From Clostridia bacterium (GTDB lineage Bacteria > Bacillota > Clostridia > Christensenellales > CAG-138): a DNA stretch of 64,000 bases. The notes beneath the pieces are model-generated. The model saw only the letters and a program-made list of their open reading frames with translations. It had not been told where the DNA came from and made no database searches. Of the stretch, positions 1 through 64,000 are shown one piece after another (within the stretch, counting starts at the first letter, position 1; each line of letters opens with the position of its first letter). The DNA lies in contig JAFXSG010000005.1 of assembly GCA_017525875.1 (NCBI GenBank), forward strand, positions 1 through 64,000, given 5' to 3'. Made by a program: the position numbers and the translations under genes.

Positions 1-860
1 AGTCCGAATTTGCGGGTCAGGACGAGTGGACCTGGTCCATCGATAAACCCGAGGACGCAAGCCCGTTCACGTACTACTACGTTTCGGAGGAGTACCCCGC
101 AAGCTATGAGTACAAGGACGATTACACCTGTGAGATAGACGGGCTCGATATCACGAACACCTGGCATAAGGAGGATTTCACTATCTCCGGCAGGAAGATC
201 TGGCAGGATGGGAATGATGCGGACGGTATCCGCCCGGAGACCGTCACGATCCGCCTGCTTGCGGACGGCGTGGAGGTCGCTTCCGCAGTGACCTCGAAGG
301 CCGGCGATTGGCGATATTTCTTCCCGAATCAGCCGAAGACGAAGGACGGCAGGACGATCAGCTACACCGTTACGGAGGACCCCGTTCCCGGTTACGGGAT
401 GAGGACCGACGGGTATAACGTGATCAACTTCCATTACAGCGGCGTGCTGAGGATCAGCGTGACCCGCTCCGCCGAGGACGCCGCGAGGGAGCAGAGCTTC
501 ATCTTCGCGGTCGAAGGGCCGGACGGCGAGAATGCGCTGTCTCTCGAAGTTATGATCGTTCTTGCGGCCGGAGAGACCTCCGGCAGCGCGCTGATAAAAG
601 CAGTACCCGCCGGCGAGTATTCCGTCACGGAAAGCTCGGATTGGAGCTGGCGATACTTCGAGGAAAACGGCAAGACCGTCAAGGTCGAGCCCGGAAAAAC
701 AGCGGAAGCAAGCTTCGGGCTCGATATCGATGACCCGTATTGGCTCGATGCTTGCGGCTCGGAGGACACCGAAAGCGCAAGCGCCGCTCCATCAACGCAA
801 ACCGCGGCGATCCTGCCCGATACGGACGAGGATAAAAAGCGTTACAGACAAAACGTCTGA
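1..860 (+). CDS. CnaB-domain surface protein, C-terminal part (5' end outside the window)
   Basis: The frame is open from base 3, so the gene starts upstream of the window. The visible protein has a typical CnaB (collagen-binding B-type) motif, GRKIWQDGNDADG followed by RPETVTIRLLADG, and flanking beta-rich segments of the same type. Such domains form stalks of surface adhesins. The C-terminus is odd. It reaches LPDT, like the start of an LPXTG sortase signal, but goes straight to DEDKKRYRQNV and stops, with no glycine and no hydrophobic helix. The protein is therefore either secreted unanchored or has lost its anchor. Confidence is high for CnaB and low for any specific ligand. Confidence 0.85.
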   Translation, partial: SEFAGQDEWTWSIDKPEDASPFTYYYVSEEYPASYEYKDDYTCEIDGLDITNTWHKEDFTISGRKIWQDGNDADGIRPETVTIRLLADGVEVASAVTSKAGDWRYFFPNQPKTKDGRTISYTVTEDPVPGYGMRTDGYNVINFHYSGVLRISVTRSAEDAAREQSFIFAVEGPDGENALSLEVMIVLAAGETSGSALIKAVPAGEYSVTESSDWSWRYFEENGKTVKVEPGKTAEASFGLDIDDPYWLDACGSEDTESASAAPSTQTAAILPDTDEDKKRYRQNV

Positions 861-881
861 TATTTACTGACATTAAAGAAT

Positions 882-917
882 CTGCTGCAGGAGAAACGAT
901 CACTGCAGCAGTTTTTT
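882..917 (+). terminator. Rho-independent terminator of the CnaB gene
   Basis: The inverted repeat CTGCTGCAG / CTGCAGCAG is followed by TTTTTT, about 20 bases after the stop codon. Confidence 0.85.
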
Positions 918-935
918 CGTTATTTGATAATGGTT

Positions 936-1289
936 TTAGTCGGCAAGAACGATCTCCCGAATGACCTGTTCCTCCGCTCTTGCCCGGCAGGAGTTCATTC
1001 TACGGATCCATTCGAGTTGATTTCGGGCCTTGAGCTCTTCGGTGACGCCTTCGGCTTTTGCGAGCCGGGAGGTAATGAGGTCGATCTGTTCATTTGCCTC
1101 ACGATCGATATCGATGAGGTGCTGAGTCAGGGTGTTCTCCATTAGCATCAACGCGAAGGTGTCGGGCTGATGCTCCTTCAAAAACTTCTTCCGCATCCGT
1201 CCGAAGCGGCCGATATCATCGGTCGGTTGGGGAAGGAGTGTGAGGTCAGGATAGTAATAGTCGCCGTGTTTTGTGTAAGTGATCTCCAT
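936..1289 (-). CDS. tnpV: TnpV-family transposon protein
   Basis: This 117-residue protein begins MEITYTKHGDYYYPDL, the characteristic start of TnpV proteins found on clostridial Tn4451-like and related mobilizable elements. The middle and C-terminus are charged and helical and end in a QVIREIVLAD tail. A clear site, taaaggagga, precedes the ATG. The role of TnpV is not established; it is a marker of mobile DNA. It lies 14 bp downstream of a small membrane protein gene on the same strand. No recombinase is visible, so this looks like the remnant or edge of an element. Confidence 0.8.
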   Translation of the reverse strand: MEITYTKHGDYYYPDLTLLPQPTDDIGRFGRMRKKFLKEHQPDTFALMLMENTLTQHLIDIDREANEQIDLITSRLAKAEGVTEELKARNQLEWIRRMNSCRARAEEQVIREIVLAD

Positions 1290-1303
1290 AATTATTTCCT
1301 CCT

Positions 1304-1594
1304 TTATGATTTAATGAATTCCGCGATGGGTTCCTGTGCCGCTTCCAGCAGGCCGGTCATTATCCCCGCAATAATCGGAACGACGATCAGCAGCACGCCG
1401 ATTGTCAACAGCTGAAGCATGAGCTCCTTTGAGCCGCAGCCAATTATCAGCAGTAACAGGTCATACATGAGCAGCAGTCCTCCGCCGAACGTAAGCACAA
1501 ACGCCGCCGCTCCTGACGCGAGCTTGAACGCAAGCTTCAGCACTGCGAGCAGCAGCCACACCGGAACGAGCAGTATTTTGAAGACGGTCCGCAT
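1304..1594 (-). CDS. Small membrane protein of conjugative-element type (CD1845-like)
   Basis: This 96-residue protein has three hydrophobic segments (about residues 5-25, 28-52 and 58-80) and a short soluble tail, LEAAQEPIAEFIKS. Small membrane proteins of this build sit beside tnpV in clostridial integrative elements. Two in-frame ATGs lie 6 bases apart. GGAGG is only 2 bases before the first and 8 bases before the second, so the second (1594) is chosen. A much longer open frame runs upstream through a tRNA gene and is not coding. The family assignment is from recall. Confidence 0.65.
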   Translation of the reverse strand: MRTVFKILLVPVWLLLAVLKLAFKLASGAAAFVLTFGGGLLLMYDLLLLIIGCGSKELMLQLLTIGVLLIVVPIIAGIMTGLLEAAQEPIAEFIKS

Positions 1595-1600
1595 AGTCAT

Positions 1601-1775
1601 GTCCTCCTTCGAGTTTCTGAGAACATGATAGCAGACCGCACTCATTTTGACGAATGTGCGAAATGATTTCAAAAAGAAAATCGAGATAAGCTCAATGCCT
1701 ACCTCGATTTTTCTTTGCCTTTTCTGTGCCTTAATTCTTGTTTCTTTGTGTATCCTTATCAGGAATGCTCCACCG
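1601..1775. other. Intergenic stretch with a terminator-like inverted repeat
   Basis: There is no gene here. Around 1677-1726 the segments AAAATCGAGATA and TACCTCGATTTTTC can pair. On the minus strand the hairpin is followed by a T-rich run, so it may end tRNA-cluster transcription before the mobile-element genes. Confidence 0.4.
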
Positions 1776-1830
1776 GCGCGATTTCTTGACGCGGCATAAG
1801 GCTTCAAAGAAGCCGTTGCCTGGCTTCGAG
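1776..1830. repeat. 55-bp tRNA-spacer repeat, copy 1
   Basis: This copy is identical over 55 bases to 2049-2103. Both begin GCGCGATTTCTTGACGCGGC and end TGGCTTCGAG. A shortened relative, with TTGCGATTTCTTAACGCGGC, lies at about 2353-2380. Each copy lies on the 3' side of a tRNA-Gly gene in the direction of transcription. Confidence 0.85.
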
Positions 1831-1844
1831 CCCCCCGATCATAT

Positions 1845-1885
1845 TCCAAGCAAAACAGCCCCCAAAAGGGGCTGTTTTGCTTGGA
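1845..1885. repeat. Perfect 18-bp hairpin built on the tRNA-Gly CCA end (1)
   Basis: The 18-base arms are fully complementary with a CAAAA loop. The right arm contains the TCCA end (minus strand) of the tRNA-Gly gene at 1882-1885. No T-run follows on the minus strand, so it is not a classical terminator. Confidence 0.8.
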
Positions 1886-1957
1886 GCGGGAAACGGGGCT
1901 CGAACCCGCCACCTCCGCCTTGGCAAGGCGGCGCTCTACCAAATGAGCTATTCCCGC
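1882..1957 (-). tRNA. tRNA-Gly(GCC), copy 1
   Basis: A 76-nt cloverleaf with encoded CCA, acceptor GCGGGAA/TTCCCGC, T-loop GGTTCGAGCCC and anticodon loop TTGCCAA. It is the last gene of the leftward tRNA cluster. Confidence 0.95.
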
Positions 1958-2048
1958 GTATTTAATTGTTTGACGGCAGGCTTGGGTAATGTGGCTCCGC
2001 CTTATCGCTCTGCGGCGAAAAACCCGGCCGCTAAGATCCGCGTCACCT

Positions 2049-2103
2049 GCGCGATTTCTTGACGCGGCATAAGGCTTCAAAGAAGCCGTTGCCTGGCTTC
2101 GAG
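2049..2103. repeat. 55-bp tRNA-spacer repeat, copy 2
   Basis: Exact second copy of 1776-1830. A further 34-base motif just upstream on the + strand (2005-2038, TCGCTCTGCGGCGAAAAACC) recurs with few changes at 2310-2343, so the whole spacer appears to have been duplicated with the tRNA genes. Confidence 0.85.
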
Positions 2104-2119
2104 TTCCCTTGATCGGGGT

Positions 2120-2161
2120 TCCATTACGGGAATGCTCCCAAATGAGTATTCCCGTAATGGA
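2120..2161. repeat. 18-bp hairpin built on the tRNA-Gly CCA end (2)
   Basis: The arms TCCATTACGGGAAT / ATTCCCGTAATGGA are extended by GCTC/GAGT around a CCAAAT loop. The sequence is unrelated to the hairpins at 1845 and 2396 but has the same length and the same position, and again includes TCCA. Confidence 0.8.
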
Positions 2162-2231
2162 GCGGGTAATGGGACTCGAACCCACTATCTCAGCTTGGAA
2201 GGCTAATGTGTTACCATTACACTATACCCGC
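2158..2231 (-). tRNA. tRNA-Gly(TCC)
   Basis: A 74-nt cloverleaf with acceptor GCGGGTA/TACCCGC, encoded CCA and anticodon stem-loop AGCCTTCCAAGCT. Confidence 0.95.
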
Positions 2232-2395
2232 ATTTTGGGACTGAGGCTTGGGAAACGGGGCTCCTTTTTCGCGCATCGAGTCTCGAAGTCGGCTCACACC
2301 GCCGCCTTCTCGCTCTGCGACGAAAAAGCCGGCCGCTAAAATCGCAACACTGTTGCGATTTCTTAACGCGGCTTCGATCCCCGCCTGATCAACTG

Positions 2396-2435
2396 CATTT
2401 TGCAAATACCCCGGTAAAGGGGTATTTGCAAAATG
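2396..2435. repeat. 17-bp hairpin built on the tRNA-Gly CCA end (3)
   Basis: The arms CATTTTGCAAATACCCC / GGGGTATTTGCAAAATG flank the loop GGTAAA. It directly abuts the next tRNA-Gly(GCC) and shares the CCA bases. It has no T-run. Confidence 0.8.
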
Positions 2436-2509
2436 GAGCGGGAAACGGGGCTCGAACCCGCCACCTCCGCCTTGGCAAGGCGGCGCTCTACCAAATGAGC
2501 TATTCCCGC
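2434..2509 (-). tRNA. tRNA-Gly(GCC), copy 2
   Basis: Identical in sequence to the copy at 1882-1957 over the tRNA body, with anticodon loop TTGCCAA and encoded CCA. Confidence 0.95.
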
Positions 2510-2534
2510 ATATTCAGTTTGTCAAGCTTCCGAG

Positions 2535-2619
2535 TGGTGCGGGCGAAGAGATTTGAACTCATACGCCCGGGGGCACCGGAACCTAAATCCGGCGCGTCTG
2601 CCAATTCCGCCACGCCCGC
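2535..2619 (-). tRNA. tRNA-Leu(TAG)
   Basis: An 85-nt class II tRNA with a long variable arm, acceptor GCGGGCG/CGCCCGC, anticodon loop ATTTAGG and encoded ACCA. Confidence 0.95.
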
Positions 2620-2637
2620 AATTGCCATTTGGAGAGC

Positions 2638-2713
2638 TGGTGACCCGTCGGAGATTCGAACTCCGGACACCTTGATTAAAAGTCAAGTGCTCTACCGACT
2701 GAGCTAACGGGTC
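2638..2713 (-). tRNA. tRNA-Lys(TTT)
   Basis: A 76-nt cloverleaf with acceptor GACCCGT, anticodon stem-loop CTTGACTTTTAATCAAG and encoded ACCA. Confidence 0.95.
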
Positions 2714-2718
2714 AAATC

Positions 2719-2793
2719 TGGCTGGGGTGGCAGGATTTGAACCTACGATGCGGGAGTCAAAGTCCCGTGCCTTGACCACTTGGCGACACCCCA
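2719..2793 (-). tRNA. tRNA-Gln(TTG)
   Basis: A 75-nt cloverleaf with acceptor TGGGGTG, anticodon stem-loop GGGACTTTGACTCCC and encoded GCCA. Confidence 0.95.
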
Positions 2794-2827
2794 CTGACTT
2801 CTCCCGTACGGCGGCTGTTTGAAAAAC

Positions 2828-2905
2828 TGGGGTGAGTGGTGGGGCTCGAACCCACGACCTCCAGAGCCACAATCTGGCATTCTAGCCAACTGAACTACAC
2901 CCACC
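2828..2905 (-). tRNA. tRNA-His(GTG)
   Basis: The cloverleaf has anticodon stem-loop CAGATTGTGGCTCTG. The 5' end is placed to include the extra G-1 typical of tRNA-His, opposite C73. CCA is encoded. Confidence 0.93.
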
Positions 2906-2927
2906 ATATTCAAATAGCCTGCAAAGA

Positions 2928-3004
2928 TGGCGCGCCTGCAGGGATTCGAACCCGGGACCTACGGCTTAGAAGGCCGTTGCTCTATCCTGCTGAGCTACAG
3001 GCGC
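2928..3004 (-). tRNA. tRNA-Arg(TCT)
   Basis: A 77-nt cloverleaf with acceptor GCGCCTG, anticodon stem-loop GGCCTTCTAAGCC and encoded GCCA. It is the first gene of the cluster. Confidence 0.95.
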
Positions 3005-3035
3005 ATTCCGTATATCCTGCCGCCGACAGATTAGT

Positions 3036-3064
3036 ATTATATCAAGCAAAAGCCCTTTTGTCAA
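3036..3064 (-). promoter_or_regulatory. Consensus promoter of the tRNA cluster
   Basis: On the minus strand TTGACA (3059-3064), a 17-base spacer and TATAAT (3036-3041) match the sigma-A consensus exactly. It lies about 30 bases before tRNA-Arg. Confidence 0.9.
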
Positions 3065-3118
3065 CACGTAATTGAAAATATTTTAGCGTTTGATAATATA
3101 TTCGCCCAAATACCCCCG

Positions 3119-3147
3119 TTGAGAATCCAGCCCCGATATGTTATAAT
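3119..3147 (+). promoter_or_regulatory. Promoter of the lipoprotein gene at 3198
   Basis: TTGAGA, 17 bases, TATAAT. It is divergent from the tRNA promoter. Confidence 0.75.
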
Positions 3148-3197
3148 CATTTCAGCAAATACATCCGGCCAAACGCCGGGAAAGGCACGGGATCGAT

Positions 3198-3746
3198 ATG
3201 CACAATATGAAGTTCAGGCGCGTCCTTTCGGCGCTGCTGCTCGTTTCAATGATCTTCGGCTTCGGCGGCTGCCGCAAAAAACCTGCCCCGATCTCCGGCG
3301 GCAAGGTGGACGGCACCGATACGAACGCGCCGAAAGTGATCGAATCCAAAGAGCTGACCGACTTTGCCGCAGCCTTCTATCTGCGCGACCGCCTCTCCGC
3401 AGCGGACTCCGGCACCTTCCGTTTTGAAGTACGGCCGGATGAAAGCGGCAAGCTCATCCTCCGCGAGGATTTTTCCGGCGCATCCATCGAAACGGACGCT
3501 TCCCTGCTCGATGACATCATAGCGATCATCGACGAAAACGACCTGGTCTCCATGAACGGCGTAAGCCGCTACACCGCCGGTCTTGATCCTGATATTGCCC
3601 TCTGCGAGCTGACCGCAAACTACGCCTCCGGTGAAAAACTGCATTTCCGCATCGACAACGACTGGACGGCGAAGTGGGCCGAACAGCTCTGCGACCTGTT
3701 TGCGAGCCGTTTCGAAGCCGCCGGCGTGAAGCTGCTCGCTCCGTGA
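3198..3746 (+). CDS. Predicted lipoprotein, function unknown
   Basis: This 182-residue protein has a signal peptide and the lipobox FGFGGC (cysteine near residue 25), so it should be a membrane-anchored lipoprotein facing outward. The mature part is small and mixed alpha/beta, with no family recognised. ATG at 3198 is used because GGGA lies 5 bases upstream; a second ATG follows at 3207. A good promoter precedes it and two hairpins follow it. It is a single-gene unit. Confidence 0.7.
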   Translation: MHNMKFRRVLSALLLVSMIFGFGGCRKKPAPISGGKVDGTDTNAPKVIESKELTDFAAAFYLRDRLSAADSGTFRFEVRPDESGKLILREDFSGASIETDASLLDDIIAIIDENDLVSMNGVSRYTAGLDPDIALCELTANYASGEKLHFRIDNDWTAKWAEQLCDLFASRFEAAGVKLLAP

Positions 3747-3799
3747 CGCGCTCCCCCCGTTCCCGTTTCCGTTTCGGCGCGATCCCGGAATACGCCGAT

Positions 3800-3840
3800 G
3801 ATCCTGCAAAGCTCACGGGGAGCTTCTGTTTTGCAGGATC
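3800..3840. terminator. Inverted repeat after the lipoprotein gene
   Basis: GATCCTGCAAA and TTTGCAGGATC flank an inner GCTC/GAGC pairing. It is a strong hairpin with little T-run. Confidence 0.5.
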
Positions 3841-3877
3841 GTTCGGGCTCGAAGCCGCGTTATGCTCCCAAACCACG

Positions 3878-3910
3878 AAAGGACGACCCTCTCACAGGGG
3901 TTGTCCTTTT
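3878..3910. terminator. Bidirectional terminator
   Basis: AAAGGACGACCC / GGGGTTGTCCTTTT, with A- and T-runs on both sides. It lies between convergent genes ending at 3746 and 3931. Confidence 0.75.
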
Positions 3911-3930
3911 AATGTTCGATCGCGGAGGCT

Positions 3931-4473
3931 TTAAGCCGCGGCGAAGAGCCCCATCGCGGAGCGGAGCGTGAGCAAAGCGTCCGCGACGGTGATCTCGCCG
4001 TCCAGGTCCACGTCCCCGGGCTTCGTGTCCGGCACCGTGACCTCAAAATCGATCGAGTACACGAGAAAATACGGGGCGTTCAGGCTCCAATAGGCCAAGT
4101 CGACGAGCTCGGCGTCCCCGTTGATAAGCACCGTGGGATGCTCCGGGAAGGTATAGCCGTCCTCGGGCCAGATCTCGAACTCCTGGTAGTACAGCGCGTT
4201 CGGGTCGTCGAAAACGGCTTCCTCGGAGACCCTTCCGACGTCGCCAGGGGTGTACAGCCACCAGGTGCTCCAGTCGATATAGTAATGCGCTCCGTCGGGC
4301 ACGCCGACATCGTAATCGGGATGCGCGCCGTATTCCGGAGCGGTGAAACCGAGTATCTCGATCGTGTCGATTACAAGGGGCTCCCCGTCCCGCGCGCTCT
4401 CAGCCGGTATCCCCGACGGCGCAAGGGCGAGCAGCATGGCGGCGACGGTCAATGCGATGATCCTTTTCAGCAT
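3931..4473 (-). CDS. Secreted protein with a C-terminal dockerin-type repeat
   Basis: This 180-residue protein starts at the ATG at 4473, which has AAGGAG about 7 bases upstream and gives a clean signal peptide (MLKRIIALTVAAMLL...). A longer frame upstream has no ribosome site. The mature part is aromatic-rich with no recognised fold. The last 25 residues, GDVDLDGEITVADALLTLRS, form one calcium-binding half of a type I dockerin, where two halves are normal. It may bind a cohesin or only calcium. Two other dockerin proteins occur in the window (5839 and 57029). Confidence 0.75.
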   Translation of the reverse strand: MLKRIIALTVAAMLLALAPSGIPAESARDGEPLVIDTIEILGFTAPEYGAHPDYDVGVPDGAHYYIDWSTWWLYTPGDVGRVSEEAVFDDPNALYYQEFEIWPEDGYTFPEHPTVLINGDAELVDLAYWSLNAPYFLVYSIDFEVTVPDTKPGDVDLDGEITVADALLTLRSAMGLFAAA

Positions 4474-4526
4474 GTTTTTCTCCTTGTGTTCTGTTTTCTC
4501 CGTTCCGCGCCGTGAGCGGACGCGGT

Positions 4527-5324
4527 TCATCTTTCCCTCAGCACCAAACGGATCGCGGCGCACTGCCATCTTTTCGGAAGGGCGTTCATAAGGAGGAGCA
4601 GCGGGTTGCGGTTCACGCAGTAGGTTAGACGCGGGCGTTTGGCGGAAAGGGCTTTAATGAGGAGCCCGGCGACCTTTTCCGGCGGTACCTTCCTCGCCTC
4701 CACGCGGTCCACGATCTCGCGGAAACGCTTCGAATTGCAGCGGTAGAGCTTCGTGTTTTCGCAGAACGCTTCGAGAGCGCGCGTGGAGTCGCCGATGAGC
4801 CCGGTGTCCACGGCGCCGGGACGCAGCTCGATGACCGGACGCCCGATGAGCTGAAGCTCCATCCTCAGCGAATCGGCAAAGCGCATCAGCGCCGCCTTGG
4901 TGACCGCGTAAACGCCGGTAAAAGGCAGTGGGTCGAGCGGCGCAAGCTCGCTCGTGACGATCACGGCCCTGCCGCCCGGTCGGAGCAGTGGCAGGAACTC
5001 GTGTACAACGCGCTGCACCGCGAAGAGATTGATGTTGAAGCAGCGGGCGAACCGCTCTTCCTCCATCTCAGCGAGGGAATCAAGGTCGTATATGCCCGCC
5101 ATGCTGACGATCGCGTCCGCGCCGCCTGCTTCCTTTTGCACGGTCTCCGCCGCCGCTTTTACCGCCGCGCCGTCCGTGAGGTCGGTTTCGATAAAGCGCA
5201 GGCCGGGAAGCGCAGGAGGCTCCCGCCTGTCCAGCGCGAAGACGGTCCAGCCCTCGCCGATAAGTTTTTTCGCGCAGGCAAGGCCCATGCCGCCCGCCGC
5301 CCCTGTAAGGATCGCAGTTTTCAT
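4527..5324 (-). CDS. Short-chain dehydrogenase/reductase
   Basis: This 265-residue classical SDR has the nucleotide motif TGAAGGMG near the N-terminus, a core near SMAGIY (a variant of NAG), and the catalytic pair YAVTK. It probably uses NAD(P)H to reduce or oxidise a small alcohol or ketone in the cytoplasm. ATG at 5324 is chosen because AAAGGA precedes it and it begins the beta strand before the glycine motif. A TATAAT box on the minus strand (5356-5361) lies about 30 bases upstream, without a clear -35. The substrate cannot be told from sequence. Confidence 0.85.
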   Translation of the reverse strand: MKTAILTGAAGGMGLACAKKLIGEGWTVFALDRREPPALPGLRFIETDLTDGAAVKAAAETVQKEAGGADAIVSMAGIYDLDSLAEMEEERFARCFNINLFAVQRVVHEFLPLLRPGGRAVIVTSELAPLDPLPFTGVYAVTKAALMRFADSLRMELQLIGRPVIELRPGAVDTGLIGDSTRALEAFCENTKLYRCNSKRFREIVDRVEARKVPPEKVAGLLIKALSAKRPRLTYCVNRNPLLLLMNALPKRWQCAAIRLVLRER

Positions 5325-5544
5325 ACCCGGCGTTTCCTTTGTTGATTTGCTTATTATTATATCATTTTTGCACGGGGAGAGAAAGAGGGGGAAAGCGGCG
5401 TGATCCCGGGCGGTCTCGGAACACGGTCGGATCCCGACCTCCTCAAAGAGGAACTGCTGACCGCATTTTCCCGCAGGAGCGGCGGCGCAGGCTGACGCTC
5501 GGCTGAATTGCCCTCCATACGGCGTAATAATACATACCACTTGT

Positions 5545-5573
5545 TTGACAAAGATGGCCGCAAATGTTATAAT
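5545..5573 (+). promoter_or_regulatory. Consensus promoter of the B12 operon
   Basis: TTGACA (5545-5550), 17 bases, TATAAT (5568-5573), immediately ahead of the riboswitch. Confidence 0.9.
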
Positions 5574-5577
5574 TTTG

Positions 5578-5777
5578 TGTTGCAGGGATGCACGGTCCGG
5601 CTTAGGCCGGCCAACAGGGAATGCGGTGTGAATCCGCAGCAGTCCCCGCTACTGTGATCGAAGACGAAAGCCCCAAACCGCCACTTTGCACAAGGCCGGC
5701 GCCGCGAGGCGCGGGAAGCATGGGAAGGCGGGGCCGTAGATTGACGCGAGAGCCAGGAGACCTGCCGTGCTGCCCCT
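5578..5777 (+). promoter_or_regulatory. Cobalamin riboswitch
   Basis: The leader contains the conserved cobalamin-aptamer core GGGAATGCGGTGTGAATCCG followed by GCAGTCCCCGCTACTGTGAT, and ends with the B12 box GAGCCAGGAGACCTGCC. The 5' part (TGCAGGGATGCACGG) can pair with the 3' end (CCGTGCTGCCCC). Bound cobalamin should switch off expression of the downstream surface proteins and transporter. The switch ends about 45 bases before the ribosome site of the first gene; no separate terminator is obvious, so control may be at translation. Confidence 0.92.
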
Positions 5778-5838
5778 AAAGCCGCGAAAAGCGGCGCGGT
5801 TTGCAGGACCGAGAATAATTACACGGAGGTATGTAAAA

Positions 5839-6843
5839 ATGAAACTCTGCAAAAAACTGATGGCAGTCCTTTTCGCTGCCGCCCTTCTCTTCACCTTGCT
5901 CGCGGTCCCCGCAGCGGCGGAAAGCCGCACCCCCGAGGTCCCCGAAGGCTATGACGGTTTCGTCGTCATGAGCGTTGAGGCGCTGCCCCTCGGCTTCGAC
6001 TATCTTATCATGCCCACTTACGTTCCCTTCCACGAGGGTGAGTCCGTGGCTGAGGTCACGGTCCGTCTTTTTGAGGAAGCCGGGCTCAGCTACAGCGCAG
6101 GCGATATCGAGAGCTTCAATCTGACTTCTGTCGAGTGGCCCTACCTCGACATGCTGACTCCCCGCGTCCCCGACTACCTCATGGAGCAGCTCATCGAGAA
6201 CTACTGCTATGACGAGGAAGAGGGTTGGGATCAGCCCGAACCCACCGGCAATATGCTTGCAGCCGGCAATTACACCTATTATTCCGGTTGGATGATCGCC
6301 GAGAACGACGAGATCACTCCCGTGGGCGCTGCCGAAGTCACCGCGGTCGAGGGCAACGTCTACCGTTGGATGTACTCCATCTACGGCTACGGCATGGACA
6401 TTGGCATGAGCGACGGCTGGGGCATGTTCCCGGAGTTCGAGAACCCGGCGATGGGCGTTCAGCGCAGCGACGCGTACACTATCCTTGCCGAGATCCTCTC
6501 CGATCCGGATCTTCAGAATACCATCTTAAACGACGATGAGCTCTACTCCATCTACAGCGAGTTCTATAACACCATCGCGTACCAGGGTTCCACTCAGGAG
6601 GAGATCGACGCGGTCACCATGGCCCTTATCGAAGCGCTGATTAGCGACTGGACCCTTATGGGCGACGTTGACCTTGACGGCGAGATCACCATCTCCGACT
6701 CCCTGCTCATCATGCGCCATGCGATGGGCCTTATCGCCCTTGACGGCGACGCTCTCGAGGCCGCTGACTACGATGAAAGCGGCGAGATCGACGTGACCGA
6801 CGCGCTGCTCGTCATGCGCGTTTCCATGGGCCTTGCCGACTGA
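5839..6843 (+). CDS. Secreted DUF4430 (transcobalamin C-domain-like) protein with a dockerin
   Basis: This 334-residue protein starts at 5839 with GGAGGT 8 bases upstream and has a clear signal peptide cut after PAAAES. Two segments resemble DUF4430, the family related to the C-terminal domain of transcobalamin and intrinsic factor: HEGESVAEVTVRLFEEAGL (mature N-terminal third) and YYSGWMIAENDEITPVG...YRWMYSIYGYG (middle). The last 60 residues form a complete type I dockerin with two calcium loops, GDVDLDGEITISDSL and ADYDESGEIDVTDAL. It is the first gene after the B12 riboswitch, so a role in capturing cobalamin outside the cell is inferred. The dockerin may tether it to a cohesin on the cell surface. 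Confidence 0.75.
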   Translation: MKLCKKLMAVLFAAALLFTLLAVPAAAESRTPEVPEGYDGFVVMSVEALPLGFDYLIMPTYVPFHEGESVAEVTVRLFEEAGLSYSAGDIESFNLTSVEWPYLDMLTPRVPDYLMEQLIENYCYDEEEGWDQPEPTGNMLAAGNYTYYSGWMIAENDEITPVGAAEVTAVEGNVYRWMYSIYGYGMDIGMSDGWGMFPEFENPAMGVQRSDAYTILAEILSDPDLQNTILNDDELYSIYSEFYNTIAYQGSTQEEIDAVTMALIEALISDWTLMGDVDLDGEITISDSLLIMRHAMGLIALDGDALEAADYDESGEIDVTDALLVMRVSMGLAD

Positions 6844-6850
6844 ACACAGC

Positions 6851-6895
6851 GGGGCGGCCGTTCCATACTGCACGGAGCGGCTGCCCCTCTTTTTT
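6851..6895 (+). terminator. Strong hairpin terminator inside the B12 operon
   Basis: GGGGCGGCCGTTCC / GGAGCGGCTGCCCC followed by TCTTTTTT. It lies between the first and second genes, so later genes need read-through or another promoter. Confidence 0.85.
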
Positions 6896-6900
6896 GAACC

Positions 6901-8316
6901 ATGAGAGCAAAACGCAGCCTTTTAAGCGCAATCCTAATACTGCTTGCCTTTGCCCTTGCGCTCGCGCCCTGCCTTCCCGCCCGGGCCGCCGGCGGGTACA
7001 GCTCCGCATACAGTGCGGTGCTCAATCACCTGCAGTCCGGCTCCGCGCCGCAGTTCGGTTCGATAGGCGGCGAATGGAAGGTCATCGCCCTCGCAAGGAG
7101 CGGCCGCATCACTCCCCAGAGCAGCTACGCCGGGGACTATTACACACGCATCGAACAGATGGCCGCGTCGAACGGCTCGAACGTTCTCGACCCGAACCGA
7201 TCCACGGACAACTCCCGTCTGATCCTAGCGCTGACCGCGATCGGCAGGGACGCACGGGACGTTGCCGGGTATGATCTCACCGCCCCGCTCTCCGATCTCA
7301 GCTACGTCAAGCGCCAGGGCGTGAACGGCGCCGTCTTCGCGCTGCTCGCGCTCGATTGCAATTCCGCATACGGAATGGATCAGGCAAAGCAGGCCTGCGT
7401 CGACTTTATCCTCTCCCGTGAGATCGCGGGCGGCGGCTGGGCGCTTGCGGGAGCGAACCCCGACCCGGACGTCACCTCGATGGCGATCACAGCGCTTTCA
7501 CGCCAAAGCGGCGCTTCCGCGGCCGTGGGCCGCGGCATAGACGCCCTATCCCGCATCCAGAACGAGGACGGAGGTTTCTCCTCGATGGGAACGGCGAACT
7601 GCGAAAGCTGCGCCCAGGTGCTGCTTGCGCTCGCATCCGCGGGCGTGAACGGCGCTTCGGACAGCCGCTTCGTTAAGAGCGGCGGCTCCGTTCTCGACGC
7701 GCTGCTCCGCTATTTCACCGGCAGCGGCTTTGCGCACACGGCGGGCGGCGGCGTCAACGCGATGGCGAGCGAGCAGGCGGCCTACTGCCTCTGCGGCTAC
7801 GACCGCTTAATGCACGGCCGCGATCCGCTTTTCAACATGAACGACGTGAGCTTTATAAACAGCTCGCCTACCCCCGTGCCGACCGCGGCGCCGACGGCAA
7901 CGCCGAGACCTACGCCCACGCCAACGCCGAAGCCCACAGCGACCCCCGCGCCGACGGCGGTACCTACGGCCGCACCGACCGAAGCTCCGACGGAGTCGGC
8001 GGAGATCGAGCCGCCCTCCGAAGAGCCCACGGGAGCGTCGACGGAAGCGCCGGCGACTCCCGCAGCGCCTATCACTCCCTTTGAAGAGCCCACGGAGGAC
8101 GCGGAGCCGACGGCAGTGCCCGAAGTGCCTACCGAAACGCCTGCCGAAACTCCCGCGCCCACGCCCGAAACGACGTATTATCCGCCCACGGACGGGGACG
8201 GCATGTACCACCGCCCGAACCGTGCGCCGTACTATATCGCGGGCGCAGCCCTGCTGCTCGGCTCGGCGGCAGCGGCGTTCATCCTGATCAGGAAGCATAA
8301 AAACACACGAAAATGA
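6901..8316 (+). CDS. Membrane-anchored alpha/alpha-toroid protein (intrinsic-factor N-domain-like)
   Basis: This 471-residue protein has a signal peptide (to about residue 30, ending PARAAG), then a helical domain (about 35-310) with repeats of prenyltransferase/terpene-cyclase toroid type (VTSMAITALSRQ, IDALSRIQNEDGGFSSMG, CAQVLLALASAG). A Pro/Thr-rich stalk follows (about 318-435), then one membrane helix (about 443-463) and a basic tail. The same toroid fold forms the N-terminal domain of animal cobalamin carriers. The ATG lies 5 bases after a terminator and has no Shine-Dalgarno site. The 4-base overlap with the next gene and the operon context suggest an outward-facing B12 receptor; this is inference. 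Confidence 0.72.
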   Translation: MRAKRSLLSAILILLAFALALAPCLPARAAGGYSSAYSAVLNHLQSGSAPQFGSIGGEWKVIALARSGRITPQSSYAGDYYTRIEQMAASNGSNVLDPNRSTDNSRLILALTAIGRDARDVAGYDLTAPLSDLSYVKRQGVNGAVFALLALDCNSAYGMDQAKQACVDFILSREIAGGGWALAGANPDPDVTSMAITALSRQSGASAAVGRGIDALSRIQNEDGGFSSMGTANCESCAQVLLALASAGVNGASDSRFVKSGGSVLDALLRYFTGSGFAHTAGGGVNAMASEQAAYCLCGYDRLMHGRDPLFNMNDVSFINSSPTPVPTAAPTATPRPTPTPTPKPTATPAPTAVPTAAPTEAPTESAEIEPPSEEPTGASTEAPATPAAPITPFEEPTEDAEPTAVPEVPTETPAETPAPTPETTYYPPTDGDGMYHRPNRAPYYIAGAALLLGSAAAAFILIRKHKNTRK

Positions 8317-8834
8317 AACCGTTTTTCAACATAACGATCAAAGTGTTCGTCCGCGCCGGCGCGCTGCTGCTCGCCTGCCTGCTGCTCGTTTTCGCCGCCT
8401 GTGCCGCGCCGAAGCCCGCCGAGGGCAAGCTCCGGTGCACGCTCGAGATCGAGTGCAAGACGATCCTCGACAATATGGACGACTTAAACGCGGACAAGCT
8501 CGAGGTCCTGCCCGAGGACGGCGTGCTGCTCAAAAAATGCACGGTGTATTTCGATGAGGGCGACAGCGTGTACGACATGCTCGTGCGCGAGACCCGCGCG
8601 CGCGGCATCCACATGGAAGCCAGCTACACCCCGGTCTATGAAAGCGCGTATATCGAAGGCATAGGCAATCTCTATGAATTCGACTGCGGCGAGGGCAGCG
8701 GCTGGATGTACAGCGTGAACGGCGAGTTCCCGAACTACGGAACGAGCAAATACGAGCTTCACGACGGCGATGAGGTAGCGTTCCGCTACACCTGCGATTT
8801 TGGAGCCGACGTCGGCGGGCTGATGGGCAGCTGA
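8313..8834 (+). CDS. DUF4430 lipoprotein (transcobalamin C-domain-like)
   Basis: This 173-residue protein has a signal peptide and the lipobox VFAAC. The mature part carries DUF4430 hallmarks: DEGDSVYDMLVRETRARGI and GSGWMYSVNGEFPNYG followed by LHDGDEVAFRYT. The start overlaps the toroid gene by 4 bases (ATGA), so translation is coupled. In animal carriers, cobalamin is held between a toroid and a domain of this type. Here they are on separate anchored proteins encoded side by side. Confidence 0.8.
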   Translation: MKPFFNITIKVFVRAGALLLACLLLVFAACAAPKPAEGKLRCTLEIECKTILDNMDDLNADKLEVLPEDGVLLKKCTVYFDEGDSVYDMLVRETRARGIHMEASYTPVYESAYIEGIGNLYEFDCGEGSGWMYSVNGEFPNYGTSKYELHDGDEVAFRYTCDFGADVGGLMGS

Positions 8835-8859
8835 AGCGGGGCTCTCCCCGTTTGATGAT

Positions 8860-9768
8860 TTGAAGGATACCGAACTCAACAACCGATCCGCATTCAGCGC
8901 GGTGCATCCCGTGGCCGCGCTGCTTTTCTTTGCGTTCGCACTCGTGATGCCGATGCTGCTTTTACACCCCGTACTGCTCGGCATTTCGTTCGCGGCGGCG
9001 GTCGTATGGTCGTTCCTGCTCCGCGGGAAAAAGCAGCTCGGCTTTTTGCTCAAATTCGTGCTGCCCGTGATGCTGCTCTCGGCCCTTTTGAACCCGGTAT
9101 TCAACCACGCGGGCGTGACGGTGCTGTTCTACCTGCGCTACAACCCCGTAACGCTGGAGGCCGTGCTCTACGGCCTCGCCTCCGCGCTGATGCTCGGGGC
9201 GGTCATCACCTGGTTCACCTGCTTCAACGCGATATTCACGAGCGATAAGCTCATTTATCTCACCGGGCGGCTGATGCCGTCCCTCGCTCTCGTCATATCC
9301 ATGGCGCTCCGCTTCGTGCCGCTGTTCACTCGGCAGGCAAAGCGCATCGCTCTCGCACGGCGCGGCGCGGGTATGGGCACGACCGGCGGGAACGTCATCG
9401 AGCGGGCGAAGAACGGGCTTTCTATCCTATCGGCACTCATCACCTGGTCGCTCGAAAGCTCTGTCACCACGGCGGATTCCATGCGCGCACGCGGCTACGG
9501 GCTGCACCCGCGCACGAGCTTTTCAAACTACCGCTTCGACGGGCGGGACGCGGCTATACTTCTCTTCACCGCGCTCGGCGCGGGCTGTTCCGGCCTCGCC
9601 GCCGGCTTCGGCGCGGCGTCCGTCCGCTTCTTCCCCTCCTATAAAATAAACGCATGCTCCCCGCTGTTCATCCTGTACGCTGTGCTTTACGCGGCAGTGC
9701 TCCTGCTGCCTGCCGCGCTCGAACTCTACGAGGCTCACAAATGGCATTCATCGATATCAAAGATCTGA
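8860..9768 (+). CDS. ecfT: ECF transporter transmembrane component EcfT
   Basis: This 302-residue polytopic membrane protein has a hydrophobic N-terminal half, a coupling region with RRGAGMGTTGG, and the EcfT signature ADSMRARGYG, where the Ala-Arg-Gly motif contacts the ATPases. The start is TTG at 8860; no good ribosome site is seen. It links the S component to the ATPase dimer in energy-coupling-factor vitamin transporters. It overlaps the next gene by 28 bases. Confidence 0.88.
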   Translation: MKDTELNNRSAFSAVHPVAALLFFAFALVMPMLLLHPVLLGISFAAAVVWSFLLRGKKQLGFLLKFVLPVMLLSALLNPVFNHAGVTVLFYLRYNPVTLEAVLYGLASALMLGAVITWFTCFNAIFTSDKLIYLTGRLMPSLALVISMALRFVPLFTRQAKRIALARRGAGMGTTGGNVIERAKNGLSILSALITWSLESSVTTADSMRARGYGLHPRTSFSNYRFDGRDAAILLFTALGAGCSGLAAGFGAASVRFFPSYKINACSPLFILYAVLYAAVLLLPAALELYEAHKWHSSISKI

Positions 9769-11402
9769 GTTTCACCTATCCGGAGGCGAAGTCCCCCGCC
9801 CTTTCGCACGTTGACCTCTCGATCGGAGAGGGCGAGTTCGTGCTGGTCGCGGGGCCTTCGGGCTGCGGCAAATCGACGCTGCTCAAGCATCTCAAGCCCT
9901 CGCTCGCCCCGTTCGGGACCGTGAGCGGCAGCGTAAAGTTTATGGGCAGACCGGTGGATGAGCTCGATCTTCGCCGCGAAAGCCGCGAGATCGGCTTCGT
10001 GATGCAGGACCCGGAGATGCAGATCGTGACGGACAAGGTCTGGCACGAGCTGGCGTTCGGGCTTGAAAGCCTCGGCACCGGCGTGACCGAGATGCGCGTG
10101 CGCATCGCGGAGACCGCCAATTTCTTCGGCATCGGCAAATGGATGGAGAGCGATTGCGCGAGCCTCTCCGGCGGGCAGAAGCAGCTGCTTCTGCTTGCCG
10201 CCGTGACCGCAATGCAGCCCAGATTGCTGCTGCTTGACGAACCGACCTCCCAGCTCGATCCGGTCGCTGCCTCGGAGTTTTTCGACACTTTGAGGCGCAT
10301 CAATCAGGAGCTCGGCACCACGGTCATCGTCACCGAGCACCGCACCGAAGGCCTGTTCCCGATCGCGGACCGCGTCGTTTTCATGCGGGAGGGCGGCGTC
10401 GTGTTCTCCGGCACACCGCGCGAGGCGGCGTCGCTCATAGAAAAGGACCCCTCCTTCACCGCCGTACTGCCCGCCGCGATGACCGTTTTCGCAAAGACCC
10501 GCGGGCAGGAGCCGCTTTCATCCTCCCCGCTGACCGTCCGCGAGGGCATGCAGTACCTTAAAGCAAGGCTCGGGGGCGAAAGATTGAGCATCCCCTCCCC
10601 GGCGCCTCAGAAGCACGAAAAGAAACAGCCCGTGATCGCGATGCGCGGCGCGTGGTTCCGCTATTCGAAGAACGGCGCGGACATCCTCAAGGGGACGGAC
10701 CTTGACGTCCTCCCCGGCGAGCTGCTTGCCGTGATCGGCGGTAACGGCGAGGGCAAGACCACCGCGCTCATGGCCGCGAGCGGCATGTATAAGCCTTACC
10801 GCGGCAAGGTGCTTTTGAACGGAAAGCCCATCTCATCCGTCCCGGAAGGCGAGCGCTACGGCAAAACGATCGGCGTGCTGCTGCAGAATCCGCTGCTCGG
10901 CTTCACCCGTGACAGCATCCGCGAGGAGCTCGAGGCCGTGCGCAAAAGGTTCAGATTATCCGAGGAAAGAGTGGCCGAGGTCGTCGAACTGATGGAGCTT
11001 TCGCCCATCCTCGACAGCAATCCGTACGACGTCAGCGGCGGCGAGGTGCAGCGCGCGGCGATAGCGAAGCTACTGCTTCCCTCCCCCTCCGTGCTGTTTC
11101 TCGACGAGGCCACGAAGGGCATGGACGCCTTCTTCAAGCTGCGCTTCGGCGCGCTCCTAAGAAAACTGACCGCGCTCGGGACGGCAATAGTGCTCGTTTC
11201 ACACGACATAGAGTTCTGCGCGGAATACGCGGACCGCGTGGCGATGTTCGCTCTGGGCGGCGTGATCGCGGAGGGCAGCCCGAGGACGGTGCTCGGCGGG
11301 AACAGCTTCTACACCACCGCGGCGGCGCGCATCGCGCGGGGAAGCATCGAGAACGTGCTTACGGCGGAGGATATCGTCTCCCTGATAGAGAAAAAAGCTT
11401 GA
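9741..11402 (+). CDS. ecfA: Fused ECF transporter ATPase (EcfA-EcfA')
   Basis: This 553-residue protein has two ABC ATPase domains in one chain. The first has Walker A GPSGCGKST (about residue 38), signature LSGGQKQ and Walker B LLLLDEPTSQLD. The second has Walker A GGNGEGKTT, a variant signature VSGGEVQRA and Walker B VLFLDEATKGMD. Each keeps a C-terminal histidine switch (TEHRTEG and VSHDIEF). ATG at 9741 is chosen over an upstream in-frame Met because it starts the first beta strand and has GAGG 8 bases before it. It should power B12 import together with EcfT. Confidence 0.9.
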   Translation: MAFIDIKDLSFTYPEAKSPALSHVDLSIGEGEFVLVAGPSGCGKSTLLKHLKPSLAPFGTVSGSVKFMGRPVDELDLRRESREIGFVMQDPEMQIVTDKVWHELAFGLESLGTGVTEMRVRIAETANFFGIGKWMESDCASLSGGQKQLLLLAAVTAMQPRLLLLDEPTSQLDPVAASEFFDTLRRINQELGTTVIVTEHRTEGLFPIADRVVFMREGGVVFSGTPREAASLIEKDPSFTAVLPAAMTVFAKTRGQEPLSSSPLTVREGMQYLKARLGGERLSIPSPAPQKHEKKQPVIAMRGAWFRYSKNGADILKGTDLDVLPGELLAVIGGNGEGKTTALMAASGMYKPYRGKVLLNGKPISSVPEGERYGKTIGVLLQNPLLGFTRDSIREELEAVRKRFRLSEERVAEVVELMELSPILDSNPYDVSGGEVQRAAIAKLLLPSPSVLFLDEATKGMDAFFKLRFGALLRKLTALGTAIVLVSHDIEFCAEYADRVAMFALGGVIAEGSPRTVLGGNSFYTTAAARIARGSIENVLTAEDIVSLIEKKA

Positions 11403-12157
11403 GTTACGAACAGGCACAACCGGATATTTCGCCCGTGAGCAGGCGGGAAGAGGGGCGCAGGAAGCTCAGGCGGCTCGTCTTTGCCGTGTGCGTGCTGGTG
11501 TTCGTTCCGTCCGTGATCGCGATCGGGCTCTCCGCTTGGGAGGACCGGAAATACTATCTCGTTTCCGCGCTGATCATCCTCGTGTCCGCACTGCCGTTCT
11601 TCATCGCGTTTGAAAAGCGCCGCCCGCTCGCGCGGGAGCTGACGCTGATCGCGGTCATGACGGCGCTCGGCGTTGCGGGGCGCGCTGCTTTCTATATGCT
11701 GCCCCAGTTCAAGCCCATCGCGGCCATCGTCATCGTGGCGGGCTGCGCGTTCGGGTGCGAGGCGGGCTTCATCGTTGGCGCGCTCACGATCTTCGTTTCC
11801 AACATGTTCTTCGGCCAGGGGCCGTGGACGCCGTGGCAGATGTTCGCGCTCGGGCTCGTGGGCTTTTTCGCGGGACTCATCTTCCGCGGGGAGATCAAAA
11901 CGAAGCTCCGTCTGTTCCTCCTCTGCCTGTACGGCGCCGTTTCCGTGCTCGTCGTCTACGGCGGTATCGTGGACACCTCGTTCGTGTTCACCTCGGCGCA
12001 GGAGGTCACGGCCGCGAGCTTCCTTGCGGCATACGCCTCCGGCTTCGTCTTTAACCTGATCTTCGCCGGGGCGACGGTGCTGTTTTTGCTGATACTCGCA
12101 AAGCCATTATTGAATAAATTAAGCCGAATAAAGAAAAAACACGGCGTGTTCAGGTGA
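11399..12157 (+). CDS. ECF transporter S component, probably for cobalamin
   Basis: This 252-residue membrane protein starts at TTG, overlapping the ATPase stop by 4 bases. It has about eight hydrophobic segments and the S-component stretch SNMFFGQGPWTPWQMFALG with a preceding ELTLIAVMTALGVAGRAAF. This resembles the CbrT/CblT group tied to cobalamin. The riboswitch supports B12 as substrate, but the sequence alone does not prove it. It is the last gene of the operon. Confidence 0.8.
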   Translation: MSYEQAQPDISPVSRREEGRRKLRRLVFAVCVLVFVPSVIAIGLSAWEDRKYYLVSALIILVSALPFFIAFEKRRPLARELTLIAVMTALGVAGRAAFYMLPQFKPIAAIVIVAGCAFGCEAGFIVGALTIFVSNMFFGQGPWTPWQMFALGLVGFFAGLIFRGEIKTKLRLFLLCLYGAVSVLVVYGGIVDTSFVFTSAQEVTAASFLAAYASGFVFNLIFAGATVLFLLILAKPLLNKLSRIKKKHGVFR

Positions 12158-12167
12158 ACACCGTGCA

Positions 12168-12201
12168 TGAAAAAAGCCGGGTGCTTCGCGCTCCCGGCTT
12201 T
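12168..12201. terminator. Terminator shared by convergent genes
   Basis: The stem AGCCGGG...CCCGGCT is flanked by A6 on the left and TTTC on the right. It serves the minus-strand gene best, where six T follow. A second palindrome (CACGGCGTGTTC / GAACACCGTG) overlaps the S-component stop. Confidence 0.8.
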
Positions 12202-12216
12202 CATTATGTCGTTCCG

Positions 12217-13053
12217 TCAATCGGGCGTATCGAGGCCCTCCGCGGCAATGATCTTCTCCGCGGTCAGCTCGGGATCGACCGACCAGTACAGGTACATACC
12301 GTATTCGTCCGAAACGGGGAAATCGCGGATCTGCTCCGCGGTCAGATAGCCGTTGATGGCATGCTCACCGTCGTATTCGACGAGCAGTCCCTTCTTTTTG
12401 AGCCTTTCGGCCTCGGCACTGAGGATCTTGCCGTAAGCTTCCTTCAGGACCTCATCCCAGCGGGCGACCGCATCGTCATACGCCTGCTGATCCTCCTCGG
12501 ATGCAGTCTTTCTCCAATGATCCTCGAACAATATCTCAACGTACTCCGGATACTTGCAGTACCTGTGGCACTCCTCTGTCCCCCACTCCATTCCCGTCTC
12601 ATCACACCAGATACAGTACGCGACGTATCTTTCCCTGATCGGTTCTGCGAGCGAAGCATTTGCGATCCTGTCGTGAAAGCGCTTAGCTGTTTCATAGTCA
12701 TTTACGCTGATCTTGACGGCGAACAGGCTCCCGTCCTCCGCGGCCCGATCGAGGATCTCATCCGTGAACGCGCCCAGCCATTCGACGGTGCGCGGGCTCG
12801 GTTCGGCGTTGTCGTTCCAGCTAACGCTGCCGCCGTAGAGTATTGTTTTACCGAGCAGCGGATCCGCCGTCGGCGCGGTAGTGGGTTCGTCAGTTTCCGG
12901 CAGCGTTGTCTGCTCCGGCAGTACAGTATTCATACCGTTATCATCGGTTTGTTCTTCGATAATCTCATTGCATGACGTTGCCATCGCAAATGCCGTACAG
13001 AGTGCAAAGCATAAGCATACGGTAATGAGTCGTATTGAAAACCTGTTTCGCAT
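12217..13053 (-). CDS. Predicted lipoprotein related to the anti-sigma protein at 30035
   Basis: This 278-residue protein has AAGGAGG 6 bases before the ATG, a signal peptide and the lipobox AMATSC. A Thr/Pro/Glu linker (about 40-65) precedes a helical, charged domain. Its end, ERLKKKGLL...GYLTAEQIRDFPVSDEYGM, resembles the end of the 30035-31066 protein (ELQRLKDLGYI...GLLTYDQLVGFPPDSEYAY). The two are therefore likely paralogues sharing an extracytoplasmic domain. No function is known. No sigma gene is adjacent here. Confidence 0.72.
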   Translation of the reverse strand: MRNRFSIRLITVCLCFALCTAFAMATSCNEIIEEQTDDNGMNTVLPEQTTLPETDEPTTAPTADPLLGKTILYGGSVSWNDNAEPSPRTVEWLGAFTDEILDRAAEDGSLFAVKISVNDYETAKRFHDRIANASLAEPIRERYVAYCIWCDETGMEWGTEECHRYCKYPEYVEILFEDHWRKTASEEDQQAYDDAVARWDEVLKEAYGKILSAEAERLKKKGLLVEYDGEHAINGYLTAEQIRDFPVSDEYGMYLYWSVDPELTAEKIIAAEGLDTPD

Positions 13054-13592
13054 AATGATCCTCCTTTTGTTTTTAGCTGTAGATTTTTGAACTCAAGAGG
13101 CCAAAATGCTTCACCAAACAGCAACTCCGACATATTCCTTTGTGGAGTCACTGCTTCCGTTTCTCGTGATTGGTAAGTCTATTTTTATAAATCCTTGTAA
13201 TACATTGTACTGCGAGTCAGTGCCGCTGTCAATCTTGTCACGGGAGCAGTCCGTTTACCCATCCACCCGAACCATGCCGCTACAAGCGTTCTTTTTCACC
13301 TCCTAATTATATAACAATCGAAACTGCAATTTGGGGACAAGCTCTTAAAAATATATTTTCGAGAGCCATTTGAGATCCTCCGCGAGCGACGGGCCGGTTT
13401 GTTGTAATATCGGCCATCACACCGGATCGCGCTTTGATCGCAGGCCCCTATATATAAACCAGTTGAAAAGCACATTTTCTGACATAGTTTGCAGCAAAAT
13501 CGAAAATATACTTTTTCAAACAGGCTTTTTATGCAAAACGGCCGCGGTTTTCCGTTCCCGCAGCCGATTTTCCGTTTTGCCGATGTTAGGTT
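13054..13592. other. 540-bp AT-rich intergenic region
   Basis: No convincing gene is seen; the short frames have no ribosome sites or protein-like composition. The base composition is AT-richer than its neighbours. Near 13534-13582, GCAAAACGG and CCGTTTTGC can pair and may end sigH transcription on the minus strand. Confidence 0.5.
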
Positions 13593-14228
13593 TTATTCCT
13601 CCTCCGTGAGGAGCGCGGAGAGCTTCTTTCGCACCCTCTGCAGGGCGTTGTCGACCGCCTTCGGGCTCCTTTGGAGCTCCTCCGCGATGCGCTTGTAGCT
13701 CATGCCGTTCAAAGCCCGGGTGAGCGCCTGCATCTCGAGCTCCGTCAGCCTTGCGGTGAGGCGCTGAGTGAAGTCCTGCTCCCGCTCCCGCTTGATCGCA
13801 AGCTCCTCCGGATTGACCGCGGAGGGGATGTTCAGCCTTTCCCCGAAGGTATCGGAATCCTTGTCGCTTGAATCGATCGGTTTGTCGAGCGATAAGGAAT
13901 CATTGAGCGGGTTGTGCTTTTTCCTTGCGGCGCGCTTGATCGCGGCGAAGACGTTGTTGGTGATGCATACGTCCGCATAGGCGCGGAAGCCGACGCCCCG
14001 CTCCGCGTCGAAATCGCGTATCGCGCTGCACAGACCGATGGACCCCTCCTGAACGAGGTCCTCGTTTTCCGCGCCGATCATGAAATACGGGAAGCTGCGC
14101 CTTTCGACGAGCGGCATGAAGCGGCCCACGAGCAAGCGCTCCGCCTCCGTGTCGCCGCCCTGCGCGAGAAAAACGAGCTGTTCGTCGCTCATGGCGCCGT
14201 AATTCGGTTCGGGTCCCTCTCCGGTCAT
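13593..14228 (-). CDS. sigH: RNA polymerase sigma factor SigH (Spo0H type)
   Basis: This 211-residue protein has sigma-70 region 2 (EDLVQEGSIGLCSAIRDFD...GVGFRAYADVCITNNV) and region 4 (LTELEMQALTRALNGMSYKRIAEELQRSPKAVDNALQRVRKKL). Length, motif order and position after mrnC-rlmB match SigH, which directs transition-phase and early sporulation genes. Its ATG overlaps the rlmB stop by 4 bases. An internal ATG (MSDEQLVFLAQ, about 14192) is an alternative start. Confidence 0.92.
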   Translation of the reverse strand: MTGEGPEPNYGAMSDEQLVFLAQGGDTEAERLLVGRFMPLVERRSFPYFMIGAENEDLVQEGSIGLCSAIRDFDAERGVGFRAYADVCITNNVFAAIKRAARKKHNPLNDSLSLDKPIDSSDKDSDTFGERLNIPSAVNPEELAIKREREQDFTQRLTARLTELEMQALTRALNGMSYKRIAEELQRSPKAVDNALQRVRKKLSALLTEEE

Positions 14229-15586
14229 TCGCTGATTCCGTCCTGCCTGTTCTTTTCAAACATGATTATCGCCGCCGCGACCGCCGCGTTCAGCGAATCG
14301 ATGCTGCCCTTGAGGGGGATCGAGACGAGGAAATCGCATTTTTCGCGAACGAGCTTCGAGAGCCCGTCGCCCTCGCCGCCGACGACAAGCGCGAAAGCGC
14401 CCTTCATATCGGTCTCGTGCATGCTCCTGCCGGCCATATCCGCGCCGGCGATCCAGAGCCCCGCGGCCTTGAGCTGCTCCATCGCGGAAACGATGTTCAC
14501 GACCCTCGCGATGCGCATATGCTCCGCCGCGCCTGCGGAGGTCTTCACGACCGCCGCGGTGACGGGCGCGGAACGCCGCTTGGGGATCACGACGCCGTGC
14601 GCGCCGGCGCACTCCGCGCTCCTGATGATGGAGCCGAGGTTATGGGGATCCTCTATGCCGTCCAGCAGGATCACGAAGGGCTTTTCGCCCTTTTCCTCCG
14701 CGTAGGCGAGGATGTCCGAAATCTCCGAATACTCCACGCCGGGGATCTCCGCGACGATGCCCTGATGGTTGCCGCTCTTGCCGTCGTGGCCGAAGGGCAT
14801 GCAGAGTTCGTCCAGCTTATACCTGTCCACCTCGCGGATGATCAGATTGCGGTCCTTCGCAAGGCCGATGATCTCGCCGAGGGAGCCGTCGTGCTCCTTC
14901 GTGACGAGGATGCGGTCGATGCTCCTGCCGCTTTTGATCGCTTCCTTGACCGGGTTCCTGCCCATTATGATGTTCGGCAGCTCCTCGGGGGCCTGCTGAC
15001 GCTCCTCTGGCATTTCGCTCCTGCGGTCGAAATCGGGCCTGCGGTCGAATCTGCGCTCGCCGCGGTCGAAGCCGGGCTTGTCGCCGAACTTTCTTTCGCC
15101 GTAGGGCTTGCCGCCGAATTTGCGCTCGCTGCGGTCGAAGTTGGGCTTGCCCTCAAATTTCCTTTCGCCGTAGGGCTTGTCGCCGAATCTGCGCTCGCCG
15201 CGGTCGAAGCCGGGCTTGTCGCCGAACTTTCTTTCGCCGTAGGGCTTGTCGCCGAATTTGCGCTCGCCGCGGTCAAAGCCGGGCCTGTCGCCTAACTTTC
15301 TTTCGCCGTAGGGCTTGTCGCCGAAGGGCTTATCACCCCTGCGGTCGAAGTTGGGCTTATCGCCGAACTTTCTTTCGCCGTAGGGCTTGTCGCCGAATTT
15401 GCGCTCGCCGCGGTCGAAGTTGGGCTTATCGCCGAACTTTCTTTCGCCGTAGGGCTTGCTGCCAAAGGGCTTATCACCCCTGCGGTCGAAGCCGGGCTTG
15501 TCCCCGAATTTGCCGCCGAAGGGCTTGCCGTCGAACTTGCCCCTGCCGCCCTGTTTCCTGCCGTTTTTGTTGTTGAAGTCTGCCAT
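14225..15586 (-). CDS. rlmB: 23S rRNA 2'-O-methyltransferase RlmB family, with a repeat-rich basic N-terminal tail
   Basis: This 453-residue protein has a C-terminal SpoU/TrmH methyltransferase (about 205-453): substrate-binding start NIIMGRNPVKEAIKSGRS, SAM-binding knot ILLDGIEDPHNLGSIIRSAE, VVGGEGDGLSKLV and SIPLKGSIDSLNAAVAAAI. This enzyme class methylates G2251 in 23S rRNA. The first 200 residues are unusual: about a dozen degenerate repeats of KPYGERKFGDKPGFDRGER. RlmB is normally about 245 residues. The tail is very basic and presumably disordered, as in RNA chaperones. It lies between mrnC and sigH. Confidence 0.9.
   Translation of the reverse strand: MADFNNKNGRKQGGRGKFDGKPFGGKFGDKPGFDRRGDKPFGSKPYGERKFGDKPNFDRGERKFGDKPYGERKFGDKPNFDRRGDKPFGDKPYGERKLGDRPGFDRGERKFGDKPYGERKFGDKPGFDRGERRFGDKPYGERKFEGKPNFDRSERKFGGKPYGERKFGDKPGFDRGERRFDRRPDFDRRSEMPEERQQAPEELPNIIMGRNPVKEAIKSGRSIDRILVTKEHDGSLGEIIGLAKDRNLIIREVDRYKLDELCMPFGHDGKSGNHQGIVAEIPGVEYSEISDILAYAEEKGEKPFVILLDGIEDPHNLGSIIRSAECAGAHGVVIPKRRSAPVTAAVVKTSAGAAEHMRIARVVNIVSAMEQLKAAGLWIAGADMAGRSMHETDMKGAFALVVGGEGDGLSKLVREKCDFLVSIPLKGSIDSLNAAVAAAIIMFEKNRQDGISE
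15030..15530. repeat. Coding tandem repeat in rlmB
   Basis: About 500 bp of imperfect repeats, with unit motifs CTTTCTTTCGCCGTAGGGCT and TTGCGCTCGCCGCGGTCGAA alternating on the + strand. The period varies between about 36 and 66 bases, which should favour slippage or recombination. Confidence 0.85.
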
Positions 15587-15609
15587 TATGTTATTACCCT
15601 TTCAAAAGA

Positions 15610-16068
15610 TTATTTAGCTTTGGTTGACGCCTCGCCGCTTAGCGCTTCGGCCATCAGGCTGCGGATGCGTTCATCCCGCCCGGAAAGATAGAGCCAGCCG
15701 ATCAGCGCCTCGAGCCCCGTCGCGACGCGGTAGTCCATTATCGACGCGCTCTTCGGCACGGTGCCGATATGGGAGTTCCGCCCGCGCCTGAACACGCCGA
15801 GCTCCTCCTCGGTGAGCATCGGTTCGATCCGGCGGAAAGCCGCCGCCTGCGCTTTGGCGCAGACCAGCTTCGCCGCGCGCTCATGCAGGCCGTGAGCGGT
15901 CAGCGTGGTCGTTTCAAGAAGCAGAGTGCGCACGAAAAGATCGTAGACCGTGTCGCCCATATAGGCGAGTGATAAAGGCGCGATCTGCGAGGGGTCGTGC
16001 ACGCCGCTCCCGTCCGGGAGCCGTGCCAGGGAAACGAGTGCAATATTGTTGTTCGCATATTCCATCAT
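15610..16068 (-). CDS. mrnC: Mini-ribonuclease III
   Basis: This 152-residue protein is a single RNase III catalytic domain without a double-stranded RNA-binding domain. Motifs are LAYMGDTVYDLFVR near residue 35, RRGRNSH, and the second acidic site ATGLEALIGWLYL. MrnC trims 23S rRNA ends. Two ATG codons lie together (16068 and 16065). No Shine-Dalgarno site is present; a TATAAT box lies only 5 bases before the first ATG, so the mRNA may be leaderless. Confidence 0.92.
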   Translation of the reverse strand: MMEYANNNIALVSLARLPDGSGVHDPSQIAPLSLAYMGDTVYDLFVRTLLLETTTLTAHGLHERAAKLVCAKAQAAAFRRIEPMLTEEELGVFRRGRNSHIGTVPKSASIMDYRVATGLEALIGWLYLSGRDERIRSLMAEALSGEASTKAK

Positions 16069-16073
16069 TTTAC

Positions 16074-16101
16074 ATTATAATCCAAATCCGGTAATTTGCA
16101 A
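16074..16101 (-). promoter_or_regulatory. Promoter of mrnC-rlmB-sigH, giving a near-leaderless mRNA
   Basis: On the minus strand TTGCAA (16096-16101), 16 bases, TATAAT (16074-16079). The first ATG begins 5 bases after the -10 box. Confidence 0.7.
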
Positions 16102-16155
16102 GGTGTTTTATAAAATATTTTGCCTCCGTCCCCGCCCGATCGCACCCGATTGCTC

Positions 16156-16184
16156 TTGCCCCGCGCCGCGTTTGATGGTATAGT
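16156..16184 (+). promoter_or_regulatory. Promoter of the methyltransferase at 16251
   Basis: TTGCCC, 17 bases, TATAGT. Confidence 0.6.
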
Positions 16185-16250
16185 ATTGCCGTGAAGCATT
16201 CATTCGAACGGGAAGCTATGCCCCGCGGCTCAAGGCGGGACGCTTAAACC

Positions 16251-17408
16251 ATGGAAACGATTAGTGAATTCATTGAAAACGTGCTTTCTGAAGGCGCGTA
16301 CAAAATAGTGCTGAGCGGGCCCGCGGGCGGCGAATACCGCAGGGTGACGCTCAATTTCGACCGCGGCGGATACTTCGCGGAGAAGCTGACCGCAAAGCAG
16401 GCCTTCCACGAGCGCATCCCGCCGGAAAAGGCGGCCGCCCGCATAGAAGAACTGTTCGAAGGCTTTTCGCAGATCAACGCCTGGAACAAGGCGAGCGAGT
16501 TCACCGCGCGCGTCACCAAAAAGGGCAAGCTCCTCACCGGCAGGCACGCCGCCTCCGCCGCCCCCGCGGCGCAGGGCGCTCAGCGCGAAAAGAGCTATCT
16601 GCTTTCATCAAGCGAGGTCATCCCGCCGCTCGTCGATATGGGCGTCATGACGCCGGACGGGCGCGTGCGCGCCGCTATGAACGACAAGTTCCGCCAAATC
16701 AACCGCTTCCTCGAGTTCATAGACGAGCTCATTGAAAAGGAAGACGAGGATCGGGAGCTGAACGTTATCGACTTCGGCTGCGGCAAAAGTTACCTCACCT
16801 TCATCGTGTATTACTATTTCACCGCCGTCAAAAAGCGCCCCGTCCGCATGACGGGCATCGACCTCAAGGAGGACGTGATCGCCTTCTGCAGCGCGACCGC
16901 GCAAAAATACGGCTATGACGGCCTCCGTTTTTTTGCCGGAGATATCGCGGATTTTGCCGAGCAGGACGGCAGGCCGATCGACCTTGTGATCACGCTCCAC
17001 GCCTGCGACGCCGCGACGGACTACGCGCTATATAATGCGATCCGTTACGGCGCGAAATACGTCCTCTCCGTGCCCTGCTGCCAGCACGAGCTGAACACGA
17101 ACGCGGACTTTTCCGCCCTCCCCCTCTTTGACGACGGGGGCATCCTGCGGGAGCGCGCGGCGGCGCTTCTGACCGACTCCATACGGCAGAAGCTGCTCAC
17201 TTTCTGCGGTTACAGCACCCGCGTGATGGAGTTCGTGGATCTTTCGCACACACCGAAGAACATGCTGATCCGCGCCAAAAAGGCCCCGCTGCCCATGAAG
17301 CACCGCCTTGCCGCGCTCAAAGACGCGGAGGAGGCGCTCGATCTTCTCAAAACGGAGCAGACGCTGCACCGCCTGCTCAAAGAAAACGGATATCTCGATA
17401 TTGAATAA
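16251..17408 (+). CDS. SAM-dependent methyltransferase (Methyltransf_32 type)
   Basis: This 385-residue protein has a class I SAM-binding motif NVIDFGCGKSYLTFIVYYYF (about residue 170) and motif TLHACDAATDYAL followed by PCCQHEL. This arrangement is typical of the family that includes eukaryotic GSTCD-like methyltransferases. The N-terminal 130 residues form a separate domain that may bind RNA. No strong ribosome site precedes the ATG (only GGCGGGA). The substrate is unknown, probably RNA. A peptidase gene follows after 22 bases. Confidence 0.8.
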   Translation: METISEFIENVLSEGAYKIVLSGPAGGEYRRVTLNFDRGGYFAEKLTAKQAFHERIPPEKAAARIEELFEGFSQINAWNKASEFTARVTKKGKLLTGRHAASAAPAAQGAQREKSYLLSSSEVIPPLVDMGVMTPDGRVRAAMNDKFRQINRFLEFIDELIEKEDEDRELNVIDFGCGKSYLTFIVYYYFTAVKKRPVRMTGIDLKEDVIAFCSATAQKYGYDGLRFFAGDIADFAEQDGRPIDLVITLHACDAATDYALYNAIRYGAKYVLSVPCCQHELNTNADFSALPLFDDGGILRERAAALLTDSIRQKLLTFCGYSTRVMEFVDLSHTPKNMLIRAKKAPLPMKHRLAALKDAEEALDLLKTEQTLHRLLKENGYLDIE

Positions 17409-17430
17409 ACTGCCCGAAAGGAGTCCCGAT

Positions 17431-18465
17431 ATGTTCCTATTCGATGAAAGCTACTGCATCAACACCTTCCGCGAGCTGCTCGCCGCGGACAGCACCACCG
17501 GCCAATACGAGGAGGTCCAGCGCGTGCTCACCTCCATGCTGGACGAGCTTGGCTATCCCTACGAGGTCACCCACAAGGGCGGCGTGATCGCGGACCTCGG
17601 CGGCGCGGGGAACCCGCTGCTCGTTTCCGCGCACCTTGACGACATCGGCCTGATGGTGCGCCATATCAACGCGAACGGCACGCTTAACGTCTGCCCCGTG
17701 GGCGGGCTGTACCCGTTCTACTGCGTGACGGAGAACGTCCGCATCCACACGCGCGGCGGCAGGGTCTTCACGGGGAGCGTCTGCCGCGAGCCGAACAGCG
17801 TCCACGTGACCGAGGAGGAGCTCCGGGCCGTGCTGCCCGATTTCCGCACGAACGTCTGCGTCGTGCTCGACGAAAACGTGAAAAGCGTGGAGGACGTGCG
17901 GCGGCTCGGCATCGAGACCGGCGACATGATCGCGCTCGATCCCCGTTTTCAGCTTTCGAACGGCTACGTCAAGTCCCGCTTCGTGGACGACAAGGCCTGC
18001 GCCGCAGTACTGCTCGCCGCGATGAGGGAGCTCAAAGCGAAGGAAATCAAACTGAACCGCAAGGTATACGCCTATTTCGCGATGTATGAGGAGATCGGCC
18101 ACGGCACGGTCTACATGCCGGAGGACACGAAGGATTACCTCGCGATCGACATTGCGCCGACCGGGCCGCAGCAGAATTCGGACGAGCGCAAGGTCACGAT
18201 CTTCGCAAAGGATTCCCGCTACCCCTATCACTGGGGGCTGACGAACGAGCTGCGGGAGACAGCGCTCGAGGCGGGCGTCGATTTCGTGATGGACATCTTC
18301 ACCCCGCATTACGGCACGGACGGCGATCCCTCCGTCGCCGCGGGGTACGACATCCGTCACGCCGCGATCGGCCCCGGCACCGCGAACAGCCACGGCTACG
18401 AGCGGACTCATATCGACGGGCTCAGAAGCACCTACGAGCTGCTGATGGCCTATATGACCAAATGA
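17431..18465 (+). CDS. M42-family metallopeptidase
   Basis: This 344-residue protein starts at 17431 with AAAGGAG 8 bases upstream. It carries the M42/M20 binuclear metal ligands: SAHLDDIGLM (His and Asp), VDDKACAA (bridging Asp), YEEIGHG (catalytic Glu-Glu), AIDIAPTG, and a final His in ANSHGYER. The family includes glutamyl and deblocking aminopeptidases acting in the cytoplasm as large oligomers. It lies downstream of the methyltransferase gene and is followed by a terminator. Confidence 0.9.
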   Translation: MFLFDESYCINTFRELLAADSTTGQYEEVQRVLTSMLDELGYPYEVTHKGGVIADLGGAGNPLLVSAHLDDIGLMVRHINANGTLNVCPVGGLYPFYCVTENVRIHTRGGRVFTGSVCREPNSVHVTEEELRAVLPDFRTNVCVVLDENVKSVEDVRRLGIETGDMIALDPRFQLSNGYVKSRFVDDKACAAVLLAAMRELKAKEIKLNRKVYAYFAMYEEIGHGTVYMPEDTKDYLAIDIAPTGPQQNSDERKVTIFAKDSRYPYHWGLTNELRETALEAGVDFVMDIFTPHYGTDGDPSVAAGYDIRHAAIGPGTANSHGYERTHIDGLRSTYELLMAYMTK

Positions 18466-18497
18466 GGCGCTGCGCATAACCGAGTCAAAACCAAAAC

Positions 18498-18540
18498 AAA
18501 AACCGCCCCTGTTCGGCTGCACCGTTCGAGGCGGTTTTTC
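18498..18540. terminator. Bidirectional terminator
   Basis: AAAAACCGCC ... GGCGGTTTTT between two convergent genes. Confidence 0.8.
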
Positions 18541-18562
18541 GTTACGGCAGAAGGATCGCCGT

Positions 18563-19132
18563 TCAGTCGGGCATGCCGCCCGGGATCAGGATCGTGCCGT
18601 CGCCGAGAACGTAGACGAGCCTTGCAAGCTCGCCGTCGCCCTGCAGGGTGACGCGATACGCGCCCATGCCGCGATAGGTCTCCTCCGTCACGGACTGGAT
18701 CGTGTGCTCCGGGAACTCGCGCCCGAGCATTTCAGTGACCTCCGGGATCTCTGAAGGATCGAGCACCTTGCCCTCGGTGAAGCCGTCGATACTGCCGAAC
18801 AGGTCGTCAAGCCCGCCTACGCCGGGTGAGGTCAGCGGTTCGCCGGAGGTCAAAGGCCCGTCGGAGATCTCAGGCCCGCCCGTGGCAAGGCCGCCCGTGG
18901 TCTCGGGGCTGCCCGTGCCGTTCATATCGGGCGAGGTCAGGGGCTCGCCGGAGCCGTTGGGGCCGCCGGAAGCAGCGGGTTCGCGAGTGTTCAGTCCGAG
19001 CACGTCGGTCGGTCCCGCAGTGGGGCTTGCGGTGCTTCCGGTGCGGCCCGTGCCGTGCGCGCACGCGGTCAGCACCATGGCAAGCGCCAGCACGGCGGGC
19101 AGCAGGCGCAGAAACTTTTTAGTTGCTTTCAT
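18563..19132 (-). CDS. Small lipoprotein with a Gly/Pro/Ser/Thr-rich linker
   Basis: This 189-residue protein has a signal peptide with lipobox VLTAC, AGAGGGA before the ATG, and a low-complexity stretch (about 28-105) with repeated motifs such as GEPLTSPDMNG and GEPLTSPGVGG. A short C-terminal domain (about 115-189: EMLGREFPEHTIQSVTEETY, YVLGDGTILI) is compact but unrecognised. It is probably exposed on the cell surface on a flexible stalk. Confidence 0.7.
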   Translation of the reverse strand: MKATKKFLRLLPAVLALAMVLTACAHGTGRTGSTASPTAGPTDVLGLNTREPAASGGPNGSGEPLTSPDMNGTGSPETTGGLATGGPEISDGPLTSGEPLTSPGVGGLDDLFGSIDGFTEGKVLDPSEIPEVTEMLGREFPEHTIQSVTEETYRGMGAYRVTLQGDGELARLVYVLGDGTILIPGGMPD

Positions 19133-19271
19133 TGAAAAATCCCTCTTTCTTCACGGATCTTGGCGAGGTTTGCCGGCGTGCTTGAGCCGCCGATGAGCCT
19201 TCGTCCGCGGCTATTATCTGCGGCCGCGCGCGGCGCTATGCGGGAAAAAAGAGGAAAAAACGGAAATAAAA

Positions 19272-19300
19272 GAAAAACACAGTCTTTATTCGAGACTGTG
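19272..19300 (-). terminator. Terminator of the restriction-like cluster
   Basis: On the minus strand CACAGTCT / AGACTGTG is followed by TTTTTCTTTTATTT. Confidence 0.8.
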
Positions 19301-19323
19301 CTTTCCAGTAATAATAAGCGGCT

Positions 19324-20490
19324 TCATCTGTTACCCTTGGCTCTGTTGTGCGTCTTGCAAAGCATCTGGCAGTTGGAAATGTCAGTAGCCCCGCCTTTGC
19401 TCCACGCGGTCACGTGGTCTGCGTCCATCTCGTTGAGCTTGTAGATACGTTTCGCGTTGTTAGTGTGACCGATTGCGCAAAGCGGGCAGTTGGAAATATC
19501 CTTCGCCTTGGCTTCGCTCGTCTGCGCATCATAAACCGCTTTCTTCGTCTTATCGTCGAAGACGCGGACGTTCAGCAGGGAAGCATCCTGCTCGCCGCCG
19601 AGGATGTATTCAAAGACGCCTTTTTTATCGAACACCTGAGTATCGGCAAGCAGCTCGTCGACTCGCTTTGCCACCGCGTCTTTATCATAGGCTTTAGTAT
19701 GATAAAGACGATAAAGCCGTCCCCAGTCGAGCCCGCAGACATAACTGCCTGTATACTCAAAAACGGAGTCGATCCAGTCGATGACAGTATCAAAATGATT
19801 CTTTAATTCATTGATATTGTCGTCATTGCGGTGCAGGGCCATGTACCCGTCGATATCGCCGCCGCTCACCCAGTCGAGCGCCGTTTCGAGGATCGCCTGT
19901 CGCTTAGGGTCGCCCTTGACGTAAGTCTGCCAGCGGTTCATATTTGAGTTGCCGGTGTTTGAGAACACGGCGCGGGCCTTCGTAACGAACGGGCCGTGGT
20001 AGGACGCGTTGCGAAGCTCCTGCCTGACCAGCGGAACGCCCGCTATATTGATCGTTTCAAACCATTCCTGGATCTCGGAGGGCTCGCCCTCGCAGACATA
20101 GATCGTCAGCGGCGAACCTGTGATCCTGTCCTGTTCATCCTTGTCCAGGCTGCCGAAGTAGCGGGGCTTGCCGCCGCGCTCGACCGCAAAGGGCCAGGAC
20201 ATATTGACGAAGCGCGCAAACGATGTGATGCGCTGCTGTCCGTCCAGCACCTCGTACATACCGTCGGCATTCTTCACAAAATAGATCAGGCCGAGCGGGT
20301 AGCCCTTCAGAAGCGATTCCACGACCGCAACGTCCTTTTTGCCGTCGCCATAGATATAGTTGCGCTGATACTCGGGCTGTATGATGAGCTTGCCGCCCAG
20401 CCCGAAGAGACCCTTGCCCTCGTTTCGGTCAAATATAAAGCCCTTGCATACGTCGCCGACTGTCCAGTCGGTATGGAGCGTGGTCTTCAT
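19324..20490 (-). CDS. DUF262-HNH nuclease
   Basis: This 388-residue protein has an N-terminal DUF262 (ParB/GmrS-like) domain with [10 protein letters not shown] (about 38) and DGQQRITSF (about 83). The C-terminal HNH nuclease domain has CPLC...[23 protein letters not shown] and [13 protein letters not shown]262 and HNH together occur in type IV restriction enzymes such as GmrSD and BrxU, where the N-domain hydrolyses nucleotides. AGGAGG lies before its ATG, which overlaps by 4 bases the stop of a methyltransferase cassette. A restriction partner of the upstream methyltransferase is likely. Confidence 0.82.
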
Positions 20491-20828
20491 TTAGTATTAC
20501 CTCCTTTTCTGCGGTGGATAAGAATCCGGGGGTAGATTTGAACATAAAAAACGCTATCTACTATGTAATACGTTTTCCCAACAGGAGGGTCAGATAAAAC
20601 AATATCTGCCCCATCGTTGAGTTTGGTCACGGAAGACCTTTTTCCGTCCTTATCAACTTGAATTTGTCTCGGGTATTCTTTGGTTTTCGTCGCCGGATCT
20701 CCTGCCCCGGCTTTCGTTATATCAACAATTTCAAACTCTTCGGGATTATACTTGTCTAAAAATGTAATCGGGACACCCATGAGCCCATTACACTTTTGCC
20801 TGTATAAAGATCCTCTTATAGAGTCCTC
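20487..20828 (-). pseudogene. Displaced C-terminal cassette of an EcoRI-type methyltransferase (cassette 3)
   Basis: This reading frame has no start codon context but repeats the end of the methyltransferase. It runs from IRGSLYRQKCNGLMGVPITF and LDKYNPEEFEIV into a different tail (TKTKEYPRQIQVDKDGK ... IYPRILIHRRKGG), which matches the usual ending of this enzyme family. Its stop codon overlaps the ATG of the HNH gene by 4 bases, as expected if it was once the native methyltransferase end. It is AT-richer than the neighbouring genes. Confidence 0.8.
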
Positions 20829-21009
20829 TGCCGTTGATAACCGGTGCGTCGAGCCGCTCATGCGGGACTCTGCACCAGTCAAGCCGTCCGTCTCCGCCCC
20901 TGTCTGTTGTCCAGATGATCTCAAACTGCTCGGGATTGTACTTGTCGAGGAACGTGATGGGGACGCCCATGACGCCGTTACATCTTGCGGCGTACGACGA
21001 TCCGCGCAT
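20788..21009 (-). pseudogene. Displaced C-terminal cassette of an EcoRI-type methyltransferase (cassette 2)
   Basis: A second orphan end, RGSSYAARCNGVMGVPITF followed by LDKYNPEQFEI, then its own tail IIWTTDRGGDGRLDW ... GLYKRIFIQAKV. Its first codons are read in another frame from the same DNA that encodes the last residues (LYARIVVRRKM) of the intact enzyme. The same frame-shifted overlap joins cassettes 2 and 3. It has no ribosome site, so it is silent unless recombined. Confidence 0.8.
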
Positions 21010-22246
21010 AGAGCCGCAGCTGAGCTGCGAGCTGCGAGCAATTATCGCTTACGTCATCCGGCTTGTCAACCCCGGTTTTAATATAAAATCTGTCCGTTCC
21101 CTTTTTGCCGTTTTCAAGCATTTCCGGCCTTGCAAGCTCATAGTCCGCGCCGACGATCTCAAACTGTTCCGGGCTGTGTTTATCCAAAAAAGTGATGGGT
21201 ACGCCCATATTGCCCGCGCAGGCGTTTTCGCAGAATGCAGCCGCCGTTCCGTCGACGCCTTTTTTCGCCGCCCACTCGCACTGCGCTGCTTTGGGGCAAT
21301 CAAACCAGCAGGGCACGTAATCGGACGGGATGCACTCCGTGAACGGCACCTCTATCGCATCGTAATTATCATAATGCGGGTATTCGTTCACGCCGTATTC
21401 TTCTTCAAACTTCTTTTTCAGCTTTTTATTGTATTTGAGATTATGCGCCATGGTGTCGAGCAGCAAAGACTCATGACGCTTTCCATGGTCAATATTAGTG
21501 AACCAACAGGCAGAGGCCAATCGTCCCATAACGACGCCTTTGATTATTCTATAAGCCGAACCTTCTTTTTTATTCTCCAATAACCAGGCTTTGTACTCAT
21601 CGGTTACATTGAAATACATATCTAGATTCAGCGACTTATATCCAAGCCAAATCTGATTGTCTTTCAAATACGGGAACACTTCTTTATACGTTATCGCATT
21701 CATATTCCCAAGGATAATGAACTGCTTTCCGCCTTCCATTATCCACGCCAAGAACTCTCTGAAAAGCGAAAACGGCGGATTCGTGATGATGATATCCGCT
21801 TCGTCGCGGAGCTTCGTCACCTCGGCGGAGCGAAAATCGCCGTCGCCCTCGAGATAGCCCGAAAACTCGACGTCGTCGGTATCGATCAAGCCCGAACCGT
21901 CCACATCCCGTGTCAACGTGAACAGCTTGCCCCTCGTTTCGTGAAGGTTTTCGTCATAGAGTGGAGACATCATCTCGAACATGGAGAGCTGCTTATTGCC
22001 CGCGCCCTTGGCGTAGGAGGTGGAGATCAGCTTTTTCAGGCCGAAGCGCTCGAAATTGGACGCGAAATATTTAGTGAAATTCGACCATTCCGGATCGTCG
22101 CAGGGAAGAAGGATCGTTTTCCCTCTGAATACGTCCGGATCGAACTCCACGTAAGCGTTCATTTCTGCCTCGATATCGGAATACTGCGTGTAGAATTCGT
22201 CGTTCTTGGCGTTTTTCGCAGCGCCGAGGCTTGCATTATCGGCCAT
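20978..22246 (-). CDS. EcoRI-type adenine-specific DNA methyltransferase
   Basis: This 422-residue protein has the family N-terminus (AKNAKNDEFYTQYSDIE), the block DPEWSNFTKYFASNFERFGL, and the catalytic motif IV NPPF (156-159) in ADIIITNPPFSLF. The order fits N6-adenine methylation. From residue 346 it has the conserved NMGVPITFLDKHSPEQFEIV, after which the tail (346-422) is variable in the family and probably helps read the target site. AAGGAG precedes the ATG. The central part (about 21500-21720) is AT-rich, suggesting transfer. Confidence 0.88.
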   Translation of the reverse strand: MADNASLGAAKNAKNDEFYTQYSDIEAEMNAYVEFDPDVFRGKTILLPCDDPEWSNFTKYFASNFERFGLKKLISTSYAKGAGNKQLSMFEMMSPLYDENLHETRGKLFTLTRDVDGSGLIDTDDVEFSGYLEGDGDFRSAEVTKLRDEADIIITNPPFSLFREFLAWIMEGGKQFIILGNMNAITYKEVFPYLKDNQIWLGYKSLNLDMYFNVTDEYKAWLLENKKEGSAYRIIKGVVMGRLASACWFTNIDHGKRHESLLLDTMAHNLKYNKKLKKKFEEEYGVNEYPHYDNYDAIEVPFTECIPSDYVPCWFDCPKAAQCEWAAKKGVDGTAAAFCENACAGNMGVPITFLDKHSPEQFEIVGADYELARPEMLENGKKGTDRFYIKTGVDKPDDVSDNCSQLAAQLRLYARIVVRRKM

Positions 22247-22329
22247 TATCTGCTCCTTCCGTTTGCGCCGCGGCGTTTGCGCGGGCTTATAAATCGATCA
22301 AACGGGCGGCCCCATTGCCGCCCCTGCTG

Positions 22330-22755
22330 CTATTCCTCGTCTGTCTTCTTCAGCGTTTCGGCTATCTCGGAAAGCCACGCGCTATAGTGGTCGTAGGTGG
22401 TCTCGGTCCACCCGTCCAAAAGCCTGTTCAGGGATGCGGCGTCCGCTTCGATACCGCGGCTTTCATACTGTTCGGGATCGCGGTTGACCGTCACGACGTG
22501 AACGTTGTCCTCCTTAAAGTCGATCCGGAAAATGCAGTAACCGGTCCAGCTGCGGTGCGCAAAAAGGGTCTGCCCCTCCATATACCAGAACCACTTATCC
22601 TCCATGGCTTCGGGGACGTGGCCGCGGCGGAGCGCAGCCATTTCCTCACTGCTCAATGACCTTGTCAGCACGAAGGTATCGTGCCGCTCCGGCATGGGCT
22701 CCGTTTTCCAGTCGCCGCGCCGGGCGATCCTCGTTTTGTTATTCTCTTCCATCAT
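22330..22755 (-). CDS. Conserved protein of unknown function
   Basis: A 141-residue soluble protein. ATG at 22755 and 22752 lie together; AAAGG is 4 and 7 bases upstream respectively. The core KWFWYMEGQTLFAHRSWTGY followed by CIFRIDF looks like a conserved motif, and the end is helical. No family is assigned with confidence. It sits 25 bases after the TetR gene and 83 bases before the methyltransferase on the same strand, so it may share their transcript. Confidence 0.65.
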   Translation of the reverse strand: MMEENNKTRIARRGDWKTEPMPERHDTFVLTRSLSSEEMAALRRGHVPEAMEDKWFWYMEGQTLFAHRSWTGYCIFRIDFKEDNVHVVTVNRDPEQYESRGIEADAASLNRLLDGWTETTYDHYSAWLSEIAETLKKTDEE

Positions 22756-22779
22756 ATTTCCTTTATCGGGCATTTCCCG

Positions 22780-23313
22780 TTATTCCGCGAGCAGCGTGAT
22801 CATGGCCTTTTCCGGGTCCTCCGCTCCCGAGGCCGAGAGGCCGACGGCGAGGGGGACGACGAGCGCGGAGCGGGCGGCAAGGCTTTCCCCCGCCTGCCCG
22901 AGGCGCAGCGAGGCGATCTCCAGCACTATGCGCCAGGCTTCGGCGGCGGAGGTGCAGACGGCTTTCGCCTCATCCGAGAAGCATGAGATCAGCTCCCGAT
23001 AGGTGGTGAGCGGCGAGCCCTCCGAAAAGAACACGGCAGCAAGACTTTTTGCGGCTTCCTGCGCGGAGGTGACGGCGGTCAGCCCGTTCATCCAAGCGAA
23101 CAGACGCTCCTCCATCGCGGCGGTGCAGCGCTCCGCGAGGGCGGTCAGCAGCTCGTCCCTCGTCTTGAAATAGTAATAGAGCGTGCCCTTGGAGATATCG
23201 CAGCAGGCGGCGACGTCCCCGAGGCTCATGCCCTCCGCGCCGCGCTCCGTCACCAGCTTTTCGGCGGCGGAAAGGAGCTTATCGCTTATTTGGTTGTTGA
23301 GTCTTGTTGCCAT
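22780..23313 (-). CDS. TetR-family transcriptional regulator
   Basis: This 177-residue protein has the N-terminal helix-turn-helix MSLGDVAACCDISKGTLYYY followed by FKTRDELL, typical of TetR/AcrR repressors, and a helical ligand-binding half. The start lies 6 bases after the stop of the TrmH gene with no good ribosome site, so translation is probably coupled. No efflux pump is next to it, so the target is unclear. Confidence 0.85.
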   Translation of the reverse strand: MATRLNNQISDKLLSAAEKLVTERGAEGMSLGDVAACCDISKGTLYYYFKTRDELLTALAERCTAAMEERLFAWMNGLTAVTSAQEAAKSLAAVFFSEGSPLTTYRELISCFSDEAKAVCTSAAEAWRIVLEIASLRLGQAGESLAARSALVVPLAVGLSASGAEDPEKAMITLLAE

Positions 23314-23319
23314 GGTGGT

Positions 23320-24081
23320 TTATTCGTGCAGCTTTTTAGTTACCTCATAGATCATCAGCGAGGCGGCGATGGAGGCGTTCAGGCTCTCGGCGCGGCCGTA
23401 CATTTTGAGGCGGTACAGCGTGCAGAGCGAGGCGACCTCCTCCGAAACGCCGCTGCCCTCGTTGCCGATGACGATAACGCAGTTTTCGCCGATATCCGGG
23501 AGCTTTTCCTCGCCCTTGAGGTGCCCGCAGAGCAGCGTGCGGCCTTCGGCTTTGAGCTTTCTGAGCTCCGTCGTCAGCTCGCCCTCGTAGACGGGCATAT
23601 GGTAGGTGCTGCCCATCGCGGAGCGCAGGGCCTTCGGGGAGAACGGGTCCGTGCTGCCCGTGCCGAGCAGGATGCAGCCCGCGCCCATCGCGTCCGCCGT
23701 GCGCAGGACCGTGCCCAAATTGCCGGGGTCCTGCATGCGGTCGAGCGCGACCGCGAGCCCGGCGGGATAGACCGCGGGCGGGGTCAGGTCGGGCGTCCTC
23801 ACAGCGGCGGCGACGCCCTGCGGGGTCTTCGTGTCCGAAACGGAGAGCATGACCGACCGCGTGACCGATACGAACGGCACTGCGAGCGAGGAGGCTTTAG
23901 CTTCAAGCTCCCACTCGCCCTCCTCGATCAGAAGGTGCTCCGCCTTTGCGCCGGCGCGCAGCGCGTCGAATACCAGGCGCTCGCCCTCGATCAGGTGGAG
24001 CCCGGTCTCCTGCCTCGCCTTGCGGCTCGTGAGCGAACGCATCAGGCGAACGGTATCGTTGTTTCTGCTGGTGATAAGCAT
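23320..24081 (-). CDS. TrmH/SpoU-family RNA methyltransferase
   Basis: This 253-residue protein has an N-terminal substrate-binding domain (SRNNDTVRLMRSLTSRKARQ, LIEGERLVFDAL) and the SPOUT knot: VALDRMQDPGNLGTVLRTAD, VIGNEGSGVSEEV and MYGRAESLNASIAASLMIYE. It resembles YsgA-like ribose 2'-O-methyltransferases acting on rRNA. It lies in a row with the TSCPD gene upstream (18 bases) and TetR downstream (6 bases). Confidence 0.88.
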   Translation of the reverse strand: MLITSRNNDTVRLMRSLTSRKARQETGLHLIEGERLVFDALRAGAKAEHLLIEEGEWELEAKASSLAVPFVSVTRSVMLSVSDTKTPQGVAAAVRTPDLTPPAVYPAGLAVALDRMQDPGNLGTVLRTADAMGAGCILLGTGSTDPFSPKALRSAMGSTYHMPVYEGELTTELRKLKAEGRTLLCGHLKGEEKLPDIGENCVIVIGNEGSGVSEEVASLCTLYRLKMYGRAESLNASIAASLMIYEVTKKLHE

Positions 24082-24099
24082 TTTTTGCCCTGCCGGATT

Positions 24100-24348
24100 T
24101 TATTTGTCGGTCGCCTTGCGGATCGCCCTCGCGAGCTGGTCGCCGCAGGAGGTGTCCTTCCAGCCGCAGGTGATGCCGGAGAGCCGTTCGAGCGCGAAAT
24201 CGACGCTCGCGCCTTCGAGCAGGCTCGCGATCGCCTTGAGGTTGCCGTTGCAGCCGCCGGTGTAGACGATGTTGTGCAGCTTGCCGTCCTCGATATCGAA
24301 ATCGATGAGCTGTGAGCAGGTGCCGCTGGTGCGGTAGGTGTAGTGCAT
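24100..24348 (-). CDS. TSCPD-domain protein (TIGR03905 type)
   Basis: An 82-residue protein with MHYTYRTSGTCSQLIDFDIE and GGCNGNLKAIASLLEG, then SCGDQLARAIRK. This is the short stand-alone form of the TSCPD domain found at the C-terminus of some ribonucleotide reductases. ATG at 24348 has AAGGAG 8 bases upstream and begins the domain; a longer frame upstream lacks support. It is the first gene of a leftward row. Confidence 0.85.
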   Translation of the reverse strand: MHYTYRTSGTCSQLIDFDIEDGKLHNIVYTGGCNGNLKAIASLLEGASVDFALERLSGITCGWKDTSCGDQLARAIRKATDK

Positions 24349-24552
24349 GATTTTTCTCCTTGAATGCATGGATATTTAACTCTTATATTATAACAGAAAG
24401 CGGCGGGGGTGGCAAGAGCCTGCCGGTCGGTCCTTTTTCGCCGCCGCTGCGCGGTTTCGAATAAAATATATTTTATTTGCGTTCTCTTCGGGAGTATAAT
24501 AGAAATGATGGAAAATACTTCCCGAAATCCACGTTTTGCAAGGAGGGATACT

Positions 24553-25323
24553 GTGATCAGATTTGAAAAGAAGGGCCATATCGGCATACTGACGATCGAC
24601 CGCCCGGAGGCGCTTAACGCGCTCAATTCCGCAACGCTCGACGAGCTTTACGAAACCGCTGAAAGCATCCGCCGCGATGAGGAGGTCCGCTGCCTTATCG
24701 TCACCGGCGCGGGCAAGGCATTCGTCGCAGGCGCGGACATCTCCGAGATGCGCTCGCTCACCCGTGAAGAGGCCGTGGAGTTCGGCAGGCGCGGGCACCG
24801 CGCGTTCTGCGCGCTCGAAAGCCTCGAGATCCCCGTCATCGCCGCGGTCAACGGCTATGCTCTCGGCGGCGGCTGCGAGCTTGCGCTCTGCGCGGATATC
24901 CGCATCGCAAGTGAAAAGGCCAAGTTCGGCCAGCCCGAGGTCGGCCTCGGCATCACCCCAGGCTTCGGCGGCACGCAGCGCCTCGTGAGAACTGTCAACC
25001 GCGCCGTCGCGATGGGAATGATCTTCACCGGCAAAGTCATCAACGCCCAGAAGGCGCTTGAGATCGGGCTCGTGACCAAGGTCGTTCCCCCCGAGCAGCT
25101 TATGGATGAGGCCATGAGCATGGCCGAAGCGATCGCCGCGAACGCGCCCATCGCCGTCCGCAACGCGAAGAAGGCCATCCGCCGCAGCTACCTTGCGGAG
25201 CTTGGCGAGGACCTCGACGCGGAGGCGAAGCTCTTCGGCGACTGCTTTGAGACCGAGGATCAGCGCATGGCGATGACCGCCTTCGTAGAAAAGACCGAAA
25301 AAGCCCCGTTTACCGGGAAATAA
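24553..25323 (+). CDS. Enoyl-CoA hydratase/isomerase (crotonase)
   Basis: This 256-residue protein has GTG at 24553 with AGGAGG 6 bases upstream; the in-frame upstream ATGs lack sites and would add a non-conserved tail. Crotonase motifs are ITIDRPEALNALNS-like at the N-terminus, AFVAGADISEM, and ALGGGCELALCADIRIAS followed by FGQPEVGLGITPGFGGTQRL, with both catalytic glutamates present. With the next gene it provides the hydration and hydroxyacyl steps between crotonyl-CoA and acetoacetyl-CoA. A TATAAT at 24495-24500 may be its -10 box. Confidence 0.9.
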   Translation: MIRFEKKGHIGILTIDRPEALNALNSATLDELYETAESIRRDEEVRCLIVTGAGKAFVAGADISEMRSLTREEAVEFGRRGHRAFCALESLEIPVIAAVNGYALGGGCELALCADIRIASEKAKFGQPEVGLGITPGFGGTQRLVRTVNRAVAMGMIFTGKVINAQKALEIGLVTKVVPPEQLMDEAMSMAEAIAANAPIAVRNAKKAIRRSYLAELGEDLDAEAKLFGDCFETEDQRMAMTAFVEKTEKAPFTGK

Positions 25324-25356
25324 ATAATAACAATATTCACGAAAGGACTTACCATC

Positions 25357-26199
25357 ATGAAAAACATCTTCGTTATCGGCACCGGCACCATGGGCCTTGA
25401 TATCGCCCAGGTATTCTCCACCTTCGGCTACAACGTACATATGTTCGGCCGCACCCCCGAAAGCACCGGCAGGGCAGCAGCCAAGCTCGCAAAGGGCCTG
25501 AACAAGCGCGTAGAGCGCGGCAAGATCGAGCGTGAGAAGGCGGACGCGATCATCGCCGGCATCACCTTCACCAACACCTATGACGACGCGAAGGACGCTG
25601 ATCTCGTCATCGAAGCGATCGTCGAGAACGTGGATCTCAAGAAGATCCTCTTCACTACGCTGGACGGCATCTGCCCCGAGAACACCATCTTCGCCACCAA
25701 CACCAGCTCCATCTCCATCACCGAGATCGCCGGCGCGACCAAGCGTGCGGACAAGTTCATCGGCATGCACTTCTTCAACCCCGCCACCGTCATGAAGCTG
25801 GTCGAGCTGATCCGCGGCATGCACACCAGTGACGAGACCTTCGCCGCCATCCGCGAGCTGACCATCGCCATCGGCAAGGAGCCCGTCGAGGTCGCCGAAG
25901 CCCCCGGCTTCGTCGTCAACCGCCTGCTGATCCCCATGATCAACGAGGCCTGCGAGATCGTTCAGAACGGCGTCGCCTCCCCCGCTGACGTGGACAACGC
26001 CATGAAGCTGGGCGCAAACCACCCCATGGGACCCCTCGCTCTCGGCGACCTGATCGGCCTGGACGTCTGCCTTGCGATCATGGACACCCTCTACAACGAG
26101 ACCCACGACAGCAAGTACCGCGCAAGCTGCCTGCTCCGCAAGATGGTCCGCGCGGGCAAGCTCGGCAGGAAGACCGGCTGCGGCTTCTTCCAGTATTGA
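25357..26199 (+). CDS. hbd: 3-hydroxybutyryl-CoA dehydrogenase
   Basis: This 280-residue protein has an N-terminal Rossmann motif, FVIGTGTMGLDIAQVFSTFG, the catalytic region FIGMHFFNPATVMKLVELI, and a C-terminal domain with PGFVVNRLLIPMINEACEIV, usual for NAD-linked 3-hydroxyacyl-CoA dehydrogenases of clostridia. A GAAAGGA site precedes it. It lies 33 bases after the crotonase gene and is followed by a terminator. Thiolase and butyryl-CoA dehydrogenase are not in the window. Confidence 0.92.
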   Translation: MKNIFVIGTGTMGLDIAQVFSTFGYNVHMFGRTPESTGRAAAKLAKGLNKRVERGKIEREKADAIIAGITFTNTYDDAKDADLVIEAIVENVDLKKILFTTLDGICPENTIFATNTSSISITEIAGATKRADKFIGMHFFNPATVMKLVELIRGMHTSDETFAAIRELTIAIGKEPVEVAEAPGFVVNRLLIPMINEACEIVQNGVASPADVDNAMKLGANHPMGPLALGDLIGLDVCLAIMDTLYNETHDSKYRASCLLRKMVRAGKLGRKTGCGFFQY

Positions 26200-26215
26200 T
26201 CCCGATATGACCTGT

Positions 26216-26246
26216 GGGCGGGCTTCCATAGTCCGCCCTTCTTTTT
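26216..26246 (+). terminator. Terminator of the crotonase-hbd operon
   Basis: GGGCGG...CCGCCC followed by TTCTTTTT. Confidence 0.85.
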
Positions 26247-26258
26247 AAGGAGGTTCCT

Positions 26259-26783
26259 TTGAAAAAAGCGCTGAACTCATGGAGCGGCATGCGCAAGTAC
26301 CTCGAGAGCGAAATGCTCGCGCCGGAGCTCTCCGGCAGGGTGCGGTACAGCTGCTCGACCGGCGTGGGCATGGACGGCTGCCGTTTTTTTGAGATATATA
26401 TCGACGATAAATGCTTCAAGCGCTTCTCGTGGGAGACCGTGAACTCGTATTTCATCGCGATGGGCTTCGCCGAAAAGCCCGACCCGATGAGCGTGCACGA
26501 CTATTGGGACGGGTTTTGGCAGCTGCTTGCCGCTCACCCGATGGAGGACCGCACCGAATACACGGACGGCGAGTTCTGCCGCGCGCTCGAGCAGTACAGA
26601 AACTGCCCGATAGCGGCAAGCATCCGCTCCGCCGACCCGATCGTGTGCATGTTCGCCCTGCTCGACAGGCGCGTCGGCAAACGGACGCTTGAAAAGCTGA
26701 GGGATGAGCTCGCCGCCCGGCCCGCGTGGCTGCGGGAGCTCTACCGCATCCGGACGGGCGAGGCGCCGGAGGAAAAGCCATGA
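26259..26783 (+). CDS. Uncharacterised protein (SF0329-like)
   Basis: This 174-residue protein starts at TTG with AAGGAGG 5 bases upstream. It opens SWSGMRKYLESEMLAPELSG and continues RVRYSCSTGVGMDGCRFFEI, YIDDKCFKRFSWETVNSYF, and near the end DRRVGKRTLEKLRDEL. These resemble uncharacterised SF0329-like proteins; the assignment is from recall. No catalytic motif is seen. It overlaps the next gene by 4 bases. Confidence 0.65.
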   Translation: MKKALNSWSGMRKYLESEMLAPELSGRVRYSCSTGVGMDGCRFFEIYIDDKCFKRFSWETVNSYFIAMGFAEKPDPMSVHDYWDGFWQLLAAHPMEDRTEYTDGEFCRALEQYRNCPIAASIRSADPIVCMFALLDRRVGKRTLEKLRDELAARPAWLRELYRIRTGEAPEEKP

Positions 26784-27304
26784 TCGTACTCATCACCGGG
26801 GCATCCCACACAGGCAAAACGCTCCTTGCGCAGCGAATGCTTGAAAAATACAGCTGCCCGTACCTCTCCGTCGACCATCTCAAAATGGGGCTGATCAGGA
26901 GCGGGCAGACCGCGCTCACGCCGGAGGACGACGAGGAGCTGACCTCTTACCTCTGGCCGATCGTGCGCGAGATCATAAGGACCGCGATCGAGAACCGGCA
27001 GGATCTCATCGTCGAGGGCTGTTATGTCCCGTTCGGCTGGCGGCGGGATCTCGGTGAGGAGTACGCGCCTTCGGTCCGCTTCATCTGCCTCGCAATGACG
27101 GACGAATACGTCGACGCGCGTTTTGAGGACATAACCGCACACGCCTCGGATATCGAGGCGAGGCTTGACGATTCCTGGCTGACGCCTGAAAAACTGAAGG
27201 CGGACAACCGGGCTGTGGCGGAGGGCTTCCTTGCGGCTGGCGAAGCGGTGACTTTTATCGGCGGAGACTATAAAAAAACGATCGACGCACTGCTGCAGGG
27301 CTGA
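26780..27304 (+). CDS. P-loop kinase-like ATPase
   Basis: A 174-residue protein starting at 26780 with GGAGG upstream and a 4-base overlap with the previous gene. It has Walker A GASHTGKT at residues 7-14 and an Asp in YLSVDHLKMGLI. DLIVEGCYVPFGW gives the lid-proximal strand, as in small-molecule kinases and zeta-toxin-like kinases. The substrate is unknown. It is co-transcribed with its neighbours. Confidence 0.72.
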   Translation: MIVLITGASHTGKTLLAQRMLEKYSCPYLSVDHLKMGLIRSGQTALTPEDDEELTSYLWPIVREIIRTAIENRQDLIVEGCYVPFGWRRDLGEEYAPSVRFICLAMTDEYVDARFEDITAHASDIEARLDDSWLTPEKLKADNRAVAEGFLAAGEAVTFIGGDYKKTIDALLQG

Positions 27305-27319
27305 ATCAAGGAGGCAAAA

Positions 27320-27643
27320 ATGACGGTTTATTCGATGATCCTGTTTGCCGTGGCTGCGCTTTGCCTCGGGTTCGGCATAGCCATAAACAGGGGCAAAACG
27401 GAGCTCATCCACGATTATCATCAAAAGAAAGTGCCGGAGGAAAAGCGGCTCGAATACGGCAGGGCGTTTTCTGCCGGCATGTTCGTGCTTGCGGGTGCGC
27501 TTTTTCTCAGCGGCGTGATCGGGCTCATGGGCGACAGCCGTCCGTTCGTCATCGCCTCGCTCGCCGTGCTTTTTGCCGGCATCGCCGTTTCGTTGGCGAT
27601 GATCGCGCGGGTGCAGAAGAAATACAACGGCGGGCTGTTCTGA
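27320..27643 (+). CDS. DUF3784-like membrane protein
   Basis: This 107-residue protein has three membrane helices (about 4-22, 53-72 and 76-96). An intracellular loop, IHDYHQKKVPEEKRLEYGRA, is typical of the DUF3784 family. AAGGAGG precedes the ATG. Function is unknown. It is the last gene of a three-gene unit with 26259 and 26780. Confidence 0.7.
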   Translation: MTVYSMILFAVAALCLGFGIAINRGKTELIHDYHQKKVPEEKRLEYGRAFSAGMFVLAGALFLSGVIGLMGDSRPFVIASLAVLFAGIAVSLAMIARVQKKYNGGLF

Positions 27644-27672
27644 TTGCCATCTTCGGCATATAATGCTATAAT
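27644..27672 (+). promoter_or_regulatory. Promoter of murG
   Basis: TTGCCA, 17 bases, TATAAT. The -35 follows directly after the preceding stop codon. Confidence 0.8.
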
Positions 27673-27710
27673 TAAGGCTGTTCGAAAAAGCTTTATCGGG
27701 GGAAAACGCT

Positions 27711-28793
27711 ATGAATAAAAAGATCATCCTTATGACAGGCGGCGGCTCCGCGGGGCACGTCACGCCGAACGTCGCGCTGATGCCGAAGCTCCGCGAAGCG
27801 GGGTTTGAGATCCACTACGTCGGCACCGCGGACGGCATCGAAAAGAAGCTGATCGCGGAACAGAAGGACGTTGTTTACCACGAGATCGAGGCGGGCAAGC
27901 TGCGCCGCTATCTCTCGCTCAAAAACCTTACCGATCCGTTCCGCGTGATCAAGGGCGTTTCCCAGGCGAAAAAGCTTGTCCGCGAGCTCCGGCCCGACGT
28001 CGTCTTTTCCAAGGGCGGCTTCGTGAGCGTCCCCGTCGTGATGGGTGCGAAGCGCAAATGCCCCGTCATCTGCCACGAGAGCGACTACACGCCCGGCCTC
28101 GCGAACAAGATCGCCGCGCGCTATGCGGACACGGTCTGCGTGACGTTTGAGGACACTCTCAAATACACCGGCAAGAAGCACGCCGTCCATACCGGCACGC
28201 CGATCCGCAGGGAGCTGTATTCCGGTTCGCGCGAACGCGGGCTCGCCTTCCTCGGCTTCTCCGGCGAAAAGCCGATAATCCTCGTGATGGGCGGAAGCCT
28301 CGGCGCGACCGCGATCAACGACGGCGTCCGTGCGGCGCTTCCGGAGCTCGGCGATAAATTCGACGTCGTCCACCTCTGCGGCAAAGGCAAGCTCGATGAG
28401 ACCGTCTCCTCCCCCTGCTACCGCCAGTATGAATACATAAGCGCGGAGCTGCCGGACATCCTCGCGGCGACCGACCTCGTTGTCAGCCGTTCCGGCGCGA
28501 ACGCGGTGTTCGAGTTCCTGGCGCTTCGTAAGCCCGCGCTATTCATCCCCCTGCCGCTCGAGGCGAGCCGCGGCGACCAGATCCTGAACGCGAACTACGT
28601 CACCGGCAAGGGCTACGCGATGCAGATGGATCAGAAGGACGTGAACGCGAAGACTCTTGTCGAAAAGATCAACGAGCTCTACGAAAGGCGTGCGGAATTC
28701 ATCGCGAAGATGGAGCGGGACAACACCCTCGACGGCACCGACAAAGTGCTTGAAGTTATCAAGAACGCCGCCGAAAACGGCAAGAAAGAATGA
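27711..28793 (+). CDS. murG: UDP-GlcNAc:lipid I transferase MurG
   Basis: This 360-residue GT28 glycosyltransferase makes lipid II on the inner face of the membrane. It has the glycine-rich loop TGGGSAGHVTPN at the N-terminus, SKGGFVSVPVV, CHESDYTPGLANKI, and VMGGSLGATAIN opening the C-terminal Rossmann half. VSRSGANAVFEFLALRKPAL and IPLPLEASRGDQILNANY bind the sugar nucleotide. The purine-rich GGGGGA precedes the ATG. The stop overlaps the next gene by 4 bases. Confidence 0.95.
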   Translation: MNKKIILMTGGGSAGHVTPNVALMPKLREAGFEIHYVGTADGIEKKLIAEQKDVVYHEIEAGKLRRYLSLKNLTDPFRVIKGVSQAKKLVRELRPDVVFSKGGFVSVPVVMGAKRKCPVICHESDYTPGLANKIAARYADTVCVTFEDTLKYTGKKHAVHTGTPIRRELYSGSRERGLAFLGFSGEKPIILVMGGSLGATAINDGVRAALPELGDKFDVVHLCGKGKLDETVSSPCYRQYEYISAELPDILAATDLVVSRSGANAVFEFLALRKPALFIPLPLEASRGDQILNANYVTGKGYAMQMDQKDVNAKTLVEKINELYERRAEFIAKMERDNTLDGTDKVLEVIKNAAENGKKE

Positions 28794-29965
28794 TAAACCT
28801 GCTTTCAAAGCTCTTTATAAAAAACCGCACGGACTATGATGATATCCGCGTGCGCGGGCAGTACGGCGTGCTGACCGGCGCGGTCGGGATCTTCCTCAAC
28901 CTCGTCCTGTTCGGCTTCAAGCTGGCGGTCGGCACGCTCGGCCGCTCCGTCGCGATCACGGCGGACGCGTTCAACAACCTGTCGGACGCGGGCAGTTCGG
29001 TCATCACGATGATCGGCTTCCGCCTTGCAGGGCAAAAGCCCGACACCGAGCACCCGTTCGGCCACGGCCGGTTCGAGTACATCGCCGGCCTGCTCGTTTC
29101 CGCCGCCATCGTGCTGATGGGCTTTGAGCTCCTCAAGACCTCGGTCGGCCGCATAATCCACCCGGAGGAAACTGAGTTTTCGGTGCTGACGCTGATCGTG
29201 CTCGTTTGCTCAATTGCCGTCAAGCTCTACATGGCGTTATACAACACGCGCCTCGGCAAAAAGATAGAGTCCCCCGCCCTCGCGGCGACGGCAAAGGACT
29301 CCCTTTCGGACAGCGCGGCCACCTCGGCGGTGCTCGCCGCATCGCTCATCGGGCATTTCACCGGCGTCCGCCTCGACGGCTGGTGCGGCGCCCTCGTTTC
29401 GGTGTTCGTGCTGTATTCCGGCATCAGCTCCGCAAGGGAGACCATCGCGCCCCTGCTCGGCAGCCGCCCCGACGAGGAATACGTGAAGAACATCGAGCGC
29501 CTCGTGACCTCGTTCGACGGCATCGAGGGCATTCACGACCTCATCATCCACGATTACGGCCCCGGCAGGCGCATCGTTTCGCTGCACGCCGAGGTGCCGA
29601 TGCGCCCGGGCGACGACGTTTTCGCCGTGCATGACGTGATCGACAACGCGGAGAGGAAGCTCCGCGAGGAGCTCGGCTGCGACGCGACCATCCACCTCGA
29701 CCCAGTCGCCGCGGGCGACGAACGCGCCGCGGAGCTCAAAGCGGAGATGCAGGCCGTGCTCCAAAGCATCGATCCCTCGCTGATGCTGCACGATTTCCGC
29801 ATCGTCCCCGGCCCCACGCACACGAACATGATCTTCGACGTGGTCGTGCCGTTCGACCTGCCCCTGACGCCGGACGAGGTGACGGAGCGCATCGAAAAAG
29901 CCGCCTCCTGTTTGGAAGGCGGCAAGTACTACGCGGTCGTGACCGTGGATCGGCCGTTCTGCTGA
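28790..29965 (+). CDS. Cation diffusion facilitator transporter
   Basis: A 391-residue CDF protein. The membrane region holds the metal-site motifs AITADAFNNLSDAGSSV and HPFGHGRFEYIAGL, then SPALAATAKDSLSDSAATSA. A cytoplasmic C-terminal domain (about 215-300) ends near DATIHLDP. About 90 residues follow that are not in the minimal CDF. It exports divalent metals such as Zn, Mn or Fe by proton exchange. It is coupled to murG. Confidence 0.9.
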   Translation: MINLLSKLFIKNRTDYDDIRVRGQYGVLTGAVGIFLNLVLFGFKLAVGTLGRSVAITADAFNNLSDAGSSVITMIGFRLAGQKPDTEHPFGHGRFEYIAGLLVSAAIVLMGFELLKTSVGRIIHPEETEFSVLTLIVLVCSIAVKLYMALYNTRLGKKIESPALAATAKDSLSDSAATSAVLAASLIGHFTGVRLDGWCGALVSVFVLYSGISSARETIAPLLGSRPDEEYVKNIERLVTSFDGIEGIHDLIIHDYGPGRRIVSLHAEVPMRPGDDVFAVHDVIDNAERKLREELGCDATIHLDPVAAGDERAAELKAEMQAVLQSIDPSLMLHDFRIVPGPTHTNMIFDVVVPFDLPLTPDEVTERIEKAASCLEGGKYYAVVTVDRPFC

Positions 29966-29970
29966 ACTCA

Positions 29971-29998
29971 ACAGAAGCCCCGTTTTCGGGGCTTCTGT
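29971..29998. terminator. Terminator of murG-CDF
   Basis: ACAGAAGCCCCG TTTT CGGGGCTTCTGT, a perfect 12-bp stem, usable in both directions. Confidence 0.8.
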
Positions 29999-30034
29999 TC
30001 GTGGAACAACCGATGCTGTTTTATTCATTTACCA

Positions 30035-31066
30035 TCATTCTGTGATCCCCGTCGTTTCTCCCGTCAGTGTAATTATGTATGCATATTCCGAATCAGGGGG
30101 AAAGCCGACGAGCTGATCGTAGGTCAGAAGCCCGCGGACGATGATATCGCCCAAAGGATCGAAATGATCCGCCCCTTCAATGATATATCCGAGGTCTTTC
30201 AGCCTTTGCAGCTCTTTCTCGTATTTGCTCTGTACGAGGGCGTCTTCTTCCGGACGATCCTGCTGATCCTCCCAAAGCTCATGCCGTTTGGCGTAATACT
30301 CGTTCAGTGCCTGCCTTCGGTTTCGATATACAGAACTTTGTCCTATACTGTCAAGGTAATGCGCGAATGCAATGGGGAACACCATATCCTCGTCGTACTT
30401 TTCAGCCAGTAATTCAAGGTCTTCCTCTGTGTGCTCCTGATCCGGATCGAAATAATACTCGGCAAGGTATTCATAATAGCGACCGCGGTTTTCCTCAACA
30501 AACTGCTGATAGAGCCGATCGTACAGCATTATGTCAGGGTTATCGGCATACATCTGCCGATAAAGCTCTTCGGTCTCTTCGGCGTGCATATTCAAGAGCC
30601 CGTAATTCAGGCATTCTATTCTTATATTGACTGTAAAAACACAATCCCTATAGCGCTCGTCTCCGAGCATATCGTTCAGACTGCCGCGGAATTGCACCGT
30701 TCCGGGAACGGGGAGATCGTCTGAGAACGCGGGCGTCTCGTCGGAGTAAATGATCTGTTTTTCCCTTATATCCGGCGTGGGGACCGGCGTCGGCGCCTGT
30801 GATGTCTCTGTCTCGTCCGGCGATATGCTGTGCATCGCATCGGGTGTTGGATGAAGCGCAGTTTGTTCGGTCGATCCATTCTTCTTGAAAAGCAGCCCGA
30901 AGAAGGCGACGGCCGCGAGCGCAAGGCAGGCAGCGGCGATCATCCAGCCGGTCCCGCGCGGCCTTTCCCGCACGATAACGAAGTTCTCCGCCTGTTCAAG
31001 ATATGTGGTATCGATTTCGCTGAGCGCTTCACGCAGCAATTCTTTTTTTACGATATACTTATTCAT
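30035..31066 (-). CDS. Membrane anti-sigma-like protein with an extracytoplasmic domain
   Basis: This 343-residue protein has a cytoplasmic N-terminus (about 1-50, MNKYIVKKELLREALSEIDT), one membrane helix (about 53-72, GWMIAAACLALAAVAFFGLL) and a Pro/Thr linker. A large charged domain ends ELQRLKDLGYI...GLLTYDQLVGFPPDSEYAY. ATG at 31066 overlaps the sigma-factor stop by 4 bases. The pairing suggests it holds the sigma factor inactive until an outside signal. Its outer domain is related to the 12217-13053 lipoprotein. Confidence 0.78.
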   Translation of the reverse strand: MNKYIVKKELLREALSEIDTTYLEQAENFVIVRERPRGTGWMIAAACLALAAVAFFGLLFKKNGSTEQTALHPTPDAMHSISPDETETSQAPTPVPTPDIREKQIIYSDETPAFSDDLPVPGTVQFRGSLNDMLGDERYRDCVFTVNIRIECLNYGLLNMHAEETEELYRQMYADNPDIMLYDRLYQQFVEENRGRYYEYLAEYYFDPDQEHTEEDLELLAEKYDEDMVFPIAFAHYLDSIGQSSVYRNRRQALNEYYAKRHELWEDQQDRPEEDALVQSKYEKELQRLKDLGYIIEGADHFDPLGDIIVRGLLTYDQLVGFPPDSEYAYIITLTGETTGITE

Positions 31067-31623
31067 ACCCAAAAACCTTCTTTCTCCAAAAATCGCTTGA
31101 GTTTTTTCCGGAGAGCAAAAAGCTTCCTGACCGTTTTCTGCGCCGGTTCTCCGCGCTTTTCGGCAAGCTCGGCTATGCCGTCTTCAAATCTGTATCTGCG
31201 GATGAACAGCACCCTGTCCTCCGCCGGGAGCAGTCCGAGCCACTCGTTTATCAGCCTTGCGAGCTCCTTTGCGTCAGCCTCGTGCTCCACGTTCTCCTTC
31301 GACGGCAGGCAGGCCGCAAGCTCGTCGAGCGAACCGGTCTCGGCGGCTCCTCCGCGCTTTGCGGCGCTCTTTTTTTCAAGCAAGCTCAGCGCACAGCGCT
31401 TTGTGACGGCGGCGATATAGGCTTTCAGCGAACGCGGCTGCTCCGGGGGGATGTTGTTCCACAGTATCAAAAGCACGTCCGAAACACACTCCTCCGCGTC
31501 CTCGGCGCTGCGGAGCATATTACGGGCGACGGCGCGGCAAAACGAGCCGTATTTGGCTTTCGTTTCGGCGATCGCCTGTTCGTTCCGTTCAAGAAACAGG
31601 GCGATTATTTCCCGATCGTTCAC
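31063..31623 (-). CDS. ECF-type RNA polymerase sigma factor
   Basis: This 186-residue protein has region 2 (AEDAEECVSDVLLILWNNIP, PRSLKAYIAAVTKRCALSLL) and region 4 (LLPAEDRVLFIRRYRFEDGIAELAEKRG, TVRKLFALRKKLKRFLEKEG). The start is GTG with AAAGGAG upstream. It is coupled to the membrane protein gene downstream. Such pairs respond to envelope stress; the regulon is unknown. Confidence 0.88.
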   Translation of the reverse strand: MNDREIIALFLERNEQAIAETKAKYGSFCRAVARNMLRSAEDAEECVSDVLLILWNNIPPEQPRSLKAYIAAVTKRCALSLLEKKSAAKRGGAAETGSLDELAACLPSKENVEHEADAKELARLINEWLGLLPAEDRVLFIRRYRFEDGIAELAEKRGEPAQKTVRKLFALRKKLKRFLEKEGFWV

Positions 31624-31708
31624 CGCTTTTCGCTCCTTTCCGGGTTTTGAAGGCCTTCACCTATACAGTACGGTTTCGACGGCGGATATCCTCAGTCATC
31701 TAAAATAT

Positions 31709-31735
31709 ATTATAGCAGGATGTCCGAAAAATCAA
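31709..31735 (-). promoter_or_regulatory. Possible promoter of the sigma/anti-sigma pair
   Basis: On the minus strand TTGATT, 15 bases, TATAAT. The spacer is short. Confidence 0.4.
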
Positions 31736-31776
31736 TCGTTCTCTGGCACGCACGCAGCTTATATTGTTTTGCCCAC

Positions 31777-31805
31777 TGTAAATGCCGCGTGTTTCGTGAT
31801 ATAAT
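31777..31805 (+). promoter_or_regulatory. Likely promoter of the malic enzyme gene
   Basis: TGTAAA, 17 bases, TATAAT. The -10 is perfect and the -35 poor. Confidence 0.5.
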
Positions 31806-31853
31806 AATTAAGTTATGCGCGGGCATCCCGCAAAAACTGTTATGAGGTGCAAT

Positions 31854-33029
31854 ATGGATTACGCAAAGGAAAGTCTCCGCCTGCACGGCGAATGGAAGGG
31901 CAAGATCGAGGTCGTTTCGACCGTCCCGACGAATGACCGCGAGGATCTCTCCCTCGCCTACACCCCCGGCGTCGCCCAGCCCTGCCTGGAGATACAGAAG
32001 GACGTCGACAAGAGCTACGAGCTCACCCGCCGCCACAATCTCTGCCTCGTCGTGACCGACGGCACCGCCGTGCTCGGCCTTGGCGACATCGGCCCGGAGG
32101 CGGCCATGCCCGTCATGGAGGGCAAATGCGTGCTGTTCAAGAACTTCGGCGGCGTGGACGCCTTCCCTCTCTGCCTCAAGACCAAGGACGTGGACGAGAT
32201 CGTCCGCACTATCTACCTGATGAGCGGCAGCTTCGGCGGCGTGAACCTTGAGGACATCTCCGCACCCCGCTGCTTTGAGATCGAGCGCAGGCTCAAGGAG
32301 ATCTGCGATATCCCGATCTTCCACGACGACCAGCACGGCACCGCGGTCATCACGCTCGCGGGGCTCACGAACGCGCTGCGGCTCGTTGGCAAAAAGATGG
32401 AGGAAGTGCGCGTCGTCATGAGCGGCGCGGGCGCGGCAAGCATCTCGATCACGCGGCTCCTCCTCTCCCGCGGTGTCAAAAACATCACCCTCTGCGACCG
32501 CACCGGCATCATCTACGCCGGGCGCGAAAAGGGCATGAACCCCGTCAAGGAGGAGATGGCGAAGGTGACCAACCTTGAAGGCCGCCGCGGCACCCTTGCG
32601 GACGCGCTCGTCGGTGCGGACGTGTTCATCGGCGTTTCCGCGCCGAACACCGTTACCACAGAAATGGTGAAGACCATGAATGAAGACGCGGTCGTCTTTG
32701 CCTGCGCGAACCCCACGCCGGAGATCTTCCCCGAGGACGCGAAGGCCGGCGGCGCGCGCGTCATCGCGACCGGCAGGAGCGACTATCCGAACCAGATCAA
32801 CAACGTCCTCGCCTTCCCGGGAATCTTCCGCGGCGCGTTCGATGTGCGCGCGAGGGACATCAACGACGAGATGAAGATCGCCGCGGCGGAAGCGCTGGCT
32901 TCGCTGATCGCGGACGACGAGCTCAGCGAGGACTACATCATCCCGCAGGCGTTCGACAAGCGCGTGGGTCCCGCCGTTGCGAAGGCAGTTGCCGAGGCAG
33001 CGAGAAGGAGCGGCGTGGCAAGGCTCTGA
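31854..33029 (+). CDS. Malic enzyme (NAD(P)-dependent)
   Basis: This 391-residue protein is the short bacterial form. It has LAYTPGVAQPCLEI, the catalytic region TDGTAVLGLGDIGPEAAMPVMEGK, metal ligands in FHDDQHGTA, and an NAD-binding GAGAASISITRLL. GVSAPNTVT and CANPTPEI follow. It interconverts malate and pyruvate with CO2. ATG at 31854 is chosen because GAGGTG lies 5 bases upstream; an earlier in-frame ATG is not conserved. Pyruvate links it to the oxidoreductase at 37964. Confidence 0.93.
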   Translation: MDYAKESLRLHGEWKGKIEVVSTVPTNDREDLSLAYTPGVAQPCLEIQKDVDKSYELTRRHNLCLVVTDGTAVLGLGDIGPEAAMPVMEGKCVLFKNFGGVDAFPLCLKTKDVDEIVRTIYLMSGSFGGVNLEDISAPRCFEIERRLKEICDIPIFHDDQHGTAVITLAGLTNALRLVGKKMEEVRVVMSGAGAASISITRLLLSRGVKNITLCDRTGIIYAGREKGMNPVKEEMAKVTNLEGRRGTLADALVGADVFIGVSAPNTVTTEMVKTMNEDAVVFACANPTPEIFPEDAKAGGARVIATGRSDYPNQINNVLAFPGIFRGAFDVRARDINDEMKIAAAEALASLIADDELSEDYIIPQAFDKRVGPAVAKAVAEAARRSGVARL

Positions 33030-33048
33030 TCTTTTCCGAAACGTAACT

Positions 33049-34059
33049 ATGAAAAGGTGTTTTGCATACAATAGAATAACCTTTTTAGCTCTGCTGATCG
33101 TTTTTTCCACGCTCGTTTCCGCGTGCGCGGGGAAGCCCGTCCCGATCACGCCGGCGACTCCCGTCCCGGTGACGGAGGCGCCCACGGCTGTGCCGACGGA
33201 AGCACCCACGCCCGTCCCTACCCCGGAGCCCACGCCCTCGCCGTATGAGCTCACTTCGCCCGTTTACGACGAAACGAAGCTCGCGCCGTTCATGCTCGTC
33301 AATTTCGAACACGAGTGCCGCTGCATCGGGGACGCGGAGACGCAGCTCGTCGAACTGCACGGCAACACCCCGGCGAGCCTGCTCCTGACCAACAACGACC
33401 ACAGGCTCAATTCCGAGGCAGTTCCCGCCCTTTCCGCCTTTGCGGACGCGTTTTACGCTGAGACCGGCGGCGACCGCCTGCTCGTGACGAGTTCCTACCG
33501 CACGCGCGAGTATCAGCAGGATCTCTACAACGAATACGTGCAGAATTACGGCGAGGAGTACGCGCGCATGTACGTCGCGGACCCGGGCGCGAGCGAGCAC
33601 CACACCGGCCTTGCGGTGGATCTTTCCACGAAGAACAAGGCGGGCGAGCGCGTTGCGCTCATAAATCATGAAAAGTTCGCATGGGTCACGGAGCACTGCT
33701 CCGATTACGGCTTCATCCTGCGCTACCCGGTCGGCACGGAGAGCATCACGCACGTTGCCTACGAGCCCTGGCATTTCCGCTATCTCGGCAAAGAGCTCGC
33801 CAAGGCCGTGACCGCTATGGACATGACGTACGAGGAGTTTTGCGAGCACATAAGGCAGTACACCGTGGAGAGCTGTATGCTGTATCTTTCAAAGGATCTC
33901 TGCTGCCCGGACGTGGCATATATCGAAAACCTCCCCGAAGAGGGGTACCTCTTCTATTACGCCCCGGCGGGCGGGCCGGTGCCCGTCGTCCGCGGAGCGG
34001 ACGAGACCGTTTCCGCGGATAACGCCGGCGGCTTCATCATCGCCGTAAAGATCGGCTGA
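33049..34059 (+). CDS. D-alanyl-D-alanine carboxypeptidase lipoprotein (VanY/M15B)
   Basis: This 336-residue protein has a signal peptide with lipobox LVSAC, a Pro/Thr/Glu stalk (about 28-65) and an M15 peptidase domain. Zinc and catalytic residues are visible in ASEHHTGLAVDLS and AYEPWHFRYLG, with SSYRTREYQQDLYNEYV ahead of them. It trims the terminal D-Ala from peptidoglycan stem peptides outside the membrane. The start has no clear ribosome site. A C-terminal extension of about 80 residues follows the catalytic domain. Confidence 0.9.
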   Translation: MKRCFAYNRITFLALLIVFSTLVSACAGKPVPITPATPVPVTEAPTAVPTEAPTPVPTPEPTPSPYELTSPVYDETKLAPFMLVNFEHECRCIGDAETQLVELHGNTPASLLLTNNDHRLNSEAVPALSAFADAFYAETGGDRLLVTSSYRTREYQQDLYNEYVQNYGEEYARMYVADPGASEHHTGLAVDLSTKNKAGERVALINHEKFAWVTEHCSDYGFILRYPVGTESITHVAYEPWHFRYLGKELAKAVTAMDMTYEEFCEHIRQYTVESCMLYLSKDLCCPDVAYIENLPEEGYLFYYAPAGGPVPVVRGADETVSADNAGGFIIAVKIG

Positions 34060-34063
34060 AATC

Positions 34064-35440
34064 TTGAAATCGAAAGCGGCAAAAACCGAAATATTCGAGA
34101 GCATGCCCGTGAGAAAAGCGGTGCTCCTTCAGATCCTGCCCGCGATCGCGAGCCAGATGGTTGCGCTCCTCTATTCCCTGGCGGACACCTTCTTCGTGGG
34201 CAGGCTCGGCGACCCGGACCAGACCGCCGCGGTGACCGTCGCGGGGGCGATATTCCTGCTCCTGACGGCCCTTTCCAACCTTTTCGGCATCGGCGGCGCG
34301 AGCCTCGTCTCGCGCAGGCTCGGCCTCGGCCTCCGGGACGAGGCGCGGCAGGCGTCGAGCTTCTGCCTGTATGCGGGACTGATCTCCGCGCTCGCGTTCG
34401 GGCTGCTCGTCGGCCTGCTCTCCTCCCCCATCCTGCGCCTCTGCGGGGCGAAGGAAGCCTCGTTCGAATACGCAAAGGGCTATCTCTTCTATTCCGTCGT
34501 GCTCGGCGCGGCGCCGACCGTCGGCACCACGCTGCTTGCGAACCTCGTGCGCGCGGAGGGTTCGTCCGTCGGGGCGAGCATCGGCGCGACGCTCGGCTGC
34601 TTCGTCAACATCGTGCTCGATCCGGTCTTCGTGCTGCCGTTCGGCCTCAATATGGGCGCGGCGGGCGCGGGCGCGGCAACGGCGATATCGAACGCCGTCG
34701 GGCTTTGCTACTTCATCATCTTCATCCTGCGGCGCCGGGATGAGAGCGCGAGCTCCGTCGACCCGCGGCTGGTCCCCATGGGAGCAAGGCACGCGGCGGA
34801 GATCCTTCGCATCGGCCTTCCCTCGGCGCTTCAGTACATGCTGACGGTCGTTGCGGTCAGCGCGCAGCTGCGCTTCGTTTCCAAATACGGCAATACGGCC
34901 GTCGCGGCGGTCGGCATCACTAAAAAGCTCGATCAGCTCCCGCTGTTTTTCGCGATCGGCTGCGCGAACGGCCTGCTGCCCCTCGTGGGCTACAACTACG
35001 CCCGCGGGAATTACGAGCGGACGGAGCGCACGTTCCGCTTCGGCGTTTCGATCTCGCTCGGCTTCGCGCTCGCCTGCGTGCTGGCCTATGAGCTCTTCGC
35101 TCCGCGCCTCACGCGGCTGTTCATCGGCGACGCGGAGACCGTGGGTCTTGCCGCGTCGTTCCTCCGCCGCATGGTCGTGGCGATGCCGTTCATGTCCGTC
35201 TGCTACCCGCTGATCACCAAATTCCAGGCCATGGGCAAGGCGCGTGAATCGCTGACCGTATCGGTCATGCGCAAGGGCGTGCTGGACATCCCGCTGTATT
35301 TCGTCATGGACGCCGTGAAGCCGCTCTACGGCTGCATGTGGGTCCAGCCCATCGTGGACACCCTATCGCTCGCCGCGGCCGTGCTGCTTAACCGCAGGAT
35401 CGTCCGGCGGGACAGGAAAAACCAACAAATCGCACAGTAA
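34064..35440 (+). CDS. MATE-family efflux transporter
   Basis: A 458-residue protein with 12 hydrophobic segments and MATE motifs: PVRKAVLLQILPAIASQMVA, YSLADTFFVGRLGD, a second-half repeat beginning IGLPSALQYML, and GCANGLLPLVGYNYARG. It exports drugs or metabolites using Na+ or H+. The start is taken as TTG at 34064, four bases after the previous stop; an internal ATG (MPVRKAV) is possible. The ribosome site is weak. Confidence 0.88.
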   Translation: MKSKAAKTEIFESMPVRKAVLLQILPAIASQMVALLYSLADTFFVGRLGDPDQTAAVTVAGAIFLLLTALSNLFGIGGASLVSRRLGLGLRDEARQASSFCLYAGLISALAFGLLVGLLSSPILRLCGAKEASFEYAKGYLFYSVVLGAAPTVGTTLLANLVRAEGSSVGASIGATLGCFVNIVLDPVFVLPFGLNMGAAGAGAATAISNAVGLCYFIIFILRRRDESASSVDPRLVPMGARHAAEILRIGLPSALQYMLTVVAVSAQLRFVSKYGNTAVAAVGITKKLDQLPLFFAIGCANGLLPLVGYNYARGNYERTERTFRFGVSISLGFALACVLAYELFAPRLTRLFIGDAETVGLAASFLRRMVVAMPFMSVCYPLITKFQAMGKARESLTVSVMRKGVLDIPLYFVMDAVKPLYGCMWVQPIVDTLSLAAAVLLNRRIVRRDRKNQQIAQ

Positions 35441-35454
35441 ACCGGAGAATGCCA

Positions 35455-36924
35455 ATGAAAACCATCACAGTTATCCCGCTCGGCGTGCCGGGCAGTATCG
35501 CGCTCTCATCCGTCGAAGCGCTGAAAAAAGCCGATCGCCTGTATCTCCAGACGGCGGAGCACCCCGCCTCACGCATCGTTGTTGGCGAAAGCGGCCTTCG
35601 GCCGGACGCGATCGCGCTCGACGAGCTCTACCGCTCGAGCTTCGATTTTGAGGAGCTGAACTCCCGCATCGCGGAACGCCTGACCGGGGACGGTGCGGAG
35701 AACGTCGGCTTTGCGGTCATCGGCCGAGGCGTTGGCGCGGACCTTGCCGGGAAGCTTGCCAAAAAGGCCGCCGAAAAGCATATTTTGCTCCGATTCCTGC
35801 CCTCCTCCGGCTTTGCGGAGGCGGCGCTCGCCGCGGCGTTTTCCGCGGGCGAGGCGGAGCTCTTCTCGGACTATGACCTGCGCACGGCAAGGAGCCTTAT
35901 GGTAGGCTCGCCCGAGCTGCCCCTCGTCATCGAGGAGTGCGACACGCTCCTTCGCGCGGGGGAAGTGAAGCTGCAGCTCCTCGAATACTATCCCGACGAT
36001 CACCGCGTCACGCTCTGCAGCATGGATGACAGCGGCGCATACAAGGCCCAAAGCCTTCCCGTCTTCGAGCTCGATCGCCCCGGGAACGCGCGCCTCTACG
36101 GCGCGGCGACGGTGCTGATCGTGCCCGCCTGCCCGCTCACGAAGCGCACCCGCCACGGCATGGAATCGCTTATGGAGGTCATGCACCGCCTGCGCGCGCC
36201 CGGCGGCTGCCCGTGGGACGCGGAGCAGACCCATTCTTCGCTGCGCTCCTCGCTGATCGAGGAAAGCTACGAGGTGCTGGACGCGATCGACAGGGAGGAC
36301 ATGACCGCGCTCGAGGAGGAGCTCGGCGACCTGCTGCTGCAGGTGGTCTTCCACGCCGTGATCGAGGAGGAGCGCTCAGAGTTCAATATGCGTGACGTGA
36401 TCACCGGCATCGTAAATAAGCTCATCTACCGTCATCCGCACGTTTTCGGGGACGTGAAGGTGAGTTCAAGCGACGACGTGCTCGTGAACTGGGAGAACCT
36501 CAAGCAGAAGGAAAAGCACCAGCAGACGGTGGCGGACGCGATGCGCTCCGTGCCGACGTCGTTCCCGGCGCTGATGCGCAGCTATAAGATCCAGAAGAAG
36601 GCGGCGCACGTCGGCTTCGACTGGCCGAGCGCGGAGGAGGCGTTCCCGAAGATCGCGGAGGAGGCCGAAGAGGTCCGCGAGGCCATGGCCGAGGGCGGCG
36701 GGCCCCATCTCGCCGAGGAGATCGGCGACCTGCTCTTTGCCGTCGTCAACGTGGCGAGGCTCAAAAAGGTCGACCCGGAGCTGGCTCTCGGAGCGGCGTC
36801 GGACAAGTTCATGCGCCGCTTTATCGCGATGGAGGAGCTGATCGCGAAGGAGGGGCTGTCGCTTTCCGATATGACGCTCGAGGAGATGGACCGCCGGTGG
36901 GACCGTGTGAAGAAAGGTGAATAA
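35455..36924 (+). CDS. mazG: MazG-type nucleotide pyrophosphohydrolase fused to a tetrapyrrole-methylase-like domain (YabN)
   Basis: A 489-residue protein. Residues 1-225 form a tetrapyrrole methylase-like domain (VIPLGVPGSIALSSVEALKK, GFAVIGRGVGADL). The rest holds two MazG domains: LRAPGGCPWDAEQTHSSLRS with EEELGDLLLQVVFHAVI, and EEAEEVREAM with EEIGDLLFAVVNVARL. It hydrolyses (d)NTPs to monophosphates. ATG at 35455 has GGAG 7 bases upstream and is preferred over 35449. The next gene encodes HU, the same order as mazG/yabN-hupB in relatives. Confidence 0.92.
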   Translation: MKTITVIPLGVPGSIALSSVEALKKADRLYLQTAEHPASRIVVGESGLRPDAIALDELYRSSFDFEELNSRIAERLTGDGAENVGFAVIGRGVGADLAGKLAKKAAEKHILLRFLPSSGFAEAALAAAFSAGEAELFSDYDLRTARSLMVGSPELPLVIEECDTLLRAGEVKLQLLEYYPDDHRVTLCSMDDSGAYKAQSLPVFELDRPGNARLYGAATVLIVPACPLTKRTRHGMESLMEVMHRLRAPGGCPWDAEQTHSSLRSSLIEESYEVLDAIDREDMTALEEELGDLLLQVVFHAVIEEERSEFNMRDVITGIVNKLIYRHPHVFGDVKVSSSDDVLVNWENLKQKEKHQQTVADAMRSVPTSFPALMRSYKIQKKAAHVGFDWPSAEEAFPKIAEEAEEVREAMAEGGGPHLAEEIGDLLFAVVNVARLKKVDPELALGAASDKFMRRFIAMEELIAKEGLSLSDMTLEEMDRRWDRVKKGE

Positions 36925-36960
36925 AATAGCAAAAAAGCCTTAAAATATATCAAAAACCTA

Positions 36961-36989
36961 TTGTGTTTTTGGGTTTATGCTGTTAAAAT
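36961..36989 (+). promoter_or_regulatory. Promoter of hup
   Basis: TTGTGT, 17 bases, TAAAAT, giving a leader of about 90 bases with GC-rich pairing segments (GGTCCTCGGGG, TACCGGGG). Confidence 0.65.
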
Positions 36990-37084
36990 AACTAAGGTCC
37001 TCGGGGAAAGTACCGGGGCGCGGAGCCGAAGGGCTCTACGGCAAGCAACAATAATTTAACTTATTTATAAACGGAGGATCTACC

Positions 37085-37363
37085 ATGAATAAGGCTCAGC
37101 TCATCAGCGCACTCACCAACACCGCGAAGCTTTCCAGGCGTGATGCGGACGTCGCTGTAAATTCCATTTTCGACATCATCATCGACCAGCTCCGTCAGGG
37201 CGAAAAGGTCCAGATCGTCGGCTTCGGCGCTTTCGACGTTCGCGAGCGTCCCGCCCGCAAAGGCCGCAACCCCATGACCGGCGAGGCTATCGAGATCGAA
37301 GCCACCCGCAGCGTCGCTTTCAAGCCCGGCAAGTCCCTCAAGGACGCTATGGAGCAGAAATAA
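37085..37363 (+). CDS. hup: DNA-binding protein HU
   Basis: This 92-residue protein has the HU/IHF pattern: MNKAQLISALTNTAKLSRRD, GEKVQIVGFGAFDVRERPAR, and the DNA-binding arm RKGRNPMTGEAIEIEATRSV, ending FKPGKSLKDAM. It compacts and bends chromosomal DNA as a dimer. CGGAGG lies 9 bases before the ATG. Codon use looks optimised, in line with high expression. Confidence 0.96.
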   Translation: MNKAQLISALTNTAKLSRRDADVAVNSIFDIIIDQLRQGEKVQIVGFGAFDVRERPARKGRNPMTGEAIEIEATRSVAFKPGKSLKDAMEQK

Positions 37364-37378
37364 TCAGGCGATCATCAC

Positions 37379-37408
37379 GCCCGCAGGCCACGCCTTGCGG
37401 GCTTTTTT
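37379..37408 (+). terminator. Terminator of hup
   Basis: GCCCGCAGG...CTTGCGGGC followed by TTTTTT. Confidence 0.9.
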
Positions 37409-37507
37409 ATGCCCCAGGGGGAGCTCCCGGTTTGTGTTAAAATCAAGGCAAAAGTTTGAAACTTTTCCGAATTCGTTCAAAATCTGCCCCAAACCTCAAA
37501 TTGCATC

Positions 37508-37535
37508 TTGATTTATTAAAATTTCGTGATACAAT
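37508..37535 (+). promoter_or_regulatory. Promoter of the ferredoxin gene
   Basis: TTGATT, 16 bases, TACAAT, in an AT-rich stretch. Confidence 0.65.
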
Positions 37536-37597
37536 GATCATGCAGAAATGCGGGGGCGAGAGCTCACCGCATAATAATCACCCAGGAGGTAACAACA

Positions 37598-37768
37598 ATG
37601 GCTTTTAAGATCACTGATGCGTGCATCGCATGCGGCGCTTGCGCAGCAGAATGTCCCATGGAGGCTATCGCAGAGGGCGACGGCAAGTTCGAGATCGATC
37701 CCGAAAAGTGCGTTGGCTGCGGTGCCTGCGCCGGTGTTTGCCCCGTTGGCGCACCCGAAGAGGCATAA
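37598..37768 (+). CDS. fdx: 2[4Fe-4S] clostridial ferredoxin
   Basis: This 56-residue protein begins MAFKITDACIACGACAAECP, then has EKCVGCGACAGVCPVGAPEEA. Both CxxCxxCxxxCP cluster motifs are complete. AGGAGG lies 8 bases before the ATG. It has its own promoter and terminator, 195 bases ahead of pyruvate:ferredoxin oxidoreductase, for which it is the obvious electron acceptor. Confidence 0.96.
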   Translation: MAFKITDACIACGACAAECPMEAIAEGDGKFEIDPEKCVGCGACAGVCPVGAPEEA

Positions 37769-37784
37769 TTGACTTTCAGAAAAG

Positions 37785-37811
37785 GCGCGAAGCTCCGGCT
37801 TCGCGCTTTTT
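37785..37811 (+). terminator. Terminator of the ferredoxin gene
   Basis: GCGCGAAGC TCCG GCTTCGCGC followed by TTTTT. Confidence 0.9.
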
Positions 37812-37860
37812 GTGTGTTTTGAAAAAGTCAAATATACTTTATAAAAACGCAAAAATGCGC

Positions 37861-37889
37861 TTGCCTTGACCCTGCTTGCGGGCTATAAT
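37861..37889 (+). promoter_or_regulatory. Promoter of the pyruvate:ferredoxin oxidoreductase gene
   Basis: TTGCCT, 17 bases, TATAAT. Confidence 0.75.
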
Positions 37890-37942
37890 AAGAGTTGGAC
37901 TTTGTATCCGTCAAATAATCTGCGTTTTTCCGCAGAGTATAA

Positions 37943-41476
<3,534 letters not shown>

Positions 41477-41504
41477 TTCCTGTAAATTGAGTAAATAAAC
41501 AATG

Positions 41505-41536
41505 ACCCGGCTCCGAAATGGGGCCGGGTTTTTTAT
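41505..41536 (+). terminator. Terminator of nifJ
   Basis: ACCCGGCTCC / GGGGCCGGGT followed by TTTTTT. Confidence 0.9.
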
Positions 41537-41551
41537 GCCAACCGGATGTCA

Positions 41552-41585
41552 TAAGGTAAGCAGTCCCGAAGGACTGCTTACCTTA
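41552..41585. repeat. Perfect 14-15 bp hairpin
   Basis: AAGGTAAGCAGTCC CGAA GGACTGCTTACCTT. It has no T-run and starts the repeat-rich spacer between nifJ and mgtA. Confidence 0.8.
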
Positions 41586-41589
41586 ATCA

Positions 41590-41770
41590 TTCATTATTCA
41601 GTCTTCAGTTTTCAGTTAGCTTGCGCTTTTGCACCTCATCAGTCGGCCTCGCCTAAGTTTGGTCGGCAGCGTGCGACCTGCGGATCGCATCCCCTCAAGG
41701 GGAAGCCCGCCGGCTTGGTCTCTCCGCCGCCTCATCCTGTGACCGCGGCAAGCGGGCGGATGATATCCGC
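41590..41770. repeat. Dispersed intergenic repeat, copy A
   Basis: Non-coding. It contains CACCTCATCAGTCGGCCTCG, GCGACCTGCGGATCGCATCC and CCTCAAGGGGAAGCCCGCCG. The same blocks occur inverted at about 51560-51670 and again at 51890-51945. Confidence 0.75.
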
Positions 41771-41790
41771 CGCTGCGGAGCATCCCCGCC

Positions 41791-44412
41791 TCACACCCAT
41801 TCCTTGTTGATCTTGATGTAGATCCGCTTGAGAAGCTGGGCAAGCAGCGTATAGACCGTCATCAGTATCACGAGCCAGATCGCGAACTGCGGCACCATGA
41901 CCGGCAGATCGAACAGCTTCGCGATCGCGGTGAAGCCGATCAGCACCGTGGCGAGGACCACGAGCACGGTGGAGAGCGTGAGCTGCTTGGAGGCGCGGTC
42001 CTGTATGAACGGGATCTTCGGCGTGCGGATCGTGTGGATGACGAAGGTCTGGGAGATCACGCCGAACATGAACCAGCCGCACTGGAAGAAGCCCGCCTTG
42101 TCGACCGTGTTGAACTTGAAGATATGCCACATCACGAGGAAGCAGAGCACGTCGAGCACGGTGCTCAGCAGGCCGAAATACACCATGAATTTCTTGATGC
42201 CGGGAATATCCCACTTCTTCGGCAGGCGGATGTATTCATCCTCCACGTGGTCGAAGGGCATGCCGAGCTGCGCAAGATCGTTCAGGATGTTCTGCACGAG
42301 GATATGCAGCGGCAGCAGCGGCAGGAACGGCAGGAAGATCGACGCGATCAGCACGGAGAACATATTGCCGAAGTTGCCGCTGACGGACATTTTGAGGTAT
42401 TTGGACATGTTGGCGAAGGTCCTGCGGCCCTCGATAACGCCCTCGTCCAGCACCTTGAGATCCTTTTCGAGCAGGATGATATCCGCGACCTCCTTCGCGA
42501 TATCCACCGCGGTATCTACCGAGATGCCGACGTCCGCCTGCTTGAGGGGCAGACTGTCGTTGATGCCGTCGCCCATGTAGCCGACGGTATGGCCGTTTGA
42601 CTGTATCGCCTTCACGACGCGCTGCTTCTGGTAGGGCGAAAGCTTGGAGAAGATGGAGCACTTTTCGCAGGCCGCTTTGAGCTCCTCGTCATTCATCGCC
42701 TCGACCTGGCTGCCGGTGAGGGTGTAGTCGGTCGGGATGCCGAGCCTGCCGCAGATATTGATCGCGACGCTTTCCGTGTCGCCGGTCAGGACGACGGTGC
42801 GGATGCCGTTGTTCGTGAGCGCCTTGATGGCCGCGCCCGCGGAGGGCTTCGGCGGATCGAGGAAGCCCACGAAGCCGATCAGCACCATGTCGTTCTCGTC
42901 ATCCACGCCGAAATGCTCGACGTCGTGCACGTTGTTCTTCTGCGCAACGCCGATCACGCGGATGCCCTCGAGGTTGTTCTCGGTCGCTATCCGCTGCGCG
43001 TTCGCGATCAGCTCGTCCGTGATGGGCTTGACCTCGCCGTCGATCTCGATATAGCCGCAGATCGAGAGGATCTCCTCGACAGCACCCTTGGTGATGAGCT
43101 GGCGCTTGCCGTTTTTGTCACGGAGAACGACGCTCATGCGGCGGCGGGAGAAATCGAACGGGATCTCATCCTCGCGCACGTACGCTTCCTTGAGCATGGA
43201 GAGCTCCTCTTTTTCGGCCCGGTTGATGATGGCGACGTCCATCAGGTTCTTGAGGCCGGTCTGGAAGTAGCTGTTGAGGAACGCGTGGCGAAGGATGCGC
43301 TTATCCTCGCGGCCGAGCACGTCCATGTATTTTTCGAGCACGATCTCATCCTGCGTGAGGGTGCCGGTCTTGTCGGTACAGAAAACGTCCATCTCGCCGA
43401 AGGTCTGTATCGCGCCGAGGCGCTTGACGATCGTTTGCTTCTTGGACATGTTGACGGCGCCTTTCGCGAGCGAGGACGTCATTATGACGGGCAGCATCTC
43501 GGGCATGATGCCCACGGCGATCGTGATGCCGAACATCAGTGATTCGAGCCAGTTGCCCTTGGTGATGAAGTTCGCGATGAATATGACCGGCACGAGCACG
43601 ATCATGAAGCCGATCAAAAGCTTGCTGATCGAATCGACGTTCTTTTCGTAGCTTGTTTTTTCCTGATAGGTGTTGAGGCTCTTCGCCATGGAGCCGAAGT
43701 AGGTCCCGTTGCCGGTCGTGAGCACGACGGCCTTCGCGCTGCCTGAGACGATATTGCTGCCCATGAAGCCGAGATTGTCCATCTCGGCCATCGAATCGCT
43801 CGTGTCGTCCGGCCCGCTGAACTTTTCGACCGGGTTGCTCTCGCCGGTCAGCTGCGACTGGTCGATGAACAGGTCCTTGGTCTCGATGAAGCGGACGTCG
43901 CCGGGGATCATATCGCCGGAAGCGAGCTTCACGATGTCTCCGGGAACGGCCTCCTCGATGTCGATCTCCATCTGGCTGCCGTTGCGGATGACGTCGATCC
44001 TGTTGCTGATCATCATCTTGAGCTTCTGCGCGGCGCTGTTCGATTTTTCGGACTGGACGAACGAAATGACGCCGGAGATGACGATCACGATCACCAGCAT
44101 AATGAAGGTCGCCCAGTTGGGGCTGTCGGAAAAGATGACGTCCGTGCCGAGCGTCACGAGCGCGACGATGATCAGAACTATGTTGAACGGGTTGATTATC
44201 GCCTCGCGTATGCGCTTCATCAGGCTGTTTTCGTTCCCGGCGTCGATGATATTGCGCCCGTACTCCTCGAGCCTTTCCGCGGCCTCGACCTGGTTGAGGC
44301 CCTCTTCGTCGATGCCGAACCTTTCGAGCACCTCCCGCTCGGTCAGCTTGCTGAGCTCGCCGAGCTTCTGCTCGACCTCGATCTTCTGTTCGTTGATCTT
44401 AGTTTTTGCCAT
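41791..44412 (-). CDS. mgtA: P-type ATPase, MgtA type
   Basis: This 873-residue P3B-like ATPase has an N-terminal cation-ATPase domain (AAERLEEYGRNIID), the actuator DQSQLTGESNPVEKF, and the phosphorylation site FCTDKTGTLTQDE (about residue 347). The nucleotide domain follows, then the hinge VGYMGDGINDSLPLKQADVG and a final hydrophobic block. It imports Mg2+ in characterised relatives. GGAGGG precedes the ATG. Its leader of only about 30 bases leaves little room for an Mg2+ riboswitch, and none is seen. Confidence 0.92.
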   Translation of the reverse strand: MAKTKINEQKIEVEQKLGELSKLTEREVLERFGIDEEGLNQVEAAERLEEYGRNIIDAGNENSLMKRIREAIINPFNIVLIIVALVTLGTDVIFSDSPNWATFIMLVIVIVISGVISFVQSEKSNSAAQKLKMMISNRIDVIRNGSQMEIDIEEAVPGDIVKLASGDMIPGDVRFIETKDLFIDQSQLTGESNPVEKFSGPDDTSDSMAEMDNLGFMGSNIVSGSAKAVVLTTGNGTYFGSMAKSLNTYQEKTSYEKNVDSISKLLIGFMIVLVPVIFIANFITKGNWLESLMFGITIAVGIMPEMLPVIMTSSLAKGAVNMSKKQTIVKRLGAIQTFGEMDVFCTDKTGTLTQDEIVLEKYMDVLGREDKRILRHAFLNSYFQTGLKNLMDVAIINRAEKEELSMLKEAYVREDEIPFDFSRRRMSVVLRDKNGKRQLITKGAVEEILSICGYIEIDGEVKPITDELIANAQRIATENNLEGIRVIGVAQKNNVHDVEHFGVDDENDMVLIGFVGFLDPPKPSAGAAIKALTNNGIRTVVLTGDTESVAINICGRLGIPTDYTLTGSQVEAMNDEELKAACEKCSIFSKLSPYQKQRVVKAIQSNGHTVGYMGDGINDSLPLKQADVGISVDTAVDIAKEVADIILLEKDLKVLDEGVIEGRRTFANMSKYLKMSVSGNFGNMFSVLIASIFLPFLPLLPLHILVQNILNDLAQLGMPFDHVEDEYIRLPKKWDIPGIKKFMVYFGLLSTVLDVLCFLVMWHIFKFNTVDKAGFFQCGWFMFGVISQTFVIHTIRTPKIPFIQDRASKQLTLSTVLVVLATVLIGFTAIAKLFDLPVMVPQFAIWLVILMTVYTLLAQLLKRIYIKINKEWV

Positions 44413-44447
44413 ATTCCCTCCGATAAGAGTATCCGGATAACGTATAA

Positions 44448-44476
44448 ATTATAATCGGAAACCGCGTGAAAATCAA
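44448..44476 (-). promoter_or_regulatory. Promoter of mgtA
   Basis: On the minus strand TTGATT, 17 bases, TATAAT. Confidence 0.75.
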
Positions 44477-44534
44477 GAGGAAGCGACCGGGAGTATGAAC
44501 CGTAGGGGCGGCAGCTCAGGCCTCAGTCCTTCCG

Positions 44535-45482
44535 TTATTTTTCCATCGTACTAAGCCACGGCACGAATCTTGAGACCTTCTTTTTGTACTCCGCGTAGAG
44601 CGGGTATTTCCCGGAGCTTATCTCCTCGCCGAAAGAGGAGCTGCCGATGAACAGCACGATGAGAAGCAGCGCGCCGATGAAGCTCCAGTTGAACACGCCG
44701 CTCCCCGCGGCGATGCTGAAAACGTACATCGAAACCCAGATGCACTGCTCCGAAAAATAATTCGGATGGCGGCTGTGCGCCCAAAGTCCGGTCGTGTTGA
44801 ACCCGCGCATATACGGCAGGGGCAACTCGTTAAGCTGCTTTCCCGACGCGAGCAGCTGTTTTTTCTTCGTTTGGAACGCCCACTGCTGCTCGTCCGCGAC
44901 CGTTTCGAGCGCAATAAAGCCAAGCGTCAGCACGGCGGCGACCCAGTCGAGCGCGCCGAGCGGCTTCTCCGAGCGCATGGAAATGAGCGCGGGCAGCGTG
45001 GTCGCGAGCACGAGCAGGTTCTGGTAGACCGAGATGAAGAGCAGGTCGAAGAGCAGCCATTTCCAGCGGGGTCGGAACTCCTTCTTTTCGCGCAGGACCT
45101 TCCAGCGGTAGTCCTCCTCCCCGCTCCAGAATTTGAGGCTGTACGCGCCTTTCCGGGCAAAGTTGAAGGTCAGCCTTGCTCCCCAGAGCGTCGCGAGCGC
45201 TGCCATCACTACAAGGCGCGGGGACATCCCGCCGCGGACGGCGCAGATCCACATATACGCCTCCGGAAGCAGGCTCCAGAGCTTGTCCATCTGGCTGTTG
45301 TTGCGCGTAAGCTCGCCCACGGCGAAGCAGTACAGCGTTGAGCAGCCGCAGACGATCAGCAGGACGCGCAGCGTGCCGAGCTGCACTCCATCGAGCGCGG
45401 GGCCGACGAGGAAATACATGACGGGACAGGCGAGCACCGAAAGGCCGATGATCGCAGCAAGCAATGCTTTTTCATTTTTCAC
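44535..45482 (-). CDS. DUF1295 membrane protein (steroid 5-alpha-reductase C-domain-like)
   Basis: This 315-residue protein has several membrane helices and the family end: YMRGFNTTGLWAHSRHPNYF followed by SEQCIWVSMYVFS, then SGKYPLYAEYKKKVSRFVPW. The His-Pro-Asn-Tyr-Phe region is shared with NADPH-dependent membrane reductases and isoprenylcysteine methyltransferases. The start is GTG at 45482 with a poor ribosome site. The substrate is unknown. Confidence 0.82.
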   Translation of the reverse strand: MKNEKALLAAIIGLSVLACPVMYFLVGPALDGVQLGTLRVLLIVCGCSTLYCFAVGELTRNNSQMDKLWSLLPEAYMWICAVRGGMSPRLVVMAALATLWGARLTFNFARKGAYSLKFWSGEEDYRWKVLREKKEFRPRWKWLLFDLLFISVYQNLLVLATTLPALISMRSEKPLGALDWVAAVLTLGFIALETVADEQQWAFQTKKKQLLASGKQLNELPLPYMRGFNTTGLWAHSRHPNYFSEQCIWVSMYVFSIAAGSGVFNWSFIGALLLIVLFIGSSSFGEEISSGKYPLYAEYKKKVSRFVPWLSTMEK

Positions 45483-45635
45483 TTTTGGCGAAGCACGATG
45501 ATGCCTGATAAATAAAAAAGAATACTGCGCTCCGCCGAAGCTCCTTTCGACAGAATGATACCATTTTCCGCGCGAAATGGCAACAAGAAACCGACGCGGA
45601 GGAATACTCCGCGCCGGTCTTCGATTCGGTTTGAT

Positions 45636-46604
45636 TTACGGGATCTCGATCTTTATATCGCCGGTATCCGTGGTGAGCTTGCACTTGCCGCCGGCCGTGG
45701 TCTCCGGCACCTCGATCCTGCCCGTATCGGTCTTCGCGATGAACACCTTTTCGGTGAGCAGGCTGCCGGTGATATCGCCCGTGTCGGTCTCGACCTCGAG
45801 CTCCGCCGCGTCGCACATGTCGAAGCGGACGTGCCCCGTGCTGCGTTTTACGAGAAGCTTGCCGGAGGCGATCACGCCCGTGAGGTTCAGATCGCCCGTG
45901 CTGCCGGTCGAGGTGAGACTCTCGCAGGAGGTATCGCTGATCGTCGCCCTGCCCGTGCTCACGCTCACGCCGATATCGGTGAACTCGCCGCTGCTCACCA
46001 TAATGTGGCCGGTGGTGACGGAGAGCGTGAGCGCCTGCGCTTTGGCGCTGTTCATGCGGATGCTGCCCGTGTCGGTTTTGATCGAGATCGGGCCCGCGGC
46101 GGAGGCATTGCACTGCACGTCCCCGGTGGTGACGGCGATATCGACCGAGGCGAAGGTGAAGTCCGAAGGGATATCGACGTCGCCGGTGTGCTCGCTGATC
46201 TTCACCGCGCCGTATTCGGTATTTGGCAGATAGACCGTGATCCCGGGGCCCGGGCTGCCGAACGAGAAGAGCGTAAATCTGTCGTGCCACTCCCTCGGGT
46301 CGAGCGATCTCACGGTGAGCGTACCGTTCTGCACCGCGGCGGAGACCTCCTTCTTGGATTCGTTATGGAACTCCACCCTGCATTTACCGTCAGGGGCGGG
46401 CACGAGACGGATGTTCTCGGTATCGGACTCGACCGAGATATCGGTGAACGCCTCCGTGATGTCGAATGAACGGGTCTCGTATTTCGCGACCGCGGACGAG
46501 GGGAGCTGCCAATCGTTTGCGGCCAGCACTCCGAAAACGGCGAATGCTCCGAGGAGCACCAGCACGACGGCGATGATGAGCCATGTTTTAGTTGATCTTG
46601 TCAT
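45636..46604 (-). CDS. DUF4097 beta-repeat protein
   Basis: This 322-residue protein has an N-terminal membrane helix (about 8-27) and an extracellular part built from beta-strand repeats with the recurring motif (D/V)xxTGD(I/V) (SEHTGDVDIPSDF, VTTGDVQCNASA, VETDTGDITGSLL, LTTDTGDIKIEIP). This is a right-handed beta-helix-like fold seen in LiaG and related envelope-stress proteins. AAGGAG precedes the ATG. It ends a PadR-DUF1700-DUF4097 operon. Confidence 0.85.
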   Translation of the reverse strand: MTRSTKTWLIIAVVLVLLGAFAVFGVLAANDWQLPSSAVAKYETRSFDITEAFTDISVESDTENIRLVPAPDGKCRVEFHNESKKEVSAAVQNGTLTVRSLDPREWHDRFTLFSFGSPGPGITVYLPNTEYGAVKISEHTGDVDIPSDFTFASVDIAVTTGDVQCNASAAGPISIKTDTGSIRMNSAKAQALTLSVTTGHIMVSSGEFTDIGVSVSTGRATISDTSCESLTSTGSTGDLNLTGVIASGKLLVKRSTGHVRFDMCDAAELEVETDTGDITGSLLTEKVFIAKTDTGRIEVPETTAGGKCKLTTDTGDIKIEIP

Positions 46605-46605
46605 A

Positions 46606-47202
46606 TTATTTCTCCTTCCTGACGAACAATGATTTGATTCCGAGCGCGATCTTTTTGGTGAGCTCGGCCGCGCCTTTCGTGGCGGCCCTGCAGGCGAAGA
46701 ACATAAATACGGAGAGCCCCGCGAGCAGGACGCCGGCGCCGATCAGCATAACGCCCTCCCTGCGATAACCCTTGATGAACTGCAGCACGCCCGCGGCGAC
46801 GCCGCCGACCGCTCCTGCGATGAACGACACGAACACCGCCCACAGGCCGACGATAAGCGCCCAGATCACGACGTAGGCGCAGAGCACGAGCACCAGCGCC
46901 GCGATCAGCAGCGGAAACCAGAGCGGGAAGCCGAGCACGAGCAGTATGATCTCCCACGCGCCCATGCGCCGCCTGCCCGTTATCCGCTCGCGCACGAGCT
47001 TTTGGAGCGGGATATCGGCAAGGATCTGCTTTGCCAGCTCGTCCACGGGCCCCGCCTCGGCGACCGCGTCCTCCTCCGAAAGGCCGTCCTCGACCCTGTC
47101 GTCGATCAGCTCGCCGTAAAAGCTCAGGCGTTCCAGGACGTCGTCCTGCGGCAGACCCGCAAGGGCCTTTTCAAGCTGCGAGATAAATTCCTGTTTATTC
47201 AT
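46606..47202 (-). CDS. DUF1700 (HAAS) membrane protein
   Basis: A 198-residue protein. The N-terminal HAAS domain (MNKQEFISQLEKALAGLPQD ... ERLSFYGELIDDRVEDGLSEEDAV) is followed by three or four membrane helices (about 80-190). ATG at 47202 has GAGGAG 9 bases upstream and overlaps the PadR gene end by 8 bases. Proteins of this kind usually pair with a PadR regulator and sense envelope state. Confidence 0.87.
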   Translation of the reverse strand: MNKQEFISQLEKALAGLPQDDVLERLSFYGELIDDRVEDGLSEEDAVAEAGPVDELAKQILADIPLQKLVRERITGRRRMGAWEIILLVLGFPLWFPLLIAALVLVLCAYVVIWALIVGLWAVFVSFIAGAVGGVAAGVLQFIKGYRREGVMLIGAGVLLAGLSVFMFFACRAATKGAAELTKKIALGIKSLFVRKEK

Positions 47203-47515
47203 CGGTTTTCTCTCCTCTTGCAACAAATTGCCAGATCGAAACGACCTGCTTCCATTCTTCCTTGAAATCCTCGATGCGCTGCACCCCCGCAGGCGTGATG
47301 CGGTAGTATTTGCGGAGCCTTCCGTCGTGCTCCGCGCTCCTGACGGTGAGCAGCCTGGCCGCTTCGAGCCGTTTGAGGATGGTGTAAAGGGTCGATTCGG
47401 AAAGCTCTATATACGGCTTCATATCCTTGATGATCTTGTAGCCGTAGGACTCCTCGTCCCTTATCGCGGCCAGGACGCAAACGTCCAGCAGCCCGCGTTT
47501 CAACTGAGTATCCAT
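47195..47515 (-). CDS. PadR-family transcriptional regulator
   Basis: This 106-residue protein has a winged helix with the PadR pattern KRGLLDVCVLAAIRDEESYG, YKIIKDMKPYIELSESTLYT, LKRLEAARLLTV and a charged C-terminal helix. It probably represses its own operon (DUF1700 and DUF4097 follow). GGGAGG precedes the ATG. Confidence 0.92.
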   Translation of the reverse strand: MDTQLKRGLLDVCVLAAIRDEESYGYKIIKDMKPYIELSESTLYTILKRLEAARLLTVRSAEHDGRLRKYYRITPAGVQRIEDFKEEWKQVVSIWQFVARGEKTDE

Positions 47516-47540
47516 GCCATGCCTCCCTTCATGGAATACA

Positions 47541-47569
47541 TCATATCACGAAGTATTGCGTTTGTCAAC
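47541..47569 (-). promoter_or_regulatory. Promoter of the PadR operon
   Basis: On the minus strand TTGACA, 17 bases, TATGAT, about 25 bases before the PadR ATG. Confidence 0.85.
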
Positions 47570-47600
47570 AGGGGGTCGAAAATTTTTTTCACAAAAAAGA

Positions 47601-47882
47601 GACGCCTCGTTTCGGCGCATCCGCATAAGGATAAACAGCCTCAAAAGGCATCTTTTCGCGTCCGGCCGCGTTAAAAATGCTCGGAAGACGCTCCGAGTAT
47701 TCCTGCGCTTTTTGCCTTGCCGGCCACAAAAATCTGCTCTTTTGAGACGCTGCGCGGTTTTCAGCAATGTAAATGAAATAGATCCGGGGATGATTTTTGT
47801 ATCCCCGGATCTCGTTTGTTCTAAGGCTTATTTTCTGCTGAAAACCTGTATCTCCTTATGCGGATGCGCCGTTCGAAGCGTC
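47601..47882. repeat. MITE-like element with 30-bp inverted ends
   Basis: The left arm (47601-47631) and right arm (47853-47882) are inverted copies: CGGCGCATCCGCATAAGG and CCTTATGCGGATGCGCCG match exactly, with flanking GACGCxTCG imperfect. About 220 bp inside has no gene but holds hairpins, including AGATCCGGGGAT / ATCCCCGGATCT at 47781-47813. Such a structure fits a small non-autonomous element or a structured RNA. Confidence 0.6.
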
Positions 47883-47898
47883 CCTTCCATTTCGGGCT

Positions 47899-48075
47899 TT
47901 ACCTTTTCGCGTAGCTTCCGCAGAGGCTCTCGTCCTCCGCGCAGCCGGTATCGGGCCTGCCGGTGCAGGGCTCGACCTGGATACGGGTGAGCTCGCAGTA
48001 GTTCCCGCTGTCGTTGTAGCGGCAGCTCGTGACGTGGCAGCCGATGGTCTGGCAGCCGATCTTGGTCTTTTCCAT
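47899..48075 (-). CDS. DUF1540 cysteine-rich small protein
   Basis: This 58-residue protein begins MEKTKIGCQTIGCHVTSCRY and ends CAEDESLCGSYAKR, with seven cysteines in the DUF1540 spacing, probably a metal site. AAGGAG lies 8 bases before the ATG. It is divergent from ddl-murF. Function is unknown. Confidence 0.85.
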   Translation of the reverse strand: MEKTKIGCQTIGCHVTSCRYNDSGNYCELTRIQVEPCTGRPDTGCAEDESLCGSYAKR

Positions 48076-48179
48076 AATGATTCTCCTTTTTATTATTTGG
48101 GCATTCCCCTTTTTAAGTTTGCCCGGCGGAGGGCGGATCGATACAAACACGGCGGGGTTTGTGAAATTTCTTATATTTG

Positions 48180-48207
48180 TTGCAAAAATCCCCATTTATG
48201 TTATAAT
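48180..48207 (+). promoter_or_regulatory. Promoter of ddl-murF
   Basis: TTGCAA, 16 bases, TATAAT. Confidence 0.75.
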
Positions 48208-48301
48208 TATAAAGTTGAGCATAACATAAAGCGCGGCCCCTGTTCGGCCGCTGGGCGGCGTGCTCTGCCGCCCGATGAAAAAGAAAGGCAAAGGATTTTT
48301 T

Positions 48302-49333
48302 ATGAAGATAGCTGTTATCTGCGGCGGCAGGAGCAACGAACGCGACGTTTCCCTCTCGACCGGCGCAAAGGTCGCAACGGAGCTGCGTAAAGCCGGGCAC
48401 TCCGTGGTCTATATCGACGCGTGCGAAGGGCTGGAACTCGACTGCACTCCCGAGGAGGCGTTTGAGAAAAACCTGCCCATCCCCGTGCACTCCGTCGCGG
48501 AGACCGCACCGGACGTTCGCCCGTTTTTTGAGCGGAAAGAAGGCTTTTTCGGCAAAAACGTGATCGAGATCTGCAAGGCGGCGGAAGTGGTCTTCAACGC
48601 GCTGCACGGCGACGAAGGCGAGAACGGCAAGCGGCAGGCCGCGTTCGACATGATGAACGTCAAATACACCGGCTCCGGCGCGCAGGGCTGCCTGCTCGGC
48701 ATGAACAAGAGCCTCTCCAAGATGGTGTTCCATCAGCACGACATCCCCACGCCCGAGGAGGCCATCCTTCACGGCGAGAGCGTGGACGAGGCCGTGAAAA
48801 AATGCGCGTGGCTCGGTTTCCCCTGCGTTGTGAAGCCCGCGAGCCTCGGCTCCAGCGTTGGCGTTTCCATCGCGCACGACGAAAAAGAGTTTCGCGCCGC
48901 GCTCCTCGAAGCCGAAGCTTTTGAGGACGTGGTCATCGTTGAAAAATACATCAAGGGGCGCGAGTTCTCTGTCGGCATCGTGGGCGGCAGGGTGCTCCCC
49001 GCGATCGAGATCATCCCGAAAGAGGGCTTCTACGACTACAAAAACAAGTATCAGCCCGGCTGCACCGTGGAGATCTGCCCGGCGGACATCCCGGAAAGGC
49101 TCGAGCAAGAGATGGCAAGGAGCGCGATGGCTGTTTTCAAAGCGCTCGACCTTGCCGCCTACGCCCGCGTGGATTTCATGGTGGACGAGACCGGCGCCTA
49201 CGTGCTCGAAGCGAACACCGCGCCCGGCATGACCCCCACGAGCCTGCTGCCCCAGGAAGCGGCGGCCGCCGGCATGAGCTTCCCCGAACTGCTTGAAGAG
49301 ATCATCTCGGAAAGCCTGAAGATCAAAAGGTAA
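48302..49333 (+). CDS. ddl: D-alanine--D-alanine ligase
   Basis: This 343-residue ATP-grasp enzyme has VICGGRSNERDVSLSTG at the N-terminus, LHGDEGENGKRQAAFDMMNV, CVVKPASLGSSVGVSIAHDE in the ATP-binding region, and the metal-binding end VDFMVDETGAYVLEANTAPG. It joins two D-alanines for peptidoglycan. ATG at 48302 has AAAGG about 9 bases upstream; a longer upstream frame lacks a site. murF follows after 9 bases and uses its product. Confidence 0.94.
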   Translation: MKIAVICGGRSNERDVSLSTGAKVATELRKAGHSVVYIDACEGLELDCTPEEAFEKNLPIPVHSVAETAPDVRPFFERKEGFFGKNVIEICKAAEVVFNALHGDEGENGKRQAAFDMMNVKYTGSGAQGCLLGMNKSLSKMVFHQHDIPTPEEAILHGESVDEAVKKCAWLGFPCVVKPASLGSSVGVSIAHDEKEFRAALLEAEAFEDVVIVEKYIKGREFSVGIVGGRVLPAIEIIPKEGFYDYKNKYQPGCTVEICPADIPERLEQEMARSAMAVFKALDLAAYARVDFMVDETGAYVLEANTAPGMTPTSLLPQEAAAAGMSFPELLEEIISESLKIKR

Positions 49334-49342
49334 AGAGGAAAT

Positions 49343-50689
49343 ATGATCGAACTTACTGTTTCCGAGGCCGTACGCGCCTGCGGCGGTGAGCTTAAAAACT
49401 GCGAAACGCTCGCTCCCGATACGCTCATCCCCGCGATCACGCTGGACAGCCGCAAGGCGGGACCCGGCGCTCTGTTCGTCGCCGTCAAAGGCGAGAGGGT
49501 GGACGGGCACGACTACATCAAAGCCGCCATGGAGCGCGGCGCGGCGCTTGCCATAAGCGAAAAGGAGACCGCATTCCCGCATATCCGCGTCAGCTCCAGC
49601 CTTGCCGCGATGCAGGCGATCGCCGGGTACCTGCGCGAAAAATCCGGCATCCCGGTCGTTGCGGTCGTGGGAAGCGTGGGCAAAACGAGCACAAGGCAGA
49701 TGCTCTCCTGCGTGCTCGGCAAAAAGTTCGATATTTTGAGCACGGAGGGCAATTTCAACAACGAATTCGGCGTGCCGCAGATGCTGTTCCGCCTTGAAAA
49801 GCATCACGAGCTCGCGGTGCTGGAGCTGGGCATCAGCCATTTCGGCGAGATGGAGCGGCTGGCCCGCTTCGTGCGGCCGGACTACGCGGTCTACACGAAC
49901 ATCGGCAATATGCACCTTGAGAACCTCATCGACCGGGACGGCGTGCTCCGCGCGAAGACGGAGCTGGTGCCCTACGTTCGCGAGGGCGGCATGCTCTTCA
50001 TGAACGGTGCGGACGACAAGCTGCGTTCGTTCCATTCCAACCTCCCCACAGTCTATTTCGGCACGGACGAGTGCTACAGCGTGCACGCGGAGGACGTACG
50101 GCAGATCGGCCTCGAGCGGACGGAGTTCACGCTCGTTTACGGCGACAAGACGCTGCCCGTCAGCATGCCCGCGGTCGGCGAGCACATGGTGCTGAACGCG
50201 ATCGCGGCGGCGACCGTCGCAAAGGAGCTCGGCCTCACCGCGGAGCAGGTCAAGGCGGGCGTCGAGAGCTACACCCCCGTCGGCCACAGGGGCAGGGTGG
50301 AAAAGCTTGCCGGGATCACGCTCGTGGACGACTGCTACAACGCGGGCCCCGATTCAATGCGCGCCTCGATAGCGGCCCTTCGCGGCACGCGCCGCGTCGC
50401 GCTGCTCGGCGATATGCTGGAGCTCGGCGAGCAGACCCGCGAGCTTCATGAAAGCCTCGGTGAATACTGCGCCGAAAACCTCGAAGCGCTGTTCACCGTG
50501 GGCGAGCTCGGAGAGTCGATCGCGCAGGGCGCCGAAAAAGCCGGCATGAAAAACGTTTTCCGTACCACGCGCGAGACCGCCGCGGACGATCTCAAAGCCT
50601 TCGTGCGCGAGGGCGACGCGCTGCTCGTCAAGGCCTCCCGCGGGATGCACCTTGAGGAAGCTGTGGATAAGATAATGCTCTGGAAATGA
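49343..50689 (+). CDS. murF: UDP-MurNAc-tripeptide--D-Ala-D-Ala ligase
   Basis: A 448-residue Mur ligase. The N-domain has ITLDSRKAGPGALFVAVKGE, the ATP loop is VAVVGSVGKTSTRQMLS (about residue 107-123), with GNFNNEFGVPQMLF and ELGISHFGEM. The C-domain has DDCYNAGPDSMRASI and LLGDMLELGEQ. It adds the D-Ala-D-Ala made by Ddl, completing the cytoplasmic peptidoglycan precursor. AGAGGA precedes the ATG. Confidence 0.95.
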   Translation: MIELTVSEAVRACGGELKNCETLAPDTLIPAITLDSRKAGPGALFVAVKGERVDGHDYIKAAMERGAALAISEKETAFPHIRVSSSLAAMQAIAGYLREKSGIPVVAVVGSVGKTSTRQMLSCVLGKKFDILSTEGNFNNEFGVPQMLFRLEKHHELAVLELGISHFGEMERLARFVRPDYAVYTNIGNMHLENLIDRDGVLRAKTELVPYVREGGMLFMNGADDKLRSFHSNLPTVYFGTDECYSVHAEDVRQIGLERTEFTLVYGDKTLPVSMPAVGEHMVLNAIAAATVAKELGLTAEQVKAGVESYTPVGHRGRVEKLAGITLVDDCYNAGPDSMRASIAALRGTRRVALLGDMLELGEQTRELHESLGEYCAENLEALFTVGELGESIAQGAEKAGMKNVFRTTRETAADDLKAFVREGDALLVKASRGMHLEEAVDKIMLWK

Positions 50690-50712
50690 GCCGCACTGCG
50701 GCGCAAATATAG

Positions 50713-50740
50713 GAAAAACCCGGATCGCTCCGGGTTTTTT
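50713..50740 (+). terminator. Terminator of ddl-murF
   Basis: AAAAACCCGGA TCGC TCCGGGTTTTTT. Confidence 0.9.
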
Positions 50741-50823
50741 CGTTATTGGCAGCCGAACAGGCGTTAAATAAACCACCAGTTTAACTGGTGGTCAATAAAA
50801 GAAATCTTTAGATAATGACAGAG

Positions 50824-50884
50824 AAAACCTCCTGTGTTAAAGTAAGAGTGGCCTAGGAACCACAACAAAAACACAGGAGGTTTT
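50824..50884 (+). promoter_or_regulatory. RNA stem that masks the tnpA ribosome site
   Basis: AAAACCTCCTGTGTT (50824-50838) is the exact complement of AACACAGGAGGTTTT (50870-50884), which contains the AGGAGG site 8 bases before the tnpA ATG. The 15-bp stem would block translation, as in IS200. Confidence 0.85.
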
Positions 50885-50887
50885 GTC

Positions 50888-51361
50888 ATGCAAGATGACG
50901 TAAGAAGTTTATCACATAGCAAGTGGAGGTGCAAGTACCATATAGTGTTTGCACCCAAATACCGTAGACAAGTAATCTACGGTAAGATAAAGGCAGATGT
51001 CGGAAAAATACTAAGGGAATTGTGTGAAAGGAAGGGAGTGGAAATAATCGAGGCGGAGTGCTGCCCCGATCATATCCATATGCTGGTGAGCATACCACCA
51101 CACTTGAGCGTTGCGCAATTTATGGGGTACTTGAAGAGCAAAAGCAGTCTGATGATATTTGACAGACATGCGAACCTGAAGTACAAGTACGGGAACAGAC
51201 ATTTCTGGTGCCGTGGATACTATGTGGATACAGTAGGAAAGTATGAAGGCGCAATAAAAGAGTACATACGGAACCAACTGCAGGAGGACATAGCGACAGA
51301 TCAGATAAGCATGAAGGAATTTGTAGACCCGTTTACGGGTGAGCCGGTGATAAAAGGCTAA
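50888..51361 (+). CDS. tnpA: IS200/IS605-family transposase TnpA
   Basis: This 157-residue HUH-type Y1 transposase starts with SKWRCKYHIVFAPKYRRQVI. The HUH motif is PDHIHMLVSIPP, and FWCRGYYVDTVGKYEGAIKE followed by YIRNQ provides the catalytic tyrosine. Length is normal and the frame intact, so it may be active. It moves single-stranded DNA by excision and insertion at short target sites. The gene is AT-richer than the surrounding genes. Confidence 0.95.
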   Translation: MQDDVRSLSHSKWRCKYHIVFAPKYRRQVIYGKIKADVGKILRELCERKGVEIIEAECCPDHIHMLVSIPPHLSVAQFMGYLKSKSSLMIFDRHANLKYKYGNRHFWCRGYYVDTVGKYEGAIKEYIRNQLQEDIATDQISMKEFVDPFTGEPVIKG

Positions 51362-51499
51362 AAAAGGAGCCCCCGAATAGGGGGCTGCCAGAGATAAAGC
51401 GCTGTTTCTAGGCTAATCAGTGCCCCCATTTGGGGGTGTCTGCAGGAGATAGGCCCTTATAGGGCCTGTTCAAACCACCCGTTCAACGGGTGGTTTTGA

Positions 51500-52015
51500 T
51501 TCGTTTCAGCATCGTTCCCCGCAGCAGAAGCGGAGACCATCCGCCCGCCTGCCTCGGGCACGAAAACCGGCGGCGAAGCGACCAAGCCGGCGGGCTTCCC
51601 CTTGAGGGGACGCGATCCGCAGGTCGCACGCTGTCTGAAAGGCCCGCAGGGGCTTGAAGACTGATGAGGTGTAAGGCCGCTAACACGGGATGCTTCGGAG
51701 TATCGTAGTCCTGTTGCCGAGCGGGCGGCAGATTGCCGCCCCTACGGCGAAAAAGGTAGATTTTCCTTTGGGAAAATCTGATTGATAACACCTCATCCGA
51801 CTGCGTAGGGCAAAGCCCTACGCATCCACCTCTCCCCTCGGAGGGGAAGGCCTGAAACTAGTCGCGTCCCCTCATAAGGGGAAGGCCTGATGCCGGTCGC
51901 GTCCCCTTGTAAATGGGAAGCCCGCCGGCCCGGTCGCTCCGCCGCGGTCATTTTCAAAACAAAACGGGCGGCTGAATCGCCGCCCATACTGTATTTGCCT
52001 ATGGCGTTTCGCGCC
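51500..52015. repeat. Intergenic repeat patch (dispersed elements)
   Basis: No gene is supported. Several repeat blocks are seen: CCAAGCCGGCGGGCTTCCCC with CTTGAGGGGACGCGATCCGC (inverted copy of 41640-41735); two GGGAAGCC-type copies at 51830-51945; CATCCGACTGCGTAGGGCAA at 51793; and two hairpins of GGGCGGC type (GGGCGGCAGATTGCCGCCC near 51722 and GGGCGGCTGAATCGCCGCCC near 51966). Confidence 0.7.
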
Positions 52016-52032
52016 CGCTGCCCGCGCGCCTG

Positions 52033-52239
52033 TCAGTCGCCTGAGTTCTTGCGCATCCGGTTGGAAATGATCCAAAGCGCCAAAGAAACGAGCAGCAGAA
52101 CAAGGAGCAGCGGATACATCACGTATAAACGAATGTTTCGAGGTAAATCTATCATCCCCGCCGTGTTGAAAAACTGCACAACACTAACGAAAATAGCAAT
52201 GACCGTGCTGGCTATGCCAAGCTTTTGATACCGTTTCAT
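52033..52239 (-). CDS. Small membrane protein of unknown function
   Basis: This 68-residue protein has two membrane helices (about 7-27 and 38-60) and a basic-acidic tail, NRMRKNSGD. GGAG lies about 9 bases before the ATG. It lies 24 bases downstream of rubrerythrin on the same strand, so it may be co-transcribed. No family is recognised. Confidence 0.55.
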   Translation of the reverse strand: MKRYQKLGIASTVIAIFVSVVQFFNTAGMIDLPRNIRLYVMYPLLLVLLLVSLALWIISNRMRKNSGD

Positions 52240-52263
52240 ATCCGTCAGCTCCGTTTTCGGTAA

Positions 52264-52803
52264 TCAATAATTCTCTTCCCTGACCTCGAAGTAGGCCTGC
52301 GGATGATTGCAGACGGGGCAGACCTCCGGCGCCTTGGTGCCGACCACGATATGACCGCAGTTGCGGCATTCCCAGACCATCACTCCGGCTTTCTCGAATA
52401 CCTGCCTGGTCTCGATATTGGCGAGCAGCTTGCGGTAGCGCTCCTCGTGTTGCTTCTCGATAGCGGCGACGCCGCGGAACTGCTTTGCAAGGTCGAAAAA
52501 GCCTTCCTCCTCCGCCTCGCGCGCCATGCGGTCGTACATATCGGTCCATTCGAAGTTCTCGCCGTCGGCCGCCGCCGCAAGGTTCTCCTCGGTGGTGCCG
52601 AGCGCGCCGAGCGCCTTGAACCAGAGCTTCGCGTGCTCCTTCTCGTTCTCAGCCGTCTTCAGGAAAAGAGCGGCGATCTGCTCATAGCCCGCCTTCTTCG
52701 CGACGGATGCGTAATAGGTGTATTTGTTGCGCGCCTGGGATTCGCCCGCGAACGCCTCCCAAAGGTTCTTTTCGGTCTTGGTGCCGGCATAGGGATTTGC
52801 CAT
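52264..52803 (-). CDS. rbr: Rubrerythrin
   Basis: This 179-residue protein has a diiron four-helix domain ([59 protein letters not shown]) with all ligand glutamates and the histidine, and a C-terminal rubredoxin-like iron site ([10 protein letters not shown] ... [13 protein letters not shown]). It reduces hydrogen peroxide in anaerobes. ATG at 52803 has GGAGG 8 bases upstream; a longer frame further upstream is not coding. Confidence 0.96.
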
Positions 52804-52851
52804 TTGTTTTTCCTCCGTTTTTCGCCGCTCCATGCGGCTTATTTCTTCTAA

Positions 52852-52880
52852 ACTATACCATAGTTTGCCCCATTGGTCAA
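52852..52880 (-). promoter_or_regulatory. Promoter of rbr
   Basis: On the minus strand TTGACC, 17 bases, TATAGT. Confidence 0.8.
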
Positions 52881-52896
52881 GAAATAACCGCCGCGG

Positions 52897-52925
52897 TTGA
52901 TTTGCGCGCGCGGGGGTGGTATGAT
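52897..52925 (+). promoter_or_regulatory. Promoter of the gene at 52960
   Basis: TTGATT, 17 bases, TATGAT. It is divergent from the rbr promoter. Confidence 0.7.
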
Positions 52926-52959
52926 AATACTGGAATTGTATTTGAGGAGGTGCCTGTAC

Positions 52960-53358
52960 GTGAAGCTTTTGGGAGTTGAAAAGCGGGGCGCATGGCTCTA
53001 TTCCGAGTGGAGGCTGACCTACCCGGTCGGCTGGGAAAGCATTCTGAACGCGGTCGCGCTGTGCTGGCAGTACATGAAGGAGCCCGAACTCCTGCTCGGC
53101 GATGCGGGCGGCGAAAAGCAGGTTCCGGTCGACCGCGCGGAGGAAGTTAAAAAGCTCGATGAATCGGGCACGCTCACGATCCGCGGGTTTTCCACGATCG
53201 TCAATGTTCCGCTGATGCTCGTGTTTTTCAATCAGAGCGATATGGTGAGGCTGTACGTCGCCTGCGCCACGGAGGAGTTCGCCGAGGCCGACTACAGGGA
53301 GTTCAACCTCTCCATGTGCCAGTTCATGGATTCCGCGGAGCTGGCGATGTATCGCTGA
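52960..53358 (+). CDS. Conserved hypothetical protein
   Basis: This 132-residue soluble protein starts at GTG 52960 with AGGAGG 9 bases upstream, better supported than an ATG at 52921. It has [20 protein letters not shown] and [21 protein letters not shown] and a charged end. It has no signal peptide and no motif of known function. It is followed by the gene at 53399 on the same strand. Confidence 0.65.
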
Positions 53359-53398
53359 ACCCGGCGCTTTTGGCCGATGAAAGAACGGAGGACCCATC

Positions 53399-54118
53399 AT
53401 GTTTACCGATAATATCGCATACTGCGGCGTGGACTGCCATGAATGCATCGACTATGAAAAATGCGTCTGCCCCGGCTGCCGTAACACCGAGTGGCGGGAG
53501 GACGATACCTGCCCGATCGCCGAATGCTGCCTGAAAAGGGGCGCCAACGACTGCGGCGAGTGCGAAGCTTTTCCCTGTGAAATGATGCAGGGCTTCTTTA
53601 AGGAATCGGAGAGCCACCGCCGGGCGCTGCTCCGCCTGCGCGGCGAAGAACTCCCTCCCTGCCATCCGTCGCTGCTGCGCCTTTCCGCGTTCGACGGCAA
53701 GCGCATCCGCCTGACGGAAAAGGGCGGCAGGATCTTCGAGGGGATCGCGAGCCACGACTCCGCCGACTACTGCGAGCACGAATACGGCGTTCGCGAGGAG
53801 GGGATCTCGCTCTCCCACCTGCTGTTTTACAGCGGCGATATAGAAAAGGCGGAGGCGATCGACGAATTTTCCGCCCCGTTCGGCCTGCTCGAGGAGGAGA
53901 TCGTATCGGACGGCGACCTGCTCACGGACGCGCTTTCGGACGAGGAGACGGAGCACGTCCTGCGCCTTCTCCGCTGCATGGCGGCGCACCTGAGACGCGG
54001 GGAAAGCCTGCCCGACGAGAGCGGCGTGAAGCACGAGCTTCGGATGATCATCAAGTATTCGCATGAAGACGCGCTCCGCGGGACCGCCGCGGCCGTGCTC
54101 GAAATGCTCCCCCGCTGA
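53399..54118 (+). CDS. Protein with a DUF3795-like cysteine-rich N-terminus
   Basis: This 239-residue protein has a zinc-finger-like N-terminal part, [40 protein letters not shown] and [15 protein letters not shown] (about 1-65), matching the DUF3795 pattern. A short beta domain ([20 protein letters not shown], about 100-150) and an acidic helical end follow. The function is unknown; a metal or nucleic-acid binding role is a guess. It lies 40 bases after the preceding gene. Confidence 0.7.
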
Positions 54119-54137
54119 AGCAGAACGCCAAAATATA

Positions 54138-54169
54138 CAGAAATCCCCGCGTTTTTCCGGGATTTCTGT
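54138..54169 (+). terminator. Terminator after 54118
   Basis: CAGAAATCCC / GGGATTTCTG around CGCGTTTTTCC. Confidence 0.7.
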
Positions 54170-54180
54170 GCAAAAACCAC

Positions 54181-54209
54181 TTTACAAGTGAAATGCGTTA
54201 TGCTAAAAT
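54181..54209 (+). promoter_or_regulatory. Promoter of rpsO
   Basis: TTTACA, 17 bases, TAAAAT. Confidence 0.75.
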
Positions 54210-54216
54210 AAAGTGC

Positions 54217-54405
54217 TTTATTATGCGGGACTGTTGTTCCGCCTGATCGGCTTCCGGACTCGCCGCCAAAAGCGCCCGCTCCGGAAAGGGGTCTGTTCTG
54301 CCCCGCCGCCCGGCTACGGCTGAGCGATATCCGCTTTCTTCGTCCCGCGCCGCTCCAAGCGCGCCACGCAGAATCCGGGAAATAAAACTTTGGAGGTTTA
54401 AAACA
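54217..54405 (+). promoter_or_regulatory. Long GC-rich rpsO leader, candidate S15 autoregulatory RNA
   Basis: About 190 untranslated bases with several potential stems (e.g. CGGACTCGCC.., GCGCCGCTCCAAGCGCGCC) before GGAGG. Ribosomal protein S15 controls its own mRNA in several bacterial groups through unrelated leader structures. The structure here is not folded in detail. Confidence 0.45.
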
Positions 54406-54669
54406 ATGGAAAAAGAACGCAAGAACGAGATCATCACCAAGTACGCGCTTCATGAGGGCGACACCGGTTCCCCCGAAGTGCAGATCGCACTCCTCTCTGA
54501 GCGCATCGCTCACCTCACCGAGCACCTCAAGACCCACCAGAAGGACAATCACTCCCGCCGTGGTCTTCTGAAGATGGTCGGTAAGCGCCGTGGTCTTCTG
54601 AACTACCTCAAAGAGGTCGATATCGAGCGTTACCGCGCGATCATCGCTTCTCTCGGCATCAGGAAGTAA
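54406..54669 (+). CDS. rpsO: 30S ribosomal protein S15
   Basis: This 87-residue protein has the conserved [40 protein letters not shown] and [20 protein letters not shown]. It binds the central domain of 16S rRNA. TTGGAGG lies 9 bases before the ATG. It precedes pnp, the classical rpsO-pnp order, with a terminator between. Confidence 0.97.
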
Positions 54670-54682
54670 TTCACCCAAAGAT

Positions 54683-54715
54683 GAAAGGCGGGTCCTGAGT
54701 ACCCGCCTTTCTTTT
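54683..54715 (+). terminator. Terminator between rpsO and pnp
   Basis: GAAAGGCGGGT / ACCCGCCTTTC followed by TTTT. Confidence 0.85.
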
Positions 54716-54871
54716 GAGACGCCGGGGAACGGATTTCCCCGTTTACGCTTTTACGTCATCAACGCATTAAGGCTGAACGGCTGAATCTGTTCCCCGAAGG
54801 CGGCGCGGCTCATGAAAGCGCCGCAAACAACACACATTTAAGCTGATAGTTATTGAAAGGATAAAGATAAA

Positions 54872-56962
54872 ATGCAAAAGACGTTCTCACTGGAGCTTGC
54901 CGGCCGCACCATCACGGTCGAGACCGGTAAGTATGCCGAGCAGGCCGGCGGCGCGATCCTGATCCGCTGCGGCTACACGGCGCTGCTCGTCTGCGCAACG
55001 GTCGCAAAACAGCCTCGCGACGGCGCGGACTTCCTCCCCCTCAGCTGCGATTACGAAGAAAAAATGTACGCGGCGGGCAAGATCCCAGGCGGCTTCATCA
55101 AGCGCGAAGGCCGTCCCTCCGAAAAGGCGATCCTCACGAGCCGCCTTATCGACCGCCCCATCCGTCCGCTCTTCCCCAAGGGATTTTATAACGACGTACA
55201 GGTCGTTGCGACCGCGATGAGCGTTGAAAACGACGTCCAGCCCGACATCCTCGCGATGAACGGCGCGTCGATCGCCCTCTCCATCAGCGAAGCGCCGTTC
55301 GCCGGCCCCATCGGCGCGGTCTCCGTCGGCATGGTCGACGGGCAGTACGTCATCAACCCCGACTCCGCTCAGCGCGCCGCGAGCCGCCTGCACCTCACCG
55401 TTGCCGGCACCAAGGACGCCGTGATGATGGTCGAAGCGGGCGCAAACGAAGTGACCGAAAAGGAGATGCTCGACGCGATCCTCCTCGGCCATGAATACAT
55501 CAAGAAGATCGTCGCGTGGATCAGCGAGATCCAGGCCGAGATCGGCAAGGAAAAGCTCGTTCCCGTGATCCACACGCCGGACGAGGAGCTCAAAGCTAAG
55601 GTCGTGGAATTCGCCCGCGACAAGGTAGAGTGGCAGCTCGACACCTTCGACCGCTACGAGCGCGAAGCCCGCACCGCGGAGGTCAAGGCCGAGACCATCG
55701 CTCACTTCGCGGAGGAGTATCCCGATTCCGCCGCCGATATCGACGCGATCCTCTACAACCTCATGAAGGAGATCCTTCGTGACAAGATCATCAACCGCGG
55801 CATCCGTCCCGACGGCCGCAAGCAGACCGAGATCCGTCCCATCTGGAGCGAGGTCGGCATCCTGCCCCGCACCCACGGTTCCGCAGTCTTCACCCGCGGT
55901 CAGACCCAGGTCATGACCATCGCCGCCCTTGGCACCCTTGGCGACGGCCAGACCATCGACGGCATCGGCGAGGAGGAGTTCAAGCGCTATATCCACCACT
56001 ATAATATGCCCCCGTACTCCACCGGCGAAGTCAAGCGCCTCGGCAGCCCCGGCAGGCGTGAGATCGGCCACGGCGCACTCGCGGAGCGCGCTCTGCTGCC
56101 CGTGATCCCCTCCGAAGAGGACTTCCCCTACGCGATCCGCCTCGTTTCCGAGGTCGTGTCTTCAAACGGCTCCACCTCCCAGGCCTCCATCTGCGGCAGC
56201 ACCCTCGCCCTCATGGACGCGGGCGTTCCGATCAAGGCGCCCGTCGCCGGCTGCGCAATGGGCCTCATCAAGGACGATACCACCGGCAACATCGCCATCC
56301 TCACCGATATCCAGGGTCTTGAGGACTTCATGGGCGATATGGACTTCAAGGTCGCAGGTACCCGCGAAGGCATCACCGCGATCCAGATGGACATCAAGAT
56401 CAAGGGCATCGACGAGCAGATCCTCACCCGTGCGCTCGAGCAGGCCCGCCAGGGCAGGCTCTTCATCCTCGATCGGATGATGGAGACGATCTCCGAGCCC
56501 CGCGCTGAGCTCTCGCCCTTCGCGCCCCGTATCATGCAGTTCACGATCAATCCGGATAAGATCCGCGAGGTCATCGGCAGCGGCGGCAAGACCATCAACG
56601 GCATCATCGCCGAGACCGGCGTCAAGATCGACATCGAGGACGACGGCCGCGTGTTCATCGCCAGCACCGACGCGGCGGCGGCCGAGAAGGCCAGGAAGAT
56701 CATCGACAACATCGTTCGCGATATCGAGGTTGGCGACGTCATCCTCGGCAAGGTCGTCAACATCCTGCCCATCGGCGCGCAGGTCGAGCTCAAGCCCGGC
56801 AAGAAGGGCCTCGTGCATATCTCAAAGCTCGCCAACCACCGCGTCGAGAAGGTGGAGGACGAAGTCTCCATCGGCGACGAGATCCTCGTTCGCGTCATCG
56901 AGATCAAGCCCGACGGCAAGATCGATCTCACCCGCAAGGGACTGATCCCGGACAACAAATAA
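54872..56962 (+). CDS. pnp: Polyribonucleotide nucleotidyltransferase (PNPase)
   Basis: This 696-residue protein has two RNase PH domains (the first opens at residue 5; the second begins near [18 protein letters not shown], about 307), the linking helical domain, and a KH domain ([20 protein letters not shown], about 560). A C-terminal S1 domain follows ([20 protein letters not shown], about 622). It degrades RNA 3' to 5' with phosphate. AAAGGA precedes the ATG. Its 155-base leader contains a GGCGGCGCGGC / GCGCCGC hairpin that could allow self-control with RNase III, as in other bacteria. Confidence 0.97.
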
Positions 56963-56978
56963 TTTTCACCGAAACGCG

Positions 56979-57011
56979 CAGGACCCGCTCACAGAGCGGG
57001 TCCTGTTTTTT
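56979..57011. terminator. Terminator of pnp
   Basis: CAGGACCCGCTC ACA GAGCGGGTCCTG followed by TTTTTT. Confidence 0.92.
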
Positions 57012-57028
57012 CGTTCGGTTCTTCACTA

Positions 57029-58966
57029 TCACCCTATCACGGCCCTCATGATCAGTATCGCGTCGGTCGCGGTCACGCTGCCGTCGCCGTCCATATCGGC
57101 GTTGAGGAGGCCCTGCCCATCGAGCACGATGATCCCCATCGCGCAGCGCATCGTGAGCAGCGCGTCGGCCGCCGAAAGGCTCCCGTCAAGATCCGTATCG
57201 CCGGGGAGCCCGGGCTGCGGGCCGTACCAGCTCCACGTGCCGCCGCCTTGATCCCAGGTCCCCTCCGCCACCGAGAAGCAGTTCGTTCCCTCGGGCGGGA
57301 AAAGGTCGTCGGTCTGGTTCCAGCGGTTTGTCCAGTTGTTCTCGGCCGCTTGCCCGTTCATGCGGCAGAATATCACAAAGCTCCACAGCCCCTCGGGCAG
57401 GTCCGCCGAATAGACGCCGTCGCCGTCCGGGTCTGTCATATCCGCCCACACGCTCGCGTTCGTGCCGGCATTGTAGAGATACATCGCGAAGCGCGCACCG
57501 TCGTTAAACCAGTTGGAGCAGGGCTCAAGATAGATCGGCGAGGCCGTGATGTAATCCGCGGCGGGCCGCTCGGGATCGTAGACCGCCGCGATGCCGCTGT
57601 CGCCCACGGTGCCGGAGATCGTGCCGTTCTGCACCGTGAAGGTGTTGCCGGTGATCTGGTCGGTGTAGGTACCGTCCTTGATCCTGTGCGCGGGCAGGCT
57701 GACCTCGCCGCCGCCGTCCAGCTTGGAGATCACAACGCCCCTCGTGCCGCGCTCGTTGTAGGCCGTGTTGCCGTAGGAGGCGAGGTATTCGTTCGTGCCG
57801 TCGAAAAAGTTTTTGAACTTATTGATCTCCGAAACGGTCTTCGACTTCCACGCGGTGTCGGTGCTTGCCGCCCCCATGACTTCATTGGGCCTTGCAAGGT
57901 ACAGCGCGGTGGAATACGCTCTCCCGCCGACGATCGCCCAGGCCTTTTGGAGCACCTCGTCGGAAACGCCCGAGGTATTGCCCGTCCAGGCCGTGCCGGA
58001 ATTGCCCATGTACGTGTCGTGCGATTCCACCCACAGCACGCTCTTGCCGGGCTCCGCGTATTTATAATAGGTGCTGTCCGCCAGCTCCGCCGCCGCGCAC
58101 CAATACGCCTTGTCGAGCGCACGGTCGCCGGTGTAGTTGTCGGTCACGGCGATATAGTTCGTGTAATTGCCGATATCCGTGCCCGCGCCGCCGAGGATCT
58201 CGCCGTAGAAGAACAGCTCGTGATCCGCGTGATCGCGCGCGCCGTTTATCACGGTCGGCCAAAAATCGCTCGCGCAGTCCCCGTCCGTGGGCAGCTCGAT
58301 ATGCTTCGCCGCATCAAAGCGGAAGCCGTCCACGCCGCAGTCCACGCAGTCGCAGAGCAGGTCGAGCACGTACTGTTGAATATCGTCATTCCCGGTGTTC
58401 AGGTCGGGCATGCCGAGATGACGCTGCGTCATCGTGTAGCGGCTGTCGTCGCTCACAAAATCCGGATCGGTGTGGTAATAGTCGGCGTTTTGCAGCGCGG
58501 AGTCGACGTTTTCGTTCAGGTGGGCGAAGGTGCCGCCTTCGGTATCGTTCGCCAGATGGTTCGCCACGATATCGACGATGACCTTGATGCCGTATTCCTC
58601 CGCCTCATCGCACAGGTCACAAAGCTCCGCACGCGTGCCGAGCCAGGTGCCGCCGTCCGCGATCGAAAGGCCGAGAGGCTGATAGAGCTTCCACCACTGC
58701 CCGTCCGAGTTCGTCCAGGCCGCGTCATAGTCCTTAGGCTGCTGCACCGGCGATGTCTGCACGGCGGTATACCCCGCCGCGGCGATATCCGGCAGCGCCG
58801 CACGGATGCTGCTGTACGACCAGTTGAAGCAGTGCAGTATCACCGCGCCCTGCACGGTCTGCTGCGCGTAGGTCTCGTGTGTTTCCGCCGTGACGGGTAT
58901 GCCCGGCAGGATGACGGACACGATCAGGCATAATACCAGCCAGATCCCGATCAGTTTTCTTTTCAT
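57029..58966 (-). CDS. Secreted alpha-amylase (GH13) with starch-binding module and dockerin
   Basis: This 645-residue protein has a signal peptide (to about residue 28) and a GH13 barrel. Visible residues are VDIVANH (region I), GFRFDAAKH with nucleophile Asp218, FFYGEIL with acid/base Glu256, and VESHDTY with Asp317. A carbohydrate-binding-like module follows (about 475-580, SNWFNDGARFAMYLYNAG), then a complete dockerin (GDTDLDGSLSAADALLTMRC and ADMDGDGSVTATDAILIMRA). It would digest starch outside the cell and could dock into an amylosome-like complex. GGGAGGT precedes the ATG. Confidence 0.93.
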   Translation of the reverse strand: MKRKLIGIWLVLCLIVSVILPGIPVTAETHETYAQQTVQGAVILHCFNWSYSSIRAALPDIAAAGYTAVQTSPVQQPKDYDAAWTNSDGQWWKLYQPLGLSIADGGTWLGTRAELCDLCDEAEEYGIKVIVDIVANHLANDTEGGTFAHLNENVDSALQNADYYHTDPDFVSDDSRYTMTQRHLGMPDLNTGNDDIQQYVLDLLCDCVDCGVDGFRFDAAKHIELPTDGDCASDFWPTVINGARDHADHELFFYGEILGGAGTDIGNYTNYIAVTDNYTGDRALDKAYWCAAAELADSTYYKYAEPGKSVLWVESHDTYMGNSGTAWTGNTSGVSDEVLQKAWAIVGGRAYSTALYLARPNEVMGAASTDTAWKSKTVSEINKFKNFFDGTNEYLASYGNTAYNERGTRGVVISKLDGGGEVSLPAHRIKDGTYTDQITGNTFTVQNGTISGTVGDSGIAAVYDPERPAADYITASPIYLEPCSNWFNDGARFAMYLYNAGTNASVWADMTDPDGDGVYSADLPEGLWSFVIFCRMNGQAAENNWTNRWNQTDDLFPPEGTNCFSVAEGTWDQGGGTWSWYGPQPGLPGDTDLDGSLSAADALLTMRCAMGIIVLDGQGLLNADMDGDGSVTATDAILIMRAVIG

Positions 58967-59056
58967 TTATTTACCTCCCACTGCTCCGGTCCGGGAGCCG
59001 TTTTGCGTTAGCCTCCGGCCCGGCCGCCGTTGCCGGTCGGCCCTGCCCCAAACTTG

Positions 59057-59085
59057 ATTATATCATATATGTTTTCGCAAGGCAA
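59057..59085 (-). promoter_or_regulatory. Promoter of the amylase gene
   Basis: On the minus strand TTGCCT, 17 bases, TATAAT. Confidence 0.8.
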
Positions 59086-59087
59086 TA

Positions 59088-59123
59088 GAAAACGCAGGCC
59101 CCGCCCTGCTGAGCGGGTCCTGC
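59088..59123 (-). terminator. Terminator of the anti-sigma gene
   Basis: On the minus strand GCAGGACCCGC / GGCGGGGCCTGC followed by GTTTTC. Confidence 0.7.
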
Positions 59124-59140
59124 CGAACCTTATCCCATGG

Positions 59141-60238
59141 TCAGATCTCCGAACGTTCCGGAGCGAATACCCAGCTGCCGCCTCCGTCGAAGGTCTCGAA
59201 GCACGCGGTGCGGGTCACGAATTCCTGAGTCCCCGGGTCGAACACGGTATAGGTAACGAGGATCACGCCGTGCGTTCCGTTCATTACGGGCGAAAGCGCT
59301 GTGCAGGGCGGCGCGACGATATCGGCATATTCCTCCGGGAATGCAAGGCCGATATCATGCCAACTGCCGCCGCCGTCCCGGGTCTCGTAGACGGTCAGGA
59401 CGTACGGGGTGTAGTAAGCCGTGCTTCGGTCGCAGTAGCAGACATACGCGACGCCTCCGGGCAGGACGCAAGCGCCGGTGACGCGGCTTCGCTGATCCTC
59501 GGGGGCCGGCATTTCAAGCCAGTTCTCGCCGTCCTCCGTGTAAAAAATCACGATGGACTGCGTATCGTGGAACGGTGCGTCCGTCAGCACGACGTAGTTG
59601 TCTCCATAGTACCCGAAGAGCTGACCGAGCTCGTCCACCGTCTCCGCACCGGCCTTTTCGGCGAGCGCCTTCTCAGCCATTTCGCCGACCGCTCTCGGCC
59701 ATGAAGCGAGCTGATCGAATAGCCGATAATCTTCATATCCCGGCCCGAAGCTGTGTACCGCCGCCCCGTATGCGGCGAATTCATTCTCCGTAAGGGCAAA
59801 GAACACGCCTCCTCCGTCAAGGGTGAACGCCTCGTCCGCCCGGTCGCCTGCAATTACCGCGTTCGCGCAGGCAACGTAGCGGCTGCGCTCGCTCTCGAAG
59901 GTCGACGTCTCGATCCCGGGCGTGGGAGCGGCGACCTCGGTGAGCGCAGGCGTCTCGGCCGGATCGGTCACGGCCGGGGTGCTGCCTGCTTCCGGGGTTT
60001 CCGAAGCGGGCGGAGCGTTGGGGTCCGTGGTCACGGGCAGAGGAGTGCTGTTTTGAGCGTCCACGTTTTTCGGTGTTTTGAAAAGCTCCCTCCCCGCGAA
60101 GATCAGTCCCGCCGTGAGCACCACTGCCGCAAGCACTGCTGCAGCCGTCAGCGCGCTCCTGCGCTGCTGCGCCTTTTTCCGTAAGTATTCATCCCTTCGC
60201 GTGAAAACGTCATTCGCCATTTCTCTATATGTCTTCAT
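59141..60238 (-). CDS. Anti-sigma-like membrane protein with a BNR-type outer domain
   Basis: A 365-residue protein. The cytoplasmic start is MKTYREMANDVFTRRDEYLR. One membrane helix (about 32-52) and a Pro/Thr/Glu linker (about 60-115) follow. The outer domain contains sialidase/BNR-like repeats (FYTEDGENWLEMP, YETRDGGGSWHDIGLAF, FETFDGGGSWVFAP), suggesting a beta-propeller. ATG at 60238 has GGAGGG 9 bases upstream and overlaps the sigma gene end by 14 bases. It probably restrains that sigma factor and senses something outside. Confidence 0.78.
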   Translation of the reverse strand: MKTYREMANDVFTRRDEYLRKKAQQRRSALTAAAVLAAVVLTAGLIFAGRELFKTPKNVDAQNSTPLPVTTDPNAPPASETPEAGSTPAVTDPAETPALTEVAAPTPGIETSTFESERSRYVACANAVIAGDRADEAFTLDGGGVFFALTENEFAAYGAAVHSFGPGYEDYRLFDQLASWPRAVGEMAEKALAEKAGAETVDELGQLFGYYGDNYVVLTDAPFHDTQSIVIFYTEDGENWLEMPAPEDQRSRVTGACVLPGGVAYVCYCDRSTAYYTPYVLTVYETRDGGGSWHDIGLAFPEEYADIVAPPCTALSPVMNGTHGVILVTYTVFDPGTQEFVTRTACFETFDGGGSWVFAPERSEI

Positions 60239-60779
60239 TTGAAATACCCTCCTTTTCAAGCACGGAGCGGAGCGCGAGCCGTGCGCGGTACGCGAGGTTT
60301 TCGACCTGCCGGCGGGTCCTGTTCATCGCCTTTGCCGTCTCGTCGCCTGTGAGCTCTTCAAAATACAGCAGGTACAGCACCTGACGGTAATCGGGGCTGA
60401 GCTGTTTGAGCGCCCTGTGGATGGCGATACGCCTCTCACCGACTATATACGCGCTCTCGACCGCTTCCTCTTCCGCAAGCGCGTCGGAGGCGTTTTCCGG
60501 GATCGGCGCCACGCGCTTCGATCGCCGCAGATGGTCGATCGCCATATTCCTGCCGATCGCATAGAGCCAGGTCTTGAAGCTGCTTTTGCCGGCGAAGCGC
60601 GGCTTTTTGACCACGAGCTTGAAGAAGGTCTCCTCCGTAAGCTCTTCCGCCGTGAAGATATTGCCGACTATGCCCGCAAGATACAGGGTCAGCCCGTCCT
60701 TGTGATCGCGTATCACTTCGACCATGCCTTCATCGTCGCCCTCGAGGTAGCGCCGATAATTTACCGCCGCAGTGTCCAT
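60225..60779 (-). CDS. ECF-type RNA polymerase sigma factor
   Basis: This 184-residue protein has region 2 (MVEVIRDHKDGLTLYLAGIV, SSFKTWLYAIGRNMAIDHLR) and region 4 (LKQLSPDYRQVLYLLYFEEL, TGDETAKAMNRTRRQVENLA). ATG at 60779 has AAAGGAG 9 bases upstream; a longer frame is not supported. It is coupled to the BNR-domain membrane protein downstream. Confidence 0.9.
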   Translation of the reverse strand: MDTAAVNYRRYLEGDDEGMVEVIRDHKDGLTLYLAGIVGNIFTAEELTEETFFKLVVKKPRFAGKSSFKTWLYAIGRNMAIDHLRRSKRVAPIPENASDALAEEEAVESAYIVGERRIAIHRALKQLSPDYRQVLYLLYFEELTGDETAKAMNRTRRQVENLAYRARLALRSVLEKEGISNEDI

Positions 60780-60857
60780 CGAACCACTCCTTTCATTTGC
60801 TTTCATCTGTTGGACGAACGACTCCCAAAAAACTCTCACCGTATTTGAAGGATCTAT

Positions 60858-60880
60858 GAAAAAAGCCGCGATATGCGGCC
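60858..60880 (-). terminator. Terminator of the PHP gene
   Basis: On the minus strand GCCGC ATATC GCGGC followed by TTTTTTC. Confidence 0.75.
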
Positions 60881-60888
60881 TTAGTGTC

Positions 60889-61590
60889 CTACTGCTCTAT
60901 ATTCACTACGCTGTCCAGCACGCCGGCCTCCCTTGCGGCGGCGAGGGCCTTTTCAAAATCGCCCACGCGGGAGGCGATATGCGCGTCGCTGCCGATGATG
61001 AGCTTCACGCCCTTATCGCGGCAGATGCGAAGCTCCTCCGCGCTCATCGTCACGCGGGCTGAATTGATCTCGAGCATTATACCGAGCTGACGGGCGCACT
61101 CCGCCATGTATGGGATATCCACCTTGAGGTAGAGGTTCGGGTGCGAGATGATGTCCGCGTGCCCGGCCTCCGCCGCGGCCAGTATGCTCTCCGCGTTGCG
61201 GCGGGGCGTGCTTTTGCCGCCGAAGCTCTCCATCAGGATATGCCAAGCGAACCTGTTGACCGGCGCGACGCCCTTGTGGTAGCCGAGGATGATCACGTCG
61301 TACCCGCTGCGGTCCTTGGGGATATCGCTCTTGCCGAAATCGGTCACGTTGCATTCGAGCCCGTTTTTGACGAGGATCTTACCCGCGAACTCCTTTTTGA
61401 GCGCGCGGAGCTCCGCGTTCAGCCTTTCGAGCTTTTTGCCGCGCACGCCGATCCAGATATTGCCGCCCGCGTGCTCGCTGACCGCGACGGACTCGAGCCC
61501 GAGCTCGATCGCCCGCAGCACGTTCTCCCGCGGGCTGCTCTTGCCGTGGCTGTAATAGGTGTGGGTGTGAAGATCTTCGATGATGCGCAT
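60889..61590 (-). CDS. PHP-domain phosphoesterase
   Basis: This 233-residue protein has the PHP metal motifs: DLHTHTYYSHGKSSPRENVL at the N-terminus, VAVSEHAGG, a Glu in KNGLECNV, ISHPNLYL and a final IGSDAHIAS. This resembles YcdX/histidinol-phosphatase-like hydrolases with three metals. AAGGCAG precedes the ATG. The substrate is not known; no histidine-synthesis genes are near. Confidence 0.87.
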   Translation of the reverse strand: MRIIEDLHTHTYYSHGKSSPRENVLRAIELGLESVAVSEHAGGNIWIGVRGKKLERLNAELRALKKEFAGKILVKNGLECNVTDFGKSDIPKDRSGYDVIILGYHKGVAPVNRFAWHILMESFGGKSTPRRNAESILAAAEAGHADIISHPNLYLKVDIPYMAECARQLGIMLEINSARVTMSAEELRICRDKGVKLIIGSDAHIASRVGDFEKALAAAREAGVLDSVVNIEQ

Positions 61591-61658
61591 GGGTCTGCCT
61601 TTCGGTGGTTGATAATGGTATTATTTTACCACCAAACCGGGAAAGGGGCAAGCCCGGA

Positions 61659-61855
61659 TGAATTGCGCCAAAGCGCGTGAATTGTCCTTCGGACATGAAT
61701 TGCACTGCGTGCATGAATTGCGCCGCGCATGAAAAAAGCGCAAACGGCGCATTAGGATAATGACAGCGGAGCTGTCAATTCACGGAGCGCCCTCCGGTGT
61801 GAGAATTCATGAACGCACTGCGTTCAATTCATGACGGCAAAGCCGTCAATTCATT
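61659..61855. repeat. Array of mini-hairpins joined by ATGAATTG / CAATTCAT
   Basis: Non-coding. The left half has units ATGAATTG plus a short palindrome (GCGCCAAAGCGC, GTCCTTCGGAC, GCACTGCGTGC, GCGCCGCGC). The right half has the mirror arrangement, palindromes (GACAGCGGAGCTGTC, GAACGCACTGCGTTC, GACGGCAAAGCCGTC) followed by AATTCAT. About seven or eight little stems of different sequence share one linker. Confidence 0.75.
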
Positions 61856-61864
61856 CATTAACAG

Positions 61865-61892
61865 CAAAAAGACCCGGGCCGAAGCCCGGGTC
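61865..61892 (-). terminator. Terminator of the BMP lipoprotein gene
   Basis: On the minus strand GACCCGGGC TTCG GCCCGGGTC followed by TTTTT. Confidence 0.9.
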
Positions 61893-61920
61893 TCGATCAG
61901 TCTATTTTGCTGTTAATTTA

Positions 61921-63144
61921 TCAGCCGATGCTGTCCGCGTTGAGCTCGGTGATACCGTCGATGCGGATATCGAACAGAGGCGCGGAGATCTTTTCGCTCT
62001 CATGGAAGTAGCCGTCCCAGATCAGCTCGAGGCCCTCGAAGCCCCAGCTCTTGTCATAGCTGGTGAGGTGCTCGCCATTCACGGTGAAGGTGCTGCAGTC
62101 GAAGACGTGGAGCTCGCCGCTCTTGATCTTGGCGATGGCTTCGTCGACAGCCGCCTTGGTGCCCTCAGCGCAGCTCTTGCCGAGCTCGGAGATCTGGACT
62201 GCATCCTCGCTGTAGCCGCCGCACCAATCCTGCTGCAGCTTGCCGCCGTCGATGACGGTCTTGATCGCGTAGGTGTAGTAGGCGCCCCAGTTGTTCTGAG
62301 GAGAGGTGAGCGCCGCATCGGGAGCGACCTTGAGCATGTCCACGTTGTAGCCGACGCTGTAGACGGTCTCGCCCGCCTCGAGCTTGGCCTGAACGGCGCT
62401 GGGTGCGCCGGTGGAGTCCGCATGCTGGCCGATGATGACGCAGCCGCGTGCCATCAGGGTGTTCGCCGCCTCGGCCTCATCGGTGATGGAGAACCAGGAG
62501 CCGGTGTACTGAACGTCCATATGAGCTTCGGGAACGATGGACTGGATGCCGAGGAAGAAGGCGGTGTAGCCGGAGACGACCTCAGCGTAGGGGAACGCGC
62601 CGACGTAGCCGATGTAGGGATCGGAGACCTTGCCCGCGTCCATGAGCTCCTTGAGCTTGAGACCTGCGACGATGCCGGAGACGTAGCGGGCCTGGTAGAT
62701 GCCGGTGAAGTAGTTGAAGATGTTCTCCATGCCCTCCTGCTTGGCGGCGGTCTGGCCGGTCGCGTGGCAGAAGAGGACTTCCGGATGCTCCTTAGCGGCC
62801 TGGATCATGTAGCTCTCATGGCCGAAGGAGTTTGCGAAGATGACCTTGCAGCCCTGCTCGACGAGGTCGATAGCGGCGGCGTAGCAGGATTCATCCTCGA
62901 GTACGCTGTATTTATAGATGACCTGATCATCGGAAAGGCCGCAAGCCTTCTTAGCCTGCTCGATGCCCTCGATATGAGCATAGGTATAGCCCTCGTTTTC
63001 ATCACCGATCAGGATGGCGCCGACCTTGATATCGGTCTTCGGCGCGTTGCTTTCACCCTCGTTGCCGGGCTTGGTGCAGGCGGTCAGCGTGACCGCTGCG
63101 AGAGCCATCAGTGCCGCGAGAACGACTGCGATGAATCTTTTCAT
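61921..63144 (-). CDS. BMP-family substrate-binding lipoprotein
   Basis: This 407-residue protein has a signal peptide and lipobox TLTAC, then the periplasmic-binding fold of the BMP/PnrA (Med) family: VGAILIGDENEGYTYAHIEG, EQGCKVIFANSFGHESYMIQ, FNYFTGIYQARYVSGIVAGL, GYVGAFPYAEVVSGYTAFFL and GQHADSTGAPSAVQ. Relatives bind nucleosides for ABC importers; the permease genes are not in the window. ATG at 63144 has GGAGG 8 bases upstream. Codon use suggests strong expression. Confidence 0.92.
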   Translation of the reverse strand: MKRFIAVVLAALMALAAVTLTACTKPGNEGESNAPKTDIKVGAILIGDENEGYTYAHIEGIEQAKKACGLSDDQVIYKYSVLEDESCYAAAIDLVEQGCKVIFANSFGHESYMIQAAKEHPEVLFCHATGQTAAKQEGMENIFNYFTGIYQARYVSGIVAGLKLKELMDAGKVSDPYIGYVGAFPYAEVVSGYTAFFLGIQSIVPEAHMDVQYTGSWFSITDEAEAANTLMARGCVIIGQHADSTGAPSAVQAKLEAGETVYSVGYNVDMLKVAPDAALTSPQNNWGAYYTYAIKTVIDGGKLQQDWCGGYSEDAVQISELGKSCAEGTKAAVDEAIAKIKSGELHVFDCSTFTVNGEHLTSYDKSWGFEGLELIWDGYFHESEKISAPLFDIRIDGITELNADSIG

Positions 63145-63193
63145 TTTGTTTTCCTCCAAATGTATTCGTTCGGTAAAACCAAACACAGCCCAC

Positions 63194-63222
63194 ATTATAA
63201 TGTGTTTTTTCGCCAAAATCAA
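63194..63222 (-). promoter_or_regulatory. Promoter of the BMP lipoprotein gene
   Basis: On the minus strand TTGATT, 17 bases, TATAAT. The -10 lies in a short palindrome (CACATTATAATGTG) that could be an operator. Confidence 0.8.
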
Positions 63223-63300
63223 TATGGCATAAGCCGTTTTCGGCCCCGTTTCGAAATATATGATGCCCCGTTCCCCCGCCAAAACAAATGCTTTCGGGCG

Positions 63301-63329
63301 TTGAAAAAAAACGGCGGATGTGGTAAAGT
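63301..63329 (+). promoter_or_regulatory. Promoter of the gene at 63378
   Basis: TTGAAA, 17 bases, TAAAGT. Confidence 0.6.
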
Positions 63330-63377
63330 AAATGCGGGGCGAAAGCTTCTCAAAATACCTTTTTTGGAGGCGTGATC

Positions 63378-64000
63378 ATGAATATCTACGTTGCCGCAAC
63401 GCTCTTCGCGCTCCTCATACTTCTGTATTGGATCATATCCGAGGTATTTACGATGATCTTTCGTTTCATCGGCCTGCCGGAGGACAAGGCGCGGTTCCAG
63501 GTGACCTCGCTGCTCACGGGCTGCGGCTTCACCACGCACGAGAGCGAGATGATCCTTTCCACCAAGCGCCGCCGCAGGCTTGCCCGCATCACGATGCTGT
63601 TCGGCTACGTATTCAACATCACGGTCGTTTCCGCTTTCGTCAACGTCTTCCTCTCGCTCAAGGTCTCGCAGGTCGGTGGCTATATCGCGGGCATACTGAT
63701 CCCGCTCGGCACGGTGGCAACGCTTATCATCCTTGCCCGCATCCCTGCAGTGAAGGCGTGGATAGAGTCCTCGCTGCGCAAGGCGGCCGGCAATCTCTCT
63801 AAGGATAAGACCGTGAATACGGTCATGCTGATCGACCATATCGGTCATGGCTGCATCGCGCAGGTGGCGCTCGTAAACGTTCCCGCGGAGCTCGACGGCG
63901 TGCCGCTCTTTCGCTCCGGCCTCAAGGAGGAGAAGGGCATCCTCGTGATGCTCGTCGAGGATCACACCGGGAAGATCGAAGCCCCGCATAAGGACACTGT
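63378..64000 (+). CDS. Membrane protein with a TrkA-C-like domain (3' end outside the window)
   Basis: The frame starts at ATG 63378 with GGAGG 7 bases upstream and is still open at the window end (about 207 residues seen). It has an N-terminal helix (NIYVAATLFALLILLYWIIS), a conserved cytoplasmic loop (LTGCGFTTHESEMILSTKRR), and two further helices. A soluble part, NTVMLIDHIGHGCIAQVALV and NVPAELDGVPL, resembles the RCK_C/TrkA C-terminal regulatory domain. Such proteins may bind a cyclic nucleotide or ion; the role here is unknown. Confidence 0.75.
   Translation, partial: MNIYVAATLFALLILLYWIISEVFTMIFRFIGLPEDKARFQVTSLLTGCGFTTHESEMILSTKRRRRLARITMLFGYVFNITVVSAFVNVFLSLKVSQVGGYIAGILIPLGTVATLIILARIPAVKAWIESSLRKAAGNLSKDKTVNTVMLIDHIGHGCIAQVALVNVPAELDGVPLFRSGLKEEKGILVMLVEDHTGKIEAPHKDT

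What the first reader, a model, noticed from the sequence alone, without database searches (positions are those of the whole stretch)
5545..12157. Riboswitch-controlled B12 uptake operon whose outer proteins look like a split intrinsic factor
Seen: a perfect promoter, a cobalamin riboswitch, a DUF4430-dockerin secreted protein, a stalked membrane protein with an alpha/alpha toroid, a DUF4430 lipoprotein, then EcfT, fused EcfA-EcfA' and an S component. Known: animal intrinsic factor and transcobalamin are a toroid plus a C-domain related to DUF4430, with B12 between them. Inference: this bacterium captures B12 on its surface with the same two folds on separate anchored chains and hands it to an ECF importer. 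A dockerin-bearing third part could add a releasable or complex-bound scavenger.
Basis: partly seen in the sequence, partly recalled or inferred. Interest (0 to 1): 0.88.

Follow-up and report, generated by a model that had tools for sequence, protein, structure and literature searches.

The report
Dockerin-bearing surface vitamin B12 uptake operon
A gut bacterium has a vitamin-B12-controlled set of genes that most likely catches B12 outside the cell with the two kinds of domain that make up our own B12 carriers, here on separate proteins, and hands it to a membrane importer; the idea itself was proposed in 2007, but the link to the bacterium's fibre-digesting surface machinery looks new.

Summary
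A consensus promoter and a strong cobalamin riboswitch (5576-5783) precede six co-directional genes: a DUF4430-dockerin protein, a toroid-stalk-membrane protein, a DUF4430 lipoprotein, EcfT, fused EcfA-EcfA' and an S component whose only significant solved relative is from the B12 transporter ECF-CbrT. The set is conserved: 24 of 27 neighbourhoods fetched from the bacterium's own family have a cobalamin riboswitch at the locus. Natural fusions join toroid and DUF4430 in one chain. A broad DUF4430 profile finds transcobalamins as its best solved relatives, though weakly (E 0.006-0.007). The central idea was published as a prediction in 2007 (Burroughs et al.). What I did not find in print is the dockerin: this protein and 21 of 21 orthologues carry one, in genomes that nearly always encode cohesins, so part of the B12 capture gear is probably docked on a cellulosome-like surface. 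Binding is untested. Against a simple scavenging picture, this genome also carries a corrin-synthesis operon, and one close relative lacks the riboswitch.

The parts
5545..5573 (+). sigma-70-type promoter, TTGACA-17-TATAAT with extended TG
   Evidence: 12 of 12 consensus positions
5576..5783 (+). cobalamin riboswitch aptamer (RF00174)
   Evidence: 117.9 bits, E 6e-29; found at the locus in 24 of 27 fetched family neighbourhoods
5839..6843 (+). P0001: secreted protein with divergent DUF4430 (SLBB) domain carrying an insertion, and C-terminal type I dockerin (residues 275-327)
   Evidence: hhalign E 6e-20 to the P0003 family; dockerin in P0001 and 21 of 21 orthologues
6901..8316 (+). P0002: alpha/alpha toroid (about residues 30-318), P/T-rich stalk, C-terminal transmembrane segment
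8313..8834 (+). P0003: DUF4430 (SLBB) lipoprotein
   Evidence: E 3e-18; lipobox
8860..9768 (+). P0004: EcfT (CbiQ type)
9741..11402 (+). P0005: fused EcfA-EcfA' ATPases
11399..12157 (+). P0006: ECF S component, CbrT-like
   Evidence: 6fnp_A, E 2e-11 over residues 74-249
12176..12198 (.). GC-rich hairpin with flanking A and T runs, likely bidirectional terminator at the end of the operon
   Evidence: read directly; the scan did not list it (loop longer than its limit)

Best explanation
A cobalamin-riboswitch-controlled uptake system for B12 or related corrinoids. When intracellular cobalamin is low the operon is on. Outside the membrane, DUF4430 (SLBB beta-grasp) domains bind the corrinoid first, and the toroid of P0002, held on a stalk in the membrane, closes over it, as the beta and alpha domains of transcobalamin do. 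The membrane-proximal pair P0002 plus lipoprotein P0003 passes the ligand to the CbrT-like S component P0006, and EcfT with the fused EcfAA' drives import. P0001, a DUF4430 domain on a dockerin, sits on cohesin proteins of the cell's cellulosome-like surface and widens the catch. Shown: riboswitch, gene set, domain identities, conservation, natural fusions, cohesins in the genome. Inferred: corrinoid binding, the two-chain sandwich, the hand-over, the docking of P0001.
For: Riboswitch at the locus in 24 of 27 fetched family neighbourhoods; in a wider set, my riboswitch model at E <= 0.01 lies upstream on the same strand in 55 of 80 loci, or 38 of the 48 with at least 5 kb upstream. EcfT, EcfAA' and S all within the fetched locus in 52 of 80, or 47 of the 59 with at least 7 kb downstream. 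S component closest to the B12 transporter ECF-CbrT (identity of 6FNP from PMC5997447). In genus g23 the S component is present in 11 of 11 genomes with the toroid orthologue and 0 of 2 without. A broad DUF4430 profile hits transcobalamin-1 and -2 first. Toroid and DUF4430 in one ORF in 34 of 89 toroid ORFs, including toroid then DUF4430 as in transcobalamin (L101, L136). In transcobalamin, Cbl binds the beta domain first, the alpha domain then closes, and isolated domains bind Cbl (PMC11107200 passages), so a two-chain version is feasible. Dockerin in P0001 and 21 of 21 orthologues, 61 dockerin and 13 cohesin matches in this genome, one cohesin protein with stalk and C-terminal membrane segment (L152).
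Against: No binding data and no structure. The toroid shows no detected kinship to PF01122, and its sequence points to squalene-hopene cyclase. The DUF4430-transcobalamin hits are weak (the third hit of that search, E 0.056, is an unrelated collagen chain), and the narrower P0003 profile found none. This genome has a riboswitch-flanked corrin-synthesis and BtuCDF-like locus, so need for uptake is not obvious. L045 lacks the riboswitch; in genus g23 the importer lies elsewhere and none of 9 importer loci has a cobalamin riboswitch. Of 9 weak loci of the wider set rechecked with Rfam, 5 fail its cut-off, 4 of them counted among the 55. Divergent toroid loci L059 and L062 and the second DUF4430 protein of this genome (L064) have no riboswitch. 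G031 has the dockerin but no cohesin was found.
Confidence: 0.78

Rival explanations
1. Same architecture, but the preferred ligand is not B12 itself: cobinamide, another corrinoid, or a lower-ligand precursor salvaged to complete the cell's own synthesis.
For: The genome encodes corrin synthesis enzymes (CbiA-type, CbiC, CbiD, CbiG, two methylases, CbiK) at a locus with two riboswitches. ECF-CbrT also transports cobinamide (PMC5997447 passages). Burroughs et al. and a reviewer left ligand range open (PMC1796856).
Against: The S component resembles CbrT, a cobalamin transporter; a cobalamin riboswitch controls the set.
Confidence: 0.2
2. No sandwich: P0003 alone is the substrate-binding lipoprotein of the ECF importer, while the toroid of P0002 does something else (spacer, carbohydrate or wall binding).
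For: The toroid's sequence relatives are squalene-hopene cyclases and prenyltransferases, not PF01122. The transcobalamin beta domain alone binds Cbl (PMC5599065 passages).
Against: Toroid and DUF4430 are in one ORF in 34 of 89 toroid ORFs and stay adjacent in genus g23 where the importer lies elsewhere.
Confidence: 0.17
3. P0001 is a cellulosomal or surface protein whose DUF4430 domain has lost corrinoid binding; it rides in the operon for another reason.
For: Its DUF4430 is divergent with a long insertion, and of 22 proteins of this type only one is recognised by the Pfam DUF4430 model at E <= 0.001.
Against: It is the first gene behind the riboswitch and conserved there; relatives of its N-domain are fused N-terminally to the toroid.
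Confidence: 0.25
4. The riboswitch and the surface genes are a chance neighbourhood; the toroid and DUF4430 proteins serve fibre digestion.
For: The dockerin and the rumen or gut origin of many relatives.
Against: Riboswitch linkage recurs in Paenibacillus, Ureibacillus and Ruminococcus bromii, with SLH domains or dockerins on the surface proteins.
Confidence: 0.03

Closest known systems
SLBB superfamily, transcobalamin-like clade of low-GC Gram-positive bacteria (Burroughs et al. 2007, PMC1796856)
   Same: Secreted SLBB (DUF4430) domains with alpha/alpha toroid, a second SLBB protein, CbiO and CbiQ genes, proposed B12 scavenging.
   Different: Here toroid and SLBB are on separate chains, one SLBB protein carries a dockerin, a cobalamin riboswitch leads the operon and the S component is CbrT-like; the paper's main text has no occurrence of riboswitch, dockerin, cohesin or lipoprotein (its supplements were not seen). 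It reports that such bacteria usually lack key B12 synthesis enzymes, whereas this genome has several of them.
ECF-CbrT of Lactobacillus delbrueckii (PMC5997447; PDB 6FNP)
   Same: S component related at E 2e-11; EcfT and EcfA proteins.
   Different: The main text of that paper has no occurrence of 'lipoprotein', and its ECF module is shared among eight predicted S components; here the module is dedicated by position.
Transcobalamin, intrinsic factor, haptocorrin of animals
   Same: Toroid plus beta-grasp domain; DUF4430 profile hits the beta domain of transcobalamin-1 and -2.
   Different: Single soluble chain with the PF01122 toroid (recalled); here separate anchored chains, toroid not recognised as PF01122.
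'Additional lipoprotein component of putative cobalamin ECF transporter' (annotation in a table, Lacticaseibacillus rhamnosus, PMC9963975)
   Same: A lipoprotein linked by annotation to a cobalamin ECF transporter; the same paper mentions a DUF4430 protein encoded beside rtpR.
   Different: Annotation only; whether it is the DUF4430 type of P0003 was not tested.
BtuB/BtuG and BtuF systems (recalled; only BtuCDF appears in passages read)
   Same: Extracytoplasmic B12 capture before membrane transport.
   Different: Unrelated binding proteins and transporters; Gram-negative outer membrane in the BtuB/BtuG case.

Membership tests
Cobalamin riboswitch RF00174 | Score above the curated cut-off over the whole model | tested here: met
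   117.9 bits against 31.5, model positions 1-189
Transcobalamin-like SLBB clade (DUF4430, PF14478) | P0003 scores above the family cut-off | tested here: met
   66.4 bits against 23.8
Transcobalamin-like SLBB clade (DUF4430, PF14478) | P0001 N-domain homologous to DUF4430 | tested here: met
   Pfam missed it; hhalign probability 99.2, E 6e-20
Transcobalamin-like SLBB clade (DUF4430, PF14478) | Detectable kinship to the transcobalamin beta domain | tested here: met
   Broad profile A8: 4kki E 0.0062, 5no0 E 0.0074, best two hits, weak; narrow P0003 profile A7 found none
Transcobalamin-like SLBB clade (DUF4430, PF14478) | Beta-grasp fold with extra beta-hairpin after the helix | not testable with these tools
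   Structure prediction switched off
Eukaryotic cobalamin-binding protein (PF01122: transcobalamin, intrinsic factor) | Toroid matches PF01122 | tested here: not met
   Not among the 25 of 33 families shown for 62 toroids; 0 of 13 genomes with a match over cut-off
Eukaryotic cobalamin-binding protein (PF01122: transcobalamin, intrinsic factor) | Toroid followed by beta domain in one chain | tested here: not met
   Separate genes in the window; that order in one chain occurs in relatives such as L101 and L136
ECF transporter for cobalamin (CbrT type) | EcfT, two EcfA domains and an S component present | tested here: met
ECF transporter for cobalamin (CbrT type) | S component related to CbrT | tested here: met
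   6fnp_A E 2e-11; that chain A is CbrT is inferred from its length and label
ECF transporter for cobalamin (CbrT type) | ATP-dependent cobalamin uptake | not testable with these tools
   needs experiment
Cellulosomal dockerin protein | Type I dockerin above cut-off | tested here: met
   31.2 bits against 22.9; P0001 and 21 of 21 orthologues match at E <= 0.001
Cellulosomal dockerin protein | Cohesins in the same genome | tested here: met
   13 matches; 21 of 22 relatives' genomes searched, G031 none
Cellulosomal dockerin protein | Physical cohesin-dockerin binding | not testable with these tools
   needs experiment

The most novel reading that the evidence does not exclude
A cellulosome-like surface with its own vitamin arm: a dockerin-borne, riboswitch-controlled SLBB protein plugs into cohesins and, with a separate stalked toroid and a lipoprotein, forms a two-chain transcobalamin-like clamp that feeds a CbrT-type importer. 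In one relative (L058) the B12-type protein carries a cohesin and a dockerin of its own, so such assemblies could be polymeric.
Probability: 0.45. Interest if true: 0.72.

Novelty: new variant of a known kind. Interest (0 to 1): 0.52.

Why it matters
B12 competition is thought to shape gut communities (recalled), and animals have been proposed to have gained their B12 carriers from bacteria of this kind (PMC1796856). These loci give testable bacterial counterparts in which the two carrier domains are separate chains, with relatives in named isolates such as Ruminococcus bromii and Paenibacillus, and they suggest that fibre-degrading surface complexes may also gather a vitamin.

Tried and rejected
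Structure prediction of a natural toroid-DUF4430 fusion and of the window toroid could not be run, so fold searches were not possible. Searches of single proteins against solved structures gave no transcobalamin hit for P0002 or P0003; the P0003-type profile gave none either; only the broader profile A8 did. A8 holds the window domain and 30 of the 44 dereplicated domains; I left out 14, largely the insertion-bearing P0001 type. PF01122 in 13 genomes: two weak matches (E 0.34 and 2.3), both below cut-off. An alignment mixing toroid-only and DUF4430-only rows (A3) misaligned the DUF4430 rows and was not used. The RNA fold of the leader is no more stable than shuffles (z -1.1) and says nothing about the expression platform. 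The nhmmer riboswitch scan (48 of 80 loci) was replaced by a covariance model. An earlier count said 20 of 20 riboswitches; the calls show 19 of 20, corrected in entry 12. Considered and rejected: chance neighbourhood; P0001 as a plain cellulase accessory.

Counts and rows dropped: one search used riboswitch matches at E <= 0.01 on the toroid's strand, which drops L083 (E 0.022) and two minus-strand matches in L132 and L133; accepted distances from riboswitch to toroid ORF run from 57 to 6966 bases, and the ECF parts were counted anywhere in the locus on either strand. Of 9 loci rechecked by Rfam, 4 (L073, L076, L085, L097) pass its cut-off and 5 (L075, L077, L082, L083, L084) do not; L075, L077, L082 and L084 are nevertheless among the 55. 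Other riboswitches seen in fetched loci were a SAM riboswitch in L082 and a THF riboswitch in L181, neither in front of the module. In one search L059, L040, L042 and L051 were left out of the alignment (L059 after the error); R1 left out the riboswitches of L042 and L043. One search took the window protein and 68 of 89 toroid ORFs (those up to 1000 residues); one search took 35 of the 65 other listed ORFs, and 7 of its members are P0001 orthologues, so most of its 9 dockerins are those. In one search, 2 of the 34 ORFs have the DUF4430 domain only between toroid copies; ORFs cut at contig ends may hide further fusions.

Papers: PMC1796856: abstract, section 7 (part 1 of 2) and section 10, passages of others. 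PMC5997447, PMC3766115, PMC4350170, PMC9963975, PMC5599065, PMC11107200: passages only. PMC10117117: its text was searched for two terms, no passage shown. PMC1949818 and the others: search listing only. 'Not found in print' for dockerin with cobalamin riboswitch rests (0 papers), for the wider theme; subscription papers are largely outside the library.


Full report
What is there. A promoter that matches the consensus at 12 of 12 positions (5545-5573) stands directly before a cobalamin riboswitch aptamer (5576-5783, RF00174, 117.9 bits). Six co-directional genes follow with short gaps or overlaps, ending before a GC-rich hairpin at 12176-12198 that I read from the sequence. The products are P0001 (signal-like start, DUF4430-like N-domain, dockerin), P0002 (toroid, P/T stalk, membrane segment), P0003 (DUF4430 lipoprotein), P0004 (EcfT), P0005 (two ECF ATPase domains fused) and P0006 (S component).

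P0001 does carry a DUF4430 domain. Pfam finds only the dockerin. A profile of 14 P0001-type N-domains matches the profile of 31 P0003-type domains with probability 99.2 and E 6e-20 over 105 columns. The P0001 type has a long insertion between the two halves.

Conservation. In a family-wide search, 95 of 103 genomes gave matches, but by my reading of the table most are the low-complexity stalk; toroid matches cover 25 genomes besides this one. I fetched 27 neighbourhoods from these 25. Of 20 close orthologues (L036-L055), 19 have RF00174 over its cut-off in front of the set; L045 has none, and a promoter stands there directly before the ribosome-binding site. Of the other seven, L056, L057, L058, L060 and L061 have it, L059 and L062 do not. 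That makes 24 of 27. This genome has three such sites in 2.49 Mb. P0001, P0002 and P0003 stay together, as far as the contigs reach; in genus g23 the ECF genes are not beside them. There, a P0006 relative exists in 11 of 11 genomes with the toroid orthologue and in 0 of 2 without it; in the nine of these genomes whose importer locus I fetched, EcfT, EcfAA' and S form a cassette with no cobalamin riboswitch. So in that genus the surface genes, not the importer, have the riboswitch (except G088, which is L045).

Wider spread. With a covariance model built from 26 riboswitches, 55 of 80 loci have a riboswitch upstream on the same strand at E <= 0.01, 38 of the 48 with at least 5 kb upstream; 52 of 80 hold all three ECF parts, 47 of the 59 with at least 7 kb downstream; 63 of 80 have a separate P0003-type protein. 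Eight of these 80 are contigs already in the first set. Of nine weak loci rechecked, four pass Rfam's cut-off.

Toroid and DUF4430 belong together. Of 89 toroid ORFs, 34 hold a DUF4430-like domain in the same frame: on the N-side only in 22, the C-side only in 7, both in 3, and in 2 only between toroid copies. L136 fuses a P0002-like and a P0003-like protein through the membrane segment and lipobox. L101 (Ureibacillus) has toroid then DUF4430 then SLH domains in one chain, the order of transcobalamin.

Relation to animal B12 carriers. A broad DUF4430 profile finds transcobalamin-1 (4kki, E 0.0062) and transcobalamin-2 (5no0, E 0.0074) as its best solved relatives, over nearly the whole domain, with the family's conserved Trp and Tyr aligned to Trp and Tyr in both; next come a collagen chain (E 0.056, unrelated), a Ruminococcus protein 3u7z (E 0.097) and full-length transcobalamin-2 (E 0.12). 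The hits are weak, and the narrower profile gives none. The toroid behaves otherwise: its best solved relatives are squalene-hopene cyclases (E 2e-16), 61 of 62 members match SQHop_cyclase_C at E <= 1, and PF01122 does not appear among the families shown. So a toroid fold is well supported, a specific kinship to the transcobalamin toroid is not.

Ligand. The riboswitch family senses cobalamin. P0006 has one significant solved relative, 6fnp_A (E 2e-11), from the vitamin B12 transporter ECF-CbrT, which also takes cobinamide (PMC5997447, passages). Three B12-binding-domain matches lie in this genome. Against simple auxotrophy, the genome has a riboswitch-flanked locus with CbiK, a BtuF-like binding protein, FecCD permease, an ATPase and CbiA-type, CbiC, CbiD, CbiG and two corrin-methylase-family proteins.

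The dockerin. P0001 and all 21 orthologues examined carry a type I dockerin. This genome has 61 dockerin and 13 cohesin matches, and one cohesin protein (L152) with a stalk and C-terminal membrane segment like that of P0002. Cohesins occur in 21 of 22 relatives' genomes searched; G031, whose P0001 has a dockerin, shows none. Elsewhere the surface proteins carry SLH domains (23 of 69 toroid ORFs, 20 of 35 other ORFs) or dockerins (21 of 69; 9 of 35, most of these being P0001 orthologues). L058 carries a cohesin and a dockerin besides DUF4430 and toroid. I take P0001 to be docked on surface cohesins; this is inference.

Mechanism. In transcobalamin, cobalamin binds the beta domain first, the alpha domain then closes, association needs cobalamin, and isolated domains bind it (PMC11107200 passages). 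A two-chain version is therefore feasible: P0003 (and P0001) as first binders, P0002 as lid, P0006 as receiver. None of these steps is shown for these proteins.

What was known. Burroughs et al. 2007 defined the SLBB superfamily, described bacterial SLBB proteins joined to alpha/alpha toroids on either side, operons with a second SLBB protein, CbiO and CbiQ, proposed B12 scavenging, and proposed transfer of the toroid-SLBB protein to animals. The paper's main text has no occurrence of riboswitch, dockerin, cohesin or lipoprotein, and my library search for dockerin with cobalamin and riboswitch found no paper. New here, as far as these searches reach, are the riboswitch numbers, the CbrT-like S component, the split arrangement with a stalked toroid, and the dockerin link.

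Verdict. Real, conserved, and most likely a surface B12 or corrinoid capture and import system; a variant of a predicted kind, with a probable cellulosome link as its most unusual feature. Interest is moderate because the core idea is known, though in what I read I saw no experimental test of it in bacteria.

Noticed in passing
window 3931-4569 (-): Small secreted protein P0007 upstream of the operon ends in a single dockerin-like half (GDVDLDGEITVADALLTLRSAMG); Pfam finds no family in it.
   Followed up: no
window 1885-3004 (-): Cluster of eight tRNA genes; tRNAs also lie near the orthologous operon in some relatives (L038, L053).
   Followed up: no
window 14225-15586 (-): Protein with an N-terminal run of repeats of the type FGDKPYGERK before a domain that looks like an RNA methyltransferase (the latter from recall).
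   Followed up: no
L064:6817-7503 (own genome): A second DUF4430 lipoprotein, near a dockerin protein and a stalked protein, without cobalamin riboswitch: DUF4430 may have another ligand there.
   Followed up: partly
L063 (own genome): Two divergent cobalamin riboswitches between a CbiK/BtuF-like side and a FecCD/ABC/Cbi operon.
   Followed up: partly
L058:6228-8819: DUF4430, cohesin, toroid and dockerin in one 863-residue protein behind a cobalamin riboswitch.
   Followed up: partly
L121:315-2574: Three cobalamin riboswitches in a row, with two small DUF4430-like ORFs of 138 residues between them.
   Followed up: no
L045:10489-10560: No riboswitch in one orthologue; a promoter stands directly before the ribosome-binding site.
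   Followed up: yes
L073:7966-10044: In Ruminococcus bromii the DUF4430-toroid protein itself ends in a dockerin, so an organism known (from recall) for its amylosome may carry the same system.
   Followed up: partly
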